Source: Candidatus Schekmanbacteria bacterium (GTDB taxonomy: Bacteria; Schekmanbacteria; GWA2-38-11; J061). Taken from it: 64,000 nucleotides of DNA. A model generated the notes under the pieces. That model had not been told where the DNA came from and did no database searches. It saw only the letters and a list, made by a program, of their open reading frames with translations. The stretch covers positions 1 to 64,000 of the forward strand of contig JACRJM010000002.1 of the NCBI GenBank assembly GCA_016219965.1, in the 5' to 3' direction. Numbering within the stretch: the stretch's first letter is position 1; each line of letters begins with the position of its first letter. Position numbers and translations under genes: made by a program. Shown here piece after piece: positions 1 to 64,000 of the stretch.

Positions 1-68
1 AAGCCGGTACTTCAATACTTGCCCAGGCAAACGCAGCACCACAGGCAGCACTATCACTGCTCGGGTAA
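1..68 (+). CDS. fliC: Flagellin, C-terminal end (partial)
   Basis: The gene enters from the left edge. Reading from base 3, the last 21 codons end in a TAA at 66-68 and give a tail containing AGTSILAQAN and ending LSLLG. This is the classic end of the flagellin C-terminal D0 helix, where 'S-I-L-A-Q-A-N' and a terminal 'LSLL(G/R)' are near-invariant and mediate packing in the filament. The following fliD and fliS genes support the call. Only about 2-7% of the protein is present, so nothing can be said of the variable region or the number of flagellin copies. Confidence 0.85.
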   Translation, partial: AGTSILAQANAAPQAALSLLG

Positions 69-113
69 TTACAAAGATTGATCGAAAAATAGAAAATTGA
101 TACTCCAGTAAAG

Positions 114-140
114 TTGCGGAGCCTGCATTAGGCTCCGCAA
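114..140 (+). terminator. Stem-loop after flagellin gene
   Basis: A perfect 11-bp inverted repeat (TTGCGGAGCCT / AGGCTCCGCAA) with a 5-nt loop lies between the flagellin stop and fliD. It is followed by an AT-rich stretch rather than a clean T-run. It probably ends or attenuates the abundant flagellin transcript, or stabilises its 3' end, with some read-through into fliD. The fliD ribosome binding site (GAGG) follows 10 nt after the stem. Confidence 0.6.
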
Positions 141-161
141 TATATATAATGAGGTAAAAGT

Positions 162-2357
162 ATGGGTATATCTGTAGGTGGACTTGCTTCAGGAATAAAT
201 TTTAATGATATTATTAGTCAGCTTCAACAATATGAACAGAAACCTATCACTATACTTAACGAGAGAAAGCAAGGCTATCAGACAAAAATAGATGCTTTAA
301 ACACACTCAATACTAATCTTGCATCTTTATTAAGCGAGGGGCAATCTCTTAATAACATATCTCAGTTTAATATTAAGTCTGTATCAGTTAGCGATGCAGA
401 TTTACTTACAGCATCAGCATCAAGTACAGCTCAGACCGGAAATTATGCGGTCGAGATTATGCAAACTGCAACATCAAATAAAATTGCATGTCAGGGATGG
501 GAAGATATTAATGTTACTCCTGTTAGTGCAATCTCGGGTAATTTTAGTTTTAAAGTTGGTTCAGGCTCTGTTACAACGATAAGTATTAATGATACTACAA
601 CTCTTCAACAGTTAAAAGATTCTATTAACAATAGTAATGCTGGTGTAAGTGCTAGCATAATTAATGATGGATCACCTTCAAAACCATATCGCCTTGTTCT
701 TTCCACAAGTTCAACAGGTGCAGATAACAATATATCTATAACTGCTAATGATACAAATCTTGATTTTTCAAATAAAACAATAGGGAGTGCATATTCTAAC
801 CCTAGTAACTCTTTTAATGGAACTATAACATCTTCAGGAACATATACTGGTTCGGAAAGCAAACCATATCTTATTGAAATGACAACTCTTGGGGGAATAG
901 GTACTGCTAAATTTAAAGTATCCACTGACGGTGGATTGACATGGACTGCGGATGATGCTTTTACTACTAGTGCTTCAGCTACCTCAATATATGATGCTTC
1001 TGATGAGGGTGTTGATATTTCCTTTGCCGCCGGGTCTTCTGATTTTTCTGTTGGAGACAGATTTGAAATAGATACTTATGATCCAACATTGCAAGAAGCA
1101 GCGGATGCCATTATTAAAGTTAATAACATTAACTTTAGAAAATCATCAAATATAATAGATGATATAATTCCAGGTGTAACAATCAACCTAAAGTCTGCGC
1201 AACAAAATACATCAGTAAACCTGGCAGTTTCGCAGGATAATGATACGGTTAAGAAAAATATTAATGATTTTATTTCAGCTTATAACAAAGTTGTCACTCT
1301 CATTAAAGATCAAACGGCATATGATCCGAGCAATGGGGTGAAGGGCCCTCTTCTTGGGAATTCTTCTGTAAATAATGCACAAACTATGCTTAAGCGAATT
1401 ATAAGCAATATAGTGCCTGGTATCACTGATACATATACGACACTTTCACAAATCGGAATCTCCACAGGACAAGATGGGACTCTTTCTATAAATGATTCAA
1501 AACTGACTGATGCACTTAATGATCATTATGATAATGTTGCCAGGTTGTTTGTTAAATATGGAAGTACAACTAATAGTGAAATAGCTTATTCAATAAGTTC
1601 TGATAAAACAGATGGCGGTACATATGATGTAAATATAACTCAGGCTCCATTGCAGGCTATAGTAATTGGTAGCCAAACGATTCAGAGCGAGGGGTTAGCA
1701 TCTGATGAAACACTTACTTTTGTATATAGCGGGAATAGCTATGATGTAAACCTTTCAGCAGGAGATAAGATCGATCAAGTTGTAAGTAAAATAAACTCTC
1801 AGCTTTCAAATCAGAGTGTCCTGATTTCAGCAGTTAATAATAATGGAGCTTTAAAGCTTTTTAGTCAGGATTATGGAACCGGTATTTCATTTTCAGTAAA
1901 CTCAGATCAAGCTGATTCTGCAGAATCTACAGGCATTGGTATAACAGGAAAATCAGGTACAGGGCAAGATGTAGCTGGAACAATAAATGGACATAGTGCT
2001 ACGGCAATAGGTAATAGTTTAACGGGTGCAGATGACTATGAAGAAGAAGGACTTCAAATTTTAATATATTCTTCGTCTACTGGAGCGAAAGGAAGTGTAA
2101 CATTATCTATAGGTGTAGCTGAACAGATGGTAAATCAGTTAGATTTTATGACTGACTCTACAGATGGGACATTGCAGACTGGTATAAATGGATTGGAAGA
2201 CTCAATTAAGAAAATTGATGAAAGTATAACACGTCAAACTAATAGCATTAATAAATATGTGGAGAGATTACAGGCGCAATTTGCTTCAATGGAAACTCTT
2301 ATTTCAAGTTTAAACGCTCAAGATGCTGCTTTATCCAGTTTAATTTCAAGCTTTTAA
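162..2357 (+). CDS. fliD: Flagellar hook-associated protein 2 (filament cap)
   Basis: FliD forms the oligomeric cap at the filament tip that folds and inserts exported flagellin subunits. The 731-aa protein opens with MGISVGGLASGIN and DIISQL, the hallmark of the FliD N-terminal domain. It closes with a coiled-coil segment (about residues 685-731, including INKYVERLQAQF and ending SSLISSF) typical of the FliD C-terminal D0 helix. The middle is long and rich in Ser, Thr, Asn and Gly, as expected for surface-exposed D2/D3 domains. At 731 aa it is longer than the ~450-600 aa of most FliDs, because of this central insertion. The start is supported by GAGG 8 nt upstream. fliS follows 15 nt downstream, a standard co-transcribed pair. 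Confidence 0.95.
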   Translation: MGISVGGLASGINFNDIISQLQQYEQKPITILNERKQGYQTKIDALNTLNTNLASLLSEGQSLNNISQFNIKSVSVSDADLLTASASSTAQTGNYAVEIMQTATSNKIACQGWEDINVTPVSAISGNFSFKVGSGSVTTISINDTTTLQQLKDSINNSNAGVSASIINDGSPSKPYRLVLSTSSTGADNNISITANDTNLDFSNKTIGSAYSNPSNSFNGTITSSGTYTGSESKPYLIEMTTLGGIGTAKFKVSTDGGLTWTADDAFTTSASATSIYDASDEGVDISFAAGSSDFSVGDRFEIDTYDPTLQEAADAIIKVNNINFRKSSNIIDDIIPGVTINLKSAQQNTSVNLAVSQDNDTVKKNINDFISAYNKVVTLIKDQTAYDPSNGVKGPLLGNSSVNNAQTMLKRIISNIVPGITDTYTTLSQIGISTGQDGTLSINDSKLTDALNDHYDNVARLFVKYGSTTNSEIAYSISSDKTDGGTYDVNITQAPLQAIVIGSQTIQSEGLASDETLTFVYSGNSYDVNLSAGDKIDQVVSKINSQLSNQSVLISAVNNNGALKLFSQDYGTGISFSVNSDQADSAESTGIGITGKSGTGQDVAGTINGHSATAIGNSLTGADDYEEEGLQILIYSSSTGAKGSVTLSIGVAEQMVNQLDFMTDSTDGTLQTGINGLEDSIKKIDESITRQTNSINKYVERLQAQFASMETLISSLNAQDAALSSLISSF

Positions 2358-2372
2358 TGGAGGAATATTATA

Positions 2373-2810
2373 ATGACTACCTTGGCAAATCAGAACAAAT
2401 ATAAATCAACACAGATTTCGACCGCTAGTAGCGTTAAAATAATCGTATTGTTATATGATGGCGCTATAAACTTTTTAGAACAGGGTAAAATAAAAATTAA
2501 AGAACGTGATTTTAAATTAAAGGGTGTGTATTTGTCCAAAGCTTCCAGAATAGTTGCAGAACTGAATAGTGCGTTAGATGAGAAGGTAGATAAAAAATTA
2601 GTTGAAAATCTTCAAAGCTTATATGAGTTTGTCAACTATCAGATTCTTCAAGCTAATTTAAAGAATGAAATCGTTTTTATTGATAATGCCATAAATATTT
2701 TAAAAACTATTAAAGAATCATGGGATAAGGTAATTGAACTTCAATTCACCGACAAGCAGATCATTGCAGAAAAAAGAGACAGTACAAAAATGATAACCTT
2801 AACTGTGTAA
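2373..2810 (+). CDS. fliS: Flagellar export chaperone FliS
   Basis: FliS binds the C-terminal helix of cytoplasmic flagellin, preventing premature polymerisation and delivering it to the export apparatus. The 145-aa, all-alpha protein carries the family's N-terminal signature: a YKSTQISTAS segment followed by IIVLLYDGAINFLEQ, where the LYDGAI core is strongly conserved. The length is close to the usual 125-140 aa. GGAGG lies about 10 nt upstream of the ATG. It sits directly behind fliD and 10 nt ahead of a small coiled-coil gene, the position where FliT/FlgN-like chaperones are usually found. Confidence 0.92.
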   Translation: MTTLANQNKYKSTQISTASSVKIIVLLYDGAINFLEQGKIKIKERDFKLKGVYLSKASRIVAELNSALDEKVDKKLVENLQSLYEFVNYQILQANLKNEIVFIDNAINILKTIKESWDKVIELQFTDKQIIAEKRDSTKMITLTV

Positions 2811-2820
2811 GGGTAAAAAT

Positions 2821-3249
2821 ATGGCACTTAAATTTAACCTTGTTCAGAATAAATTACAATTATATCAAAAAATTTATGATATTGCCTCAAAGGAAAGAGA
2901 AGCTGCTAATAAGAGTAACTACGGACAGATTCTCTTTTTGCAAGATTTAAGACAGAAAATATTTAATCAGATAGAGAAAATAGATGAGAGCATTAAGAAT
3001 GAAAAGGTTTTTGTATCAAAACAAAATTACTTGGAAGAAAAAAGTCCCAGGGATGATGACTCCCAGACTAAAGTAATTGAAATTATTAAAAATATATTAA
3101 AGATAGATGAAGAAACTTTAAAAGTGGTCAATCAACAACGTGATGAAACATTAAGTAAGATTGAACAAGTTGGGAATGCTAAGAGACAGCTAAATGGTTA
3201 TGGATTAAAAAAAAGTAAGGCATCAGGTTTTTTTGATGATTCGATTTAA
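2821..3249 (+). CDS. Small coiled-coil protein, possible FliT/FlgN-like flagellar chaperone
   Basis: A 142-aa, highly charged protein predicted to be almost entirely helical with heptad-like patterning (for example KLQLYQKIYDIASKERE and QKIFNQIEKIDESIK). There is no signal peptide, membrane segment or cysteine motif. It lies 10 nt behind fliS, at the end of the flagellar block. FliT (FliD chaperone) and FlgN-type proteins share this size, helical character and gene position, but they are so divergent that the sequence alone does not prove the assignment. The lysine-rich tail ending in FFDDSI is unremarkable. Treat the function as inferred from context. Confidence 0.5.
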   Translation: MALKFNLVQNKLQLYQKIYDIASKEREAANKSNYGQILFLQDLRQKIFNQIEKIDESIKNEKVFVSKQNYLEEKSPRDDDSQTKVIEIIKNILKIDEETLKVVNQQRDETLSKIEQVGNAKRQLNGYGLKKSKASGFFDDSI

Positions 3250-3391
3250 AATTTTAAATAGGCAATAATTTCCCTCTATCAATTTGTTCATGGATCGTTC
3301 CGAATTTGTTTACCTATTTTCATTTCATATTTGTTTATATAAATCAACGCGTTAGTCAATTAACTCCATAATATTTTAGCAATAAATATTA

Positions 3392-3407
3392 TGGCAGGAA
3401 TATTGCA
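3392..3407 (+). promoter_or_regulatory. Putative sigma-54 (RpoN) promoter
   Basis: The sequence TGGCAGGAATATTGCA matches the RpoN -24/-12 consensus (TGGCAC-N5-TTGCA) at nearly every position, with the required GG-to-GC spacing. It lies in the 188-nt AT-rich gap after the flagellar block and about 43 nt upstream of the GTG start of the first glycosyltransferase, a suitable distance for a transcription start. Sigma-54 commonly drives late and middle flagellar genes, so this would place the glycosylation genes in the flagellar regulon. Confidence 0.65.
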
Positions 3408-3449
3408 TTAAGCAATGATGAAAAAAAACAATATGATTTGGAGAATTAT

Positions 3450-6400
3450 GTGAAAATTTCAGTCTCTATTATTACATTAAATGAAATTGACTATATTAGA
3501 AATGCGATATCTTCATGTAGTTTTGCTGATGAAATTGTTGTGGTTGATGGTGGTAGTACTGATGGGACTCAAGACTTTTTAAAAAGCTTTGATAAGCGTA
3601 TTAAATTGATTGAATCGTCGTGGGATAATGATTTTTCTAAACAGCGGCAAAAATCACTAGATGCTTGTACCGGAGATTGGGTTGTTAGAATAGATTCTGA
3701 CGAAGTTTTTTCAGAAGTATTTGAGACTGAAATAAGAAGTTATCTCGAAAGTACAAACTCTAATGCAATTACGATAAGACAATGTAATCTCGTTGGAAAC
3801 ATTGATTATTATTCAAAGCGTTATGATAATTTTGAGTCTGTCCCAAGGATTTTCAAAAAAACACCTGCCATAAAATGGAAAAATAAAATTCATGAAATAA
3901 TTACCGGAATAGAAGGAATAATAGATCAGTGGGACGTTTATGTTGTTCATTTTGGTTTTTTAGATAAAAAAAGATATTCTAAAAAAGGAGAATTCTATTC
4001 AACTATTCCCGGGAGTGGATTTCAGAAAAAAGAAGATTTGCTATACAGAGAGTATGATATTGTTTCAAGGCCTTTGCAATCTTATGAAAAAGAATCTCTT
4101 AGAAAATCATTAAGGAAGCAATTTATATCTCTTGCCAATAAAAAACCATCACTTGCTATAGTAAGAGGTCCAAACCTTAATGAATGGGAAATGAAGAATT
4201 ATGAACTGTTAATGGACCGCTACGATATAACTGCATATACGACTGAAAAACATAATTTCTCCCTAGATAAAATAAAGATTCCCGTAATAAAACTACCTGC
4301 TCATCCTGAATCACCAATCTATATGCTCGGATTGGAATATGAATTATTTGATAAAGACATTATTTATACAGCAGACATTACCTGGCTTTTTTCACTTCAA
4401 GGTGCCGTAGCAAGAAAAAAATTTGGGAATAAACTTGTAGTGCTTGAATGGGAAAATATACCTTTAATTTATGATGATAATAAAAATTTATCTAACATAA
4501 AGCGTACAGTAACTGATTCAGCTGATGCTTTTATAGCAGTTACCGAGCGTGCTGCCGATGCATTGAGAATAGAAGGTGCTGATAGGGATAAAATCTATAA
4601 AATACCTATGGGAATCGATGTAGACTTTTTTACACCTGATAAAACTATAAGAAATAAGGCCAGGTCAGAACTAAAATTTAACAATGACGATCGAATTGTA
4701 CTTTTTGTAGGAAGGTTTGTATTTGAAAAAGGAATTTACGATATTTTATTTGCTTCAAAATTATTATTCGATAAGAACCCAGATCTAAAAAAGACATTAA
4801 AGTTTTTGATGATAGGGAGAGGGCCAGAAAAAGATCGATTCACTGCCATGGTTAAAAGGCTTTCCCTTGAAGATAATTTCATAATTCTTCCACAATCTTC
4901 TTATCTTGAAATGAAGAACTATTACAACAGCGCGGATATTTTTATTCTTCCAAGCATACCAAAAGAAAACTGGAAAGAACAATTTGGCATGGCAATAGTT
5001 GAAGCTATGGCATGTGGCGTTCCAGTTATATCAACATACTCGGGCTCAATACCAGAAGTTATTGGAGAAGCAGGGTTACTCGTGCAGCCTAACGATCCTC
5101 AGTCAATATGCAATGGAATAATGAAACTTTTGAAGAATGAAACACTGAGGCAGGAATTTGGGAAACTCGCCAGGCAAAGGGCAGTTGAAATGTTTAGCTG
5201 CAAAGTAGTTTCAGAGCAAATTGATACGTTATTTAAAAAAATATTATTAGATAAATTTAGAACAACAGACTCTAACGAAACAATGCATCAATCCTGTATG
5301 TCAGAGAATAAAGGGATTTCTTATTACAGCCAGAAAAGAGAGGAAATAATCTCCTTAGTACCGGAATCAGCCAAGAAGATACTCGATATAGGGTGTGGAA
5401 CTGGAGAGATGGGTGCAGCCCTGCAAAGTATTGGGAAATTTGTAACTGGTATTGAAAGAGAGGGAGATATTGCTTCTATCGCAAGTGGAAGACTATCAAA
5501 TGTAATCAAAGGTGATATTGAGCAGATTGATCTGAATTCCATTGACGAGCAATATGATTGTATAGTTTTTGGAGACGTAATTGAACATTTAATTAATCCT
5601 GAAGAGACTTTCAATAAAGTTACAAAACTTTTGAGCAACAGCGGTTCTGTCATTGTCAGCGTTCCCAATGTAAGAAATATATCAATTATATCACAGTTAA
5701 TAGATGGAAATTGGACGTACCAAAAAGCAGGGATATTGGATGAAACTCATTTAAGGTTTTTCACTTTTCGGGAAATAGAGAGGATGCTTTCAAGGAATGG
5801 TTTTAGGATAGATAGCATCAAGACTAACTGTGTGCTGCCAAAAGAACTTGCGAATTTAAATTATGATTCAAGGGGGCTGACAAGTATAAGGGTTGGCAGA
5901 ACTACTATAAATGATCTCACAGAAGAAGATATCAAAGATTTTTTTACGATTCAATATATTGTTAGGGCATCAAAGGTTGCCACTAACGTAGTTCTTGAAG
6001 ATGATATTAATAATCTTCTTAAGAATGCTTATAAGCTTGAAAATGAAGGTATCTTTGACGCAGCAATTGAAAGTTATGAACAAATCCTTGAGAAATATCC
6101 GCGCAACGGAGAATCAATTAATAGAATTGCAAGATGTTTGTTCACAATTGGGGATTACCAAAAGGCTGAAACTAAGCTAAATCAGATCTCCGATAATTAC
6201 CCTATTAACGCCGCTTACATCAATACAGCCATATGCTACAAAAAACTAAAAAAATATGAAATGGCTCTTAATTATCTGAAAAAGGTAAATGACAAAGATG
6301 GGCAAACAATAAGCGAGTCTGATCTTTTTGAAACTTTTATTCAGACAGGAGACTGTCTTGCCAATTTAATGAAAGATGCAGAAGCAAAAGAAAATTACCT

Positions 6401-6932
6401 TGCAGCAGAAAAGATTAACCCGAAATCTGAAAAGCCACTTATTGGTCTCGGGAGTTTGGCTATTCTTAACGGGAATAATGAAATAGCCAGTAAATATTTC
6501 GAGAAGGTTATAGCAATCAACGCTAACAATTGTAGAGCCCTTACCGGGTTAGGCATTGCACTTTGGAACAACGGCAAGAAAAAAGAAGCACTGTCACTGT
6601 ATTCTAAGACACTTGAGCTTAATATTGAGAATCCACAAGCAATTTACTTAATTGTTCAGGCTGCCTCCGAACTTGGGCAATTAGAAATTGCTGAACAATA
6701 TCTTGAGAGATACGTCTGCCTGCACCCTGCAAACATAGATATGCTTTTTAGCTTAAGCGTAATTTACTTTAGAGTGGGAAAATATCAGAAGGCAATGGAA
6801 CTTGCTGACAGGATAATGATATTCGCACCTGGCTATGATGGCATTAACGAGCTCATTGCAGAGATTGAAAAAATAACGAGTCCCTCAGGCAGCTATTGTA
6901 ATGAAAAAAAGATTTCTAACTATGGTGCCTGA
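3450..6932 (+). CDS. Multidomain glycosyltransferase: GT2 - GT4 - methyltransferase - TPR
   Basis: About 1160 aa carrying four recognisable modules. (1) Residues ~1-225 are a GT-A/GT2 transferase starting VKISVSIITLNE, with VVVDGGSTDGT and the metal-binding RIDSDEVF. (2) Residues ~235-605 are a GT-B/GT4 transferase with FVGRFVFEKGIYD and the E-x7-E region FGMAIVEAMACGVPVIS. (3) Residues ~630-830 are a class I SAM methyltransferase with ILDIGCGTGEMG and VFGDVIEHL. (4) Residues ~850-1150 hold tandem TPR repeats. I prefer the GTG at 3450 because TTGGAG lies 6 nt upstream and GT2 proteins usually begin this way; an in-frame TTG at 3438 sits inside that ribosome binding site. It heads the glycosyltransferase run after the flagellar genes, so flagellin or surface-glycan modification is the likely role. 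Acceptor and donor sugars are unknown. Confidence 0.85.
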   Translation: MKISVSIITLNEIDYIRNAISSCSFADEIVVVDGGSTDGTQDFLKSFDKRIKLIESSWDNDFSKQRQKSLDACTGDWVVRIDSDEVFSEVFETEIRSYLESTNSNAITIRQCNLVGNIDYYSKRYDNFESVPRIFKKTPAIKWKNKIHEIITGIEGIIDQWDVYVVHFGFLDKKRYSKKGEFYSTIPGSGFQKKEDLLYREYDIVSRPLQSYEKESLRKSLRKQFISLANKKPSLAIVRGPNLNEWEMKNYELLMDRYDITAYTTEKHNFSLDKIKIPVIKLPAHPESPIYMLGLEYELFDKDIIYTADITWLFSLQGAVARKKFGNKLVVLEWENIPLIYDDNKNLSNIKRTVTDSADAFIAVTERAADALRIEGADRDKIYKIPMGIDVDFFTPDKTIRNKARSELKFNNDDRIVLFVGRFVFEKGIYDILFASKLLFDKNPDLKKTLKFLMIGRGPEKDRFTAMVKRLSLEDNFIILPQSSYLEMKNYYNSADIFILPSIPKENWKEQFGMAIVEAMACGVPVISTYSGSIPEVIGEAGLLVQPNDPQSICNGIMKLLKNETLRQEFGKLARQRAVEMFSCKVVSEQIDTLFKKILLDKFRTTDSNETMHQSCMSENKGISYYSQKREEIISLVPESAKKILDIGCGTGEMGAALQSIGKFVTGIEREGDIASIASGRLSNVIKGDIEQIDLNSIDEQYDCIVFGDVIEHLINPEETFNKVTKLLSNSGSVIVSVPNVRNISIISQLIDGNWTYQKAGILDETHLRFFTFREIERMLSRNGFRIDSIKTNCVLPKELANLNYDSRGLTSIRVGRTTINDLTEEDIKDFFTIQYIVRASKVATNVVLEDDINNLLKNAYKLENEGIFDAAIESYEQILEKYPRNGESINRIARCLFTIGDYQKAETKLNQISDNYPINAAYINTAICYKKLKKYEMALNYLKKVNDKDGQTISESDLFETFIQTGDCLANLMKDAEAKENYLAAEKINPKSEKPLIGLGSLAILNGNNEIASKYFEKVIAINANNCRALTGLGIALWNNGKKKEALSLYSKTLELNIENPQAIYLIVQAASELGQLEIAEQYLERYVCLHPANIDMLFSLSVIYFRVGKYQKAMELADRIMIFAPGYDGINELIAEIEKITSPSGSYCNEKKISNYGA

Positions 6933-6968
6933 AATAATCCTGCCATATTCCTCAGTGAAACATAACAA

Positions 6969-8528
6969 ATGAATAAAAAAAATAAGACGGCTGTTATTCA
7001 GCTTGCACGAATGGGAGATATAATACAGACAATCCCGCTTCTTAATTTATTAAATCAGTATTCTGAAACAATCCTTTTTATTGATACCCGTTTTGAGGAG
7101 GTAGCGAAGAGCTTATCTTGTGCGGATGATATAATCGCTATCGATGTCAGGAAGCTGACAACATTTGCCAATAGAGAAGATATTTCTTTGTCTGCTAAAT
7201 ATGAACTGATAATAAAAGAAATTGAATGCTTAAAAGCTATTAACTGCGACCAGGTAATAAATTTAAACTATTCTTTCCTCGCCGCATTAATTGCTGACAA
7301 TATAGATTGTCGGGACAGAGCAGGATTTTATTTTCGCACTGGCATAAGAGATATCTATAGTGATCCATGGATGTCGTATCTTATTACCTCAACGTCTGCG
7401 AGACGTTATAGCCGCATAAATCTTTCTGATATATTTAAATTTGCAGGAATAAACGGTTTTGGCTACCAGGAAAACAAAAAACTCGAATCATCCGTTCCTC
7501 AGAACAATGATATTATTAGAATGAATGAGGGGACTGCAATTGCCTTTCAGGTAGGAGCCGGTAATAGTAAAAGGCTTTGGCCGGAAGAATATTTTTCTTC
7601 TCTCGCAAAAATGATAGTCAATAATCTCAAATCAGATGTTTTCCTTCTTGGCAATGACGCAGAAAAAGAAAGAGCTTCCAAAATAGAATCAGAGGTAAAT
7701 TCATCCAGAGTATTTAATCTTGCAGGGGAAACCAATATTCATCAGTTGATAGAAACACTTAAAAAATGTCGCTTGCTGATAACCGGAGATACGGGAACAA
7801 TGCATCTTGCAGTGCATTTGAAAGTCCCTGTTCTTGGAATTTTTTGGGGCTCTGCAAATTGCTTTGAGACAGGGCCTTATAATGAAGGGCATTATGTGTT
7901 GCAGTCGTTTGAAAGTTGCTCTCCATGCATGGAGTTTAAGGAATGCAATGAACGGAAGTGCGTTAGAAAACTTCGTCCGGAGGTTGTGTTTGCCGCTACA
8001 AATAACATATTGGGCGGCCTGGATAACGACAAGATAAAAGATGTAATTCCTGATGGGGTTTCCTTTTATAAAAGTACGTTGGATAATTATGGGGTTACGT
8101 ACTTACCTGTTATTGAATCAGAACGGGAGCATAATAATTATTTTACTGAATCACTTCGCAGGTTTTGGTTTGGACTGTTATCTGGTTGTCAGGGAGGCAA
8201 AGAAGAAAACGATGTTTCTGAAAGAAATATAAAATTAAAATGCGAACACGCTACTATTACAGATGCAGCTAAATCAGTTTCCAGGCTCATCAATGCAAGG
8301 AAAAATGTAATTCTGTCTCTATCTAATTGGCACCAGGAAGAATTTGAAGTTAACGACATTGATGAGAAGATTAAATGGTTTTACCGTTTCCACCCTTTAA
8401 AACACGCATTAGAATTTTTCTTTTTTAATGAGGCATTGATTAAGAAAGCGAATAGAAAAGAAGAGTTGCTAATGATTCATGAAAAAATGGAGTCTTCATT
8501 AAATTGTTTTGGACTAATTCACTGTTAA
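6969..8528 (+). CDS. Glycosyltransferase family 9 (heptosyltransferase-like) with C-terminal extension
   Basis: The 519-aa protein starts TAVIQLARMGDIIQTIPLL, the N-terminal phosphate-binding signature of ADP-heptose:LPS heptosyltransferases (GT9). It contains the C-terminal GT9 nucleotide-binding motif TGDTGTMHLAVHLKVPVLGIFWG near residues 265-290. A short cysteine-rich stretch follows (CSPCMEFKECNERKC). Residues ~360-519 form an extension not found in classic heptosyltransferases and partly similar in style to the tail of the GT9 protein at 10361. Its place in the run behind the flagellar genes suggests that it adds a heptose-like sugar to flagellin rather than acting in lipopolysaccharide core synthesis, but LPS work cannot be excluded. 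Confidence 0.8.
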   Translation: MNKKNKTAVIQLARMGDIIQTIPLLNLLNQYSETILFIDTRFEEVAKSLSCADDIIAIDVRKLTTFANREDISLSAKYELIIKEIECLKAINCDQVINLNYSFLAALIADNIDCRDRAGFYFRTGIRDIYSDPWMSYLITSTSARRYSRINLSDIFKFAGINGFGYQENKKLESSVPQNNDIIRMNEGTAIAFQVGAGNSKRLWPEEYFSSLAKMIVNNLKSDVFLLGNDAEKERASKIESEVNSSRVFNLAGETNIHQLIETLKKCRLLITGDTGTMHLAVHLKVPVLGIFWGSANCFETGPYNEGHYVLQSFESCSPCMEFKECNERKCVRKLRPEVVFAATNNILGGLDNDKIKDVIPDGVSFYKSTLDNYGVTYLPVIESEREHNNYFTESLRRFWFGLLSGCQGGKEENDVSERNIKLKCEHATITDAAKSVSRLINARKNVILSLSNWHQEEFEVNDIDEKIKWFYRFHPLKHALEFFFFNEALIKKANRKEELLMIHEKMESSLNCFGLIHC

Positions 8529-8538
8529 GGAATTTTAT

Positions 8539-10359
8539 ATGAGTGTATTTGAAAATAATATTTCCATTCTGAAAGAGAAGAATCCGGTACTTGCGAGTGA
8601 AATAAATGCAATCATTTCAGGCGAACATATCGAAATTTTAGAATCGCGAAGACACACGCCAACTTTAAAAATATCAGGACAGCTATACCACAGCATTTAC
8701 GATCCAAAACAGGAGTCAGCTTCACTGATTGAAAAGTTTTTATTGGAGAAAAATTTAGAATCATACAGCTCCATAGTCATATTTGGCATGGGGATTGGTT
8801 ACCACGTTGAAGAATTGTTAAAAAGCAATAGTAATCTGCCTGTTATTGTAATTGAGCCTGATAAGGAAATATTGAGAGCCGCATTGGAAGCCAGAGATAT
8901 AGGGGAACTTCTTTCTTCGATATTTATATTTTCTCCTGATAAGGGGAATGAAGATTTCTTCGTAAAAGACATAAAGGATAACGCAGGCCCGAACCCTTTA
9001 ATATTCACTCATCCATCTTTTAAAAGGACAGTCCATAATTTTAATTACTCATCAATTTTAAACAAGCTCAGCAGTTTTAATCCTGAAGATTACAAGGGGC
9101 TTGGAGTAATGGTGGTTTATCCACTCTATGGCGGATCCTATCCAATAGCAGAATACACAAGTCTTGCTTTTGAAAAACTTGGATGCAGAGTTGAGCGCTT
9201 TGACATGAGCAGATTTTATGCCCTTTACAAAGAAATTGATAAAATAACTTACGATAAGACTAATGCTGCAAAGCTAAAAGGTCTTTTCCTTTCTCTCATC
9301 GGAGAAATGTTTGTTGCAAGAGTTCTTGAAACAAGACCGTCTATGATATTTGCCCTTGCGCAGTCTCCATTGAGCATGGATATAGTTAAAAGGATAAAGC
9401 CGCTGAAGATCCCCCTATGTTACTGGTTTGTCGAAGACTACAGGCTTATGCAGTACTGGAAAGATATAGTCCAGCACTATGACTATTTCTTTACAATACA
9501 AAAAGGGGAGTTTCATGAAGAGATTGGGAGGATGGGAATGAAAAATTATTTTTATCTTCCCGCTGCATGCCATCCCGATATTCACAAACCGCTGCCACTT
9601 GAGGAAGAAGAAATGGCAACGTTCAAAAGTGACGTATCTTTCATGGGTGCAGGCTATTATAACAGACGTTCCTTCTTTAAGATGCTGAGAGATTATGATT
9701 TTAAGATATGGGGAACTGACTGGCCCAATGATGATCCTTTCTTCAAAAATGCTGTGCAGCGTGACAGCGAAAGGATTTCAATTGAAGACACGGTAAAAAT
9801 ATTTAATTCTACAAAAATCAATCTCAATATGCATTCTTCTACCTACCATTCAGGCGTTAACCCCCATGGAGATTTTGTGAACCCCAGGACATTTGAGATA
9901 GCAGCATGCGGTGGGTTTCAGCTTGTTGATTACAGAAGTGACCTTGAGGGACTTTTTAAAGTCGGAGAAGAAATAGAAACTTTCAGCGATATTCAGGATC
10001 TTCGGAGAAAGATGTCCTATTATCTGGATCATCCTGAAGAGAGAAATAAAATATCAGAAAAAGCCCGCCAAAAAGTTCTTGCAGATCATACATATGAGAA
10101 AAGAATGACAGAGGTCCTTCGGGCAGTTACCTGTGGGGAAGGGACCGTAATTTCAAATCCTGTAAAAGACATAAACTCCTATAAAAACCTTATGAAACAA
10201 GCTTCCGGGAATAATGAACTGGAGGCGCTATTCTCGAAATTTGAAGGATATGACAGACTGACAATTTCAGAAGTTGCAGACAAAATAAGAAAGGGAGAAG
10301 GAACACTCACCCGCTCTGAGATGATTTTTTTAATGATGCGCGAGTTTGTGGCTGCCTGA
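8539..10359 (+). CDS. Maf-like/CgeB-like glycosyltransferase
   Basis: 606 aa. The N-terminal part (~60-130) contains VIFGMGIGYHVEELLKS followed by VIVIEPDKEIL, closely resembling the core of motility accessory factor (Maf, DUF115) proteins, which transfer nonulosonic acids to flagellin. The C-terminal half (~360-545) is a CgeB-type GT-B transferase: DVSFMGAGYYNRRSF, FKIWGTDW, NPRTFEIAACGGF, and a final DHTYEKRM. The ATG is preceded by AAGGA. It lies 10 nt behind the GT9 gene and one base ahead of the next GT9 gene, so the cluster is translationally tight. The family assignment by motif is strong; the sugar and acceptor are inferred only from the flagellar context. Confidence 0.75.
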   Translation: MSVFENNISILKEKNPVLASEINAIISGEHIEILESRRHTPTLKISGQLYHSIYDPKQESASLIEKFLLEKNLESYSSIVIFGMGIGYHVEELLKSNSNLPVIVIEPDKEILRAALEARDIGELLSSIFIFSPDKGNEDFFVKDIKDNAGPNPLIFTHPSFKRTVHNFNYSSILNKLSSFNPEDYKGLGVMVVYPLYGGSYPIAEYTSLAFEKLGCRVERFDMSRFYALYKEIDKITYDKTNAAKLKGLFLSLIGEMFVARVLETRPSMIFALAQSPLSMDIVKRIKPLKIPLCYWFVEDYRLMQYWKDIVQHYDYFFTIQKGEFHEEIGRMGMKNYFYLPAACHPDIHKPLPLEEEEMATFKSDVSFMGAGYYNRRSFFKMLRDYDFKIWGTDWPNDDPFFKNAVQRDSERISIEDTVKIFNSTKINLNMHSSTYHSGVNPHGDFVNPRTFEIAACGGFQLVDYRSDLEGLFKVGEEIETFSDIQDLRRKMSYYLDHPEERNKISEKARQKVLADHTYEKRMTEVLRAVTCGEGTVISNPVKDINSYKNLMKQASGNNELEALFSKFEGYDRLTISEVADKIRKGEGTLTRSEMIFLMMREFVAA

Positions 10360-10360
10360 T

Positions 10361-12100
10361 ATGAAGATTCTAGTTATAAATCTCACCCGCATGGGAGATC
10401 TCATACAATCTACCCCATTGTTGAAGAGTATCAAACAGGCAAATCCCGGCAGCGAAATAGTGCTGATGGTGAATTCAAGATTTTCAGCTATCTGCAGCAG
10501 GATGCCTTTTGTTGACAGGGTAATAAAGTTCGACGTTGAAAAAACCGGGAAGAATATTGTCGATGCACAGAAAAGCCTGATTGAAAGCTATCACGAAATA
10601 GAATCACTTGTGTGTTCATTGAACAACGAGAAGTTCAATAAAATATATAACCTGACGCACTCAAAGATGAGCGCGCTTTTAACTACGATGATTACTGTTG
10701 ATGAGATTAATGGCATCTGCGTTGATTCAAAAGGATTCAGGGTAATAAAAAATCAATGGATGGTCTATTTCTTCAATGCTGCCATCAACCGGTATTTTAA
10801 CCCTTTCAACCTTGTTGACATGTATCTTCTTTCCGGAAGGTCTGGCAATTCTGAACGGAAGCTTTCACTTGATATAACTGAAGATGACAGAAGAGATGCC
10901 CTTCTATTTTATGAGGAATCAGATCTTAAAAAAGATGACATCCTTATAGGAATGCAGCCAGGGGCAAGCAAATCCCATAAACAGTGGCCGGTTGAATTTT
11001 TCGCTTCGCTGGCGCGCATGTTTTCAGAAAAGCTTAATGTAAAGATAGCTCTCTTCGGTTCTGAACAGGAAAAACCTATTGGGGAAGAAATAGAGAATAT
11101 CTCAGGCGTTAAAGTTATAAATACAATGGGTAAGACTACGGTTCAAAACCTTTCAGCCTTTGTTTCACGCTGTTCAGTTTTAATTACTAATGATACGGGA
11201 ACTATGCATGTAGCAACAGCAGCCGGGGTTAAGGTAATAGAAATTTCTGTTGGTCCTGTAAATTTTTGGGAAACCGGACCATATGGTGATGGTCATGCGG
11301 TAATTCAGACCTCGATAGTCTGCGCCCCTTGTGGTTTTAATGTCAGCTGTCTAAATGAAATCTGCAAAAAAACCATTGTTCCTGAAGAAGTGTTTCTCCT
11401 GACAGAAGAAATGCTTGGTTTAAAGGGAATAAATGATGTCCGGGATTCAGGGAAGTTTTTAAATTCGAATGTATATAAAACCGTATTTGATGAATGCGGG
11501 TTTCTTGATTTTTATCCTCTGATTTACAGAAAAATCGATGAAAATATTTTCTGGCGGCAGATATACAGGGGGTTCTGGAAAAGCATTATAAAGGATGTTG
11601 CAGGTGAACAGGAAGGCAGGGAAGTATTTGAAAAAATATCGGGCAGATATGACGTGTCCGGAGTTGGCCACTTTTCCCATTCTTTAAAATCAACGGCTGA
11701 TGCGATATCTAAAATAGAAATACTTGCCTCAGAAGGTGAGGGGCTCGTTAAAAAAATAGTAGATTTACTCAGTTCATCATCAACGGGAAAACACCATACA
11801 CATATATCGGAGTTGGCCAGAAAGGTTTCTCTCATAGATGTCTCAATAGAAGAGATTGCAAGCATAACAAGGCAGTTATCACCTGTCTGCGATGTTTACC
11901 GCATGAAGAGGGAAAGCATAGATTCTGACGATCCTGCAAAAGTCGCTTGGACATATTTAGCTCTATATCGCGAACTACGGAAATACTGCCTTTCATTAAA
12001 AAATATTCTGCGGCCATTTATCGATTATCATGGGTGTATGTCATCAGGATTCAGTTGTTCTGGTTCTAATGGAGTTCTTCAAGATGTCGGAAAAATTTAA
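10361..12100 (+). CDS. Glycosyltransferase family 9 (heptosyltransferase-like), second copy
   Basis: 579 aa from the ATG at 10361, one base after the upstream stop. In-frame codons further 5' overlap that gene and would add five odd residues (MWLPD) before the true N-terminus MKILVINLTRMGDLIQSTPLL. The GT9 signature TNDTGTMHVATAAGVKVIEI is present around residues 280-300, preceded by MQPGASKSHKQWP, the donor-site region. A cysteine group (CAPCGFNVSCLNEIC) follows at the same relative position as in the GT9 gene at 6969, and both carry a long helical C-terminal extension. The two are therefore likely paralogues that arose by duplication of a GT9/Maf-like gene pair. Confidence 0.8.
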   Translation: MKILVINLTRMGDLIQSTPLLKSIKQANPGSEIVLMVNSRFSAICSRMPFVDRVIKFDVEKTGKNIVDAQKSLIESYHEIESLVCSLNNEKFNKIYNLTHSKMSALLTTMITVDEINGICVDSKGFRVIKNQWMVYFFNAAINRYFNPFNLVDMYLLSGRSGNSERKLSLDITEDDRRDALLFYEESDLKKDDILIGMQPGASKSHKQWPVEFFASLARMFSEKLNVKIALFGSEQEKPIGEEIENISGVKVINTMGKTTVQNLSAFVSRCSVLITNDTGTMHVATAAGVKVIEISVGPVNFWETGPYGDGHAVIQTSIVCAPCGFNVSCLNEICKKTIVPEEVFLLTEEMLGLKGINDVRDSGKFLNSNVYKTVFDECGFLDFYPLIYRKIDENIFWRQIYRGFWKSIIKDVAGEQEGREVFEKISGRYDVSGVGHFSHSLKSTADAISKIEILASEGEGLVKKIVDLLSSSSTGKHHTHISELARKVSLIDVSIEEIASITRQLSPVCDVYRMKRESIDSDDPAKVAWTYLALYRELRKYCLSLKNILRPFIDYHGCMSSGFSCSGSNGVLQDVGKI

Positions 12101-13913
12101 AAAAAATATTGAATGCCTGAAGAAATCGCATCCGGAAATATACAGTCATATTTCTGGTAAAACCCTTACTAATGACAGCGGAATTTCATTTAAACGGGAA
12201 GTCGCGAAAAACGGGGAAGAATTTATTGCAGTATCTAAAGAGGAAGGCTGCTGGATTAATATTTCAAGTTCCTATGCACCATCGCAGGAGGCGGAGCATC
12301 TGAGCAACAGGTTGATATCAGAATCACGTGGGAAAATCCTGATATTCCTGGGTGCAGGCTCAGGATATATTCTGAAAGAAATTTTTAAGAAGATCGAAAA
12401 GGAAAGTGAAATAATATGGGTTGAAAGAGAGCCGGCCCTCTTAAGAGAAACTTTATCCCTCATAGATCTTTCAGATGTTTTAAATTCCGGACAGCTCCAG
12501 ATAATTTTAAATGATTCTCTCTCAAAAATAATTGATAAGATAACAGCGATAAGAGCTAGATCCGGTTTTAAGTCTTTGGCATCTGTGATAAATCCCGCTC
12601 AGGACAAAATATGGGATGGTTTTTATTCTTCCCTTCACTCTGCAATAGCCAATGTAAAGAACTCTCTTATACGGGAGAGAGCTGACTACAGGAAGTTCTC
12701 ATCATCTGACTGCAAGGTAATGGTTTTTGATTCGAAGTATTTTATTGTAAAGGAATGCATAAAGGCATTTAACAATTTGGGACACATAGTCAGGACTGTT
12801 CCGCTTTCAGGGAGCGGTGATTTCATATCTCAGCTTTTAAATTCCATAATTGATTTTAAACCGGACTTTATCTTTACCGTAAATCATCTGGGATTTGACG
12901 AAGAAGGAAAGCTTTCGAGCCTTCTGTCATCCCTTAAAGTTCCTTTTGCTATATGGTACGTTGACAGTCCGGCGTTCGCATTAAAAGATAACACGTCAAA
13001 TGTTTCAGAATTCTGCAGGTTATTCATGTGGGAAAAAACCTGTATGGAAAGTATGAGCCAGCGGGGTTACATTGATGTTACATATCTTCCTCTTGCGGCT
13101 GATTCTGAGATTTTCAAACCTATGGGTAATTCTGCAAGAGTAATGAAATATCGTACCGATGCCTCCTTTGTCGGAAATTCAATGTTCGATGCAGTTGATA
13201 AATGGAAGAAAAAAATCGCAGGGATAGCATCTCTTGATGTTATAGAAGCAGAAGCAGTTGCACGTCAGATGGCTGACCATAAGATCAAGATGTTATCGAT
13301 AATAGATTCTCTTATTAGCTCAGACAAAATATCAGATGATTTGAGCCTTCAGAAAAAAATAGAGCTGGAGGCCTACCTTACCTGGAAAGCGACCATGCAC
13401 TACCGTCATAATGTAGTCAAAGAAGGAATAAAAGAGGGAGCTCTGATATACGGAGACAAAGAATGGAGAAAGTTTATTCCCCAGGAATATCTAAAAGGGA
13501 ATGTTGATTATTATTCAGAACTTCCTTTAGTTTACAATGCCTCTACTGTGAATATCAATTGCACGAGTTTTCAAATGAACACCGCTCTTAACCAAAGGGT
13601 TTTTGACTGCGCTGCCTGCGGGGCTTTTCTAATTACCGATTCCCAGCCCGACCTTTTTGAACTTTTTTCTGAGAAGGAGACTGTTTCGTATAAATCCCAT
13701 GAAGAGATAGTGGAGCTTATCAAATTCTACAGAAAAAATGAGACGCAACGAAAAAGCATATCATCTAAAGCTTATCATCGCGTTATAGAGGAACACACAT
13801 ATGAAAAGCGGATAGAAAAGATTGTAAACCTTATGAGAGAAACATTCAGTGCTTCAGTATTTCGAAATAATAAATATGGAGGAGAAAACAATGAATACAG
13901 CACCAGCATATGA
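12084..13913 (+). CDS. Maf-like/CgeB-like glycosyltransferase, second copy
   Basis: About 609 aa from the ATG at 12084 (MSEKFKKNIECL), which matches the N-terminus of the paralogue at 8539. GGAG lies 9 nt upstream. The start overlaps the preceding gene by 17 nt, suggesting translational coupling. Residues ~75-120 hold ILIFLGAGSGYILKEIF and IIWVEREPALLRE, the Maf-like nucleotide-binding segment. The C-terminal half has a CgeB-type core (ASFVGNSMFD, VFDCAACGAFLITD) ending EEHTYEKRIEKI. It pairs with the GT9 gene upstream just as 8539 pairs with 6969. A role in flagellin or surface glycosylation is inferred. Confidence 0.72.
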   Translation: MSEKFKKNIECLKKSHPEIYSHISGKTLTNDSGISFKREVAKNGEEFIAVSKEEGCWINISSSYAPSQEAEHLSNRLISESRGKILIFLGAGSGYILKEIFKKIEKESEIIWVEREPALLRETLSLIDLSDVLNSGQLQIILNDSLSKIIDKITAIRARSGFKSLASVINPAQDKIWDGFYSSLHSAIANVKNSLIRERADYRKFSSSDCKVMVFDSKYFIVKECIKAFNNLGHIVRTVPLSGSGDFISQLLNSIIDFKPDFIFTVNHLGFDEEGKLSSLLSSLKVPFAIWYVDSPAFALKDNTSNVSEFCRLFMWEKTCMESMSQRGYIDVTYLPLAADSEIFKPMGNSARVMKYRTDASFVGNSMFDAVDKWKKKIAGIASLDVIEAEAVARQMADHKIKMLSIIDSLISSDKISDDLSLQKKIELEAYLTWKATMHYRHNVVKEGIKEGALIYGDKEWRKFIPQEYLKGNVDYYSELPLVYNASTVNINCTSFQMNTALNQRVFDCAACGAFLITDSQPDLFELFSEKETVSYKSHEEIVELIKFYRKNETQRKSISSKAYHRVIEEHTYEKRIEKIVNLMRETFSASVFRNNKYGGENNEYSTSI

Positions 13914-14328
13914 GGGAGAAAGTAATTCTGGAACAGAAGTAATAAACATATTAGCAAAGGCGGCCATTTCTTCTGCTAAAGAGTTTTTTATCGGTGTAAA
14001 AGACCAGATAGAAGAAATAGCCGGGCACTTCAGGATGGGCGAAGAGGGTCAGGGAAGTGAAAAACTGATTCTATTCATAGATGATTTGCAGACTATATCT
14101 CTTCTTCTTTCAGACTTGAAAATATTTGCTGAAGCAAGTCCTTTGCTGATTGATGATAAAAGACAAATAGAAGAAAACGAAAAAGTATTCTTTGATCTGT
14201 TGACTCAGATGATGGGTGCTCAAAGCAACAATGACTGGATACTGCTTGCCGACCTTCTTGAGTATGAAATTGTTCCTCTTGCCGGTACATTGAACGATTC
14301 ACTCACAGAATTATCTGATAAGCTTTAA
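13891..14328 (+). CDS. Small helical protein of unknown function
   Basis: 145 aa, acidic and predicted mostly helical, with no membrane segment, signal or recognised motif. The start at 13891 is chosen because a strong GGAGGAG lies 6 nt upstream; the frame is open further 5' but only inside the preceding glycosyltransferase gene. The coding sequence overlaps that gene's end by 23 nt, so it is the last gene of the glycosylation operon and is followed by a hairpin. Residues ~85-140 contain a hydrophobic-patterned helical pair (IDDLQTISLLLSDLKIF and WILLADLLEYEIVPLAG). I do not recognise the family. Its position suggests an accessory or chaperone-like partner of the Maf-like enzymes. Confidence 0.6.
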   Translation: MNTAPAYEGESNSGTEVINILAKAAISSAKEFFIGVKDQIEEIAGHFRMGEEGQGSEKLILFIDDLQTISLLLSDLKIFAEASPLLIDDKRQIEENEKVFFDLLTQMMGAQSNNDWILLADLLEYEIVPLAGTLNDSLTELSDKL

Positions 14329-14342
14329 TCCCGCAATATTAG

Positions 14343-14374
14343 ATACAGGGGAGAGAGTTTCTCCTCCCCTGTAT
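14343..14374 (+). terminator. Stem-loop terminator of glycosylation operon
   Basis: A perfect 11-bp stem (ATACAGGGGAG / CTCCCCTGTAT) encloses a 10-nt loop, 15 nt after the stop of the last gene of the run. The tract after it is AT-rich (TGATCATTCAATAAAT) but not a classic U-run. It separates the glycosylation operon from the molybdenum hydroxylase operon. Confidence 0.6.
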
Positions 14375-14472
14375 TGATCATTCAATAAATCCAAAAACCA
14401 TTCTCTTTCAGTTTGACTTTTACATGCATTTCTTTTAATCAAAATTCCACTTTATATATTGAGGTCTGAATT

Positions 14473-15330
14473 TTGAAATTTACATATATCGCACCGCAGA
14501 GCATTGATGAAGTGCTTGATATTCTGTCAAAAGAAAAGGGGAAGGCTGCCCTTCTTGCCGGAGGGACCGACCTTCTGCTTTCCGTAAAAGACGGTGATAA
14601 ACAGCCTGATTACATTGTTGACCTGAAAGCACTTAGACAATTCAATCAAATAAATGATAGCTCGGGCAGGCTGAGGATAGGCGCTTTGACTACGGTGCGC
14701 GATATAGAAAAATCATCTTTGATAGGAAATAAATATCCTTTTTTACAACAGGCAGCAGCAAGCTTAGGTTCTGTGCAGATAAGAAATCTTGCCACCATTG
14801 GAGGAAATATCTTCAATGCTTCTCCCTGTGCTGACCTAGCACTTCCCTTGCTTGCATTGGATGCAACGCTTACACTTCAGAAAAGCAGAGCATCGCGGAA
14901 GGTAAGTATCAATAGTTTCTTTGTTGATAACGGTGTTTCATGCGCCGCAGCAGATGAGGTTTTACTGGATATTGAAACTGAAGAAAAGGCCGGGAAGGGG
15001 ATATTCATTAAACATTCAAAGCGCCGGGCAATGGATATTTCGGTAGTTGGCGTTTGCATAAGGCTTGAATTTTCATCTGATGGCAAAGTAGCTGACGCAA
15101 GAATAGCATTGGGCTCAGTCGCTCCTATTCCAATGCGTGCAATTGAGGCAGAGGAATCATTGACAGGGGAACTTCTCAATGAAAAAACCATAGCCGAATC
15201 CGCCAGGATCGCATCAGATGAGGCAAAGCCTATTACAGATGCAAGGGCATCTGCATGGTACAGGAAGGATATGGTTAATGCGCTGGTAAGAAGAGGATTA
15301 ACAATACTTAAAAACGGCAGCGGCAGATAA
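14473..15330 (+). CDS. Molybdenum hydroxylase, FAD-binding subunit
   Basis: 285-aa medium subunit of an xanthine dehydrogenase/CO dehydrogenase-family enzyme. It holds FAD and passes electrons from the 2Fe-2S subunit to NAD+ or another acceptor. The FAD-binding motifs are clear: ALLAGGTDLLLSVK (~30-43) and ATIGGNIFNASPCADL (~107-122), followed by the CO-dehydrogenase flavoprotein C-terminal domain. The length matches simple CoxM/XdhB-type subunits. It lacks the extra 4Fe-4S insertion of 4-hydroxybenzoyl-CoA reductase, so that specific assignment is not supported. The start is a TTG with GAGG 8-10 nt upstream. The next gene starts immediately after its stop. Confidence 0.88.
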   Translation: MKFTYIAPQSIDEVLDILSKEKGKAALLAGGTDLLLSVKDGDKQPDYIVDLKALRQFNQINDSSGRLRIGALTTVRDIEKSSLIGNKYPFLQQAAASLGSVQIRNLATIGGNIFNASPCADLALPLLALDATLTLQKSRASRKVSINSFFVDNGVSCAAADEVLLDIETEEKAGKGIFIKHSKRRAMDISVVGVCIRLEFSSDGKVADARIALGSVAPIPMRAIEAEESLTGELLNEKTIAESARIASDEAKPITDARASAWYRKDMVNALVRRGLTILKNGSGR

Positions 15331-15786
15331 ATGAAAAAAATTCTTACATTCAATGTCAACGGCGAAGTAAGGGAAGTCCTTGTTGATGGGACAGAGACAC
15401 TTCTTTTTGTCCTGAGAGAAGGGCTTAATCTAAAAGGGACAAAGGAAGGGTGCGGGAGAGGAGATTGCGGCGCATGCACGGTCTTACTTAACGGCAAACC
15501 TGTAAATTCCTGCCTCGTACTTGCAATGACTATTAATGGAATGGATATAACTACAATCGAAGGTCTTGAAAAGGATGGAGAGCTTCATCCAATCCAGAAA
15601 GCCTTTATTGATAATGGTGCAGTCCAGTGCGGATATTGTACTCCGGGGATGATATTAACGACGAAGTCTCTTCTTGAAGAGAATAGCAAACCTTCTGATG
15701 AAGAGATTAAGCATTATTTTGAGGGGAACCTCTGCCGCTGTACAGGCTATGCAAGTATAATGCGGGCAGTTAAATCGCTGATTTAA
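15331..15786 (+). CDS. Molybdenum hydroxylase, 2Fe-2S subunit
   Basis: 151-aa small subunit with two 2Fe-2S clusters. The plant-ferredoxin-type cluster is given by GCGRGDCGACTVLLNG and a downstream Cys (VNSC). The second, all-helical cluster is given by QCGYCTPGM and LCRCTGY. All eight expected cysteines are present. It relays electrons from the Mo site of the large subunit to the FAD subunit. The ATG directly abuts the preceding stop, typical of these operons, and the large-subunit gene follows 29 nt later. The substrate cannot be read from this subunit. Confidence 0.92.
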   Translation: MKKILTFNVNGEVREVLVDGTETLLFVLREGLNLKGTKEGCGRGDCGACTVLLNGKPVNSCLVLAMTINGMDITTIEGLEKDGELHPIQKAFIDNGAVQCGYCTPGMILTTKSLLEENSKPSDEEIKHYFEGNLCRCTGYASIMRAVKSLI

Positions 15787-15815
15787 ACATTGCCAAAAAT
15801 GGATAAATAAAAGAA

Positions 15816-18038
15816 ATGACTCTTATAGGAAAATCAATCCCGCGGATCGAGTCAAGGGATAAGGTGACCGGTAAAGCCCTTTTCACAGGGGATATAGTTC
15901 TTCCAGAGAAAATATTGATAGGAAAGATCTTATATAGTCCGGTTCCTCATGCAAAGATTTTAAGCATTGACTACTCGGAGGCGCTTAAAGTTGAAGGTGT
16001 AAAGGCAATAATCACATCCGAAGATTTCCCGCCAAAAAGAACAGGCCTTATGATCGAAGATGAGATGACCATTGCACGTGGCAAGGTAAGGTATATTGGT
16101 GACAGGGTTGCCGCAGTTGCCGCAGTAAGCGAAGATGCAGCACGGGAAGCGCTAAGAAAGATAAAGGTTGAATATGATGAGCTTCCTTCGGTTTTTGATC
16201 CTATCGAGGCTTTAAAAGAAGGTGCCCCACTTGTTCAGGATGATCTCATATCTGAAGGCACGGCAAAAAAATTGGGAATAGATGGGAATCTCTGTTCATC
16301 CATGGAGTTGATACAGGGGGATCTAGATAAAGGTTTTGCGGAAGCGGATGTAGTTCTCGAGGACACATTCAGGACACCAAAGATACACCATGCCTTTATA
16401 GAACCGCATGTTACCCTTGCGAACTGGGACCCTGAGAAGGGTGTGATGATCTGGACTTCATCGCAGGGTTATTTTGTAATACAGCAGAAGATTTCTGCCA
16501 TATTTTCTCTACCCATAAGCAAGGTTAAGGTTTTTGCGATTGAAACAGGAGGCGGCTTCGGCGGAAAAATTCCCCTCTTTGCAGAACATCTGGCCTGCGC
16601 GCTTTCTAAAAAGGCCAAGGCTCCTGTGCGAATCTATATAGACAGGGATGAAGAGCTCCGTTTCGGCAAACCCAGATTTTCATCAGTAATAAATGTAAAG
16701 ATAGGTGTTAAAAAGGACGGCACCATAACTGCACTTCATTCAAAGTTATATTATGAGCTTGGCGCATGGGCTGATTTTGGACCAATCCTCATGTATGCGG
16801 CAACCAATAATGGCTGCGGACCATACAAGATAGCGAACGCAAAGCTGGAAGGCAATGCTGTTTATACAAACAAGATAAGCGGAGCATCTTTCAGAGCGCC
16901 CGGCGTGCCCCAATACTGTTTTGCACTTGAATCAATGATAAACCGTGCCTCCGCAGCAGCAGGAGTGGATTCTCTTTTATTGAGGAAGAAAAACGCTGTC
17001 CGCGATGGAGATGTGAGGATTTCAGGGGAACCTGTACGCGGGGACTCATTTATAAAAGTCCTCGACAAGGCAGAAGAAATAATAAACAGCAAGCCCAACA
17101 AAGATGAAATCGGAATTGCCGCATGTATATGGGAAACGCGGGCAGCTCCCTCGTCAATTCTTCTTCGTTTGTGCGATGACGGAAGGGTAGCCGTCTATAC
17201 CGGGATTTCTGATCTTACCGGTTCGCGGACAATATTTGCACAGATAGTATCAGATGTCTTAGATATTGACATGGAGAGTATAGAGATAATTTCACCTGAT
17301 ACATCTACAGCCCCGGTTACTCCGCCAACCTCAGGAAGCTCAATGGCTTTCAATGTCGGGTATGTTGTAAAGAGTGCGGCAGAAGCTCTAAAGGCTGACA
17401 TAATTAAGATTGCTGCCGGACGTCTTGAGACTGAAGACGTGAGTAAAATAATTTTCGAAAAGGGGAAAGCTCTCAACCCTGAATCAGGAAAATCCATAAG
17501 CATTGCTGAAGTCGCTCAATATTCACGAAGAAAACTCGGGAAGGTCATGTTTGCCCAGAACAGCTCAGTTGCGCAAAACAGCGCTACGCTCTTCGGGCTT
17601 CAGCTTGCGGAAGTTGATGTTGACAGTGAAACCGGAAAGTTAGACGTAAAAAAGATTACTTCCATTCATGATATTGGGAAGGTGCTCAACCCGCTTTTAC
17701 TTTACGGGCAGGTTGAAGGCGCTGTCATTCAGGGATTCGGCTTTGCAGTTTCCGAGGAGATCGTATTTGATGATAAAGGGCGCGTACTTACCGACAATTT
17801 TTCAGATTACGGCACTCCGACCATTAAGGATGTGCCCGAGATAGATGTTGTGATGATAGAGGGGGAACTTTCAAAGGACGGACCTTACGGAATAAAAGGT
17901 ATCGGTGAGCCTCCGGTTGTTCCGACCGCTCCGGCAATAGCAGATGCAGTGCGCAAAAAAACAGGGGCAGTTGTAAACGAACTTCCTCTTTCCCCTGAGA
18001 GAGTTTTTAAAGCATTAAAAAATAAATCATACATCTAA
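15816..18038 (+). CDS. Molybdenum hydroxylase, molybdopterin-binding catalytic subunit
   Basis: 740 aa, the usual length for bacterial xanthine dehydrogenase/aldehyde oxidase-type large subunits. It begins with the conserved IPRIESRDKVTGKALFTGD. It has the molybdopterin motif ETGGGFGGK (~245), the Arg-containing active-site loop GASFRAPGVPQ (~351), and the base-catalytic Glu in the C-terminal GIGEPPVVPTAP (~702). It hydroxylates an aldehyde, purine or N-heterocycle using water. The loop lacks the selenium/copper-ligand AYRCSFR of aerobic CO dehydrogenase, so CO is not the substrate. The genes for a MocA-like cytidylyltransferase and XdhC follow, consistent with a sulfurated Mo-MCD (or MPT) cofactor. 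The substrate remains unknown. Confidence 0.9.
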   Translation: MTLIGKSIPRIESRDKVTGKALFTGDIVLPEKILIGKILYSPVPHAKILSIDYSEALKVEGVKAIITSEDFPPKRTGLMIEDEMTIARGKVRYIGDRVAAVAAVSEDAAREALRKIKVEYDELPSVFDPIEALKEGAPLVQDDLISEGTAKKLGIDGNLCSSMELIQGDLDKGFAEADVVLEDTFRTPKIHHAFIEPHVTLANWDPEKGVMIWTSSQGYFVIQQKISAIFSLPISKVKVFAIETGGGFGGKIPLFAEHLACALSKKAKAPVRIYIDRDEELRFGKPRFSSVINVKIGVKKDGTITALHSKLYYELGAWADFGPILMYAATNNGCGPYKIANAKLEGNAVYTNKISGASFRAPGVPQYCFALESMINRASAAAGVDSLLLRKKNAVRDGDVRISGEPVRGDSFIKVLDKAEEIINSKPNKDEIGIAACIWETRAAPSSILLRLCDDGRVAVYTGISDLTGSRTIFAQIVSDVLDIDMESIEIISPDTSTAPVTPPTSGSSMAFNVGYVVKSAAEALKADIIKIAAGRLETEDVSKIIFEKGKALNPESGKSISIAEVAQYSRRKLGKVMFAQNSSVAQNSATLFGLQLAEVDVDSETGKLDVKKITSIHDIGKVLNPLLLYGQVEGAVIQGFGFAVSEEIVFDDKGRVLTDNFSDYGTPTIKDVPEIDVVMIEGELSKDGPYGIKGIGEPPVVPTAPAIADAVRKKTGAVVNELPLSPERVFKALKNKSYI

Positions 18039-18056
18039 AATGGTTTCTATCTGAAA

Positions 18057-18644
18057 ATGGTTTCCGTTGTCCTTCTCTGTGCCGGAAAATCTCAGAGGAT
18101 GGGAAGCTCAAAACTTCTTCTTCCTTTCAGGGGGAAAACAGTAATAGAGACAATCCTTGATACCCTGCTTTCATCTGATGTGAACAAAATAGTAACCGTC
18201 CTGCGCAAAGGTGATGAAGATATTTCAAGGCTTATCCCTCATAATAAAAAAATCATTAAGACATTTAACCCTGAGCCGGAAGGAGATATGTTTTCGTCGA
18301 TTGTGTGCGGTGTGAAATCCCTTGGCGGTGAACCGGGGGGAGTCATGATATTCCTGGGCGAACATCCTTTAGTTGATTATGAAACAGTAAACAGGCTTGT
18401 GGAGACTTTTGACAGCTCAGACAAAAAAATAATAATCCCTGTTTATAATGGAGCTAAAGGGCATCCCGTTATCCTGCACAAATCCTTGAGGGAGGAAATA
18501 TTGGGGGGTACTTTCAGGAACGGGCTCAAGGGTTTGATTGAAGCACATGAAAATGATATCCTTAAAATTACAGTTGATTGCAAGGGAACGGTCATTGACC
18601 TTGATACGCCGGAAGATTATAAAAAACTTTTGGAGGAATCGTAA
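18057..18644 (+). CDS. MocA-like molybdenum cofactor nucleotidyltransferase
   Basis: 195-aa NTP-transferase (MobA/MocA fold) starting VSVVLLCAGKSQRMGSSKLLL, which is the nucleotide-binding L-x-A-G-x-S-x-R-M-G-x-x-K signature. A metal-binding LGEHPLVD follows around residue 100. MocA joins CMP to Mo-molybdopterin for enzymes of the xanthine dehydrogenase family, which fits its place 18 nt behind the catalytic subunit gene. GMP transfer (MobA) is less likely, because bis-MGD is not used by this enzyme family. It is followed two bases later by the XdhC-like gene. Confidence 0.82.
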   Translation: MVSVVLLCAGKSQRMGSSKLLLPFRGKTVIETILDTLLSSDVNKIVTVLRKGDEDISRLIPHNKKIIKTFNPEPEGDMFSSIVCGVKSLGGEPGGVMIFLGEHPLVDYETVNRLVETFDSSDKKIIIPVYNGAKGHPVILHKSLREEILGGTFRNGLKGLIEAHENDILKITVDCKGTVIDLDTPEDYKKLLEES

Positions 18645-18645
18645 A

Positions 18646-19434
18646 ATGGATATCTTTGAAGAGATAGTTAAACTTAAAAATGAAGGAATCCCGGCTGCCC
18701 TTGTGACCATTATAAAGACTAAGGGCTCTACACCAAGGGAAGTCGGAGCAAAGATGATAGTAGCAGGGGATGGAACGGCACGCGGAACTATCGGAGGCGG
18801 CTGCGTTGAAGGACAGGTATGGGACGAGGCAAAGGAAGTGATAAAAAACGGGAAGGTAAAGATATTGGAATTTGACCTTCTCGATGATCCCCTTGAAGGC
18901 GAAGGGCAGGCGTGCGGCGGCTGGATGCAGGTTTTGATAGAACCTGTTGCTGTTCCTGATACAGCGATTATTTTAGGTGCAGGACATATCTCGCTTAATC
19001 TTGGAATATTACTCAATATGCTGGGTTTCCGTCTTATAATTGCAGACGACCGCGACGAGTATGCTTCGGCAGAAAGATTTCCGGAGGCTGATGAGATTAT
19101 TGTAAGTGAATTTGAGAATCTCTTTGAAAAGCTCAAGATAACTGATAATACCTATATTGTCATAGTGACGCGGGGACACAAATATGACAGGATGATGCTT
19201 GAGAAAAGCCTAAGGACAAATGCCTGTTATGTGGGGATGATAGGGAGCAGGGCAAAGCTTAAGGCATTGTTCGACTCAATGAAATCTCAGGGCTTTGATG
19301 ATAAGGATATAAAGAGGGTGCACTCTCCCATAGGAATTCCAATACATAGTGAAACTCCGGAGGAGATCGCAGTCAGCATAGCTGCCGAGATAATAAAGTT
19401 TAAAAAGGAACTTCATGGGAAAGCAAAGGGATGA
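18646..19434 (+). CDS. XdhC-like molybdenum cofactor insertion protein
   Basis: 262 aa from the ATG at 18646, with GGAGG 9 nt upstream; the frame is open farther 5' but only inside the previous gene. XdhC/CoxF-family proteins bind molybdopterin cofactor, help its sulfuration and insert it into the apo-hydroxylase. The N-terminal XdhC domain shows ALVTIIKTKGSTPREVGAKM and GTIGGGCVEGQV. The C-terminal Rossmann domain shows AIILGAGHISLNLG and later YVGMIGSRAKLKAL. It is the fifth gene of the hydroxylase operon and overlaps the following M48 protease gene by 4 nt (ATGA). Confidence 0.88.
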   Translation: MDIFEEIVKLKNEGIPAALVTIIKTKGSTPREVGAKMIVAGDGTARGTIGGGCVEGQVWDEAKEVIKNGKVKILEFDLLDDPLEGEGQACGGWMQVLIEPVAVPDTAIILGAGHISLNLGILLNMLGFRLIIADDRDEYASAERFPEADEIIVSEFENLFEKLKITDNTYIVIVTRGHKYDRMMLEKSLRTNACYVGMIGSRAKLKALFDSMKSQGFDDKDIKRVHSPIGIPIHSETPEEIAVSIAAEIIKFKKELHGKAKG

Positions 19435-20555
19435 CATTTTCTGAAACTGATGGAAAAGCCAAGAAATATGCCTTTGAAGGACGCATATTAACAGTCACAA
19501 CACTTGTAACAGAGACTGCTTTCCTTGTGTGGTTTCTTTTCTCCGGCGCATCCATACTTGTCCGTGATTACTGCTTGTTGTTGACAGCAAATTATTATGC
19601 CGCGGTCTTCGGTTATTTTCTTTTATTTTTTGGGATACTTGAAGCGCTTTCACTTCCTTTCAGTTTTGTATCAGGGTTCCTTGTTGAGCACCGTTACGGG
19701 CAGTCAAACCGCACTTTTGGAGGATGGTGCTGGGATGAAATTAAGGGCGTCGCTGTTTCCATTATATTGGGCGGAATTTCTGTTGAAGTCCTCTATCTAA
19801 TAATAAAAAAAAGCTCTTCAGCCTGGTGGATAATCGCGTCATTGGTTTTCACCTTCTTCTCTGTAATACTTGCAAGACTTGCCCCTGTGCTACTTATGCC
19901 CCTTTTTTATAAGTTTACTCCCATAGAGGATGAATGTTTGAAAAACCGGCTTCTTGAACTTGCACGAAGAGGCGGCGCTGAAGTTAATGGGATTTTTTCC
20001 ATGAACCTAAGCAAGACGACTAAAGCCGCAAACGCCGCATTAATGGGGCTTGGGAAAACGCGCAGAATCGTAATATCAGACACCATGCTTTCTTCATACA
20101 CACCTGATGAAATAGAAGCCGTAATAGCCCATGAACTTGGGCATCAGAAGGGAAGGCATCTTCTAAAAATGCTGCTATGGCAGACAGTGTTGATATTTAT
20201 AAGTTTCAAACTGATTGACGCAATCTTTGCGTCCGGTTCTTCTAAGTTCGGTTTTACCGGAATGTCCGATATTGCGTCACTGCCGCTTTTCATACTTATA
20301 GCGTCATTCGTGAGCCTTGTGACTTTGCCGGCAATCAACAGTTTTTCGCGAAGCCTCGAGAGATATTCAGACCGTTTTGCTTTTTCACTTACAGCGAATG
20401 CGGAAGCTTTCAGAATGCTTATGGAAAGGCTTGCAGAGCAGAATCTTGCGGATAAGAATCCTAATGGGCTGATAGAGTTTGCTTTCCACAGCCATCCATC
20501 GATTGCAAAAAGAATAGACTATGTTTCTAAGCTTTCAAAAGACAAGAAGGAATAG
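19431..20555 (+). CDS. M48-family membrane zinc endopeptidase (Ste24/HtpX-like)
   Basis: 374 aa with several N-terminal hydrophobic segments (from about residue 20 to 160) and a cytosol-facing metalloprotease domain. The zinc site is HELGHQKGRH (HExxH, ~residue 236) with the third ligand in SLERYSDRFAF (ExxxD, ~315). The overall layout matches CAAX prenyl protease 1 (Ste24) relatives, which in bacteria act in membrane-protein quality control. Its ATG overlaps the stop of the XdhC-like gene, so it is probably co-transcribed with the molybdenum hydroxylase genes. No functional link between them is known to me, and the coupling may be incidental. Confidence 0.85.
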   Translation: MTFSETDGKAKKYAFEGRILTVTTLVTETAFLVWFLFSGASILVRDYCLLLTANYYAAVFGYFLLFFGILEALSLPFSFVSGFLVEHRYGQSNRTFGGWCWDEIKGVAVSIILGGISVEVLYLIIKKSSSAWWIIASLVFTFFSVILARLAPVLLMPLFYKFTPIEDECLKNRLLELARRGGAEVNGIFSMNLSKTTKAANAALMGLGKTRRIVISDTMLSSYTPDEIEAVIAHELGHQKGRHLLKMLLWQTVLIFISFKLIDAIFASGSSKFGFTGMSDIASLPLFILIASFVSLVTLPAINSFSRSLERYSDRFAFSLTANAEAFRMLMERLAEQNLADKNPNGLIEFAFHSHPSIAKRIDYVSKLSKDKKE

Positions 20556-20562
20556 AATATAA

Positions 20563-20871
20563 TTAATTCCGGCCGGAAACTTTTAAAAGAGGCAGGAGTT
20601 TCTTCAGGCTCTTTTTTATCAGGTCGTTTTCTTTGTTTATTGTCAGACCACGTTTCCACTTCTTGAAGGCTTCGTCGAATTTCCCTATTTCATAATAAAC
20701 GGAACCAAGGTTGTAATAACCGTTATCGAACTTTGGATTAAGCGATATTGCCTTCTCATATTGTTCTATGGCTTTTGTATACAATCCTCTGTTCTTGTAG
20801 AAAACTCCGCGATTATTGTAGTGTAGATAGTTAAACTTTGGAGCACTTCCGTTACCACCTTCTTTTTTCAT
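20563..20871 (-). CDS. Small TPR-repeat protein
   Basis: 102 aa with two to three tetratricopeptide repeats. The clearest is GLYTKAIEQYEKAISLNPKF followed by a YYNLGSVYYEIGKFDEAFKKW unit. There is no signal peptide. GGGAGGT precedes the ATG by 11 nt on the minus strand. It converges on the M48 protease gene, 7 nt apart. TPR proteins of this size usually mediate protein contacts; nothing more specific can be read. It may be a stand-alone adaptor or the remnant of a longer TPR protein. Confidence 0.72.
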   Translation of the reverse strand: MKKEGGNGSAPKFNYLHYNNRGVFYKNRGLYTKAIEQYEKAISLNPKFDNGYYNLGSVYYEIGKFDEAFKKWKRGLTINKENDLIKKSLKKLLPLLKVSGRN

Positions 20872-21112
20872 CTCTTGTTATTACCTCCCATAAGCAAAAA
20901 AAATTTCTCATAAAGATATTAGCATGTTTCATGCCAGACTCTTTTATTTCTGACATAGGAAAGATAGTGCTTTAAAATTCAATAAATTACTATAACTAAT
21001 TCATTTTAGTAGAAAATAATTTGTGACATTTTAGTCCAGACTCTTTGACAAATATGGCAAAGGGAGGATGAAATAATAGTATAAGTTTGTTAACCAATTC
21101 GGAGGCAGGCAA

Positions 21113-21760
21113 ATGAACGATACGATTTATAATATGAGCTCATATTTTTCAATTCTTCAGGGGAACAGGTGGACTTATTTCAATAAGTCTGACCGCGGAG
21201 AAAAAGAAGTAAGTTATAAGATTGAAGGTTCTGAAATATTTCACGGCGTGGAAGTTCCAAAGAAGGTGCAGGTTGATAATGAAGAGGAGTATTTCTGCAC
21301 CCTTGTTGATCCTGTTTACGGTGTAAGGGATTACAAACATCATCTGGGAATGGCGCCAAACTATCTCATCTACACCCCGCCCACATTGGTTATTCCCGCA
21401 AAGATGCGCGCAGGCGATATTCATTACAACACCTGTCATCTTTTTAGGCACAACTCTGACGGGAGCATGCAGGATGAGGGGGAGTTTTATGATATTACAG
21501 TATTTGATGGGGTAGAAAATGTGACTGTCCCTGCAGGAAAGTTTGATGATTGCCTAAAGGTAACATTGACAAGGGATGATGTTTTTAGCGAGATAGTTAT
21601 AAACGTAGTGCTCACAGAGTGGCTTGCAAAGGGAATAGGCATTGTGAAAAGCGATGCCAGGGTCAATATCTACAGCCCGCAGGGTGGAGAGCCATTTATA
21701 ATGAATTCATCGGATCTGCTTATAAGCGCTGTGATAGGTGGAAAGAAGGTCGGGAAATAA
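21113..21760 (+). CDS. Conserved hypothetical protein, beta-rich
   Basis: 215 aa, no signal peptide or membrane segment. The N-terminus YFSILQGNRWTYFNKSDRG and the later VTVPAGKFDDCLKVTL resemble a class of bacterial beta-sandwich proteins and lipoprotein ectodomains of unknown function. In these, 'P-L-x-x-G-N-x-W-x-Y' and 'V-P-A-G-x-F-x-x-C' frame the domain. GGAGG lies 8-11 nt upstream of the ATG. It is transcribed alone, 240 nt from the divergent TPR gene. Because the usual lipoprotein signal is missing, the protein would be cytoplasmic. Function unknown. Confidence 0.65.
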   Translation: MNDTIYNMSSYFSILQGNRWTYFNKSDRGEKEVSYKIEGSEIFHGVEVPKKVQVDNEEEYFCTLVDPVYGVRDYKHHLGMAPNYLIYTPPTLVIPAKMRAGDIHYNTCHLFRHNSDGSMQDEGEFYDITVFDGVENVTVPAGKFDDCLKVTLTRDDVFSEIVINVVLTEWLAKGIGIVKSDARVNIYSPQGGEPFIMNSSDLLISAVIGGKKVGK

Positions 21761-21825
21761 AATAATCTCCATCAAAACAAAAATCCTTTGGCATTGAATT
21801 TAAAAAAGTGATTTAATGACAGAAT

Positions 21826-22185
21826 ATGGAAACTTATATCACCTCATTTAAGAAATGTCCCCTCTGTGAAGTTGTATGGGACAGCCGTGAAGAGTTCCTT
21901 AAAGATCCGCGTGTCAGCGTCATTGGGTATCAGACTAACTTCAAGAAACTTGGCGAAGGCTTTTTCCTCTTTAACCATGATTCCTGCGGCACATCATTAG
22001 CTATCATGGTTGATGCTTTTCATGACTTTTATAAAGGTCCTATTTACGAAGATCGTGCAACAGGAAGCGAAGATTGTCCCGGCTACTGTCTGCACCAATC
22101 TGAACTGCGCCGATGCCCTGCAAAATGCGAATGCGCTTATGTCCGCGAGATAATCCAGATTGTCAGCAACTGGACAAAGGACTGA
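21826..22185 (+). CDS. Cysteine-rich hypothetical protein, possible metal binder
   Basis: 119 aa with a rubredoxin-knuckle-like CPLC near the N-terminus (~residues 11-14) and a cluster of cysteines in the C-terminal third (EDCPGYCLHQ and RRCPAKCECAY). The spacing suggests zinc or iron binding but matches no family I can name. No strong ribosome binding site precedes the ATG, so the start is less certain. It lies between a lone hypothetical gene and mnmG, with 65 and 117 nt of flanking non-coding DNA, and is probably monocistronic. Confidence 0.55.
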   Translation: METYITSFKKCPLCEVVWDSREEFLKDPRVSVIGYQTNFKKLGEGFFLFNHDSCGTSLAIMVDAFHDFYKGPIYEDRATGSEDCPGYCLHQSELRRCPAKCECAYVREIIQIVSNWTKD

Positions 22186-22302
22186 AATTGTAATTTCCCT
22201 ACCCTGTCCTGTTTGACAATGAATCATTAAAAAAATATCATCTCAGAACCTGATATAATAAAGAGGTTTATAAATAGGAATAAAATTTAAAGGGGAATAT
22301 TT

Positions 22303-24180
22303 TTGTCTTTTGACTGCATAATTGTCGGCGGGGGACATGCGGGGTGCGAGGCAGCACTTGCAGTGTCCAGGATGGGGCTTAAAACCGCGCTCATCACATT
22401 CAGCATTGACCGCATTGCGCTGATGTCATGCAACCCGGCTATCGGCGGAGTTGCCAAGGGTCATATTGTCCGGGAGATTGACGCCCTTGGAGGTGAGATG
22501 GGCAAAGCCATTGATGACACCGGCATACAGTTCAGGATGTTGAACACAAAAAAAGGTCCTGCTGTATGGGGACCAAGGGCTCAGGCTGACAAATCTGCCT
22601 ATTCAGCGAGAATGAAAGAGGTGCTCAGTAATGCTCCTAATCTCTCTCTGATTGAAGATGAAGCGATTTCTATAATAACCAGCCATGGAAAAGCTGCCGG
22701 CATAATCACTGCAAAGGGTGAAAGAATTGAAAGCAGGACAGTGATCCTTACAACAGGGACATTCCTTCGCGGTCTCATGCATACAGGGTTTAAAAAAAGC
22801 GATGGTGGAAGAGTGGGAGATCCGGCATCTTACGGGATTTCAGCGAGCCTCGAAAGCCTTGGCATAAAGCTTGGCAGATTAAAGACAGGGACTCCGCCCC
22901 GATTGCTGAAGAACAGCATTGACTTTAGCATTATGAAAGCTCAGTCCGGAGATGAACCTCCGCTTAACTTTTCGCATTTTACGGATAAAAAAACTGTTAA
23001 CTTAGTTTCCTGTTATATCAGCCACACCAATGAGAAAGTCCATTCTGTAATCAAAAATAACATCGATAAATCCCCGCTCTATGCTGGGGTTATTATTGGT
23101 ACTGGTCCACGCTATTGCCCTTCAATCGAGGACAAGATTGTAAAATTTGCGGATAAAACAAGCCATCAGATCTTCTTTGAACCTGAAGGGATTGAAACTG
23201 AGCTCATCTATCCCAATGGCGTTTCAACAAGTCTTCCTGAAGAAGTGCAGCTAGAGTTTCTGCACCACATTAAAGGGCTTGAGAAAGTTGAGATTTTAGT
23301 TCCGGGCTATGCTGTTGAATATGATTTTGTTTTTCCGACACAGCTTAAGCCCACGCTTGAGACAAAAGAGGTTGATAATTTATTTCATGCCGGGCAGATA
23401 AACGGAACATCAGGTTATGAAGAAGCGGCGGCTCAGGGATTGATGGCCGGGATAAATGCAGCACTCAAAATTAAAGGCGAAGAACCATTTGTTTTGAAAA
23501 GGTCTGAGGCTTATACTGGAGTTCTCATTGACGACCTCGTAACATTAGGGACAAAAGAACCTTACAGGATGTTTACTTCAAGGGCTGAATACAGGCTCCT
23601 TTTAAGACAGGATAATGCGGACATCCGCCTCATGGATTACGGCTTTAGGCTGGGTCTTGTATCTCACGAGATTTACGATATGTTTCAGGAAAAAAGAGAA
23701 ACTATGAGGAGAAAGATATTCTCTCTCAGGAGTACCGTTGTAAACCCTGACAAGGAAATCAATGAATATTTGAATTCAATCGATTCCACTCCTCTTGCAG
23801 CATCGCAGACAGCAGAAGAGATTTTACGCCGTCCGGAAATAAGGTACTGCCATGTTTCGGGATTTATCGGCGACCATGAACCTATTCCGGACGACACGGC
23901 CCGTCAGATTGAGATGGAGGTAAAATACTCAGGATACATCAAGAGACAGGCTTCCATGGTGGAGCAGATGGAAAAACTTGAAAAGATAAAGATCCCTCAG
24001 GACATTAATTATTCCGAGGTCTCCGGGCTTTCAAGTGAAGTCAGGGAGAAGCTCGAAAAGATAAGGCCCATTACTTTAGGACAGGCTTCAAGGATTTCAG
24101 GAACCACTCCAGCGGCTATGTCAATTTTGATGGTTTACATAAAGAACAGAAACAGTGCTGGCAGAACGGCAGGTGTTTAA
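22303..24180 (+). CDS. mnmG: tRNA uridine-5-carboxymethylaminomethyl modification enzyme MnmG (GidA)
   Basis: 625-aa FAD enzyme that, with MnmE, installs the carboxymethylaminomethyl group at wobble U34 of several tRNAs. It shows the N-terminal dinucleotide site [15 protein letters not shown], the conserved [14 protein letters not shown], and [11 protein letters not shown]. It also has the C-terminal signature [14 protein letters not shown] and the tail [14 protein letters not shown]. Length and domain order are canonical. The start is a TTG with AGGGGA about 8 nt upstream. rsmG starts immediately after the stop, the classic gidA-gidB pair, usually near oriC; no DnaA boxes or origin-type sequence were recognised here. 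Confidence 0.96.
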
Positions 24181-24876
24181 ATGGCAAAAGAGACAGAGGG
24201 GATAGGAGAGCTAAGCGAAGAAGTTATTTTAGAGAGAATAAAGTATATCCTCCGCATGGCGCGGTTCATACAGGATGACAAAGCGACTGTAAAATTTGCA
24301 TCCTATCTGGCGGAACTTTTCAAATGGAACAAAAAAATAAATCTCACTTCTATAGTAAGTCTTGATGAACTTATTGAGAAACAGCTTTTAGATTCCTTGA
24401 TACCATTAAGGCTTGGCTCAGAGCTTATTCAGAACTATTCTGTACTTCTTGATATTGGCTCAGGAGGAGGGTTTCCTGCCCTGCCGTTAAAGATTGCCAA
24501 AGGAAACAACATAAGTGTGCACATGGTTGAAAGCCGTATCAAGAAAGTAAATTTTTTAAAGCATATTGTAAGGAAGCTGGAGCTTAATGATATCAATGCA
24601 TGGTGCGGCAAGTTTCCTCTTGAATCGCATGAAGAAAATTTCTCCGAGCATTTTGATATAGTAACTACAAAAGCTGTAAAACCTGATGCCAGCATATGCA
24701 ATGCCATTTGTAAGGTCTTAAAAGAGCAGGGGCAGGCAATCTTTTACAGATTATTTGAAGAGGATGATTATAAAATGATAAAAAGCTGCGGACTTATCGT
24801 CGCAGAGGAAATATCCTACATTCTCCCCATTTCAAGAGGGAAAAGGACGTTAACTGTTATTAGAAGAAAATCGTAA
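24181..24876 (+). CDS. rsmG: 16S rRNA (guanine-527-N7) methyltransferase RsmG (GidB)
   Basis: 231-aa SAM-dependent methyltransferase modifying G527 of 16S rRNA. The SAM site is LLDIGSGGGFPALPLKIA (~residues 88-105), followed by VESRIKKVNFLKHI. Upstream is the conserved FKWNKKINLTSI. It directly follows mnmG with no gap. Its 3' end overlaps by 27 nt the end of the convergent membrane glycosyltransferase gene, an unusual but possible tail-to-tail arrangement. Confidence 0.93.
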   Translation: MAKETEGIGELSEEVILERIKYILRMARFIQDDKATVKFASYLAELFKWNKKINLTSIVSLDELIEKQLLDSLIPLRLGSELIQNYSVLLDIGSGGGFPALPLKIAKGNNISVHMVESRIKKVNFLKHIVRKLELNDINAWCGKFPLESHEENFSEHFDIVTTKAVKPDASICNAICKVLKEQGQAIFYRLFEEDDYKMIKSCGLIVAEEISYILPISRGKRTLTVIRRKS

Positions 24877-26742
24877 CCTGTATAGTGTGATTCCGTCTTT
24901 CTGCCATTGTATGTCTGAATAATTGTTTGAAAAAATGGCAAAACGTTTTTTCATCTTCTCAAGTTCCTTTGTTCTTTCTTCAGTGTCAAAAGGAGTTGTT
25001 GAAAGAAACAGGTTTTCATCTATCAATATATGAGTGATTTGTTTTTCTTTTATGAATGAAAGAAGTTTGTCCAGAGTAGAATCGTCGCTTAATAATGATT
25101 CCATGGTAAAAGATTCAAAAATTGAATCACTGTAGTGTTCTCTTTCAAAGTAATATCCCTGGTTCTTCATCCATATGAGCCATACCTTTGAATCAGGAAG
25201 CAATTCCCGGTTAATGTATTCAATCGCAGGATAAGTTTCAGGAATTTTTTTCCTGAGATATTCAGCTCGTGTTTGCTTACCTCTAAGATATTCCCAGGAC
25301 ATAGTTTCACTGAAGAACTTTAGATTGTGATAAAGGTTAAACAAGATTGAGCCTGCGATGAATATGGAAAAGATTGTTTGTCGCCATTTTATGTCCCCTT
25401 TAAAGTTTTGGACGGCAATCATTATTATAAGAATTGCTGCAGGCAAAGCCGGCAGGAATAGCCGCGTTTGTGTTGAAGAGAAAAACCAGATGAAAAAGAA
25501 GAAAGAAAGAAAAATAAGAAAGTGACTTGTCACGGTTCTTGTTTGCCTGTTTGCTGCTAAATAGACTGCAGCAGGAATCATAAGAATAAGAAAAATTCCA
25601 GCAATCCCATCAAGCCCGAAATAGCCGGCTTCCTGAGGTTTCATCCCTATGGAAAAACTTACCGGGAAGAGCAAATAGTGAATCCAGCCGCTTCCTGTAA
25701 AGAAGCGGGATAGTCCTTCTATGTATATTGCTTCTCTGTAAGAATCCCATGCCTTGCCTCCAAATATGGAATAAAAAAAAGGATAAAAGGGATTCCCTGT
25801 GAATAAGTAATTCTTAAGGTACCAGGGAGATGCAATTGCAACAGAAGATAATGCGAAAACCCCTGAAGCAGCAAGGGACCTTGAAAATAAAAGTACGATT
25901 GTGATCATGATGAGAACTACCCACATCCCTGTATATTTTATTGCCATTGCAGAGCCTGCAAATATACCGGAAAAAATAAGGAGAGATATGTCACTCCTCT
26001 CCATCAACCAGAAATTTAAAAAGACAAATGACAAAAGAACATAGAATGCTAATGCCATATCTATATAAGCAGTGCCGGAGATGGAAAATACAACAGGTGA
26101 TGAAGCAAGAAAGAGTGCCGTAATAAGTGAATATGTCTTTGACAGATATTGTCGTGCAAAAAAATAGAGTGTGATTGATGAGAGAATACAGAAATTTAGA
26201 TGTAACAGCCTTGCAAGCGCCTCCTCCCCGATGGCAATGGGAATTATATAAAGCATTTCAGTAAACTCAGGGAAGGCTGCAAATACGTTCCCTTCTATAT
26301 TGAATATCCTGTGATGCTGAAGATAAAGCTTTGGTGCGGCAAGATGATAGACAAGCTCATCACGGACAGTTGGCGGGAGAAGGCAAAGAAGGAACAATGG
26401 TATGAATAGAAAAAGAGAAACTATTGCCGGTGTTTTGAATATTGTTAAAGCAAAATTGTCGCGGAGCTCTTTTCCGAACTTAACAAACAGAAAAACAGAG
26501 ATCAGGAATAAAATAATAAGCTCTGTGGCAATGAATCTGCTGTAAAAAAGTCCGCAAATCCCCTCAAAAAACATGATGAGAGACAGAAATAAAAATCCAA
26601 CTCCGAAGGCGCTACAGGTTTTGATATTAAGGGGGATGGATTTTACATTTCTTAGTGCAAAGAGCCCGATTGAAAGCGCTATAAAATCTAAAAGTATGAG
26701 ATAAAAAAGCGGCGGACTTGAGATATAAATAAAATTTAACAT
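24850..26742 (-). CDS. GT39-type membrane glycosyltransferase (ArnT/PMT-like)
   Basis: About 630 aa with ten or more hydrophobic segments across residues 1-470 and a soluble C-terminal domain. The early loop LPPTVRDELVYHLAAPKLYL, with its DE(L) acidic pair after the first helices, fits the catalytic Asp/Glu of GT-C polyprenyl-phosphate-dependent glycosyltransferases of families GT39/GT83. I prefer the ATG at 26742 (MLNFIYISSPP); a TTG nine codons upstream extends the frame but precedes the natural first helix. The enzyme would transfer a sugar from a lipid carrier outside the membrane to a lipid, protein or glycan. It stands alone on this strand. The acceptor is unknown. Confidence 0.7.
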   Translation of the reverse strand: MLNFIYISSPPLFYLILLDFIALSIGLFALRNVKSIPLNIKTCSAFGVGFLFLSLIMFFEGICGLFYSRFIATELIILFLISVFLFVKFGKELRDNFALTIFKTPAIVSLFLFIPLFLLCLLPPTVRDELVYHLAAPKLYLQHHRIFNIEGNVFAAFPEFTEMLYIIPIAIGEEALARLLHLNFCILSSITLYFFARQYLSKTYSLITALFLASSPVVFSISGTAYIDMALAFYVLLSFVFLNFWLMERSDISLLIFSGIFAGSAMAIKYTGMWVVLIMITIVLLFSRSLAASGVFALSSVAIASPWYLKNYLFTGNPFYPFFYSIFGGKAWDSYREAIYIEGLSRFFTGSGWIHYLLFPVSFSIGMKPQEAGYFGLDGIAGIFLILMIPAAVYLAANRQTRTVTSHFLIFLSFFFFIWFFSSTQTRLFLPALPAAILIIMIAVQNFKGDIKWRQTIFSIFIAGSILFNLYHNLKFFSETMSWEYLRGKQTRAEYLRKKIPETYPAIEYINRELLPDSKVWLIWMKNQGYYFEREHYSDSIFESFTMESLLSDDSTLDKLLSFIKEKQITHILIDENLFLSTTPFDTEERTKELEKMKKRFAIFSNNYSDIQWQKDGITLYRLRFSSNNS

Positions 26743-26775
26743 TAGCTCTATAAAATAACAGGTTTGCAAATCTGT

Positions 26776-26793
26776 TTCTACAAATTTGTAGAA
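26776..26793. promoter_or_regulatory. 18-bp perfect palindrome upstream of GT39 gene
   Basis: TTCTACAAATTTGTAGAA is a perfect palindrome located 34 nt before the preferred ATG of the minus-strand glycosyltransferase and 139 nt before the divergent DUF1016 gene. Its two-fold symmetry and position suit an operator for a dimeric regulator. It could instead be chance in AT-rich DNA. Confidence 0.3.
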
Positions 26794-26931
26794 GCGATAT
26801 CTTCCTTTTTTATATGATTGCTGATATTATTTAGCACAATGAATTACCTTAATAATTAATTGACCAGATGCTTTATAAGCTCTACGACTTAACAGAAGAG
26901 TAAATCGCCATAGTTGAAGGGAAGAAATGAA

Positions 26932-27951
26932 ATGTCAGTTATAACAACTACTGAATATAAGACATTTTTAAAAGAGATTAAGGAGCGCATATATAAAGCC
27001 CAGTATGACGCACTTAAAGCTGTAAACAAAGAGCTTATAAACCTGTATTGGGACATTGGGAAATCAATCGTGGCAAAGCAGGATAAGCTCGGCTGGGGCA
27101 AATCTGTAGTAGAAAATCTAGCTAAGGATTTGCAAAAAGAATTTTCTGGGATACAGGGATTTTCTGCTAGAAACCTCTGGAATATGCGGACATTTTATTT
27201 GACTTACAAAGAAGATCAAAAACTGCAGCCATTGGTTGCAGAAATTAGCTGGACCAAAAATGTCATTATTATGGAACGGTGCAAGGACGACATCCGGCGG
27301 GAATTCTACCTCAAGACAACAAAGAAGTTTGGCTGGACAAAAGATGTTCTGATTAACCAGCTTGAAGCAGGTGCATTTGAACGGTATATGACAAATCAGA
27401 CAAACTTTGATAAAGCCGTGCCGGAAAAATACCGTCATCAGGCAAAGCTTGCAGTGAAAGATGAATATTCCTTCGACTTTCTGGAACTTGGCGAAGAACA
27501 TTCGGAAAAAGAACTCGAACTGGCACTTTTAGAAAATGTGAGGAAGTTCCTGATTGAGATGGGTGGCTACTTTACCTTTGTGGGTAATCAGTACCGTTTG
27601 GAGATAGACAATCAGGAGTTTTTTATTGATTTGCTGTTATATCACCGGCAACTGAGGTGTCTTGTGGCAATAGAATTAAAGATCGGCGCATTCAAGCCTG
27701 AATATGCCGGCAAGATGCAGTTTTATCTTTCTGCCCTGAACGATAGAGCAAAGCTTCCTGATGAGAATCCATCTATAGGCATTATTTTGTGCAAAGACAA
27801 AAGCCGGACATTTGTTGAATATGCACTGAAGGATACTAAAAAAGCTATAGGCGTATCTACCTACAAACTGACTGGAAAACTTCCGCGCGAGCTAAAAAAA
27901 TATCTACCGTCTCCTGAAGAGATGATTGAAAGAATAAAGTATCTGGAATAG
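26932..27951 (+). CDS. DUF1016 (YhcG-type) PDDEXK nuclease-fold protein
   Basis: 339 aa from the ATG at 26932, preceded by GGGAAGAAA. The N-terminal DUF1016 domain is recognisable by INLYWDIGKSIV and SARNLWNMRTFYLTY. The C-terminal domain has the nuclease-type core FFIDLLLYHRQL and CLVAIELKIG, giving the D...(E/D)xK arrangement, and ends GIILCKDKSRTFVEYAL. YhcG-family proteins are often found near restriction-modification or other mobile genes and are thought to bind or cut nucleic acid, but their function is not settled. It stands alone. A second, divergent family member lies at 34282-35316. Confidence 0.85.
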   Translation: MSVITTTEYKTFLKEIKERIYKAQYDALKAVNKELINLYWDIGKSIVAKQDKLGWGKSVVENLAKDLQKEFSGIQGFSARNLWNMRTFYLTYKEDQKLQPLVAEISWTKNVIIMERCKDDIRREFYLKTTKKFGWTKDVLINQLEAGAFERYMTNQTNFDKAVPEKYRHQAKLAVKDEYSFDFLELGEEHSEKELELALLENVRKFLIEMGGYFTFVGNQYRLEIDNQEFFIDLLLYHRQLRCLVAIELKIGAFKPEYAGKMQFYLSALNDRAKLPDENPSIGIILCKDKSRTFVEYALKDTKKAIGVSTYKLTGKLPRELKKYLPSPEEMIERIKYLE

Positions 27952-28068
27952 CAAAGATACAAGTGATTAAACTAACACGCAAAACAGCTACACTTCATCT
28001 TGACACCACCTTAAAAAGAAATATGCTCGTGATGCTATAAGTTGTTAAACTTTTTTCAGGAGTTTTAA

Positions 28069-28575
28069 ATGCTTCGAAACAAAATTTCGCTGGTTAAATC
28101 CTGCGCCTGCCTCTTACTGATAGTATTTCTTTCATCAGGCTGTTCTCTTTTCGGGTTGTGGGAGGAGCCGGGTGCAGATTCAAAGCAGTTATGGACATAC
28201 ATCCAAAAAAGGAAACCCTATATAGAATATCCTTTTATCCCCGGGGAAAACGGTTTGTATAAAGGACAAGATCCTCACGGATACTGGCTTCAGACATTTG
28301 TCAACGCAACAGCTCTTGAATCACTTGAAGATAAAAAAGGCATGTTTCCCCCGGGCTCGCTGATAGTCACAGAGAACTACTCTGAGGAAAAGGAGTTAAG
28401 GGAGCTGACAGTGATGTACAAAGTTGAAGGATACAATCCTAAAGCAGGAGACTGGTACTGGGTGACATATGATGTAAACGGAGAACCGCTCCACGAAGGA
28501 AGGGCAAAGGTCTGTATAAATTGCCATAGCGAAATGGTTGACAACGATTACGTTTTCAGCGGTAAAATAAAATAA
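28069..28575 (+). CDS. Cytochrome P460-like haem lipoprotein
   Basis: 168 aa. An N-terminal signal ends in a lipobox (LSSGC, cysteine ~residue 25), so the protein should be lipid-anchored. The C-terminal part has GDWYWVTYDVNGEPLHEG followed by KVCINCHSE, a single CxxCH c-type haem site. This combination is typical of the cytochrome P460 family, whose characterised members oxidise hydroxylamine or act as small c-type cytochromes. The P460-specific lysine crosslink to haem cannot be assessed by eye. CAGGAG lies 9 nt before the ATG. It is followed 29 nt later by an MFS transporter gene. Confidence 0.75.
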   Translation: MLRNKISLVKSCACLLLIVFLSSGCSLFGLWEEPGADSKQLWTYIQKRKPYIEYPFIPGENGLYKGQDPHGYWLQTFVNATALESLEDKKGMFPPGSLIVTENYSEEKELRELTVMYKVEGYNPKAGDWYWVTYDVNGEPLHEGRAKVCINCHSEMVDNDYVFSGKIK

Positions 28576-28604
28576 TAATGACAATTTCAGAGCTTCTTTA
28601 AACA

Positions 28605-29891
28605 ATGTCTAAAGCCAAAGCCTCCGGAAATTACAGGTATGTAATACTTCTGACGCTCTGGCTCCTTTATTTCATAAACTACTGGGACAGAATAAGCGTC
28701 CTCACCCTCCTTCCGCTCATAAGAGAAGACCTTAATCTGACTCATGCTGAAGTGGGGCTTGCAGCATCGATATTTTTCTTTGCCTATGCGGTAGCACAGC
28801 TTTTTGCAGGCCACATGGCTGACCGCTTTGGAGCAAAAATAATGATGCGCATTGCCATAACGGTTTTTACTGCCATCACATTTGCTACCGGTCTTATTAA
28901 GAATTTTGTGCATTTCTTTATTGTCCGGGTTGCACTTGGTCTCGGCGAGGGACAACACTGGACGCCGAGCATGAAGGTCTGCGCAGACTGGTTTCCGGCA
29001 GGCGAGAAAGGAAGGGCAACAGGACTCTATACAACGTCTTTTACGATAGGTCCGGCAGTGGCTCCTATTGCTGCCACTTTTATTGCCGCCGCTCTTGGAT
29101 GGCGTTCTGTTTTTTTTCTCCTCGTCATCCCCGGAATAATTGGGATCATCTGTCTCAACCGTTATATCATCAACAAGCCTTTCGAAGCTCTTGCTCTGGG
29201 GAAAATATCAAAAGGAGAATATGATTACATAGAGGCAGGAATGCCGCCTCCCATGGGACATCAGGAAAAAGGGGTTTATGGGAGGGTAGTCGCTGATCCT
29301 GTTTTCTGGTGTTATTCCCTAATATTCTTTTTTAATCTCGCTGTTTACTGGGGAAACACGACATGGATATCATCTTTTCTTTATGAACAGCACAAGCTTA
29401 AACTTTCCACGATGGGCATGGTCGCAGCAGTCCCTTTTATTGTCGGGGCGCTCTCGCAGTATCTTGGCGGGATTATGATGGATAAGTTTTTTAAAGGGCG
29501 CATCAAACCAATACTTCTCATATCATTTATTGGATGTCTTCCCTCTTATTATATAATGAGCATTATCCCGCAGGGGAACGTCCCTTTGCTTGTTACTTTC
29601 TTCATACTGATAGGTTTTTTTGCAAATTTGAACTGGGGACCCTTTGTTGCTTTCATCCAGATAAGATATCCGAGGGAGATTGTGGGGACAGCGGCAGGAA
29701 TCAGCAATTTCATAGGCCAGTTCGGAGCATTCCTTTCCCCGGTGATAGCCGGGTTTTTGATTCTAAAGACAGAATCCGGAAGTGATTATTCAAATGTTTT
29801 TATTTTCTTCACCCTCTGTTCGCTGACTGCGGCAATCGCCACTTTGTTTTTAAATGAACAGCCATTGACTGAGAAAATGAGTGAAAAATGA
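28605..29891 (+). CDS. MFS transporter (anion:cation symporter-like)
   Basis: 428 aa with about 12 hydrophobic helices. The MFS A-motif region is GHMADRFGAKIMMR between helices 2 and 3. The start YVILLTLWLLYFINYWDRISV and the segment GLGEGQHWTPSMK match the anion:cation symporter (ACS) group, which imports organic anions such as sugar acids or aromatic acids with protons or sodium. The substrate cannot be inferred from this sequence. It probably forms a transcription unit with the P460-like lipoprotein gene ahead of it. No good ribosome binding site precedes the ATG. Confidence 0.82.
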   Translation: MSKAKASGNYRYVILLTLWLLYFINYWDRISVLTLLPLIREDLNLTHAEVGLAASIFFFAYAVAQLFAGHMADRFGAKIMMRIAITVFTAITFATGLIKNFVHFFIVRVALGLGEGQHWTPSMKVCADWFPAGEKGRATGLYTTSFTIGPAVAPIAATFIAAALGWRSVFFLLVIPGIIGIICLNRYIINKPFEALALGKISKGEYDYIEAGMPPPMGHQEKGVYGRVVADPVFWCYSLIFFFNLAVYWGNTTWISSFLYEQHKLKLSTMGMVAAVPFIVGALSQYLGGIMMDKFFKGRIKPILLISFIGCLPSYYIMSIIPQGNVPLLVTFFILIGFFANLNWGPFVAFIQIRYPREIVGTAAGISNFIGQFGAFLSPVIAGFLILKTESGSDYSNVFIFFTLCSLTAAIATLFLNEQPLTEKMSEK

Positions 29892-29917
29892 GCGAGAAAA
29901 AATAAGCTAAAAAATTA

Positions 29918-29946
29918 TTGACAACTTCCGGGCTTTAGTTTACACA
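29918..29946 (+). promoter_or_regulatory. Putative sigma-70 promoter for the tungstate operon
   Basis: TTGACA is followed after exactly 17 nt by TACACA, which is a perfect -35 box with a weaker -10. A transcript starting just downstream would begin about 30 nt before the riboswitch aptamer at 29985, the arrangement expected for a leader-controlled operon. Confidence 0.5.
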
Positions 29947-29984
29947 GTTTTCACTTTTTGAAGGAACATAATTACTACTCCGAA

Positions 29985-30094
29985 TTCTGTTACCTAATGT
30001 GCGATGGCGTGATGGGGCAGAATCGAAAGGGTAATGCTGGAAACGGCATTGCCTCCCGAATGGGAAAGGAGAGAGAATGTTTTCCCCAAGTTAG
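29985..30094 (+). ncRNA. Molybdenum/tungsten cofactor (Moco/Tuco) riboswitch aptamer
   Basis: The leader contains GCCTCCCGAATGGGAAAGG (30051-30069), the strongly conserved 3' core of the Moco RNA motif as known from the moaA leader of E. coli. Just before it is a 10-bp hairpin with a GAAA tetraloop (30030-30053) whose 3' strand supplies the GCC of that core, as in known aptamers. A GGGG/CCCC pair (30014-30017 with 30085-30088) can close the outer helix. The RNA lies upstream of tupA; Moco/Tuco motifs are known in front of Mo and W transport genes. Exact ends are approximate. Confidence 0.82.
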
Positions 30095-30130
30095 CCGGTA
30101 CCAGTAAATGGTAACCGGTTTTTCTTTTTT
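30095..30130 (+). terminator. Riboswitch expression-platform terminator
   Basis: CCGGTACCA and TGGTAACCGG form a GC-rich stem with one bulged A and a 5-nt loop, followed by TTTTTCTTTTTT. This is a textbook intrinsic terminator placed between the aptamer and tupA. The upstream GTTACC at the 5' side of the leader is complementary to GGTAAC in the 3' arm and could act as an antiterminator. Cofactor binding would then favour termination and reduce tungstate uptake when cofactor is plentiful (inference). Confidence 0.8.
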
Positions 30131-30179
30131 ATACGGCCTATCAGGATAACAAACCATTAAAATACTATTGGAGAAGAGA

Positions 30180-31007
30180 ATGAAGAAGTTTTTCATAATA
30201 GTTTCAGTTTTATTCATTTTCGCAGCAACAACAACTGTAAACTCCCATGCAGAGACACGTCTCCGAATGAGTACGACAACAAGCACTGAAAATTCCGGAC
30301 TGCTGCCGGTCATTATAACCCCCTTTGAGAAGGCTAATGATGTCAAAATAGATGTCATAGCCGTAGGGACAGGAGCAGCGCTGAAACTTGGCGAGAACGG
30401 AGATGTTGATCTGGTCTTTGTTCATTCGCGCCCTGATGAAGATAAATTCGTGGCTTCGGGTTTTGGTATTGACCGGCGCGATGTCATGCATAATGATTTT
30501 GTAATTCTGGGACCTAAAAATGATCCTGAAAATTTAAAAGGCGCAGGCTCAGCTCTCGAAGCTTTTAAAAGACTTGGTGCAGGGAAATGTGAGTTCATTT
30601 CACGCGGCGACAACTCAGGGACACACATAAAAGAAAAGGAATTGTGGAAGCTGGCAGGTGTTTCACCCTCAGGCAGTCCGCTTGCCAAATGGTATGTTGA
30701 GACAGGACAGGGAATGGGTGCCGTGCTTCAGATAGCAAATGACAAGCAGGCTTATACGCTTGCCGACCGGGGGACCTACATTGCCTATGAAAAGAAGGTT
30801 GACCTTGTAATTCTCTATGAAGGGGACAAGACCTTATACAATCCGTACGGCATCATTGCTGTTAACCCGGCTAAATTTCCACATGTAAAATATGACCTCG
30901 CGAAGAAGTTCATTGAATACATCACAAGCTCTGAAGGGCAGAAGATTATTGCTGATTTCAAAGTGAACGGCAAAGAACTTTTTTTCCCTGATGCGATTAA
31001 AAACTAA
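30180..31007 (+). CDS. tupA: Tungstate ABC transporter, periplasmic binding protein
   Basis: 275 aa from the ATG at 30180, preceded by GGAGAAG, with a cleavable signal peptide (about residues 1-24, ending NSHAE). The mature protein starts RLRMSTTTSTENSGLLPVI, the TupA signature whose T-T-S-T segment binds the oxyanion. It also contains VGTGAALKLGENGDVDLVFVH and the FISRGDNSGTH loop. TupA proteins bind tungstate with much higher affinity than molybdate. It is the first gene after the riboswitch terminator, and tupB and tupC follow beyond a small Ig-like gene. Confidence 0.93.
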   Translation: MKKFFIIVSVLFIFAATTTVNSHAETRLRMSTTTSTENSGLLPVIITPFEKANDVKIDVIAVGTGAALKLGENGDVDLVFVHSRPDEDKFVASGFGIDRRDVMHNDFVILGPKNDPENLKGAGSALEAFKRLGAGKCEFISRGDNSGTHIKEKELWKLAGVSPSGSPLAKWYVETGQGMGAVLQIANDKQAYTLADRGTYIAYEKKVDLVILYEGDKTLYNPYGIIAVNPAKFPHVKYDLAKKFIEYITSSEGQKIIADFKVNGKELFFPDAIKN

Positions 31008-31010
31008 GAA

Positions 31011-31502
31011 ATGAAAAATATATTTTTTATCATAATATTGGCGGCTAACATTGTTTTATTGTCTGCTTCCCTGCAAAATGCGGGATGGTGGGGAGACGAG
31101 GAAATAACTTTGGAGAAAGCATCTTTAAATGACGGCACAACGCTTCTCGTATCACCAAATCCGGACAATAACAGGAATGTTCTGGTCAACTCTACTATTA
31201 AGCTCGAATTCAGCAGGAAGATTACAGACACAACTGTCAGCATAATCACTAACCAGCCCAATAAAACGCTCTTTATATTGACAAAAGCACTGACAAAAGC
31301 CGGTGGTGCCGTTGTGCCTGTAACTGTTACGGCAAACAAATCTCCGGTAACCGTTAAACCTATCAGCGATTTAGAACCTCAAACGAAATATATCCTTACC
31401 GTCAAGGCAGGTATTACATCGAATAACAGAGCTTACTGGACTAAGACTGATATAGTCATAGCATTCACTACGAAAAGCCAGAAAGCGGAACAACATAAAT
31501 AA
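31011..31502 (+). CDS. Exported Ig-like (Big_5-type) protein within the tungstate operon
   Basis: 163 aa with an N-terminal signal or anchor helix (KNIFFIIILAANIVLL). One bacterial Ig-like domain follows, recognisable by VLVNSTIKLEFSRKITD, near the middle, and the closing DLEPQTKYILTVKAGI. Such 'Big_5' domains occur in many surface proteins. It starts 3 nt after the tupA stop and ends 82 nt before tupB, so it is transcribed with the transporter. It is not a known Tup component. It could be a periplasmic accessory or scaffold, or an incidental insertion. Confidence 0.65.
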   Translation: MKNIFFIIILAANIVLLSASLQNAGWWGDEEITLEKASLNDGTTLLVSPNPDNNRNVLVNSTIKLEFSRKITDTTVSIITNQPNKTLFILTKALTKAGGAVVPVTVTANKSPVTVKPISDLEPQTKYILTVKAGITSNNRAYWTKTDIVIAFTTKSQKAEQHK

Positions 31503-31584
31503 GCGATTAACAAAAGTTTTTCTGGCAAAAAGGCAGTAAAAAATATTCAGTGCAATTCTTTTAATCCTGTGTAAAACATTACAA

Positions 31585-32274
31585 ATGGACTATCTTATTG
31601 ATTCCTTCTACTCTGCTGGCGGACTCATCTTCGGTTTTGATCCAGAGGTTTATTTCATTGTCTGGACATCGGTGCGCATTTCGCTTATTGCCACCATTCT
31701 TGCCGCGGTTCTGGGAATTCCTCTGGGAGTATTGATTTCGCTTAACCGGTTTAGAGGTAAAGGCGCAGCAATCCTGATACTAAATACATTGATGGCGCTT
31801 CCTACAGTTGTCGTCGGGCTTTTCTTCTACGCACTTTTAAGCCGACGGGGGGTTTTGGGAGATTTTGGCCTACTTTACACCCCCTGGGGAGTGATAATCG
31901 GTGAGCTGTTCCTCGCTCTTCCTATTGTTGTAAATTACACCATCTCAGCAGTACAGGGAATAGACAAAAGGCTTCTTCTTACATGTAAATCACTTGGGGC
32001 ATCACCGGTCCAGGAGGCATCAATAATATTGAAAGAGGCAAGATTTGCAGTGATGGCTGCTGTAGTTGCAGGATTCGGAAGGATCATCGCAGAGGTCGGA
32101 GTTGCCATGATGCTTGGTGGTAACATAAGGGGTTTCACCCGCACCATGACAACAGCAATTGCGCTTGAAACAAGCAAGGGGGAGTTTGAGCTTGGGCTTG
32201 CTCTCGGCATACTTCTGCTCGCTGTAGCCTTTGCCGTAAATGGCGCGCTTTATAAGATTCAGAAGGGGAAATAA
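31585..32274 (+). CDS. tupB: Tungstate ABC transporter permease
   Basis: 229-aa inner-membrane permease with about five to six helices. The cytoplasmic coupling loop shows the EAA-type motif LTCKSLGASPVQEASIILKEAR with a following G-F-G-R-I-I-A-E-V-G segment, characteristic of TupB/ModB permeases. It would dimerise to form the tungstate channel and couple to TupC. No strong ribosome binding site is visible upstream. It is separated from tupC by 21 nt. Confidence 0.9.
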   Translation: MDYLIDSFYSAGGLIFGFDPEVYFIVWTSVRISLIATILAAVLGIPLGVLISLNRFRGKGAAILILNTLMALPTVVVGLFFYALLSRRGVLGDFGLLYTPWGVIIGELFLALPIVVNYTISAVQGIDKRLLLTCKSLGASPVQEASIILKEARFAVMAAVVAGFGRIIAEVGVAMMLGGNIRGFTRTMTTAIALETSKGEFELGLALGILLLAVAFAVNGALYKIQKGK

Positions 32275-32295
32275 AGTGAAAATGAAGAGAAAATA

Positions 32296-33291
32296 ATGAG
32301 CATTGCATACAGACTGGAAAACATTTCTTTCGGATATGGTTCGCGCACTGTACTTAATATCCCTGAGCTTGAAATTGAAGCAGGAAGAATCACTGCACTT
32401 GTCGGCCCCAATGGCTCAGGCAAGACTACTCTTTTAAATATGCTTTCTTTTATCGAGATTCCGGGAAAAGGAGAGATTTCCTTTTTCAACGAGAAGGTGA
32501 AAGACGGGGATGTACTTGCCTTTCGCAGGCGAGTGGGACTTCTGCTTCAAAATCCATATCTCTTCCATTCCTCTGTGATATCTAATGTAGAGGCAGGGCT
32601 TAAGATCCGGGGGATATCTCCCCATGAAAGGCACAGCATATCTGCGGATGCACTGGCAAAAGTCGGACTTTTCGGTTTCGAGGGGAGAAAGGCGACATCT
32701 CTTTCAGGAGGCGAGGCGCAGAGGGTTGCCCTTGCACGGGTGCTTGCCCTTCAACCTCAGGTCATATTACTCGATGAGCCGGCAACCTATATGGATGCAG
32801 AAAGTGAAAGACGCACGGAAGAGGTTATCCTTGAGCTTAACAGGGAGAAGGGCGTTACAGTTATATTTACGACACAGGATATTCTGCGTGCACAGGCTCT
32901 CGCAGACAGGGTGCTCAGCATCTTCAGGGGAAGCATTGTCTCAGCATCGCTTGTAAATCTTTTCCGCGGGAAAGTCTCTGAAGACGGAAAACAATTCCAT
33001 ACAGAGAAAATTGTCATTTTTATTTCCGGCGGGAGCGGCAACGAAACTCATATCTCTGTTGACCCTTCTGATATAGTTCTTTCCAAAGAATCACTCCATT
33101 CAAGCATGAGAAACTCTTTCAAGGGGCGGATAGTCGCGATTTTCGAAGAGAATGGAAAGGTGCGCATCGAAGTTGAAGCAGGAGAACGCTTCCAGTCCCT
33201 TATCACGCGCGACTCTCTAAAAGAAATGGGTCTTCATATCGGCGACGATGTCTGGCTCTCCTTCAAGTCAACTGCCGTGAAGGTGTTTTAG
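32296..33291 (+). CDS. tupC: Tungstate ABC transporter ATP-binding protein with C-terminal oxyanion-binding domain
   Basis: 331-aa ATPase. Walker A is GPNGSGKTT (~residue 36), the ABC signature LSGGEAQRVALARV (~134), and Walker B VILLDEPATYMD (~155). After the ATPase core (to ~220), the C-terminal 100 residues include RNSFKGRIVAIFEENGKVRIEV and the following ITRDSLKEMGLHIGDDVW. These form a TOBE/Mop-type domain that in ModC binds molybdate or tungstate and can trans-inhibit transport. So the operon may be regulated twice: by the cofactor riboswitch and by substrate binding to this domain. Confidence 0.9.
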   Translation: MSIAYRLENISFGYGSRTVLNIPELEIEAGRITALVGPNGSGKTTLLNMLSFIEIPGKGEISFFNEKVKDGDVLAFRRRVGLLLQNPYLFHSSVISNVEAGLKIRGISPHERHSISADALAKVGLFGFEGRKATSLSGGEAQRVALARVLALQPQVILLDEPATYMDAESERRTEEVILELNREKGVTVIFTTQDILRAQALADRVLSIFRGSIVSASLVNLFRGKVSEDGKQFHTEKIVIFISGGSGNETHISVDPSDIVLSKESLHSSMRNSFKGRIVAIFEENGKVRIEVEAGERFQSLITRDSLKEMGLHIGDDVWLSFKSTAVKVF

Positions 33292-33456
33292 GTGTTTTTC
33301 ATTCAGAAATTTATTGACTTGAAAATAGTTTTGTTAGAAAAGCGCAAACAGATTTTATAAATTCCATTATTTACAAAGAAGATGGTAATTTAGATAATCG
33401 TTTGGGCAGTGGTTAGTCGTAGAGAATTGAAACTATTCTAGACCCGGAGGGAAGTA

Positions 33457-34206
33457 ATGATGAAGATGATGAGAGGCGAATTAACCAAGCATCTTAGCAG
33501 TGCATTGTCAGACCTGAAGAACATTAAACTCACGAAGTTCCTGCAAATCGCTATTTTCGGGTTCACTCTGATATTTTTTACAGAGTTACCGGTAAACGCC
33601 ACAATTATTGGCGGAAATGTGACAGGTGGGGCAGCTTATCTTCTTGGAGGCACCTTTGAAAAGCTCACTGTTCCGCTTGCAAATCCATATGGTCCTCCAA
33701 ACAGCGTTGGAGAAAACAATTTTGAGTCCTTGAACCTATTGGGATTCGATGAGAATCAGAATATCCTGATTACCTCTCCTCTTGTGTTGGATGTAGGAGG
33801 CAGTCCTTTGCCTGCGGGAACTGTCGTGGCAAGCCATTACGTCTTTTTTGACCCGACATCTTATACGACTTTAATTGGAACAGTAGATTTTGACTCTAAT
33901 GTTCTTGGAATAATTTTCAATACTGACAGTCTGGCAAACAGCGATTTTCTTGCCCAAACCGGAGTAAATTATCTTAGTCCGTTCAGGAGAGGACTTGAGC
34001 TTACTTCAGGAGATTTAGTTACTATCAGCGGTCCGCGCCAGATTCAATTCACTGTAACAGCGGGAAACCCCGGTGATTATGTTCGCGTGCTTACTGAATA
34101 TTCTCCCGGAGGTGCACCTGTCCCTGAACCAGCAAGCATATTACTATTAATGACAGGCTTGGCAGGTTTTGGTCTATTGCGCTGGCACAGCCGGAAACAG
34201 GGATAA
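33457..34206 (+). CDS. PEP-CTERM sorting-domain exported protein
   Basis: 249 aa. A signal peptide around residues 28-48 (IAIFGFTLIFF then VNA) leads to a beta-rich mature domain. The end is VPEPASILLLMTGLAGFGLL followed by RWHSRKQG, a canonical PEP-CTERM tripartite tail: the PEP motif, a hydrophobic helix and a basic cluster. Such proteins are processed by exosortase and exported with extracellular polysaccharide. No exosortase gene lies in this window. The long stretch before the signal (about 27 residues) may mean that the start is one of the internal methionines, though GGAGGG precedes the first ATG by 5 nt. Confidence 0.88.
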   Translation: MMKMMRGELTKHLSSALSDLKNIKLTKFLQIAIFGFTLIFFTELPVNATIIGGNVTGGAAYLLGGTFEKLTVPLANPYGPPNSVGENNFESLNLLGFDENQNILITSPLVLDVGGSPLPAGTVVASHYVFFDPTSYTTLIGTVDFDSNVLGIIFNTDSLANSDFLAQTGVNYLSPFRRGLELTSGDLVTISGPRQIQFTVTAGNPGDYVRVLTEYSPGGAPVPEPASILLLMTGLAGFGLLRWHSRKQG

Positions 34207-34236
34207 GATAATTCAGTAAAACTGAAATTACTATTG

Positions 34237-34280
34237 AAGCTCCCCAGGCAGGAGTTAGAACTTGGGGGAGTTTCTATTTT
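34237..34280. terminator. Terminator between convergent PEP-CTERM and DUF1016 genes
   Basis: AAGCTCCCC pairs with GGGGAGTT (one bulged G) around an 18-nt loop, followed on the plus strand by TTTCTATTTTATT. It lies between the 3' ends of two convergent genes and could serve both, though the T-rich tract favours the PEP-CTERM gene. Confidence 0.6.
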
Positions 34281-34281
34281 A

Positions 34282-35316
34282 TTATTCCAATTGTTTTTTA
34301 AGTTCTTCTTTGCTCGGAAGGTATAGCTGGTACTGCCGGGCAAAAATATGCTCATTATCCTCGGGCAAGGTGAATTCAACAACTGCCTTCTTAGCTTCTT
34401 TGCATAAAATTATTCCAATGGTGCTGTTTTCATCCGGGCATTTCATCATGCGGTCATAGTAGTTCACATACATTTGCATCTGCCCTATATCCTGATGCTT
34501 TAGTTTCCCTATTTTCAAGTCTATTAGAACAAAACACTTTAGCAGGCGATTATAAAACACAAGGTCCACAAAGAAGTGTTCTTCATCAAATGTAAAGCGC
34601 TTCTGTCTGCCTACGAAGAGAAAACCTTTTCCAAGCTCAAGGAGAAAGTGCTCGATCTTATTGATAATAGCTGTTTCAAGATCGCTTTCCGTATAGCTGG
34701 CGTCTTCTTTCAATCCGAGAAATTCCAGTACATAAGGTTCTTTGATTGCATCCTGCGGGGTCGTTAGGACATGCCCTTTTTGACTTAATTCTTTCACTCG
34801 GTGTTTATCACGGCTAAGTGCAAGCCGTTCATAAAGAGATGAATTAAACTGACGTTCAAGTTCCCGGAGTGACCAGTTTTGTTTTGCAGCTTCTATCTCA
34901 TAAAAACTACGTTCTGCATCAGAAAGCCTTATGAGAAAGACATAATGAGACCAGCTCAGAGGAAAGGTTGTCTGAGAAATACGCGACGCTGTCTCGGATT
35001 TCGCAGACATTGTCTGCGAAATTTTTGCGGAGTATAGCAGGAAGAACTTCCGCATGTTTTCAAGGTTTCTCTCGGAATAGCCCTTGCCGAATTCTTTTGT
35101 CAGATCAAGACTCAGGTTTTTCAAAGTTTCCTCGGCATAGCCCGCCCGCTTTTTCCCCTGCTGCTCATCTACCACGATCATCCTGCCTATTTCAAAATAG
35201 GTCATCACCATAGCAGTGTTGATGTTCCTTGCTACAGCATTTCTCGCTTCGCGCAGGAGAGTTTTTATATTTTCAAATAATTTTTGATGCGATAGTTTCT
35301 TTTCTATTTTATCCAT
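34282..35316 (-). CDS. DUF1016 (YhcG-type) PDDEXK nuclease-fold protein, second copy
   Basis: 344 aa; AAGGA lies about 10 nt upstream of the ATG on the minus strand. The N-terminal DUF1016 domain shows MVMTYFEIGRMIV and SERNLENMRKFFLLY. The C-terminal nuclease-like domain shows HFFVDLVFYNRLL with VLIDLKIG (D...DxK) and GIILCKEAKKAVVEF. Between them, residues ~112-130 hold a short internal repeat, ISQTMSAKSE then SRISQT. It is clearly related in domain plan to the protein at 26932 but differs at most positions, so it is an old paralogue or a separate acquisition rather than a recent copy. It stands alone. Confidence 0.85.
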   Translation of the reverse strand: MDKIEKKLSHQKLFENIKTLLREARNAVARNINTAMVMTYFEIGRMIVVDEQQGKKRAGYAEETLKNLSLDLTKEFGKGYSERNLENMRKFFLLYSAKISQTMSAKSETASRISQTTFPLSWSHYVFLIRLSDAERSFYEIEAAKQNWSLRELERQFNSSLYERLALSRDKHRVKELSQKGHVLTTPQDAIKEPYVLEFLGLKEDASYTESDLETAIINKIEHFLLELGKGFLFVGRQKRFTFDEEHFFVDLVFYNRLLKCFVLIDLKIGKLKHQDIGQMQMYVNYYDRMMKCPDENSTIGIILCKEAKKAVVEFTLPEDNEHIFARQYQLYLPSKEELKKQLE

Positions 35317-35521
35317 TACTTAATATCCTTAAAATAAGCTAAGTTTTGTTTAGACAATACCAAAAGATGATATTCTTATACAATATTATTTAAGTGTTTA
35401 ATGCTGGATTGTTGGATGAAAAAACAGGGAAAGTAACTTTTTACTTATAATCTGTTAATTTCGCTTGATAAAAATATTCTTTGATATTAAAAGTTCAAGG
35501 AATTTTCGAGGGAGTGCTCGG

Positions 35522-35809
35522 TTGAAAAAGAAAGAGAAAAAAAGCTTGAATGGTGTGCCTGTAACCCTTGATTTTAAAAGCAATGAGGATTTTCGCAGGG
35601 AAAGGCCAAGCGTTGACAGGGATAAATGCATAAAGTGCGGAGTCTGTTATCTTTACTGCCCTGACAGCGCAATCAGAAGTGTTGACGAAGGATACTTCGA
35701 GGCAGACCTTGAACTTTGCAAAGGGTGCAGTCTCTGCAAAAAGCAGTGCGTCACAGGCTGTATCTCCATGCTTCCCGAAACATTACCTTTAAGGCATCCG
35801 CTCTACTGA
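35522..35809 (+). CDS. PorD-like 2x[4Fe-4S] ferredoxin subunit
   Basis: 95 aa from the TTG at 35522, chosen because GAGGGAG lies 7 nt upstream. The frame is open 57 nt further 5' but without a binding site. It has two cluster motifs: CIKCGVCYLYCPDSAI and CKGCSLCKKQC. The first is typical of the delta subunit of pyruvate (2-oxoacid):ferredoxin oxidoreductase. The second motif ends in CVTGC rather than the usual CP, a mild deviation. It leads a seven-gene operon and is followed 1 nt later by a PorB-like gene. PorA and PorC subunits are missing from the operon. Confidence 0.82.
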   Translation: MKKKEKKSLNGVPVTLDFKSNEDFRRERPSVDRDKCIKCGVCYLYCPDSAIRSVDEGYFEADLELCKGCSLCKKQCVTGCISMLPETLPLRHPLY

Positions 35810-35810
35810 T

Positions 35811-36683
35811 ATGGAAAAATTTTCTGTCTATGTACCTAAGCTCCTGCCAAAGCAGGAGAATTTTATTGTCGGCAGACGTTCCTGCCGGGGATGCGGCAAG
35901 GCTCTGGCAATAAGATTTGCCGCAAAGGCAATGGCTGAATGCGGGGCATTGATAAAGACTGATAATAAACCGCAGGCAACCGGCTATGCATGGGATGATA
36001 TGGAGTTCCCGTCTCTCGTTGGCTCAGTTGTAAACAGCGTAAGAAAGAGCGTTAAAGGCTCATCTTATAAAAAACCAGCCATAGCGATAGACATGAAAGC
36101 ATTTGACGGCAGCCTTGTTGCATTGCAGTCAATGCTTGAAAAGGCTGAAGATATCCTTGTCATCCTCTATGACAATGAAAAATATATGGACACCATAATA
36201 ATGGAGACCAAGCCTCTCCCGTTTGGTATTGAATATCATCATCATGCGCCGGGAGCCAGGGAAGTGCGATTCGCCCTTGAATCGCGCAACCTCTTTAATT
36301 TTGCAGAAAAGTTATCACTCTCTTATGCGGCTTCTTCATCAATTGCATATCCATTCGATCTTGTTGATAAAGTAAAAAGAGGACTCAAAATAAAAGGGAC
36401 AGCAGTTGTCCATGTGAATTCACCATGCCCCACAGGCTGGATGTTTGCACCAGCCGACACCGTGAAGCTCGGCGCACTTGCAGTTGAATCAGGGTTTAAT
36501 CCGGTTTGGGAATATAAAGATGAAAAATTTGCGCTTAACATGGCGGCAAGAAAATCTGAATCAGTCAAAGAATATGTAAGGGCGCAGAAAAGATACAGAT
36601 ATATGAGCGATGCCTTCATAGAAACTTTAAATGAAGCTGTCAGCATTGAGTTTGAAAAGCTTCAAAAACTTTGCGGGAAATAA
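35811..36683 (+). CDS. PorB-like protein with degenerate thiamine-diphosphate site
   Basis: 290 aa, similar in length and plan to the beta subunit of pyruvate:ferredoxin oxidoreductase. The cysteines of the proximal 4Fe-4S cluster are retained: SCRGCGKAL (C25, C28), C44, and SPCPTGW (C206). The thiamine-diphosphate motif is not: where PorB has G-D-G-G, this protein has I93-D94-M95-K96 (in AIDMKAFDGS). The later D-N-E-x-Y-M-N-T-G reads DNEKYMDTI. The substrate-decarboxylating function is therefore probably lost while an electron-carrying cluster could remain. No PorA gene is nearby. This reading rests on manual alignment to family consensus. Confidence 0.75.
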   Translation: MEKFSVYVPKLLPKQENFIVGRRSCRGCGKALAIRFAAKAMAECGALIKTDNKPQATGYAWDDMEFPSLVGSVVNSVRKSVKGSSYKKPAIAIDMKAFDGSLVALQSMLEKAEDILVILYDNEKYMDTIIMETKPLPFGIEYHHHAPGAREVRFALESRNLFNFAEKLSLSYAASSSIAYPFDLVDKVKRGLKIKGTAVVHVNSPCPTGWMFAPADTVKLGALAVESGFNPVWEYKDEKFALNMAARKSESVKEYVRAQKRYRYMSDAFIETLNEAVSIEFEKLQKLCGK

Positions 36684-36684
36684 A

Positions 36685-37146
36685 ATGCAGGAAGTTGATA
36701 TAATAATAGATAAAGTCGTTGAAAGACATAAGGGGAAGGATAACGCACTTATCCCTATGCTCCATGAAATACAGGGAGAATTTAATTATCTTCCCCGCGA
36801 AGCGCTGGATTATCTTTCAGCGAAGATAAGCGTTCCTGTTTCAAAGATATTTTCCGTGGCAACATTTTATAAAGCATTCAGCCTTGAGCCAAGAGGCAAG
36901 ACAAAGATTGACGTCTGCATGGGCACTGCCTGTTACGTCAAGAATTCCGAGAACCTTCTCAATCGTTTTGCAGGTGAGTTAAAACTGGACGGGGAAGGTA
37001 CTACATCTGACCTTGCCTTTACTCTTTCACAGGTGCGCTGTCTTGGCTGCTGCAGCCTTGCTCCGGTGGTGAATATAAACGGGAAAGTCTACGGGAATCT
37101 AAGCTCTGATAAAGTTAAACAATTGACCGAGCAGTACAAGGCTTGA
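36685..37146 (+). CDS. NuoE-like 2Fe-2S thioredoxin-fold subunit
   Basis: 153 aa from the ATG at 36685; the frame continues upstream only inside the previous gene. It is the 24-kDa (NuoE/HydC/HndA) type subunit. A helical N-terminus with ALIPMLHEIQGEFNYLP and ATFYKAFSLEPRGK leads to the four cluster ligands in CMGTACYV and CLGCCSLAP. In NADH dehydrogenases and bifurcating hydrogenases it holds the N1a 2Fe-2S cluster near the FMN site of NuoF. The start lies one base after the preceding stop, and the NuoF-like gene begins 2 nt after its own stop. Confidence 0.92.
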   Translation: MQEVDIIIDKVVERHKGKDNALIPMLHEIQGEFNYLPREALDYLSAKISVPVSKIFSVATFYKAFSLEPRGKTKIDVCMGTACYVKNSENLLNRFAGELKLDGEGTTSDLAFTLSQVRCLGCCSLAPVVNINGKVYGNLSSDKVKQLTEQYKA

Positions 37147-37148
37147 AT

Positions 37149-39041
37149 ATGGTTAAGGTAAAAGGGAAAAGGGAACTTGATAAGCTGGGAAAAGAAGGAA
37201 TCGCTTCCCTTTATCCTAAAAATATAAAAATCACTGTTGGAGTTGCTTCCTGCGGACTTGCCTCAGGCGCTGCCGCTGTCTTTGATGCATTCAATGAGAA
37301 GATTTCAAAAAAAGACGGCGTTATTTTAAGTCATGCGGGCTGTGTCGGGATGTGCCACAATGAGCCTGTAGTTGAAGTCCAGATGCCGGGTATCGGCAGG
37401 ATGACCTACGGGAAGGTGACTCCTGCTGATGTTGATAAGATAGTTGAATCAGTAAAATCAGGGAAAGTTCCTCCAAAATTTCTTTCATCGGTTAACGTTG
37501 ATCTCTTTCCTTTGACCGGTGAGAAGAAACAGATCTCCGGCAAGAAATCCCAGGCTGTAAAGGCGAAGCCTCTCCGCTTCTATAATAAGCAGAAGAGAGT
37601 TGCCATGAGAAACTGCGGGGTGATAAATCCTGAAAGCCTCGAAGAGTATATAGCGCGCGGCGGATACTATGCACTCTTAAATGCGCTTTCCAATAAATCC
37701 CCTGAAGCTGTAATAGATGAGATAGACAAATCCGGTCTTCGCGGGCGCGGCGGCGCAGGATTTCCGACAGGACGCAAATGGAACGTTGCAAGAGCTGCGG
37801 CAGGAAAGACAAAATACATAGTCTGCAATGCCGACGAGGGAGACCCGGGTGCATACATGGACAGGGCGATCCTTGAAGGAGACCCTCATTCAGTAATCGA
37901 AGGGATGATAATCGCAGCCTATGCCATTGGTTCATCAAAAGGATATATTTATGTCCGTTCTGAATATCCGCTTGCAGTATTGAGGCTTGAAAAAGCACTC
38001 ATGCTGGCAAGGAAAGCAGGGATTCTCGGGAAATCAGTGATGGGGAAGAAATTCTCTTTTGATATAGAGATTTATCAGGGAGCAGGCGCTTTTGTCTGCG
38101 GCGAGGAAACAGCGCTGATTAAATCAATAGAAGGAACATGGGGGGAACCTCAGGGACGTCCTCCGTATCCGGCAGTGAGCGGATTGTTCGGCTGTCCCAC
38201 TGTGATTAACAATGTTGAGACGCTTGCCAATGTATCTGCCGTGATGTTCAAAGGCGCAAAATGGTATTCTTCAATCGGTTGCAAGGAAAGCAAGGGGACA
38301 AAGGTTTTCTCCCTTGTTGGAAAAGTAAAAAATGTTGGACTCGTCGAAGTTCCGATGGGGACAACTCTTAAAGAAATAATATATGACATAGGCGGCGGCG
38401 TAAGCGGCAAAGGGAAAGCAAAGGCTGTCCAGACCGGAGGCCCTTCAGGCGGCTGTATACCTGCAAGTCTTTTCAAGCTTCCCGTTGATTATGTGGAACT
38501 CTATCGCGCAGGCTCCATAATGGGGTCGGGCGGCATGGTTGTCATGGACGATGCAACGTGCATGGTTGACGTAGCAAAGTATTTCCTCACGTTCCTTGAA
38601 GATGAGTCCTGCGGCAAGTGTGTTCCATGCAGGGTTGGGGTCAGAAAAATGCGCGAGATAGTTGAAGACATATCAAAAGGAAAAGGAAGGGAAGGAGACA
38701 TTGCACTTTTAGAAGAAATGGCAGGTGCCATAAAAGACGGCTCATTCTGCAATTTCGGGGCGACATCGCCAAATCCTGTTCTTTCCACGATACGTTATTT
38801 CAGGGATGAATACGAAGCGCACATCAATAATAAAAAATGCCCGGCCGGGGTTTGCTCTGAGCTTATTGAGTTCACCGTGATAAAAGAGAAATGCATAAGC
38901 TGCAGCAAATGCAAAAAGGCCTGCCCTGCCGACGCAGTGTGGGGAGCGGTGGGCTCCAAGTACAAGATCGTAAAAGATAAATGCATAAAGTGCAGGGCTT
39001 GCATTGAAGTCTGTCCTGTAGAAGCTATAGAGGTTAAGTGA
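37149..39041 (+). CDS. NuoF/HndC-like NADH-binding flavoprotein subunit
   Basis: 630 aa from the ATG at 37149. Domain order: an N-terminal thioredoxin-like 2Fe-2S domain (~1-110, with cysteines in ASCGLASG and AGCVGMC), then the FMN/NADH domain with GLRGRGGAGFPTGRKW (~198). The SLBB domain comes next, followed by the 4Fe-4S motif SCGKCVPCRVG (~485). Last is a C-terminal double ferredoxin with CISCSKCKKACP and CIKCRACIEVCP. This enlarged form is typical of HndC/HydB subunits of NAD(P)-linked bifurcating hydrogenases and of related complexes, rather than of respiratory complex I. It is the probable NAD(H) site of the operon's complex. Confidence 0.92.
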   Translation: MVKVKGKRELDKLGKEGIASLYPKNIKITVGVASCGLASGAAAVFDAFNEKISKKDGVILSHAGCVGMCHNEPVVEVQMPGIGRMTYGKVTPADVDKIVESVKSGKVPPKFLSSVNVDLFPLTGEKKQISGKKSQAVKAKPLRFYNKQKRVAMRNCGVINPESLEEYIARGGYYALLNALSNKSPEAVIDEIDKSGLRGRGGAGFPTGRKWNVARAAAGKTKYIVCNADEGDPGAYMDRAILEGDPHSVIEGMIIAAYAIGSSKGYIYVRSEYPLAVLRLEKALMLARKAGILGKSVMGKKFSFDIEIYQGAGAFVCGEETALIKSIEGTWGEPQGRPPYPAVSGLFGCPTVINNVETLANVSAVMFKGAKWYSSIGCKESKGTKVFSLVGKVKNVGLVEVPMGTTLKEIIYDIGGGVSGKGKAKAVQTGGPSGGCIPASLFKLPVDYVELYRAGSIMGSGGMVVMDDATCMVDVAKYFLTFLEDESCGKCVPCRVGVRKMREIVEDISKGKGREGDIALLEEMAGAIKDGSFCNFGATSPNPVLSTIRYFRDEYEAHINNKKCPAGVCSELIEFTVIKEKCISCSKCKKACPADAVWGAVGSKYKIVKDKCIKCRACIEVCPVEAIEVK

Positions 39042-39044
39042 TAT

Positions 39045-39806
39045 ATGCCAAAGATAAAAATAAACGGCAAAGAGGTTGAGGTAAAAGAAGGAAGCACAAT
39101 CCTCGATGTTGCAAAAAGCGAGGGGATTGACATTCCAACACTTTGCCACCACGAGGCATTAAAGCCATACGGCGGATGCCGCCTCTGCGTTGTTGAGGCA
39201 GGTGACGGGAATTCATCGAGAGTTGTTTCATCATGCCAGTATGTTGTGCACGATGGACTTAATGTCCAGACGGAGACTCCTCGGGTACAGTCAGTAAGAA
39301 AGCTTGTAATAGGGCTTCTTCTTATTGATGCAAGCGATATCCCCGCAGTTAAGGAAAAGGCCGAGGAACTTGGAGTAAAGAGAAACACAAGGTTTGTCCC
39401 TGACAATGAGCCTTGCATACTCTGTGGCAGATGTATAAGGGCATGCAGGGAGATAGTCGGAGTCTCGGCGATAGATTATGCGGGACGCGGTTACGGCAGA
39501 AAGGTTGCGGCTCCATACTTTAAAAAATCAGAAGCCTGTATCGGCTGCGGCACATGCTTTTATGTATGTCCTACGGGAGCGGTAGTGATGCATGAAGTTC
39601 CCGAAGGAGCGAAGATGAAAGTGCCGGAAGGAGATGAGATAACAGGACCTGCGAGGATAATGGAAAACTGGAAAGCAGGATTTAATATGCAGATTTGCAA
39701 GAAGTGCGGAAGGACTGTTGAGCCTTCAGGTGTTGCTGCCCATATAAACAAGACAGCCGGCAAAGACAAGCCTGTTGAAGATATTTGTTTTATGTGCAGA
39801 GAGTAA
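39045..39806 (+). CDS. NuoG/HndD N-terminal-like iron-sulfur subunit (no H-cluster domain)
   Basis: 253 aa. A plant-type 2Fe-2S domain (CHHEALKPYGGCRLC plus a later VVSSCQ) is followed by two 4Fe-4S motifs (CILCGRCIRAC and CIGCGTCFYVCP). The His/Cys3 cluster of NuoG and HydA (H-x3-C-x2-C-x5-C) would fall in LLLIDASDIPAVKEKAEE, which has no cysteine, so that cluster is absent. There is no hydrogenase H-cluster domain or molybdopterin domain. The last 40 residues hold an extra CKKCG...CFMC pair, perhaps a zinc site. It is a wire-type subunit linking NuoF-like chemistry to the partners downstream. Confidence 0.86.
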   Translation: MPKIKINGKEVEVKEGSTILDVAKSEGIDIPTLCHHEALKPYGGCRLCVVEAGDGNSSRVVSSCQYVVHDGLNVQTETPRVQSVRKLVIGLLLIDASDIPAVKEKAEELGVKRNTRFVPDNEPCILCGRCIRACREIVGVSAIDYAGRGYGRKVAAPYFKKSEACIGCGTCFYVCPTGAVVMHEVPEGAKMKVPEGDEITGPARIMENWKAGFNMQICKKCGRTVEPSGVAAHINKTAGKDKPVEDICFMCRE

Positions 39807-39831
39807 AAAGGAAAGAGAGGTTAGAAAATAA

Positions 39832-40107
39832 ATGAGAATTGACAGAGCGGTTTGCGTAGGCTGCGGAGGATGCGTCAATCAGTGCCCCAGGCTTGCGATC
39901 AGGTTTATAGACAATAAGTCATATATCGATCAGATGGCATGCGTCGAATGCGGAACGTGCAGGGCTGTTTGCGGTGTTGATGCCATATACAGCGACTGCC
40001 GTTTTACGGATATTGTGGTCATGAATTACGAGAGCAATCCTTTCTGTGATGACATCGAGGATTTCTTCGAGGTTGATATTAATTTCGTTTCTGAAAAAGA
40101 ACATTGA
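39832..40107 (+). CDS. 2x[4Fe-4S] ferredoxin
   Basis: 91 aa with two cluster motifs, CVGCGGCVNQCPRLAI and CVECGTCRAVCGVDAI. In the second, the usual Pro after the last Cys is replaced by Gly. The acidic C-terminal tail (ending DDIEDFFEVDINFVSEKEH) may serve docking. The ATG lies 25 nt after the NuoG-like stop, with GAGAGG upstream. It sits directly before the flavoprotein gene and probably delivers electrons to it, as small ferredoxins beside FixC-like or geranylgeranyl-reductase-like proteins are thought to do. Confidence 0.85.
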   Translation: MRIDRAVCVGCGGCVNQCPRLAIRFIDNKSYIDQMACVECGTCRAVCGVDAIYSDCRFTDIVVMNYESNPFCDDIEDFFEVDINFVSEKEH

Positions 40108-40110
40108 TCT

Positions 40111-41427
40111 ATGATTAAAAACAAATACGACATGGTTGTTGTGGGCGCAGGGCCCGGCGGATTAATGGCTGCAAAGACTGCGGCAGAAGATGGATTATCA
40201 GTGCTTCTTCTCGACATGAAACGTGACATTCCGCGCGTTGACCGCTCATGCTGTACCATGCTTATCAATGAGCCGAGCACTCATGGCGAGAACTGCTCCA
40301 TCGTTAACAACAACATCAAGTACGAAAAGCTCGGATTAGAGGTAAAATACAAAGGGCAATGGGCAAAGCTCGAGCAGTCTATAAGGATCGCTCCTAACGG
40401 AAAAAAGATTGTTATTGCCAATCCCGGCGGAGTTTCCATAGCTTATAATAAAGAAGTCCTCCTTGACGGACTCCTTACAGAAGCCATTGCTCTTGGAGTG
40501 GATGTATTGCCTGAGACATTCGTGCTTCGCGCAGAGAATATAAAAAAGGATGAGGCCCGTGTATTCTTCAGAGGATGCCATTCAAGGGCTATCAAAGAAG
40601 TCCGCGCCAAGACAGTGATTGCAGCAGACGGCGTAAACTCCCAGATAGTTATGGGCCTTGAGATGGCCAAAGCAAGAAAGTTCTATGTCACATTCCATGT
40701 TGGTTCCTATTTTCTTGCAGGGACAAAGATTCCATTCCCGCCTTCTTTCATAACATTCATCGGCAAGGGTCATACTCCTGAGGGAGGTGGACAGCTTTAT
40801 CTGCTTTATAAACACCTTCGCGACGCAAAGCCCGGAGACGAGCCTATCGTTGACATTATGTTTGCCTCGACCATTGGCGGCTCGACAAAGAGAAGACTTG
40901 ATTGGTTTATGAAGAACGGGCCATTCAAGCATTGGTTTGAGGGCTCAGAGGTTGTCCACACTGCGGCTGCAACATTGAATTTCTATACCTGTCTTGTTCC
41001 TCCTGTTGAGGGGAATATAATTGCAGTTGGAGATTCGGCATCATTTATCGAGACCTACTGCCAGGGTGCCATGATGTATGGCTACAAGGCGGCAAAGGCT
41101 GCGGCAAAGCATCAGTCAACAGGCTGCGGCTATGATGAATATTCAAAATTCTGGTATGACACATTCGAATACTGCTGGCCCGGAGAGATAGACAAAGCCT
41201 TAAAGGGTTATGCAATCGGTGCACTTGGCAACGATGAAGTCAACTATCTTTTCTCGCTTACGGATAATGAAGTATACGATGGCTATGTGAGCGAGAACAC
41301 TGCGCCTGCCGTAATGAAGAACGCAATCATGTCGAAGATGGACCAGATAAAAAGAGAACGCCCCGACATTGCCGAGAAACTCCTCACCTACTACGGCAAG
41401 GCTAAGGTCGAAGAAGTAGTGGATTAA
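40111..41427 (+). CDS. FAD-dependent oxidoreductase, geranylgeranyl-reductase/FixC-like
   Basis: 438 aa. The Rossmann site is VVVGAGPGGLMAAKTAAE at the N-terminus. A second FAD motif, VIAADGVNSQI, lies at ~172, and a third, IIAVGDSASFIETYCQGA, at ~311; this is the layout of the geranylgeranyl reductase (GGR) family, which includes lipid-reducing GGRs and the FixC branch. Cys-rich SCCTML (~46) is unusual. The C-terminal ~110 residues are helical. It starts 3 nt after the ferredoxin stop and ends the operon. It is the likely terminal catalytic flavoprotein, reducing an unknown substrate (isoprenoid, quinone or enoyl compound) or taking part in flavin-based bifurcation. Confidence 0.82.
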   Translation: MIKNKYDMVVVGAGPGGLMAAKTAAEDGLSVLLLDMKRDIPRVDRSCCTMLINEPSTHGENCSIVNNNIKYEKLGLEVKYKGQWAKLEQSIRIAPNGKKIVIANPGGVSIAYNKEVLLDGLLTEAIALGVDVLPETFVLRAENIKKDEARVFFRGCHSRAIKEVRAKTVIAADGVNSQIVMGLEMAKARKFYVTFHVGSYFLAGTKIPFPPSFITFIGKGHTPEGGGQLYLLYKHLRDAKPGDEPIVDIMFASTIGGSTKRRLDWFMKNGPFKHWFEGSEVVHTAAATLNFYTCLVPPVEGNIIAVGDSASFIETYCQGAMMYGYKAAKAAAKHQSTGCGYDEYSKFWYDTFEYCWPGEIDKALKGYAIGALGNDEVNYLFSLTDNEVYDGYVSENTAPAVMKNAIMSKMDQIKRERPDIAEKLLTYYGKAKVEEVVD

Positions 41428-43358
41428 TTCTTCTGTTTCTTGCTGAGTTCCAGAATCTGAATATCTGCATCATTTGATATAGCAAATATTTTGCCGTCGG
41501 CACCAAAATCAAAGAAGAAACTATTCCTTGTATTAAAGGAATCAGTGCATTTGGGATATTTTGGATTGCCGAAGTCTATAATGTCGAGGTAAGAACTATA
41601 ATTTCCATGGTCTTTGTAATAGGAAATATAGAGATTGTTGTCTAATGACTTGATACACCTAACAATTAAGTTATTTCCGATTTTGTATTCGCCAATCTTT
41701 TTTGGCTTTGAAGGTTTGCTCACATCTATAACAGTAATAGCGCTATATTTTTTCCCCCTATGAGCATCACTATCCGAAATCTCAAATAGGTATTGAATAA
41801 ACGCTTTTTCTCCAAAAACAATGAGGTTTTCAATTTCTCTGTTAGGAGGTAAAGAATAGGTTCCAAGCAGCTTGGGTTTTGAAGGATTACCAATATCTAC
41901 AATTTGCATCTTGTTTAATGAACAAGCATAAGCTTTATTGCCTGTTGCAAAAAGTTTAACTATTTCTACGTCAGTTTCAAAGGAACTAAGCAATGCTGGA
42001 GAAGAAGGATTTGAATAATCTATTATATCAAATCCCGAAGGCCATTTTGGCACATATGCTTTGTGGTCAGAAATAAATAAACCTCTTGTTTCATTATCCT
42101 CAAATGAACTTAAAAGTGTTGGTGTTAAAGGATTGCTTACATCTATTGCAACAAGAGTATCAGTCCAATTTTCATTATCATAATTTATTCCATAAATTAT
42201 ATTGTCTGATATGGAAATATTATCAATATAACTGTTTACATCCGCAGCATATTTCCCAATTGTTGAAGTATTAGCAGGATTTGAAACATCCATTATGGTT
42301 ATTCCGTCACCATTGTTAAAATAAATAAACGGTTCTGATACACATATCATATATGGACTTTCTGGTGCATTGTAAGTGCCTAAAAGTTGCGGTGTTGAAG
42401 GATCAGATATATTTATTATGTCAAGCTTGCCATTATTGAAGTTATCACCATAAGTGCTAACAATGTATGCTGTACTTTCTGAAACTGAAAAACCGGACTG
42501 CGAACTATTGTTCTCATATGTACCAAGACATGTCGGTGCGATGGGATCGGTAATATCTAGTATTTGAAGTGCATTTGAAGTTTGTAAATATATTTTATTT
42601 TCTGATAATTGAATTTTTCTTATGAAATCTGCGTAGTAAGTATTAATTGAGTAGATATAAGAAAGATCTGATAAATCTGATATCAACAATTCATCCTCAG
42701 TAACTATATATGCTATATCATTCGAAACTATAAGTCCCTTAAAAGAAAGATAAGTTTCGTGGTATTTACTTTTTAATTTTGGTTTTCCCAAATTGCTTAC
42801 ATCAACAATTTGAAGCCCTTTTTTACCATCGGCGACATATACGGTATTTTCCACTACATATAACCCAAGAGCATTAAAGGTTTTGTAAGAACTTATAAGC
42901 TTTGGCGCTTCCGGAGTAGTTACATCAATTATCTTAATCCCGGCTTTTCCTGTGGCAATATAGGCTGTGTTGCCATCAACGAAAACATCCTTTGCATAAC
43001 CGGATATTTTGAGTGAGCCTAGTAATTGCGGTGACGAAGGAGCGCTGATATCAACAATCACAAGACCTTTGCTGTTTGCTGCGATGTACGCTTTGTCGCC
43101 TGCTATAAAAACTGCTTTTGCTTTATCCTGAGTCGGAAATGTTGTAATCAGCTCCGGAGATGATGAGTCCGACACATCAAAAATCGAAAGCCCGTTTATC
43201 CCTGCCACATAGGCGTAATTGCCGGAGACCTTGATGTCATAGAACTCGCCGCCGTAACTGCCAATGAGCTTAAGCTCCTGCGCGCTTGATTTAAAAGTGA
43301 GAAGGAAAGGAATAAAAAACAACAGAAAGATAAGTTTTTTAAATTGCATGGACTGCAT
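41424..43358 (-). CDS. Exported LVIVD-repeat beta-propeller protein
   Basis: 644 aa with a signal peptide (about residues 1-27, ending KSSAQ), then at least a dozen ~40-residue LVIVD repeats. A typical unit reads AYVAGINGLSIFDVSDSSSP, and repeats recur as 'V-x-G-N-x-A-Y-V-A-x-x-x-x-G-L-x-I-I-D-V-(S/T)-x-P-x-x-P'. They are expected to fold as beta-propellers. LVIVD proteins are surface or periplasmic and poorly understood. The 3' end overlaps the end of the convergent flavoprotein gene by 4 nt. A paralogue lies just upstream at 43404-45317; their first ~60 mature residues are nearly the same, showing tandem duplication. MQFKK at codon 4 is an alternative start. Confidence 0.85.
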   Translation of the reverse strand: MQSMQFKKLIFLLFFIPFLLTFKSSAQELKLIGSYGGEFYDIKVSGNYAYVAGINGLSIFDVSDSSSPELITTFPTQDKAKAVFIAGDKAYIAANSKGLVIVDISAPSSPQLLGSLKISGYAKDVFVDGNTAYIATGKAGIKIIDVTTPEAPKLISSYKTFNALGLYVVENTVYVADGKKGLQIVDVSNLGKPKLKSKYHETYLSFKGLIVSNDIAYIVTEDELLISDLSDLSYIYSINTYYADFIRKIQLSENKIYLQTSNALQILDITDPIAPTCLGTYENNSSQSGFSVSESTAYIVSTYGDNFNNGKLDIINISDPSTPQLLGTYNAPESPYMICVSEPFIYFNNGDGITIMDVSNPANTSTIGKYAADVNSYIDNISISDNIIYGINYDNENWTDTLVAIDVSNPLTPTLLSSFEDNETRGLFISDHKAYVPKWPSGFDIIDYSNPSSPALLSSFETDVEIVKLFATGNKAYACSLNKMQIVDIGNPSKPKLLGTYSLPPNREIENLIVFGEKAFIQYLFEISDSDAHRGKKYSAITVIDVSKPSKPKKIGEYKIGNNLIVRCIKSLDNNLYISYYKDHGNYSSYLDIIDFGNPKYPKCTDSFNTRNSFFFDFGADGKIFAISNDADIQILELSKKQKN

Positions 43359-43403
43359 TATAGAAAAAGATATTTATTTGTAAATATATTTAATGCTGAT
43401 GTT

Positions 43404-45317
43404 TTATTCTATTATCTGCAATCCTGCTTCTTTAGTAGCAACGTAGACTTTATTTCCACTCAAACAAATTTCACTTGGAATACTTAGCAAATCAAAGGTG
43501 GTAGTTTTTTTGGCGGATGATGGATCGTTGAAATTTATGACTGCAAGGCGGGGTTTTTTCGTTCCCGATTTATTGTAAAATGCAACATAGGCTTTACTGC
43601 CGGTAATCCTAAAATCAGAAACTATTATATTTTTCCCAATCTTATATTTGCCAAGGGTTTTTGGGGATGACGGACTGCTTACATCTACTACTTTAATGTA
43701 GCTATTGGTGGATTTCCCGCCTGCGGATTTCTTATACAGCAAATATACATATTCATCGCTTTCTGAAAAACGTATCTGCTGGACATCTTCATTCTTAGAT
43801 AATTCATAAGAGCCAAGTGATTGAGGCGCAGATGGATCGCTTATATCGAGGATTATAAATCCATTTACCTTAAAAGGCGTAGTTAAATTATATGCAATGT
43901 AAGCTGTGTCTCCGGATACGGCAATCCCTCCTGCAGATCCACTGTCTTCATATGTTCCGGAAAGTTCCGGGGATGTGCGGTAGGTAACATCAATAATGCT
44001 GAGGTCAGTTTTGTCAGAAGTTATGAAAGCATTATCATCCGATATTGCAAAGCCCCCGAAAGAGTTTATGCCGTCGATACGATATGTGTTTAAAGTCTCA
44101 GGAGACTCCGGATTAGTCACGTCAATTGTCACAAGATCAACTTTGTATTTTTTTGATTCCTTGTACCGCTTCAGGGCATAAACAGTGTTTATTGAAACGA
44201 AGAACTCGCTTTTATAATCACCTGAAAGAGAGCCAAGCTTTGATGCTTTTGCAGAATCTGTAACATCCAGAATTGTGAGCCCTTTGTTTTTTACATTTAT
44301 ATATGCCGTGTCACCTGACACAACGACGTGATTTATTTCATTATCTGCCTTGTATGAGCCCTGCAACTCAGGGTTTGAAGTATCTGTTGTGTCTATTATT
44401 TTAAGTGCAGAGTTCTTGTAAACAATATATGCTTTACCGCTTGAAGCATAAACTCCTGAAGGTGTGGAATTTTCATCATAAGAGTCAGCAAGGGCAGGCA
44501 CAGAGGGATCGGTAACATCGACAATCATCAGCCCGTTCCCATTTAGCACAATATAGGCTGTATTCCCATTAACATAAATCTTTCTGGGAGAGCCGGATAA
44601 TTCGGAGACAGAAAGTAACACAGGTGAAGAAGGATCTGAAACATCAACAATGGTGAGATAATCTCCGGTGTCGGTAATAAAGGCAGTGTCACCGGAAACA
44701 AATATGTCGTACGCAGATTTAACTGATGTGACATAGGAGATTAATACAGGATTATCTTTTGCACTTACATCGATGATCATAAGCCCTGATTTTCCATCTG
44801 CAACATAAGCAGTGCTGCCTGACACATAAACGCTGTTTGCATCGGTTGTATCTATTGAACCAATGGTTTCCGGTGATGAAGTGTCTGTTACGTCAATTAT
44901 TATAAGCCCTGATTTTCCTGCGGCTATGTATGCGGTTTTTCCCGAGACAAAGACACCATTGGCATAGCCCGGTGTTATTAACTGTGAGAGATAAGACGGC
45001 GTTGCCGGATCACTTACATCGGCGATTAAAAGACCGGCTTTCCCTGCTGCAATATAGGCAATGCCGCCGGAAACAGAAACTCTCTCTGCCTTGTCCGGTG
45101 TGGATAGCACATAGAGAAACTCAGGCGCGGACTCGTCTGATACATCAAAAATGGAAAGCCCGTTTATCCCGACAGCATAGGCATGGCTGCCGTTTACTTT
45201 GACATCGTAGAACTCTCCGCCATAACTTCCAACAAGTGAAAGCGCTGCATTGCTCTGTGCGGCAGCAAACAGGAACAAGATGAAAAGTGACAGAAAGACA
45301 AGTTTTCTAAATTTCAT
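43404..45317 (-). CDS. Exported LVIVD-repeat beta-propeller protein, tandem paralogue
   Basis: 637 aa with an N-terminal signal peptide (LVFLSLFILFLFAAAQS, cleavage near NAA). It is followed along its length by LVIVD repeats such as AYAVGINGLSIFDVSDESAP and ADGKSGLMIIDVSAKDNPV. The mature N-terminus (LVGSYGGEFYDVKVNGSHAY) is almost the same as in the gene at 41424, and the C-terminal repeats also align, so the pair arose by duplication. The mature proteins are diverging: this copy is more regular in its repeats. The start codon is 45 nt upstream of the other paralogue's 5' side, and the two could share a transcript. Function unknown. Confidence 0.85.
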   Translation of the reverse strand: MKFRKLVFLSLFILFLFAAAQSNAALSLVGSYGGEFYDVKVNGSHAYAVGINGLSIFDVSDESAPEFLYVLSTPDKAERVSVSGGIAYIAAGKAGLLIADVSDPATPSYLSQLITPGYANGVFVSGKTAYIAAGKSGLIIIDVTDTSSPETIGSIDTTDANSVYVSGSTAYVADGKSGLMIIDVSAKDNPVLISYVTSVKSAYDIFVSGDTAFITDTGDYLTIVDVSDPSSPVLLSVSELSGSPRKIYVNGNTAYIVLNGNGLMIVDVTDPSVPALADSYDENSTPSGVYASSGKAYIVYKNSALKIIDTTDTSNPELQGSYKADNEINHVVVSGDTAYINVKNKGLTILDVTDSAKASKLGSLSGDYKSEFFVSINTVYALKRYKESKKYKVDLVTIDVTNPESPETLNTYRIDGINSFGGFAISDDNAFITSDKTDLSIIDVTYRTSPELSGTYEDSGSAGGIAVSGDTAYIAYNLTTPFKVNGFIILDISDPSAPQSLGSYELSKNEDVQQIRFSESDEYVYLLYKKSAGGKSTNSYIKVVDVSSPSSPKTLGKYKIGKNIIVSDFRITGSKAYVAFYNKSGTKKPRLAVINFNDPSSAKKTTTFDLLSIPSEICLSGNKVYVATKEAGLQIIE

Positions 45318-45399
45318 GTTTTTGATTATAAGCGCAGAAAGTTATTTGTAAACGATTATGATTGTCATGCTGTTGCATAACATCAGCACTGTGCTCATT

Positions 45400-46569
45400 T
45401 CAGGAATACAATACTGACTCAATATCCTCTTTCTTGCTGTTAAAAAGTTTGAGGAATAATTTATAGCCGTTTTCGCCTATTTCTTTTCCTAGTTTCGGGT
45501 GCTTCAGGAGAGTTGTAACTTTGCCGGCAAAATCATCTGGATTATCTGCCGCCATCAGCTCCTTATCAGGAATTCCGCCTATCCCCTCATTCCCCAATGA
45601 AGTGGTCACTACCGGTTTTGCAGCGGCAAGTGAATTTATTATTTTAAATTTTATACCGCCTCCTCCCATTATAGGGGCAACTACTACTGAGCAGGCATTG
45701 TAAAGCTCATCGATATCATCCACAAAGCTTTTGATTATGACATTGCTGTTAGGTGAAATGCCGGAGATTTTATTTGTCCCGTGTTCGCCCACGACATAGA
45801 ACAGGGTTTGAGGGAGTTTACTTAATATCTTTGGAAAAATTTCATTGCAAAAGTACTTCACGGCGTCAATGTTGTCCTTCCGTTCCATGTTTCCGTTAAA
45901 TAGCAGATAACCTCCATTTCCCCGGGTGATGTTTTCCCTGGAAACAAAGAGCTCTTTCCAGAAAGGGAAAACTGAGAACTTTTTATGGGGAAGTTTTTTT
46001 GAAAGAACTTCAGTGTCTTTTTTTGACATGGTTATAATCCTGTCGAACTTTTCTAAAATCTTCAGTTCGTAACTTTCAGCCTTTTTGCAGGAAATGTATT
46101 TGCGGCTCATTCCCAAAAAACTGCCGTCCATCACAGAATCATTCCGGGAAAGGTCGCTTAGAATATCGTGGAGTATCATCACCTTTTTTGGGACCGATGC
46201 ATAATCAGCGTATTGAGCCATTGGGCAGTGCTCTATTTGCAGGATATCGAATTTGTTGTTCTTTGTTATTTCTGCCACTTGTTGTTTCATTTCCCGGCAG
46301 CTATAGTAGGAGACCTGCGAGGGAGCGGTGTTAAGAAAGTATGTACCTCTTGAAGCAAGATTTAATTTCCTGTCAAAAGGCACGGTATATACATTCCTGC
46401 AATATTGCTCAATGTCTCTGATAAGATTTTCTTCTCCACGCTTTATAAATGAAAGCAGGGATATTTCATGTCTTTTTGAAAGCTCTGCTATTGTGTTATA
46501 AAGCATTACTCCCGCGGCAAAATGAACCTTTGCATGGGGAATGTCAGGAGAGATGATTAGTATCTTCAC
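45400..46569 (-). CDS. Glycosyltransferase family 4, polysaccharide-related
   Basis: 389-aa GT-B-fold protein. It starts MKILIISPDIPHAKVHFAAG, typical of exopolysaccharide GT4 enzymes. The donor-binding domain shows LLFNGNMERKDNIDAVKYF (~226-244) and VVAPIMGGGGIKFKIINSLA (~301-320), where the GGGxKxK(I/V) stretch is characteristic of the 'sugar transferase, PEP-CTERM/EpsH1-associated' style of GT4. It is the last gene of a five-gene minus-strand operon and overlaps the preceding gene by 4 nt. It probably adds a sugar to a lipid-linked surface polysaccharide. The nearby PEP-CTERM protein makes an exosortase-linked exopolysaccharide plausible. Confidence 0.82.
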   Translation of the reverse strand: MKILIISPDIPHAKVHFAAGVMLYNTIAELSKRHEISLLSFIKRGEENLIRDIEQYCRNVYTVPFDRKLNLASRGTYFLNTAPSQVSYYSCREMKQQVAEITKNNKFDILQIEHCPMAQYADYASVPKKVMILHDILSDLSRNDSVMDGSFLGMSRKYISCKKAESYELKILEKFDRIITMSKKDTEVLSKKLPHKKFSVFPFWKELFVSRENITRGNGGYLLFNGNMERKDNIDAVKYFCNEIFPKILSKLPQTLFYVVGEHGTNKISGISPNSNVIIKSFVDDIDELYNACSVVVAPIMGGGGIKFKIINSLAAAKPVVTTSLGNEGIGGIPDKELMAADNPDDFAGKVTTLLKHPKLGKEIGENGYKLFLKLFNSKKEDIESVLYS

Positions 46570-47822
46570 TGCAGTTTCGTTTTCTTACTCGATATTGCGT
46601 TGTCATATATCAATGACAATTTATTGTAGTAGCTTTCGTGAGAATAATGTGTCTCTGCTTTTTCCCTTGCTTGCCTCCCAAATTCTGCTGCCATGCCAGG
46701 GTTCTGAGCCAATATGTTTATTTTGTCTGCAAGGTCATCTGCGTTTCCGGCTTCGAATAAGAATCCGTTTTTTCCATCATCAATCAGCTCTGGGATTCCC
46801 CCGATTCTTGCCCCGACTACAGGCTTGCCTGTTGCGAATGATTCTATCACTGCAAAGGGAAAGACATCATAACATTCCGATGGGACAACGGAAAAAGATG
46901 CATTTCTAAAAAGCTGAAAGAGCTCATCACCGAATTTAAGACCCACATATTCAACATTGGGATATTTTCTGCGGTCTTTTACCTCCGCTGCAATGGCTGC
47001 GTCAGATTCAAAGCCAGCAATAATAAGCTTTTTATTTCTGACACGATTTGATGCTTCAAGAAGGGTCATTATTCCTTTTTCTTTAATCAATCTTCCTGCA
47101 TAAATGTAATACTCTCCGGGATCAAAGCAGGGTTTATGCCCCTTCACATCAAAAGGGTGGTTTACGGTGATTATTTTTTCTTCAGGGAATCCCCCTTTTA
47201 TAAGCATTTCTTCCATGAATCTGCTTGGAGTAATAAATACATCAATGTTGTCTTTATAGATTTTCAATAAATTGTGGATATACATTTCTGCTGTAGCTAA
47301 CAAGCTCGAACTGCGGGAGTCTTTAAAGCATTTTTCCATGAGACAGTGATAAAAATGTCCTCCTACACATTTCTCGCATGTTTCACCTTTAACCGGGTTA
47401 TAAAGATAATAATTTGGACATACCAGTTTGCAGTCGTTTGCGTTGATGATTATTGGGATATTATGTTTCTTCAGAGAATATAGGATGGACGGGGATATAT
47501 GGTGGTATATGAGGTTAAGATGAGCTATGTCCGGTTCCGTGTCGTTAATCAGTGATTCAATTTTGTTCCTTGCATTTTTTGAATAAATTATGCGTCCTAC
47601 TATTTTAAATATATTTTTAAGCTTATAGGTTGTTGAGTTATTCTGGTAATCAAGGTTGCTTACAAAATATTTTGCATACTGTGTTTCTCGGTTTTTCACG
47701 TCTTCCATTGAAAAGATGATTGTCTCATGCTTTTTTCTTTTAAGGATATCTATGAGTTCGAATAAGAATCTTTCAGCTCCACCTCTTTCATAGAAATATT
47801 TATGGCATAAAAGTATCTTCAT
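46566..47822 (-). CDS. Glycosyltransferase family 4
   Basis: 418 aa. The N-terminal donor-acceptor half begins MKILLCHKYFYERGGAERFL, a common GT4 start. The C-terminal half shows YIYAGRLIKEKGIMTLLEA (~240-258) and, in the E-x7-E region, VIESFATGKPVVGARIGGIPE (~327-347) with SVVPSECYDVFPFAVIES before it. A cysteine cluster (CKLVCPNYY, CEKCVGGHFYHC) in the first half is the type seen in many bacterial GT4 enzymes. Start and end overlap neighbouring genes by 4 nt each, showing translational coupling in the operon. Confidence 0.85.
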   Translation of the reverse strand: MKILLCHKYFYERGGAERFLFELIDILKRKKHETIIFSMEDVKNRETQYAKYFVSNLDYQNNSTTYKLKNIFKIVGRIIYSKNARNKIESLINDTEPDIAHLNLIYHHISPSILYSLKKHNIPIIINANDCKLVCPNYYLYNPVKGETCEKCVGGHFYHCLMEKCFKDSRSSSLLATAEMYIHNLLKIYKDNIDVFITPSRFMEEMLIKGGFPEEKIITVNHPFDVKGHKPCFDPGEYYIYAGRLIKEKGIMTLLEASNRVRNKKLIIAGFESDAAIAAEVKDRRKYPNVEYVGLKFGDELFQLFRNASFSVVPSECYDVFPFAVIESFATGKPVVGARIGGIPELIDDGKNGFLFEAGNADDLADKINILAQNPGMAAEFGRQAREKAETHYSHESYYNKLSLIYDNAISSKKTKLQ

Positions 47823-48793
47823 GCAGGCGAAGGTTGATTATTTTTAAACCATTCGATGGTATGCATTAATCCTTTTTCTAAGGAAACATCTGCTTTAAAC
47901 ACGAGTTTGTCCATTGCTTTGCTTGTATCAAGTTCGCGTTTAACTATATCTTCAAATCCTGTTCCAAGCTCGCGTGGCTCAATGAATATTATTTCTGATT
48001 TTGAACCTGTGAGATTTTTTATCAGCTTTGCGGCTTGCTCTATGCTTGTTGAACCGGATGTTGATATATTAAAAATTTCTCCTGCGCCGTTTTTGCTTTT
48101 CATGGCACTTATAATTCCGCTGACAGTATCGTCCACATATGTGAAGGGTCTTGTTTGGTTGCCTTTGCCGTAAATTGGGATTGGTTCGTTGTTCAGGGCA
48201 TTTATGATAAATTTAGCTATGACGCTTGTCATTCCATTGGGATTCAATCTTGGCCCATAGCAGCTTGCGAACCTTAGTATTGTAATATCAAGCCCCCTTC
48301 CATGCAAAGCCTGACCAAGATGTTCGGCAAAGTATTTTGAAGCTGCATATGACCATCTTGAAGTAGCGGAAGAACCCAAGACTACGCTGCTTTCTTCAGA
48401 AAAGGGAGTCTCATTGTTGCAACCGTAAACTTCGGAGCTGGATGCAAATATCAGTTTTTTGCGATAATCCAATGCAAGCTGAAAAACTTTTTGATCCCCT
48501 GAAGTGTTGTTGAGCAAAGTCATAACCGGATTTCGCAAGACGTAAGGGACTCCGACAATGGCGGCAAGATGGAAAATTATGTCAGATTCTCTTATTAATG
48601 TACTTAGAAGCTCTGTATCTAAAACACAGCCGAAAACGAATCTGAATTTTTTATTGCTGAAGTTGTGTTCAATGTTTTTCAATCTTCCGGTGTAAAGGTT
48701 GTCTAAAACCGTAACTTCATGCCCTTCTCCGAGAAGCCTGTCTGCCAAATTGGAACCGATATATCCTGCTCCTCCTGTAACAAGGCATTTCAT
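47819..48793 (-). CDS. NAD-dependent sugar epimerase/dehydratase
   Basis: 324 aa from the ATG at 48793, chosen because AAAGGA lies 9 nt upstream and MKCLVTGGAGYIGSNLADRL is a normal SDR start; a longer frame upstream overlaps the preceding gene. It is an extended SDR: the NAD site is TGGAGYIG, and the catalytic Tyr-x3-Lys is in SRWSYAASKYFAEH (~145-158). It probably makes a nucleotide-sugar precursor (UDP-galactose-, GDP-mannose- or rhamnose-type) for the adjoining transferases. The sequence does not reveal the specific substrate. Confidence 0.85.
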   Translation of the reverse strand: MKCLVTGGAGYIGSNLADRLLGEGHEVTVLDNLYTGRLKNIEHNFSNKKFRFVFGCVLDTELLSTLIRESDIIFHLAAIVGVPYVLRNPVMTLLNNTSGDQKVFQLALDYRKKLIFASSSEVYGCNNETPFSEESSVVLGSSATSRWSYAASKYFAEHLGQALHGRGLDITILRFASCYGPRLNPNGMTSVIAKFIINALNNEPIPIYGKGNQTRPFTYVDDTVSGIISAMKSKNGAGEIFNISTSGSTSIEQAAKLIKNLTGSKSEIIFIEPRELGTGFEDIVKRELDTSKAMDKLVFKADVSLEKGLMHTIEWFKNNQPSPA

Positions 48794-48798
48794 GGGGC

Positions 48799-49782
48799 TT
48801 ATTCCTTTATTGCCGTAAGAGTCCAAAACCAGCATAGGTTACTGCACAGGGGTATTTTGAGGAAAAGATTATCAGCTTTGATAATAATATTTTCCACTTT
48901 CCTGTTGATTTGCAGGTTTTCTCTGCCGGGAAATAACTTCTGTAACAGGTCAAGAATGGTTTGTGTGAATCCGCTTAAAAACCACTGCGGATTTATATCT
49001 ATGGGTTTTAGGGAAGCTTTTTTAGCAAGAGCTAAAATTTGTTTCTTTGAAAAACCCAATCTCTCATCAGGAGAAGCCGGAATGGAGGATGTTTTTTTGA
49101 CAAATACATTTTTAATTGACCTTAGTGTTTCCAGAAATCCTGTGACGAAAAAATTTGTCATCAGGTTGGGTTCCACAGCAAGAATAAAAGTTCCTTTTGG
49201 TTTAAGACAGCGCCGGATTTCGGAGAACACTTTTAAAGGGAACTTGCAGTGATGCAGGCATGACACCATGTAGATCAGCTCAAATGATTCATCTGCGAAG
49301 GGAAGGTAATGCGCATCAATAAGGCAAAAATACGCTTCCTCAGAGATTTCTCTTTTTTCAAGAATTGCTTTAGTCCGGCTGGTTATTTCCATGCTGACAT
49401 CGCTTACGACTACGCGGTATCCCTTTTTAAGCAGGTTGTATGCGTCTTCACCTCTCCCGCTTCCTATTTCAAGAAATATCGAATCCTCCGGCTGGCTGTT
49501 AACACGGCTTAGAAAGTCATTATGCATTAAAGAGTCAGCTGCTGAATTGAACACCCGCCTCTGGAAGAGAAACTCGAGTTCATTTCCTGAAAGAGTCCCG
49601 GATGCACTGCCTCTGTTATTTGAATTCACAGGAAGCAGGTTTGTTATTCCATCTCTTGCCTCATAGGAACTTGAACATGCGCTGCAAAAAAGATTTCTTC
49701 CATCGATAGATAATTTTCCCTTGCATTCCGGACACGCCAGAATGTTGTCAATGTGGCTTTTGAAATTTTCTTTAGTTTTCAT
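48799..49782 (-). CDS. SAM-dependent methyltransferase with N-terminal zinc ribbon
   Basis: 327 aa. Residues 15-60 form a Trm112-like zinc ribbon (CPECKGKL, FCSACSSSYEARDGI). Residues ~95-200 form a class I methyltransferase domain with IFLEIGSGRGEDAYNLLKK and a late MVSCLHHCKFPL. The C-terminal part has hydrophobic segments. It is similar in plan to sugar- or lipid-methylating enzymes in polysaccharide clusters. The stop lies 5 nt before the epimerase start, and its start overlaps the radical SAM gene by 4 nt. Confidence 0.82.
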   Translation of the reverse strand: MKTKENFKSHIDNILACPECKGKLSIDGRNLFCSACSSSYEARDGITNLLPVNSNNRGSASGTLSGNELEFLFQRRVFNSAADSLMHNDFLSRVNSQPEDSIFLEIGSGRGEDAYNLLKKGYRVVVSDVSMEITSRTKAILEKREISEEAYFCLIDAHYLPFADESFELIYMVSCLHHCKFPLKVFSEIRRCLKPKGTFILAVEPNLMTNFFVTGFLETLRSIKNVFVKKTSSIPASPDERLGFSKKQILALAKKASLKPIDINPQWFLSGFTQTILDLLQKLFPGRENLQINRKVENIIIKADNLFLKIPLCSNLCWFWTLTAIKE

Positions 49783-51284
49783 TTACTGAATGAAAATAAC
49801 CTTATGATTTTTTTAAACCCTTTTGTTCTGTCTGAGATTAATATTGTAGAATATTTTCTAATCCATTGGAGTATTATAAATGGATTATTAAATATATATT
49901 TTAATTTATTTTTAATTCTATATCTGTGCTGAAATTTTGTAAAATCAATAATTATTTTTTCAAATTTCTTCTGCTCTAATCCCGTGAGATTTATATCCGG
50001 GTTATGCGGATAAAAGGCATACCATCTGAGTCCTTGAGGAATCATGTTTTTCATCTTCATATTATCATAAAACTCGGTTCTAGGGTAAGGGGTGGTAATG
50101 CTCATGTCGGGAGTGTAGATTCCGGTTTTTTTTACGAATTTCTTGAGCTTCTTTATGTCCTCCTGTGTTTCGCCGGGGAAGCCAAGCATTACGAAGCCAT
50201 TGATTTTAATCCCATGATTGTGAACCAGTTTAATCCGTTTTGCTATTTCTGAAGTGTCGATTCCTTTTCCGGTATTTTTGAGAGTGCTGTCATTGCAGGT
50301 TTCTATTCCAACCGATACCATCTCACATCCTGATTGTTCCATTTTTTTAAGCAACATTTCATCAAGGGCATCGAGCCTTGTGTAGCAGCACCATGATATA
50401 TTGAGCCCGTCATCTAAGATCATATCGCAGATTTTCCCGACTCTTTTTTTATCAATTGTAAAGGTGTCATCAAAGAAACAGAAATCTCTGATATTAAATT
50501 TTCCCATCCTATCTTTTAATTCTGAGATGACATTCTCCGGAGACCTTAATCTGACTTTCCTCGTCCATATGGTATTTGACGCACAGTAGGAGCAATTATA
50601 AGGACAGCCTCTTGACGTAAAAATATAACCTAAACCCCTCTTTGGAAAGTCTTCCAGGTTTAATAGGTTTTCAATCTGCGGGTAAGGAATGGAATCTATG
50701 TTTTCAATTAGCTCTCTTTCCGGCGTCTCAGATATATTGTTCCCCTCCTTGTAAACCAGCCCCCTTATTTCCCTGAATACGTTTCCATGTTCCAAAGCGT
50801 CAATGAGTTCTCCAAAGGTTTTTTCTCCTTCACCCTTTACGACAAAATCAACGTTGTCATTCTTAATGACATCAAGAGGGTATGCTGTTGGATGGATACC
50901 GCCAAATATGATTTTTGATGCAGGGTTTATTTCTCTGGTAAGCCGGGCAATATTAAGTGCGGAATCATATGTGGAGGAAACGCAGGTTAAGCCTACAATG
51001 TCAGGGTTAATTTCCGCGATGCGGGATTTTATTTCCTGCCAGACCGGTGCCTGAATATTATTTATCGTTTCATAACATGTATGTCTGTTTTTAACATAAA
51101 GGAGATTGAAGTTTCTCAGGCCAAGGGATAATAATTCTTTGTCTAACTCTGTGCAGAAAATGCTTATATCTCGTCCGTTTTTTTTGATTGAAGATGAAAG
51201 GTAACATAAGCCCCATGGAATGATGTTTTCCAATGTGAAATCAAACAAACGATAATGAGGAGGGGATATTAATAATATTTTCAT
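49779..51284 (-). CDS. B12-binding radical SAM protein
   Basis: 501 aa. Residues ~1-150 are a cobalamin-binding-like Rossmann domain containing ADP-like G-L-T-C-V-S-S-T and IIFGGIHPTAYPLDV. Residues ~200-420 are the radical SAM core with CPYNCSYCAS (C-x3-C-x2-C) binding the 4Fe-4S cluster. The C-terminal region shows TTPYPRTEFYDNM, typical of the large 'B12-binding radical SAM' family. It is the first gene of the minus-strand operon. Family members methylate or rearrange unactivated carbons, often in polysaccharide or lipid pathways. No substrate can be assigned. Confidence 0.88.
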   Translation of the reverse strand: MKILLISPPHYRLFDFTLENIIPWGLCYLSSSIKKNGRDISIFCTELDKELLSLGLRNFNLLYVKNRHTCYETINNIQAPVWQEIKSRIAEINPDIVGLTCVSSTYDSALNIARLTREINPASKIIFGGIHPTAYPLDVIKNDNVDFVVKGEGEKTFGELIDALEHGNVFREIRGLVYKEGNNISETPERELIENIDSIPYPQIENLLNLEDFPKRGLGYIFTSRGCPYNCSYCASNTIWTRKVRLRSPENVISELKDRMGKFNIRDFCFFDDTFTIDKKRVGKICDMILDDGLNISWCCYTRLDALDEMLLKKMEQSGCEMVSVGIETCNDSTLKNTGKGIDTSEIAKRIKLVHNHGIKINGFVMLGFPGETQEDIKKLKKFVKKTGIYTPDMSITTPYPRTEFYDNMKMKNMIPQGLRWYAFYPHNPDINLTGLEQKKFEKIIIDFTKFQHRYRIKNKLKYIFNNPFIILQWIRKYSTILISDRTKGFKKIIRLFSFSK

Positions 51285-51387
51285 AGTTTGAAACTGAAAA
51301 CACTTCTCCTGTTCAATTAACTATGTTGTGTATACTTTTTAAAATCCTTTTCTGTTTCTATGTCAATATTATTATTTATATCTAACT

Positions 51388-51415
51388 GGATTCCCTCTTG
51401 CGAGGGAATGACAGA
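51388..51415 (-). repeat. Short dispersed hairpin repeat (copy 1)
   Basis: TGGATTCCCTC...GAGGGAATGACAG is the reverse complement of the unit at 58001-58028, apart from changes in the stem. It forms a TTCCC/GGGAA hairpin. Units of the form 'GTCATTCCCG...CGGGAATCCA' are found dispersed in many bacterial genomes; their role is unknown. Confidence 0.65.
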
Positions 51416-51425
51416 ACTTTTTTTG

Positions 51426-51547
51426 GCAAATGCGAGATTTGAGAGTCAGGCGAGGAAGCGGAAGGTGAGCATACCGGAGCATACTTCTAGTATGTGAGGA
51501 TTGCGAACCTGACGCTGACAAAGCATCACTCCAAAGCTTGCATTTGC
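51426..51547 (-). repeat. Palindromic stop-codon-adjacent repeat element, copy 1 (~122 bp)
   Basis: The element is bounded by inverted termini (GCAAATGC at one end, GCATTTGC at the other). It contains GGCGAGGAAGCGGAAGGTGAG, an ACCGGAG...CTTCTAG...TGTGAGGAT region and CTGACAAAGCATC. It matches the element at 57804-57927 when reversed. It ends 1 nt from the 3' end of radC, so read along radC it starts directly after the stop codon, as the other copy does after ubiD. It could fold into a long imperfect hairpin and may act as a terminator, RNA-processing site or MITE-like mobile repeat. Confidence 0.75.
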
Positions 51548-51548
51548 T

Positions 51549-52238
51549 CTACAACAGACCTTCTTCTCGAAAACTGAAATACCCCTTCTCACTTATGATG
51601 ATATGATCAAGCAGTTTTATATCCAAAGGCGACAATGCCTCTTGCAGAAGTCGTGTGATGTTTTTATCATCCTCCGACGGGCGAAGGCTCCCGCCCGGAT
51701 GGTTATGCGCTACAATGATTGCAGTGGAATGATGCTTTAAGGCCTTTTCCACGACCTTGCGCGGATATAATGGCGCACGGTCAACTGTACCTTCCTGCAC
51801 TGTCTCGGTATGGACAGGTCTATTCCCTTTGTTCAAAAATAAGACGACTATCTTTTCGTTTTTTTCCCCTTTAAGCTCTGCCATGAGATAGTCGCAGGCA
51901 GACTTTGGCGAAGTCACGAGTGCCTTATCATCAAGACGTTTCTGAAGGTAAATTTTCTGGATGTCCTTGATGATGCTTAATAGAGCTATGCAGTTTTCGC
52001 CTATGCCTTTAATGGATTTAAGCTCCGAAGCTTCTGCATCAAGCACGCCATTGAGAGAGCCGAATTTTTCAACCAGGGATTTTGCGATAGGTTTTATATC
52101 CCGCCGTGGTATGGCATAGGTAAGGAGAAGTTCGAGTAACTCGTAATCATGCCATCCTGCACAGCCACCTGAAATATATTTTTCCCTTATTCTTTTTCTA
52201 TGGCCTTCAGAGGAAAAAATGTCCGCTTTATCTTTCAA
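51549..52238 (-). CDS. radC: RadC-family JAB-domain protein
   Basis: 229 aa. An N-terminal helix-hairpin-helix region contains LKSIKGIGENCIALL (~residues 64-78). The C-terminal JAB/JAMM domain has IIVAHNHPGGSLRPSEDD, the H-x-H-x(7)-S-x(2)-D metal-binding motif. RadC was once thought to be a DNA-repair protein; its biochemical role is still unclear, though the metal site suggests hydrolase activity. The usual length is ~220-230 aa. A palindromic repeat follows its stop codon directly. Confidence 0.93.
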   Translation of the reverse strand: MKDKADIFSSEGHRKRIREKYISGGCAGWHDYELLELLLTYAIPRRDIKPIAKSLVEKFGSLNGVLDAEASELKSIKGIGENCIALLSIIKDIQKIYLQKRLDDKALVTSPKSACDYLMAELKGEKNEKIVVLFLNKGNRPVHTETVQEGTVDRAPLYPRKVVEKALKHHSTAIIVAHNHPGGSLRPSEDDKNITRLLQEALSPLDIKLLDHIIISEKGYFSFREEGLL

Positions 52239-52311
52239 TCCTTCTCCATTGGTTTAATATTTTATAATTATCTAAAAAGATTTAAAATTAGCAACTTAAA
52301 TTAAAAAATCA

Positions 52312-52345
52312 GATTGCTTTGTCGCTTTTGCTCCTCGCAATGACG
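52312..52345 (+). repeat. Short dispersed repeat
   Basis: GATTGCTTTGTCGCTTTTGC followed by TCCTCGCAATGACG is a well-known type of intergenic repeat ('attgcttcgtcgctttgctcctcgcaatgac') found scattered in many bacterial genomes. It lies in the gap between radC and the PNPOx-like gene. There is a single copy in this window. Confidence 0.5.
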
Positions 52346-52442
52346 TGCTTTTGATGGGTTTTTCTGCAGCCTCAATTTGTTTGACTCTTATTTTTTTAAA
52401 TATATTCTGTATGAAAAAATAAATTTAACAGGAGATTTTTTT

Positions 52443-52904
52443 ATGAGGAAAATGACTGAAAATGAAATGAGGGATTTTATCGAAGAATGGACATGGGGGA
52501 CAATAATCGCAACTGATGAGAACAACAAGCCCTACGCTGTTGAAGTTTCCTATGGCTCGGACGGAAAAAATATTTACTGCGGCACAAGGCCGGGCGGCAA
52601 GATGTCAAAGTGTATAAGGAAAAACCCTGACATTATTTTCAAGATCTGCGATGCTGACAAGCACTACATAGACTTCCGCGGAGTATCTGTCTTTGCAAAG
52701 GTAGAGATTATGAGTAAAGGGGAAGATATAATGTACGGGATACAACAGATCGCTCACAAAGTAATAAATGTCGCACAAAGAAAGAGCATGTCAGCGGAAG
52801 ATTTTGAGAAAATAGGTGAAAGAATGGCAGCTCATCCCGAAAAATCAAACGCCCTTCGCATTCCCATAGAGAATCTTACCGGAGTAATACGCGACTTAGG
52901 GTAA
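52443..52904 (+). CDS. Pyridoxamine 5'-phosphate oxidase-family (flavin-binding split-barrel) protein
   Basis: 153 aa from the ATG at 52443, preceded by AGGAG 8 nt away; upstream in-frame codons lack a binding site. The N-terminus WGTIIATDENNKPYAVEVSYG is the typical beginning of the split-barrel fold, followed by GKNIYCGTRPGGKMSKCIRKNP. Such proteins bind FMN, F420 or haem-related cofactors. They include nitroimidazole-resistance (NimA)-like proteins, but the substrate of this one is unknown. It is transcribed alone and ends at a palindromic hairpin that separates it from the convergent acyl-CoA dehydrogenase gene. Confidence 0.8.
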   Translation: MRKMTENEMRDFIEEWTWGTIIATDENNKPYAVEVSYGSDGKNIYCGTRPGGKMSKCIRKNPDIIFKICDADKHYIDFRGVSVFAKVEIMSKGEDIMYGIQQIAHKVINVAQRKSMSAEDFEKIGERMAAHPEKSNALRIPIENLTGVIRDLG

Positions 52905-52911
52905 ATATTAT

Positions 52912-52940
52912 GCAGGGACCGTTCACTGAACGGTCCCTGC
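52912..52940. terminator. Bidirectional stem-loop between convergent genes
   Basis: GCAGGGACCGTTCA pairs perfectly with TGAACGGTCCCTGC around a single central C (in practice the loop opens by a few bases). It lies 8 nt after the PNPOx-like stop and 7 nt from the 3' end of the minus-strand acyl-CoA dehydrogenase gene. It has no T-run, so it may act as a strong hairpin for RNA 3'-end stability or factor-assisted termination in both directions. Confidence 0.65.
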
Positions 52941-52947
52941 TGCAATA

Positions 52948-54108
52948 CTAATCTTTCAGTATTTCCCTTGCTATCACTATGCGCTGGATCTGGTTGGTGC
53001 CGGCGAATATCTGGGTTATCTTGGCATCGCGCATCATACGCTCGACCGGATATTCCCTTGTGCAGCCATAACCGCCGAGTATCTGCACCGCATCAACGGT
53101 GACCTTCATTGCAGTGTCTGATACAAAGGTCTTGCACATGGATGAGTAAAGCGTCGCATCCGGTGTGTGGTTCCATGCTTTTATGCAGGCAGTGTAGAGA
53201 AGAAGCTTTGACGCCTCTATCTGCATTTTCATGTCTGCAAGCATGAACTGTATTGCCTGGAAATCTGCGATGGGACGACCAAACTGGACCCTCTGCTTCG
53301 CATAGTCGCGGGCATATTCATATGCACCTTCTGCCACGCCCATTGCCATTGATGCTGCAACAGGGCGTTCCATGTTAAGGCTCTTCATTGCCGTAACAAA
53401 ACCTTCTCCTTCAGGTCCCATCATCATGCTCTTATGGCATCTGTATCCGTCAAGGACTATGTCTCCTGTCACCGAGCCGCGTGCTCCAAGCTTGTCCTCT
53501 TTTCTGCCAAGAGAAAAACCGGGCTGGTCTTTTTCCACTATAAAAGTACTTATCCCTTTTGCTTTCTTTGCTTCATCTGATGTGCGTGCAAAGAAGGAAT
53601 AAAAATCAGCGACCCCTGCATTGGTTATCCATCTCTTCTCACCGGTGATCACATAGTAATCGCCGTCCTTCACAGCGCGCGCCTTTAAGTTTGCAAGGTC
53701 TGAGCCTGCCTCTGGTTCGCTCATTGCAACTGCGCCCAAAATCTCACCTGCCGCTATCCGGGGGAAATATTTTTTCTTCTGCTCGTCGTTAGCCATGTGA
53801 AACATTGGGAATATGGCAAGACAGTTGGTGGCAAGTATCATGGCGCATGACATGTCAGCCTTTGCAATCTCTGTAAGGACCATGCAGACAGTGAGAAGGT
53901 CTGCCCCCAGCCCGTCATACTCAATAGGTATAGGGAGTGCCAGTAGCCCTTCACGTGCGAATACCTCTTTTACGTCCCACGGGTATTTCCCTTCCTTGTC
54001 TATCTCTTCTGCCCTCGGGATAATGATATCTTTGCAAATCTTTTTTACGGTTTGCAGAATAGATTTCTGGTCTTCTGTAAGTTCAAAATCAAGTTTCAGC
54101 TCGCTCAT
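52948..54108 (-). CDS. Acyl-CoA dehydrogenase, isovaleryl/long-chain-type catalytic-base arrangement
   Basis: 386 aa, the canonical family length. FAD- and substrate-binding motifs include AMSEPEAGSDLANLKA (~128-143) and GEKRWITNAG (~156-165), with QVQ-type ends (IFAGTNQIQRIVIAREIL). In most family members the catalytic Glu is in '(Y/F)EGTNQIQ'; here that position is Ala (A369). Instead a Glu stands at residue 247 in LNMERPVAAS, the position of the base in isovaleryl-CoA and long-chain acyl-CoA dehydrogenases. So it is likely active with that alternative geometry. Electrons would pass to ETF. It converges on the PNPOx-like gene and is divergent from the acyl-CoA synthetase genes. Confidence 0.88.
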   Translation of the reverse strand: MSELKLDFELTEDQKSILQTVKKICKDIIIPRAEEIDKEGKYPWDVKEVFAREGLLALPIPIEYDGLGADLLTVCMVLTEIAKADMSCAMILATNCLAIFPMFHMANDEQKKKYFPRIAAGEILGAVAMSEPEAGSDLANLKARAVKDGDYYVITGEKRWITNAGVADFYSFFARTSDEAKKAKGISTFIVEKDQPGFSLGRKEDKLGARGSVTGDIVLDGYRCHKSMMMGPEGEGFVTAMKSLNMERPVAASMAMGVAEGAYEYARDYAKQRVQFGRPIADFQAIQFMLADMKMQIEASKLLLYTACIKAWNHTPDATLYSSMCKTFVSDTAMKVTVDAVQILGGYGCTREYPVERMMRDAKITQIFAGTNQIQRIVIAREILKD

Positions 54109-54251
54109 CTTTACTCTCCTGCGTAGAATCGTTTTATTCTTGACAAATCAAGGGGTTGCTTTTATACAAAGCCTTTACTTATAGATTCCTGATTTTATTT
54201 GTCAAGCCTAAAGTGGGCCTGCAGTGGACATGAAACAGAGAGAGGGATGAG

Positions 54252-55652
54252 ATGGAAGGACAGTTCTTAGATTATTTGTTTAATCCGCAGTCAATTGCCC
54301 TTGTTGGTGCCTCGGGCAAGGAGGGGAAGCTGGGTTATTTTTATCTTAAAAATCTTCTTGAATATAAAGGGAAGGTTTATCCGGTTAATCCCAATGAGGA
54401 AGAGGTGCTTGGTGTAAAATGTTACAAGAGTGTAAGTGCCATCGGGGCGCCAGTTGACCTTGTAGTGGTCGTTGTGGCATCGAAGTTCGTCCTAGATGTT
54501 ATTAAAGAGTGCGCTGAAACAGGGGTGAAGGTCGTCCTTGTGACTACGGCAGGATTCAGTGAAGCGGGCCCTGATGGAAAAGCCCTCGAAGAAGAGATGC
54601 TAAGAATCGCGCGTAATGCAAAGATGAGGATAGTGGGGCCAAACTGCTTTGGCATAAGGAACTGCAATGCACAGCTAAATGCAACATTCTCATTTGAAGC
54701 ATCAAAAGAGCCGGGAACGATCTCATTCCTTACCCAGAGCGGCGGCGGCGGTGAGGTTATCTATATTCAGGGGAAAGACGAGGGGCTGAAATTCTCCAAA
54801 TTCATGGTCTGCGGCAACAAAAGCGATTTGGACGACTATGAGGTGATAGATTACTTTGGCGATGATCCGGAAACAAAGATAATCTGCCTTTTCCTTGAAT
54901 CCATAAAGGAAGGAAGGAAGTTCTTTGAATCTACTAAAAAAGTCACTGCCAAAAAACCTGTTGTTGTCTGCAAGGTAGGAAGGACAGAAGGCGCGGCACG
55001 TGCAGCATCATCACATACAGCCGCCATTGCAGGAAACTTCACTGCATATGAAACTGCCTTTAAGCAGGCAGGGCTTATAACAACGCGCAATGCTCAGGAA
55101 ATGCTTGATGTAATAAAAGCAGTTGACTGGCAGCCTTTGCCGCAGGGTCCAAAGCTTGGAATAATAACAGCTTCAGGCGGTCTTGGCGTTGAACTCACAG
55201 ATCTCTCAGAGGAAGCGGGACTAAGCGTTATCGAGCTTGAGCAGCATATTCAGGATCGCATAAAGCCGCTTATCCCTGATTTTGCATGTGCAAAGAACCC
55301 GGTGGACATGACTCCGATCTGGGGACAGTTCAGCGAGGTTATGAAAAAAACAATTGAGGCTTTCTACGATAGCGCCAATGTTGATATAATAGTTCCAATA
55401 ATCGTACTTCGTGCAACGAGGATGATTGATGTTTTGGAATCAGTGCGGGATGCAATTCTTTCCTGCCAGGCAAACAGCAAAGTTAAGAAACCTACCTATA
55501 TATGCTGGGTGAGCTTAAAGGATTCACTTAAGAACAAAGAGATATTTGAAAAGGCGAAGATACCATGTTTTGAATGGACCGGACGTGTTGCAAGGACTTC
55601 TTCTCTTGTTTATGGCTATGCCCAGTACTTAAAAAAATTGAGAGGTGAATAA
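54252..55652 (+). CDS. ADP-forming acyl/acetyl-CoA synthetase, alpha subunit
   Basis: 466 aa. An N-terminal CoA-binding Rossmann domain (IALVGASGKEGKLGYF) is followed by a succinyl-CoA-ligase-like domain. The phosphorylatable His is in SSHTAAIAGNFTAYE (~residues 253-267). This is the alpha subunit of the two-subunit ADP-forming acetyl-CoA synthetase (AcdA type). It conserves thioester energy as ATP, converting acyl-CoA + ADP + Pi to the acid + CoA + ATP. The ATP-grasp beta subunit gene follows 4 nt later. Common in archaea and in anaerobic bacteria, it suggests energy conservation during fermentation of acids. Acyl-chain specificity is unknown. Confidence 0.88.
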   Translation: MEGQFLDYLFNPQSIALVGASGKEGKLGYFYLKNLLEYKGKVYPVNPNEEEVLGVKCYKSVSAIGAPVDLVVVVVASKFVLDVIKECAETGVKVVLVTTAGFSEAGPDGKALEEEMLRIARNAKMRIVGPNCFGIRNCNAQLNATFSFEASKEPGTISFLTQSGGGGEVIYIQGKDEGLKFSKFMVCGNKSDLDDYEVIDYFGDDPETKIICLFLESIKEGRKFFESTKKVTAKKPVVVCKVGRTEGAARAASSHTAAIAGNFTAYETAFKQAGLITTRNAQEMLDVIKAVDWQPLPQGPKLGIITASGGLGVELTDLSEEAGLSVIELEQHIQDRIKPLIPDFACAKNPVDMTPIWGQFSEVMKKTIEAFYDSANVDIIVPIIVLRATRMIDVLESVRDAILSCQANSKVKKPTYICWVSLKDSLKNKEIFEKAKIPCFEWTGRVARTSSLVYGYAQYLKKLRGE

Positions 55653-55656
55653 AGAA

Positions 55657-56355
55657 ATGCGTGGAGAAGAGAGAGCGAGACGGATATTTTCAACAGCGCG
55701 TGAAGAGAAACGCTCATATGTACTTGAGTATGAGGTAAAAGAGATTCTCAAGGGATATGATATAGATGTAACGAAAGAAGTTGTCTGCAAGACAGTGGAC
55801 GAAGCCGTACAGGTGGCGAAGAACATAGGGTTTCCCATCGTGCTTAAAATAGTTTCCACCGAGGTTGTGCATAAGAGCGATTCCGGCGGAGTTAAACTTG
55901 GGATAAAGAGCGAAGAAGAGCTCAAAGCTGAATTCGATAAAATGCTAGCACTTTACAGCGGAAAGTTTTCAGCCGAGGCGCTAAAGGGTATCTCAGTTCA
56001 GGAAATGGTTTCAGGAGAAGAGGTAATAATTGGAGTGCTAAAAGATTCGCAGTTCGGCCACATGATGATGGTAGGTATGGGAGGAGTTTTCGTAGAAGTG
56101 TTTAAGGATGTGGCATACAGGCTTGCCCCGATCACCGAGGCAGAAGCAATGGAAATGTTAAAAGAGCTTAAGGGATTCAGGCTCCTTGACGGATACAGGG
56201 GGAGAAAACCTGCAAATGTTAAGAGTCTCTGCGAGACGCTCTCTCGCGTATCAACAGCGCTTGAAGAACTCCCTGAAATAAAGGAGATGGATTTAAATCC
56301 TGTTTTTGTCAATGACAAAAGGGCAGTGATAGCTGACGGCCGCATTTTTATCTGA
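55657..56355 (+). CDS. ADP-forming acyl/acetyl-CoA synthetase, ATP-grasp beta subunit
   Basis: 232 aa from the ATG at 55657 (GAGGTG about 10 nt upstream); a GTG 12 nt earlier is possible. The protein is an ATP-grasp_5 domain, with GFPIVLKIVSTEVVHKSDS (~55-73), the Lys and His of which take part in nucleotide binding and phosphoryl transfer. It also has EMVSGEEVIIGVLKDSQFG and VFVEVFKDVAYRLAP. It pairs with the alpha subunit upstream; the usual ~230-aa beta subunit has the same length. A UbiD-family gene follows after 42 nt, so all three may be co-transcribed. Confidence 0.88.
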   Translation: MRGEERARRIFSTAREEKRSYVLEYEVKEILKGYDIDVTKEVVCKTVDEAVQVAKNIGFPIVLKIVSTEVVHKSDSGGVKLGIKSEEELKAEFDKMLALYSGKFSAEALKGISVQEMVSGEEVIIGVLKDSQFGHMMMVGMGGVFVEVFKDVAYRLAPITEAEAMEMLKELKGFRLLDGYRGRKPANVKSLCETLSRVSTALEELPEIKEMDLNPVFVNDKRAVIADGRIFI

Positions 56356-56397
56356 CCTTAATCATTAGGTTTTTATTTTAATCAAGTGGAGAACAGA

Positions 56398-57801
56398 ATG
56401 AGCACTTATAATGATCTCAGAGATTTTATAAAAATTCTGGAAGAGAAGGATGAGCTTAAGCACATAACAAAAGAAGTGAGCTGGGACGAAGAAGCCGCCG
56501 CGGTTTTTATAAAATCAGCAAAGAAGAATAACAGGGCCCTCATATTTGATAAAGTAAAAGACTCAAAGTTTCCTCTCATCATAGGCACGCTTGCATCGCC
56601 TGAAAGGATAAAGCTTGCAATCGGAAAAAGCGGAGAGGGCTTTGATGATTTTGTGGATAAAGTTCTAAATACCAAGAGAGATGACTTCCCTGCAACAACT
56701 GTCGCAAGCGCGCCTTGCCAGGAGGTTGTTATCACTGGTGATGATGTTGATCTCCTCTCGCTTCCTATTCCTAAGTTTAACGAGAAGGAAGGGGGGCGCT
56801 ATATCACGGCAGGCGTTTCGATAAGCTATGATCCTGAGACCGGCGCACGTAATGCCGGCGTTTACCGCATGATGGCAAGAGATAAGAACGAGCTCAATGT
56901 CAATTTCGGATTCCCCAACAGGCATCTTCTTATGCATGCCAAGAAAAGCCAGAAGATGGGAAAGCCCCTTCAGGTTGCCATTGCATTAGGGTGTGATCCG
57001 GCTGTCTGGCTTTGTGCTGCAATGCCGCTTCCTGCAAGCTATGACGAGGTCAATCAGGCAGGCGCGATAAAAGGAAAAGGCATTGAGATGGTAAAGGGGA
57101 AGACTATTGATATCAATGTCCCAGCCACTGCGGAAATTATCCTTGAATGCGAGATGGACATCTCTGTCATGAAGCCTGAAGGTCCTTACAATGATTTTCA
57201 GGGCTATTACACAAGAGTAAAAGATAACTATGTCATCAAAGTTAAAGCTATTACACACCGCAAGGGCGCGATTTTTGAAACAAGCATGACAGGTGCAGTC
57301 CCTGAAGGCGAGATGGAAGTTTACCGCCATTTGCTTTTAAGCCAACAGAAAGTACAGTTGAAAAAAGTGATACCGCAGGTCGAGGCAATGACATTCGATG
57401 CGGCGAGCATGGGGCATATTTATATAGTTTCAGTGCGCAACAAAAGACCATTCATGGCTAACCAGATAGGCAGTGCCATCCTTTCGTTCCCGTGGAGCAA
57501 CATGGTTAAGATGGTGATCGTTGTTGACAATGACATAGATATCTTTGACCCTGCCCAGGTCATGTGGGCGATTGCCACAAGGGTTGATTTTGAAAAGGAT
57601 GTCACACTTCTTCCCAATATGCCGGGTGCAAGCTTTGATGTCGGCACAGGCGGAAGAAAAGGCGTAAGCAAGATGATACTTGATGCCACCATGAAGCTTG
57701 AAGATGAAGGCTATCCGGGCAAATTCCCCGAGGCAGGAAGACAGTCAGCGAAGATAGTGCAATTCGTAAGAGATAACTGGAAGTCCTACGGTCTGGATTG
57801 A
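56398..57801 (+). CDS. UbiD-family prenylated-FMN decarboxylase
   Basis: 467 aa from the ATG at 56398 (GTGGAG upstream). Family features are VITGDDVDLLSLPIPKF (~112), the GVYRMMARDKNELNVNF substrate/cofactor loop (~160), and CEMDISVMKPEGPYNDFQGYYT (~252), where the acidic and Arg residues of the catalytic triad lie. UbiD enzymes reversibly (de)carboxylate aromatic or alpha,beta-unsaturated acids using prenylated FMN made by UbiX; no ubiX gene is in the window. The ADP-forming acyl-CoA synthetase genes upstream suggest a catabolic role, such as decarboxylation of an aromatic acid or CoA thioester-related acid, rather than ubiquinone synthesis. Exact substrate unknown. Confidence 0.85.
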   Translation: MSTYNDLRDFIKILEEKDELKHITKEVSWDEEAAAVFIKSAKKNNRALIFDKVKDSKFPLIIGTLASPERIKLAIGKSGEGFDDFVDKVLNTKRDDFPATTVASAPCQEVVITGDDVDLLSLPIPKFNEKEGGRYITAGVSISYDPETGARNAGVYRMMARDKNELNVNFGFPNRHLLMHAKKSQKMGKPLQVAIALGCDPAVWLCAAMPLPASYDEVNQAGAIKGKGIEMVKGKTIDINVPATAEIILECEMDISVMKPEGPYNDFQGYYTRVKDNYVIKVKAITHRKGAIFETSMTGAVPEGEMEVYRHLLLSQQKVQLKKVIPQVEAMTFDAASMGHIYIVSVRNKRPFMANQIGSAILSFPWSNMVKMVIVVDNDIDIFDPAQVMWAIATRVDFEKDVTLLPNMPGASFDVGTGGRKGVSKMILDATMKLEDEGYPGKFPEAGRQSAKIVQFVRDNWKSYGLD

Positions 57802-57803
57802 GG

Positions 57804-57927
57804 GCAAACGTAAGATTTAGCAGCATACTTTGTCAGCAGCCAGCTCGCAAATCCTCATGTACAGAAAAGTACACTCCGGTATTGCTCGCCGTCCGCTTTC
57901 GCGTCTGCTATCTAAATCTTACGTTTG
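57804..57927 (+). repeat. Palindromic stop-codon-adjacent repeat element, copy 2 (~124 bp)
   Basis: It begins 2 nt after the ubiD stop codon. The ends are inverted repeats, with GCAAACGTAAGATTTAG at the left and CTAAATCTTACGTTTGC at the right, 17 bp each and perfectly complementary. The interior contains CTTTGTCAGC, CGCAAATCCTCATGTAC, and CTCCGGTATTGCTC. Read in the direction of ubiD it matches the element behind radC (51547 down to 51426). The longer and cleaner termini suggest that this copy is younger or more constrained. Confidence 0.8.
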
Positions 57928-57996
57928 CAAAAAAATATATTCAGCTTCCTCGTCTTCCACGCAAAACTTGAATTTGCAAAAAAATGTATTCAGCTT
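57923..57996 (+). repeat. 24-bp direct repeat pair downstream of the palindromic element
   Basis: TTTGCAAAAAAATATATTCAGCTT (57923-57946, described by its ends TTTGCAAAA and TTCAGCTT) recurs with one change at 57973-57996. The two are about 50 nt apart. The first copy overlaps the right terminus of the palindromic element. It may mark a small duplication made during insertion or rearrangement in this intergenic region. Confidence 0.55.
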
Positions 57997-58000
57997 TTCT

Positions 58001-58028
58001 CTGTCATTCCCGTGAAAACGGGAATCCA
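58001..58028 (+). repeat. Short dispersed hairpin repeat (copy 2)
   Basis: CTGTCATTCCCGTGAAAACG followed by GGAATCCA forms an ATTCCCGT/ACGGGAAT hairpin with a GAAA-type loop. It is the same repeat type as 51388-51415 in opposite orientation. Both lie beside copies of the palindromic element. Confidence 0.65.
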
Positions 58029-58060
58029 GTGATTTTTTGTTTATTCCTTTTTTTGTATGC

Positions 58061-58143
58061 CATTCTGAGTCCTTCGCTTGTCATTCTGAGCGTAGCGAAG
58101 AATCTCATGTTTCGGCTCAGGATAAACTCCGCGAAGAATCTCG
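58061..58143 (+). repeat. Cluster of 'CATTCTGAG...GAAGAATCTC' dispersed repeats
   Basis: CATTCTGAGTCCTTCGCTTG is followed by TCATTCTGAGCGTAGCGAAG and AATCTC, then a degenerate copy ending GCGAAGAATCTC. This repeat type ('tcattctgagcgtagcgaagaatct') is scattered through many bacterial genomes. Together with the neighbouring repeats it makes 57802-58200 a repeat-dense boundary between ubiD and the cassette array. I see no gene in this stretch. Confidence 0.6.
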
Positions 58144-58202
58144 TTTTTTTCTGTTACTTTTACTCGCTCATCTATAATTTTCAATGGGGGTTTTAAAAAG
58201 TA

Positions 58203-58343
58203 GTAGCAATCTCAAACCTATTTATGCCACTTTATTGTCAGCTTTAATCAAGTTTAAGTTACTATTTTAGACTTTTAATCTTGACTGGCTATCTGCGAGA
58301 AATGTATAGAGTAAGAAAATAGAAGACGTATAAAAAGAATGTT
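58203..58343 (+). repeat. Duplicated ~140-bp promoter-bearing repeat, copy A
   Basis: This stretch is highly similar to 62021-62164. Shared blocks include ATTTATGCC, TTTATTGTCA, ATCAAGTTTAAGTTACTATT and CTTGACTG.CTATCTGCGAGA. Each copy lies just upstream of a gene for a PD-(D/E)XK-type protein. Both contain a TTGACT -35 box and a TATA-type -10 box at the same 18-nt spacing, so a functional promoter has been duplicated along with, or ahead of, the gene. Confidence 0.8.
58281..58310 (+). promoter_or_regulatory. Putative sigma-70 promoter of cassette gene A
   Basis: TTGACT and TATAGA, 18 nt apart, lie inside repeat copy A, 47 nt upstream of the ATG at 58358. The same pair is kept in repeat copy B (TTGACT / TATATA at 62099 and 62123, also 18 nt), and this conservation strengthens the call. 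Confidence 0.55.
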
Positions 58344-58357
58344 GGGCATAAAATGCA

Positions 58358-59602
58358 ATGGATCAGAATATGAAAATTTATCCGTTCAACGATGGAGATA
58401 TATTTGCCACATTTCGTAATATCGTAGACAAGGTAACACAAGAGATTCAGGCATTAGAAAACGAATATGTGCTTAAAGCGTCACTTGCTGAGCTTGAAAA
58501 TTACTATATCGAAAAGGTCTTTATTCATCCACTTGTCCTACACACAGATCATTATTACATTGAGAATCAATCAGGCACGCAGATAGATATTAGTCATGAT
58601 TTCCGCAGAGCCGTATTTCCTGGACAGCGTGCTGTTGTCAGAGGGACCTGTTTAGATATAGCCATTCCATACGATGGGGATTCTATTCTTTGGAGAATTC
58701 AAGCTTCCACGTTTAGCTTAAGTGGCTTTCCTGAGATAGAAATACGTGATGATACGATAGTTCTAACTGTTAGTTTCCCAGATGACATGGCAAACCCTGA
58801 CCAACTTAAGGTAGATATAGATAGGAGCATTAGGTCATTAACTGATGCAGTAAAAAATCTAAGTACTGACGTAGAAAAACATAACAATTCAGTGCCGCAA
58901 ATTATTAAGGCTACCTTACAGCGCAAGAGAATGTTAGCCGAATCTACCATTGGTACTGTGTCATCTCTTGGAATTCCAATAAAACGGCGCGACAAGCCAT
59001 TAACATTCACAGCACCTATGAAACGACGAGAGTCTCCCATACCTAAGCCAAAAGTTCAAATCGAAGCATATAAACTTGAACCAGTCTTATCAGAAGAAGA
59101 GTACCAACATATACTGGAAATTATGCGAAGCATGTCTTTAGTAATTGAAAGGAATCCAGCCGTTTTTTCTTCTCTGGATGAGGAGGCTATTCGAACCCAC
59201 TTTCTCTTACAGTTAAATGGCCACTATAATGGAAGCGCTACAGGCGAAACCTTTAACGCTTCAGGCAAAACAGACATTCTCATTAGAGTTGAAAATAGAA
59301 ACATATTTATCGCTGAATGCAAGTTCTGGAGAGGTTCTTCGGGATTTAATGAAGCTATTAATCAGCTCCTTGGTTATTTATCCTGGCGGGACACTAAGTG
59401 CGCATTGCTAATATTTAATAAAACTAAAGATTCCTCTGGTGTTTGTCAAAAAATGCATGAAACAATGAACTCTCGTCCAGAACATAAAAGAACAATCACA
59501 TTTAATCCTAATAGTGATGCAAGATACATTTTCGTAAAAGAAACAGATCCAGGTCGTGAAATTATAATTACAACACAATTGTATGACTTGCCCATTATTT
59601 AG
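58358..59602 (+). CDS. Cassette protein with C-terminal PD-(D/E)XK nuclease-like domain
   Basis: 414 aa; an internal Met (codon 5, MKIYPF) is an alternative start, as no clear ribosome binding site is seen. Residues 1-215 are unassigned and contain helical stretches. Around residues 225-250 lies a basic and proline-rich linker (KRRDKPL, MKRRESPIPKPKV). The C-terminal ~150 residues hold HFLLQLNGHY, then FNASGKTDILIRVENRN and IFIAECKFWRG (~300-335). These give the D...E-x-K catalytic pattern of restriction-endonuclease-like folds, followed by QLLGYLSWRDTKCALLIF. Related hypothetical proteins occur in genomic islands. A defence or restriction role is plausible but unproven. It is directly followed by an attC site. 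Confidence 0.72.
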   Translation: MDQNMKIYPFNDGDIFATFRNIVDKVTQEIQALENEYVLKASLAELENYYIEKVFIHPLVLHTDHYYIENQSGTQIDISHDFRRAVFPGQRAVVRGTCLDIAIPYDGDSILWRIQASTFSLSGFPEIEIRDDTIVLTVSFPDDMANPDQLKVDIDRSIRSLTDAVKNLSTDVEKHNNSVPQIIKATLQRKRMLAESTIGTVSSLGIPIKRRDKPLTFTAPMKRRESPIPKPKVQIEAYKLEPVLSEEEYQHILEIMRSMSLVIERNPAVFSSLDEEAIRTHFLLQLNGHYNGSATGETFNASGKTDILIRVENRNIFIAECKFWRGSSGFNEAINQLLGYLSWRDTKCALLIFNKTKDSSGVCQKMHETMNSRPEHKRTITFNPNSDARYIFVKETDPGREIIITTQLYDLPII

Positions 59603-59615
59603 GATAATTGCAGAT

Positions 59616-59707
59616 GGCTAACAAAACGCTAAAGAGGGACGAGGATTAGCCGTCTTTTTTTCATTTCGGACTCTGTGCACCCGCGCCCTTCATGTTGGGT
59701 GTTAGGC
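59616..59707 (+). mobile_element. attC recombination site 1 (59-base element)
   Basis: 92 bp between R'' GGCTAAC and R' GTTAGGC. After R'' comes AAAACGCTAAAGAGGGACG, which closely resembles the 5' side of Vibrio-type attC repeats. Near the 3' end CGCGCCCTTCATGTTGGGT forms the other strand of the imperfect hairpin. It starts 14 nt after the stop of the upstream gene, the usual cassette position. The folded bottom strand would be the IntI substrate. Confidence 0.8.
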
Positions 59708-59787
59708 AAGATAGTACATTAGGAAAAAATAAAGAGATGATTATCGTTAGACAATTGATGACGATGATTCCCAAATATGAGGTGTAA

Positions 59788-61287
59788 ATGAGAGGACGTA
59801 AGAATTTAATAGATGAATTAAGCCCCATTCTCTTGGTGTTGGGGGTTGTGGCAAATTTAGCTGCTATAGTGACGCCACTTTTGCCATCCGCAGCACCATG
59901 GATGTCTTTATTGTTCCTTGTGTTCGCAGTTTTGTTTTGGCTGTTTATTTTGTACAAAAGAATAAATACACCACATAAAGCACGCACTGCACCTGTTCAC
60001 CTTCACTCTGATTGGGACGCAACTGCACTTGTGTCCAGTTTATCAAATGCTAAAATTTCGGTGATTAAGCCATCTTTGAAGATTCTTGAGTCACTTTCAT
60101 TGCATCTTATAATAGCCGACAGGCTCGATACAGGAGGATGGTCAAAAACGCAGACTTGGCGTTTTGTTCGAGTTAAAAAACCTCTTTCTCCTGTTGGAAC
60201 TCTAACAGGCACATACTTCGCATTCGAGGCGCTTAGGCCTTATGGTTATCTGCATTCCTCAGAAGCAAATCATCTTAAAAGTAAACTGTCTGAAATAGTA
60301 ATGCCAGATGGACGAGTTAAGCGACAAGTTCAACTTACGGGCACTGGCATAACAGAAATAGTTTCGGAAAACCTGCGGCACTCTTCTGCGTGGTTTCTTC
60401 TTCGTGCATCAACAGGTGATCATCCTACACCCGCCGATAGAAATTGCGCACTACGAATTGCTGCTGACCTTGCTGGTAGGCTCGAGGTGGCAGAGAGTTT
60501 AAAAGGTTTAAAAGAAGATAAAGATATGATGGGCACTGCATTTGCAACTGTTGCACTCATTGCTGAAGAGCCATGGTTCCAAAACAGAAAACCAGAGCAT
60601 CAAGAACTGGTTCGATTGTCAATCAAGGCGTTCTGTAAGTCAAATGAGTTAAGTACTCCGGGTCATCCCTCTTGGGGTGCTGAAGGAGGTGGCTCAGCTG
60701 CTGCAGAAACTGCTGCACAGTGGTGTACAGTATGGCTCTTATGTTCTATTGCTGACTGGCATGGCTTGGATAGCAGTTTGAAATATGCTTTGTCTGATCA
60801 ATTACTTGACCTCATTGAGGCAAACATTGCCGCAGCGACCACTAAGGACATTTTATTGCCATACGCTTTCACTCGTGACGCATCGCGAACGCCAATAGGA
60901 GAGTCACTTTTGGCGACGGCAATAGCATGCTATGCTTCTATGATACTTTTGGGCATTCAAACCCAGCGAGCAGACACAGAAAGAGTGGAAAGAGCAATTC
61001 ATGATCTTCTGCATCGAATTATAGACCGAGGTATTAAATACTCAACAATTGATTCTTTAGTAGAGCCTTACGAAGGGTACCTGTCATGGGCTGCCTTGCT
61101 TTTTGCACTGAGACCAATTCTTCATCCTGTTGCTTTAAAAGCGACAAATTTTATTTCTGAAATATTGTCAGACACTGCAATTAATTTAGGATCTAATGAC
61201 TTAATGTTAGCCCATGAAAAAATTAACTTCTTGTATAACGAAGCTGGAATTACTCTGCACCCTAATGGTCTAATGCAGGATTTGTAG
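59788..61287 (+). CDS. Cassette protein: N-terminal membrane anchor and helical-repeat domain
   Basis: 499 aa; GAGGTGTAA precedes the ATG. Two hydrophobic helices near the N-terminus (ILLVLGVVANLAAIVTPLL and WMSLLFLVFAVLFWLFILY) anchor it with the rest probably cytoplasmic. The remainder is alpha-helical and regular, including GHPSWGAEGGGSAAAETAAQ and VSENLRHSSAWFLLRAS, somewhat like alpha/alpha-toroid or HEAT-type folds. No catalytic motif is recognised. It lies between attC sites 1 and 2, so it is a complete single-gene cassette. The function is unknown. Membrane-anchored cassette proteins with helical repeats may act in stress or phage response, but that is speculation. Confidence 0.7.
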   Translation: MRGRKNLIDELSPILLVLGVVANLAAIVTPLLPSAAPWMSLLFLVFAVLFWLFILYKRINTPHKARTAPVHLHSDWDATALVSSLSNAKISVIKPSLKILESLSLHLIIADRLDTGGWSKTQTWRFVRVKKPLSPVGTLTGTYFAFEALRPYGYLHSSEANHLKSKLSEIVMPDGRVKRQVQLTGTGITEIVSENLRHSSAWFLLRASTGDHPTPADRNCALRIAADLAGRLEVAESLKGLKEDKDMMGTAFATVALIAEEPWFQNRKPEHQELVRLSIKAFCKSNELSTPGHPSWGAEGGGSAAAETAAQWCTVWLLCSIADWHGLDSSLKYALSDQLLDLIEANIAAATTKDILLPYAFTRDASRTPIGESLLATAIACYASMILLGIQTQRADTERVERAIHDLLHRIIDRGIKYSTIDSLVEPYEGYLSWAALLFALRPILHPVALKATNFISEILSDTAINLGSNDLMLAHEKINFLYNEAGITLHPNGLMQDL

Positions 61288-61343
61288 AGAAAACGACATT
61301 TATGAGTCTATAGGTATCAAATGAATAATGAACGAATATAAAT

Positions 61344-61408
61344 TCCTAACAACCGCATCAAGGCCGACGCCGAGAAATGCGGCGGCGCCACTGGTGAGGC
61401 CGTTAGCC
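61344..61408 (+). mobile_element. attC recombination site 2
   Basis: 65 bp, from CCTAAC (R'') to GTTAGCC (R'). The interior ACCGCATCAAGGCCGACGCC and the inverse GGCGGCGCCACTGGTGAGGC fold into a hairpin with GCCG/CGGC at the tip and a 7-nt AGAAATG loop. It closely resembles the compact attC of mobile-integron cassettes of the aadA type (CTAACAA...TCAAGCCGACGC...GTTAG). It lies 57 nt after the stop of the upstream cassette gene and 16 nt before the next ATG. Confidence 0.88.
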
Positions 61409-61423
61409 CCGAAAGGATTTAAC

Positions 61424-61942
61424 ATGAGACGAGAAGAAAGAACAATCCCATCAGAAGAGATCCTACTGAAAGCAATGGAGCTTGCATGGAAAGACCATCA
61501 TCACGCGCGAGACCAAACATGGAAGACAGTACAGATGGTTGCGGTATTAGGCGCGGGTCTATTGACTATAGATCTCCAATACAAGAGTTTGCTGGCAACC
61601 GCACTAGCAGCCCTTCTCGTGGTCCTTGCTTCGGCCGTTGGTGTTGGGATCACCTGGAATCATAGGAAGTTAGAAAGGAGAAAATTTATACATTTGATGA
61701 ATTGTGAAGAACTTCTCGGACTACACCGCGACGATATCATTCCTCTTGCCTGCAATGATGACTCGATGAAGAACAAAAGTGATCTTGTAAAAGACAGCGC
61801 AGTCAGCGTTCCGAAGAAATACAAGTTCATCGACGTTATCAATCCTTTCAAGCAAAATACTTCACTTTTCATCCTTCGAATTCACCTTGCTATCATGGTG
61901 TTTGCATTACTCATCATATTCCTAAGGTGGCGTATCACATGA
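61424..61942 (+). CDS. Cassette-encoded small membrane protein
   Basis: 172 aa from the ATG at 61424, with GAAAGGA 6 nt upstream; a longer frame starting at 61328 runs through attC site 2 and is rejected. The N-terminus EILLKAMELAWKDHHHARDQTWKT leads into two adjacent hydrophobic helices (~45-90), then a soluble loop of ~55 residues and a last hydrophobic helix near the C-terminus (LRIHLAIMVFALLIIFL). The pattern resembles the RipA-type octameric membrane protein family, though this is recalled rather than tested. It sits right after attC site 2. No attC is recognised after its stop. Confidence 0.7.
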   Translation: MRREERTIPSEEILLKAMELAWKDHHHARDQTWKTVQMVAVLGAGLLTIDLQYKSLLATALAALLVVLASAVGVGITWNHRKLERRKFIHLMNCEELLGLHRDDIIPLACNDDSMKNKSDLVKDSAVSVPKKYKFIDVINPFKQNTSLFILRIHLAIMVFALLIIFLRWRIT

Positions 61943-62020
61943 GTAAAAATAAGGAGAGCGCCTGTTTTTTATGGAATCTATAAAGGCGGAATTTTAAATC
62001 TTATTCTTCTGGTCACTGCC

Positions 62021-62164
62021 GTAACAATCTGATACCCATTTATGCCAATTTATTGTCAACTTTGATCAAGTTTAAGTTACTATTTTAAACTTTCCTTCTT
62101 GACTGACTATCTGCGAGAGAGATATATAAGTATATGAAGTACAATATATATAAAAAAGAATATT
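62021..62164 (+). repeat. Duplicated ~140-bp promoter-bearing repeat, copy B
   Basis: Homologous to 58203-58343 over its full length, with scattered substitutions and small indels at the 3' side. The best-conserved core is ATCAAGTTTAAGTTACTATTTTA and the CTTGACTG.CTATCTGCGAGA block that includes the -35 box. It lies 79 nt after the small membrane protein gene and 60 nt before the start of the next cassette gene. The remaining ~80 nt between gene and repeat hold nothing I recognise. Confidence 0.8.
62099..62128 (+). promoter_or_regulatory. Putative sigma-70 promoter of cassette gene B
   Basis: TTGACT and TATATA, separated by 18 nt, sit at the same place in repeat copy B as their counterparts in copy A. 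The start of the gene lies 95 nt further on. Confidence 0.55.
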
Positions 62165-62223
62165 ACGTTTACCAATTTTATCCAAATTAGTATCTAAGTT
62201 CAAAGCTTACAAGATAGAAGATT

Positions 62224-63903
62224 TTGAATAATTCTCCAACAAATATGTGGATTGTAATTGATGAAATGCCCCCCGGCTCAATGAATTTTGAGAAAATTGG
62301 TGGTATAAAGATTTTTCGCCCTCGAGCATCTAATGAGGTAGCACTTTGTGTTGAGGCTGAAAATAATCTTCGATCTGAATTTGAGGTTGGAAAATATACT
62401 GATAGGGAAACTATAAACAGGATTCTAAAACATCAGTTTAGTTTTTTTATTAATTTACTTAACCAGTTATTGCCCACCTTAGCATCTTTAGATTTTTTGA
62501 GATTTCTTCTGACCGAATATGATAAGACCTCAGAAATTGATCGCTTGTATAAAAACAATCAGCTTAATGATGATAAGGAAAAATGGGCTGATTTAGGCCC
62601 AACTATACGGCGAGCAATAAAATATCTCGCAGAGCGAGTAATTCTGTTTCGACCAGTAGAACTGCCTGATGTGTCAGATGAAATAATAATAGAAGCTACA
62701 GAAAAAATATGGATTTGTGCAGAAGAATTGGTGAAGCACTACATTTTAAGCGACCAGACGTTTATGATCTTTCCTGATGATACAATTTTTGAAGTCAATC
62801 CAGTAGGTAATCACAACTATTGGACGCTTAAGATAAATAATAATTATGCCACAGAAGTGCGAGAACGTATAAGAATTGATACAATGAATCGGGATAAATT
62901 TATACATTCCCCGTCATTTGACCTGCAATCCAGTGAGCATGAAAAAATATTGGGGGATGCATTCAAAAATACTATGAGTTTATCATATCTGGAAGTTTTA
63001 GGGACTTTACGAACTTTCATTGATTTAGCTCAACCACCTCAAGAGGGTTTTCCTATTCCGTTTGTACACCGAGAACAAACTCTCAACTTGCTAGCAAGCT
63101 ACTTAAACTTCCCGCAACCAGCTATTGAGCAGGTTATTGCCGGTTTCTCCATTTCCCAATCCAATTTAGAAACCGAAGGTCGTGAGATATGGAAACCGAA
63201 ACAGGAGTATAGGGCTTTCAGAAGGGGTATTTTTGAAGCCCCTCATTCTACAGGAACTCATCTAATTTTTTCCAAAGCAATGGCAGAAGAGAGCGCACTT
63301 CAGCTTGTAGGGGGAATAGTATTTAAAGACATTCCACCAGAATGGCGCAGTGATGAAGTAAATGTGGCTCTGGAAACTTTGTCAAACGAAGCTGGAAAGT
63401 GGTTTGAGCAAGTAGTTTTAAAAAATTTTGAAATGGTTGGCGTTTTTGGCATAAAATCTATGAAGAATGGGATTGGACAGCAAAATAAGAGAATTACAAT
63501 TCCTCCAGATGTTGGCGAGATTGATTATCTTGGATATTCTCCATGTGAAAATCTATTGGTTTTGTGTGAGTGTAAAATGGTCAGAGCAGGCTTTGAACCA
63601 AAATATTTCCGCGATGAGATATATGAATTTGTGGGCAGCAACACATCTTATTTTAAGAAGTTTCAAAGGAAAATTGATTGGGTACGTCAGAACGTAAATG
63701 ATATATGTGATGCTCTATCATCTGTTCGGGTACATGATGTACCCATTACACCGACCCGTATTGCAACAGTAATTGTCACACTCTATCCGTCTATCGTTTC
63801 TTGTTTTACTACTGATTTTCCATGCGTCTCTATCACCGAAATCATGATGGGATACAAACAGAATGGGAATTGGCCCTATAAATTGGGAGTACTTATTTGC
63901 TGA
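62224..63903 (+). CDS. Cassette protein with C-terminal PD-(D/E)XK nuclease-like domain (559 aa)
   Basis: 559 aa from a TTG at 62224; an ATG at codon 8 (MWIVIDEMPPG) is an alternative, as neither start has a strong binding site. Residues 1-380 are unassigned, mostly helical. The C-terminal ~180 residues contain IPPDVGEIDYLGYSPC and LLVLCECKMVRAGFEP (~436-465). These form the D-x(~15)-E-x-K pattern of restriction-endonuclease-like proteins, with a helical stretch around IDWVRQNVNDICDAL after it. It follows repeat copy B and is followed 12 nt later by a partial attC. The domain plan parallels that of the cassette gene at 58358, though the sequences otherwise differ. It is a candidate antiphage or DNA-processing protein; function unproven. 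Confidence 0.7.
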   Translation: MNNSPTNMWIVIDEMPPGSMNFEKIGGIKIFRPRASNEVALCVEAENNLRSEFEVGKYTDRETINRILKHQFSFFINLLNQLLPTLASLDFLRFLLTEYDKTSEIDRLYKNNQLNDDKEKWADLGPTIRRAIKYLAERVILFRPVELPDVSDEIIIEATEKIWICAEELVKHYILSDQTFMIFPDDTIFEVNPVGNHNYWTLKINNNYATEVRERIRIDTMNRDKFIHSPSFDLQSSEHEKILGDAFKNTMSLSYLEVLGTLRTFIDLAQPPQEGFPIPFVHREQTLNLLASYLNFPQPAIEQVIAGFSISQSNLETEGREIWKPKQEYRAFRRGIFEAPHSTGTHLIFSKAMAEESALQLVGGIVFKDIPPEWRSDEVNVALETLSNEAGKWFEQVVLKNFEMVGVFGIKSMKNGIGQQNKRITIPPDVGEIDYLGYSPCENLLVLCECKMVRAGFEPKYFRDEIYEFVGSNTSYFKKFQRKIDWVRQNVNDICDALSSVRVHDVPITPTRIATVIVTLYPSIVSCFTTDFPCVSITEIMMGYKQNGNWPYKLGVLIC

Positions 63904-63915
63904 GATTGAAGGTAA

Positions 63916-64000
63916 ACCTAACAAGCGTTTGCAGCCACTATGTTTTTCAGCTTTGTTTTGTCAGCCAAGTTGTCGTAAACTGAAACTGCTTATCTTGCCC
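63916..64000 (+). mobile_element. attC recombination site 3 (partial, cut by window edge)
   Basis: R'' ACCTAAC begins 12 nt after the stop of the last gene and continues AAGCGTTTGCAGCCAC, as the 5' half of a long, Vibrio-repeat-like attC would. TTTGTCAGCCAAGTTG follows. No matching GTTRRRY appears before the window ends at 64000, so the other half must lie outside if the site is complete. Confidence 0.55.

Follow-up and report, generated by a model that had tools for sequence, protein, structure and literature searches.

Seven densely packed genes at positions 35522-41427 of the window, the 64,000-nucleotide stretch of DNA that we analysed, join a BfuABC (HydABC-type) module carrying the ligands of a bifurcation core to a PorD-like protein, a degenerate PorB homologue (PorB*), a ferredoxin and a flavoprotein of the geranylgeranyl-reductase (GGR) superfamily. 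We consider the chances evenly poised that these genes make up one functional unit, GGR-Bfu, in which NADH/ferredoxin confurcation would supply a GGR-type alkene reductase by way of a dead PorBD wire. The fuller description, a reductase of alkenes or prenyl groups that draws on NADH and reduced ferredoxin by confurcation, with a catalytically dead Por pair as its wire and with a short, non-bifurcating relative tied to menaquinone genes, is put forward a shade more tentatively, at somewhat less than an even chance.

In the proposed mechanism, NADH would donate electrons to BfuBC at the FMN, reduced ferredoxin would do so at the C-terminal clusters, and the two streams would confurcate via the Bfu FMN/B2/C1 site, the reverse reaction (bifurcation) also being possible. 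BfuA would forward mid-potential electrons; PorD and PorB* (the latter TPP-less) would be what is left of a 2-oxoacid oxidoreductase, no longer able to oxidise 2-oxoacids but serving as an iron-sulfur wire and as docking subunits; and the operon ferredoxin would deliver electrons to the FAD of the GGR-type flavoprotein, which may reduce a C=C bond in a lipid, isoprenoids (for instance quinone tails or polyprenols) being the likeliest substrates. The sequence itself shows the family assignments, the ligand sets, the motif loss and the conserved order, and from these we infer complex formation, electron path, direction and substrate. Thermodynamically, NADH alone might be enough for alkene reduction, so that confurcation may not be required.

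The initial annotation had proposed a new NAD(H)/ferredoxin-linked complex that feeds electrons to a flavoprotein. Conserved gene order in two groups, the complete Bfu core ligands, a TPP motif that disappears along with PorA, and a separate complex I NuoF elsewhere in the genome favour both the complex and its predicted role as electron supply. The claim of novelty has to be narrowed, as NuoE/F/G belongs to the published Bfu family. In the literature searched, which leaves most subscription journals outside it and in which absence is not proof, no paper joins Bfu/HydABC with GGR; the BfuABC core belongs to a known family, and a PorA-less Bfu with GGR is undescribed there. If true, the directly testable GGR-Bfu prediction would add a so far undescribed anaerobic pathway by which lipid-like double bonds are reduced, give the Bfu family a third substrate of a new class, and provide a dedicated electron donor for a type of reductase whose natural donor is often not known.

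Operon layout and recurrence

All seven open reading frames lie on the + strand, and adjacent frames are about 1-25 bp apart or overlap by as much, which bears out the tight spacing described in the initial annotation; the neighbours on either side (34282-35316 and 41424-43358) are on the opposite strand. Its family calls (PorD, PorB-like, NuoE/F/G, an H-cluster-free NuoG N-terminus, a ferredoxin and a GGR-type FAD protein) agree with the HMM assignments. Gene 1 (35522..35809, +; TTG start assumed) encodes a PorD-like 2[4Fe-4S] protein that scores 70.8 bits against TIGR02179 (PorD_KorD), above the cut-off of 60.05, and keeps eight of eight cluster cysteines. Gene 2, PorB* (35811..36683, +), is homologous to PorB but lacks the GDG thiamine-diphosphate motif and the third cluster cysteine; it has no Pfam match, reaches about 150 bits against NCBIfam PorB models, far under their cut-offs, and has 5c4i_C and 9bt4_C as its PDB relatives. 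The NuoE-like [2Fe-2S] subunit BfuC (36685..37146, +; PF01257, Thioredoxin-like [2Fe-2S]) starts at an ATG one base past the PorB stop, and a longer frame from 36631 would overlap PorB. BfuB (37149..39041, +) is a HydB-type NuoF with an FMN/NADH domain and B1-B5 Fe-S ligands; BfuA (39045..39806, +) corresponds to a NuoG/HydA N-terminus with one [2Fe-2S] site, two [4Fe-4S] sites and a C-terminal four-cysteine element. Between BfuA and the FAD flavoprotein (40111..41427, +) lies the gene of a 2[4Fe-4S] ferredoxin with Fer4 domains (39832..40107, +), whose cluster cysteines are kept in homologous clusters. PorA and PorC are missing from the operon, as the initial annotation had noted, and neither was found in any long-type cluster (window, two same-order genomes, second group).

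The genome containing the window (3.58 Mb, 98% complete) belongs to a sparsely sampled order. An identical seven-gene order is found, with different flanks, in G001 from the same family and G002 from the same order, where identities to the window are 80 and 70% for the GGR, about 68 and 63% for BfuB, and about 49 and 44% for PorB*; the GGR is strongly conserved inside the order among the subunits compared. A distant GGR in Deltaproteobacteria bacterium GLR311, the single relative from a contig scan, pointed to a second group of Deltaproteobacteria MAGs, which we reached by searching relatives of that bacterium and which holds complete seven-gene clusters in G389, G390, G391 and G397. In G400 we found NuoF-NuoG-Fdx-GGR on a contig that begins inside NuoF. 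Conserved order in related genomes was a check named in the initial annotation: the full order recurs in six other genomes from two groups, with the NuoF-NuoG-Fdx-GGR portion on a seventh contig, so the cluster is more than chance, and the fixed order in two groups amid differing flanks supports a single unit. GGRs of the operon kind are scarce: a sample of 386 genomes around the window had them in 3 (E<=1e-60), and one of 395 around GLR311 had them in 11 (E<=1e-110), the latter count taking in a second-tier paralog group. Viral contigs gave weak flavoprotein matches only and no PorB.

One further cluster, in G401, consists of PorD-PorB*-Fdx-GGR without NuoEFG, and would suit two systems lodged in one operon. 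In the first, soluble BfuABC and PorBD would keep NADH and ferredoxin in balance; in the second, a ferredoxin-GGR pair would draw on the ferredoxin so produced, much as archaeal GGRs function alongside a ferredoxin that is a separate protein. We think this unlikely, since the third substrate that a Bfu requires has no other candidate in the operon, since the ferredoxin gene invariably stands between BfuA and GGR over both groups, and since G401 itself retains PorBD together with GGR. For GGR-Bfu as a single unit, G401 implies that other donors may serve the GGR part, but the PorD of G401 has lost cysteines.

The Bfu module and its relatives

By ligands and nearest relatives, NuoE, NuoF and NuoG of the operon are a BfuABC (HydABC-type) module with bifurcation-core ligands, not complex I. 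The closest PDB chains of BfuC are HydC-type subunits of bifurcating enzymes, and those of BfuB are HydB, NfnB and similar chains from bifurcating or transhydrogenase complexes (9bov_B, 7q4v_B, 7t2r_B, 8oh5_B, 9n5u_B). BfuB carries Complex1_51K, NADH_4Fe-4S, C-terminal 2x[4Fe-4S] and N-terminal 2Fe-2S domains (HMM), and the genes for BfuC (gene 3) and BfuA (gene 5) flank it, the arrangement that the Bfu criteria describe. The B1, B3, B4 and B5 ligand sets of the window BfuB are all complete, and the B2 ligands C438/H525/C531/C536 of 7t2r_B (NiFe-Bfu) align to window C471/H558/C564/C569. At a fifth, variable B2 position (C476) the window carries Ser, G001 and G002 carry Thr, and G390, G391 and G397 carry Cys; Thr takes this place in roughly two thirds of sequences (PMC9304861). 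Complete B1-B5 ligands including the B2 histidine have been tied to bifurcating members, and that histidine is near-universal in BfuB and missing from non-bifurcating HydB homologues (PMC9304861). The complete ligand set, B2 histidine included, thus supports GGR-Bfu. The G389 BfuB stops short of B3/B4.

BfuA (253 aa; Pfam Fer2_4 and Fer4; best PDB match 9mqx_A) has enough cysteines to ligate one 2Fe-2S and two 4Fe-4S clusters, four additional ones, and no catalytic domain, a pattern that is common to Por-Bfu BfuA and fits Bfu Type 2. HMM searches and PDB comparison found no H-cluster domain in it, none of the seven genes encodes a membrane-arm complex I subunit, and a separate NuoF of complex I length (425 aa) is encoded elsewhere in the genome, on contig C17. 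The initial annotation was therefore right that this is neither a hydrogenase nor complex I, and its suggestion of flavin-based bifurcation gains from the complete core ligands, as a prediction. The operon shares with Bfu Type 2 (PMC9304861) a BfuBC core with B1-B5/C1 ligands, a BfuA without a catalytic domain and extra subunits for a third substrate, but here a GGR-type flavoprotein would take the role of third-substrate subunit, outside the types described there. The Bam-Bfu class II benzoyl-CoA reductase complex (PMC9304861) likewise uses a BfuABC module to supply a further reductase, whereas the operon has a GGR-type flavoprotein in place of tungsten or HdrA subunits.

A complex of the same composition might also run in the opposite direction, with the GGR-type FAD taking up mid-potential electrons that the Bfu core bifurcates to NAD+ and ferredoxin. 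Reversibility is known for Bfu enzymes, several of which oxidise a third substrate (PMC9304861), yet GGR-family proteins are known as reductases and the flanks of the clusters hold no common catabolic gene, which leaves this direction, in our judgement, improbable.

In the BfuB tree, for which complex I NuoF served as outgroup, the PorB*-linked BfuBs fall in a clade of their own (96/96), apart from the Por-Bfu group; this separate clade supports GGR-Bfu as a unit. The Por-Bfu group joins Hdr-linked BfuBs, so the tree alone does not show the PorB* clade descending from Por-Bfu. Inside the PorB* clade are short-type clusters, in which PorB* is about 240 aa long with the TPP region deleted, and in which all BfuBs lack B3/B4 and most also lack B2; missing bifurcation ligands are the state of non-bifurcating homologues (PMC9304861). 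The 'long' BfuBs are not monophyletic, the G389 and L156 copies falling among the short ones. Four short-type clusters finish with GGR (L126, L152, L157, L158), and near those of a second short group (L151, L153, L159) no GGR or NuoG was seen. Taken with the disappearance of bifurcation ligands from the short relatives, the losses of PorA and the TPP motif, which go together, would form a readable series in the rewiring of a modular redox complex.

The flavoprotein and its substrate

Gene 7 scores 85.8 bits against TIGR02032, under the cut-off of 158.8 (HMM), and its best PDB match in a profile search is the archaeal GGR 3oz2 (2.6e-21, over most of its length). Cys47, catalytic in GGR, is invariant among the operon GGRs; proximity to 3oz2 together with Cys47 supports GGR-Bfu. 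The archaeal cavity motif PxxYxWxFP is missing, the aligned region reading IPFPPSFITFIGK, so the substrate is not readable from the sequence, and a protein below the family cut-off and without this motif may have a substrate other than an isoprenoid. An AlphaFold model of the GGR (pLDDT 49) is too weak for use, and the Foldseek search with it, which puts 3oz2 first at TM 0.35-0.39, carries no weight.

Archaeal GGRs use a neighbouring ferredoxin, as in Methanosarcina acetivorans (PMC10821996), and are reported to need this ferredoxin or dithionite, which fits a low-potential electron supply and lends support to GGR-Bfu. The operon resembles the M. acetivorans pair in placing a GGR-superfamily protein with Cys47 beside a ferredoxin gene, and differs in being bacterial, in lacking PxxYxWxFP and in its coupling to Bfu and PorBD genes. 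Archaeal-type membrane lipids were rejected as substrate: GGGPS (PF01884) was not found in nine cluster-bearing genomes, with positive controls, making archaeal ether lipids unlikely. Other lipids are possible, since a bacterial GGR homologue is required for sterol C-24 reduction (PMC12004948).

The short type offers a lead to menaquinone-tail saturation. In G397 and G401, a UbiD-family menaquinone decarboxylase (TIGR03701, above cut-off; mqnL) lies near the cluster with an MqnP-like UbiA adjoining, and G391 has a similar pair about 8-11 kb off, judged by sequence similarity and a UbiA match. The linkage to mqnL/mqnP thus comprises three mutually related genomes, and is seen for the short type only, being absent in the window's order. 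That non-bifurcating short-type relatives keep GGR near menaquinone genes supports the proposed unit.

These same mqn genes could instead point to a FixC-like quinone oxidoreductase, through which the complex would tie NADH/ferredoxin to menaquinone redox rather than to tail saturation. FixC shares the flavoprotein superfamily and pairs with the ferredoxin-like FixX, and gene 7 does match FixC (7koe_C), but over the N-terminal FAD motif only (profile residues 1-35), against most of the length for 3oz2, and the operon has no EtfAB or other ETF genes, so we regard this reading as distinctly unlikely. Of the two families named in the initial annotation, then, GGR stood, with the 3oz2 match and Cys47 behind it, and FixC shrank to the N-terminal motif. 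EtfABCX/FixABCX systems are comparable in that a bifurcating module and a ferredoxin-like protein accompany a FAD protein from this broad superfamily, but the module of the operon is Bfu, not ETF, and its flavoprotein is nearer to GGR than to FixC.

The degenerate Por pair

Full Por-Bfu (PorCDAB + BfuABC) was predicted earlier in Dehalococcoides and syntrophic Proteobacteria (PMC9304861), the only paper to use the term in the literature searched. We found PorC-PorD-PorA-PorB-NuoE-NuoF-NuoG clusters in several genomes, some of which also hold PorA-less clusters. The operon is like Por-Bfu in having PorD and PorB homologues directly ahead of NuoE-NuoF-NuoG, and unlike it in lacking PorA, PorC and the TPP motif, in having a ferredoxin and a GGR, and in the separate clade of its BfuB.

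PorB* is degenerate and, by its motifs, not a functional PorB. Among 28 PorBs tabulated, all 14 beside PorA keep GDG and the four cluster cysteines, and all 14 without PorA have lost GDG and the third cysteine while retaining the first, second and fourth; that PorA absence tracks these losses supports GGR-Bfu. One branch (98/98 support) parts PorA-less from PorA-linked PorBs in the tree, and seven more PorA-less PorBs all lack GDG, one of them with Ser at the second cysteine. In the window PorB*, the GDG position reads IDM, and three of four [4Fe-4S] cysteines are present, as are Asp94 and the YDNE segment. The initial annotation's exclusion of a pyruvate oxidoreductase is upheld by this loss of GDG and of one cluster cysteine, along with the absence of PorA. 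PorB* appears to be maintained because its reading frames are intact across divergent genomes, and the retained cysteines and intact PorD suggest that it carries electrons; we take the Por part for a probable conduit of electrons and not for half an enzyme. A single-sequence AlphaFold model of PorB* (pLDDT 34) is too weak for use; the AlphaFold inputs were window and L064 sequences only.

It is very improbable that PorB* still serves a 2-oxoacid oxidoreductase with a PorA borrowed from elsewhere, as the PorA proteins encoded in the genome and the kept Asp94 and YDNE segment might suggest, since GDG is gone in every PorB*, the short type deletes the region entirely, and every genomic PorA adjoins its own PorB. 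The genome has three PorA-like genes; the third, considered as a candidate orphan and rejected, belongs to a PorA-PorB-PorC-like set in an apparent TCA-cycle cluster.

Related clusters with and without a GGR-type gene

The large cluster L199 (G399:C7:38000-52202) carries, in order, PorD-PorB*-NuoEFG, two GlcD-like FAD oxidases with a CCG-domain protein between them, Fdx-GGR and another NuoEFG set. At L156 (G390:C130:6000-13828), three GGR-like genes and one MarR-like gene lie upstream of PorD, a divergent PorB* and NuoEFG.

The loci L151, L153 and L159 share a third layout, PorD-PorB*short-NuoE-NuoF, with neither NuoG nor GGR nearby; a ketopantoate-reductase-type gene adjoins it at L159, and a similar-looking gene does so at L151. 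At L154 and L155, NuoEFG-type genes adjoin what we read as putative heterodisulfide-reductase-like genes, and the BfuB of both loci clusters with Por-Bfu, the published predicted combination of PorCDAB and BfuABC.

Flanking and downstream genes

Several long-type clusters are followed by similar-looking proteins with Tat-like N-termini (L123, 6684-9829; L120, 13415-16729; L119, 12861-14228; L198, 4346-5688); the single copy compared with Pfam had no match. In L123 and L120 these stretches also include a larger protein, and the L123 copy has a weak ferrochelatase match.

In the window, two similar adjacent genes occupy 41424-45317 (minus strand), the first of which (41424-43358) matches LVIVD beta-propeller repeats. 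Genes read as a putative tungstate-type ABC transporter (binding protein, permease and ATPase) lie at 30168-33291 (plus strand); an aldehyde ferredoxin oxidoreductase gene on contig C3 of the same genome would be consistent with the use of tungsten.

GGR-like paralogs and a UbiA-family match in the same genome

Besides the operon copy, the genome carries seven more GGR-like paralogs (L002-L008; contigs C3, C4, C7, C10 and C15), 28-38% identical to the operon GGR. Among the neighbours of these paralogs are an aldehyde ferredoxin oxidoreductase, transporters of MFS-like type and genes resembling fumarate reductase or fumarase. At C3:496717-497395, a UbiA-family match is divided between two frames, which suggests a frameshift or an assembly error.
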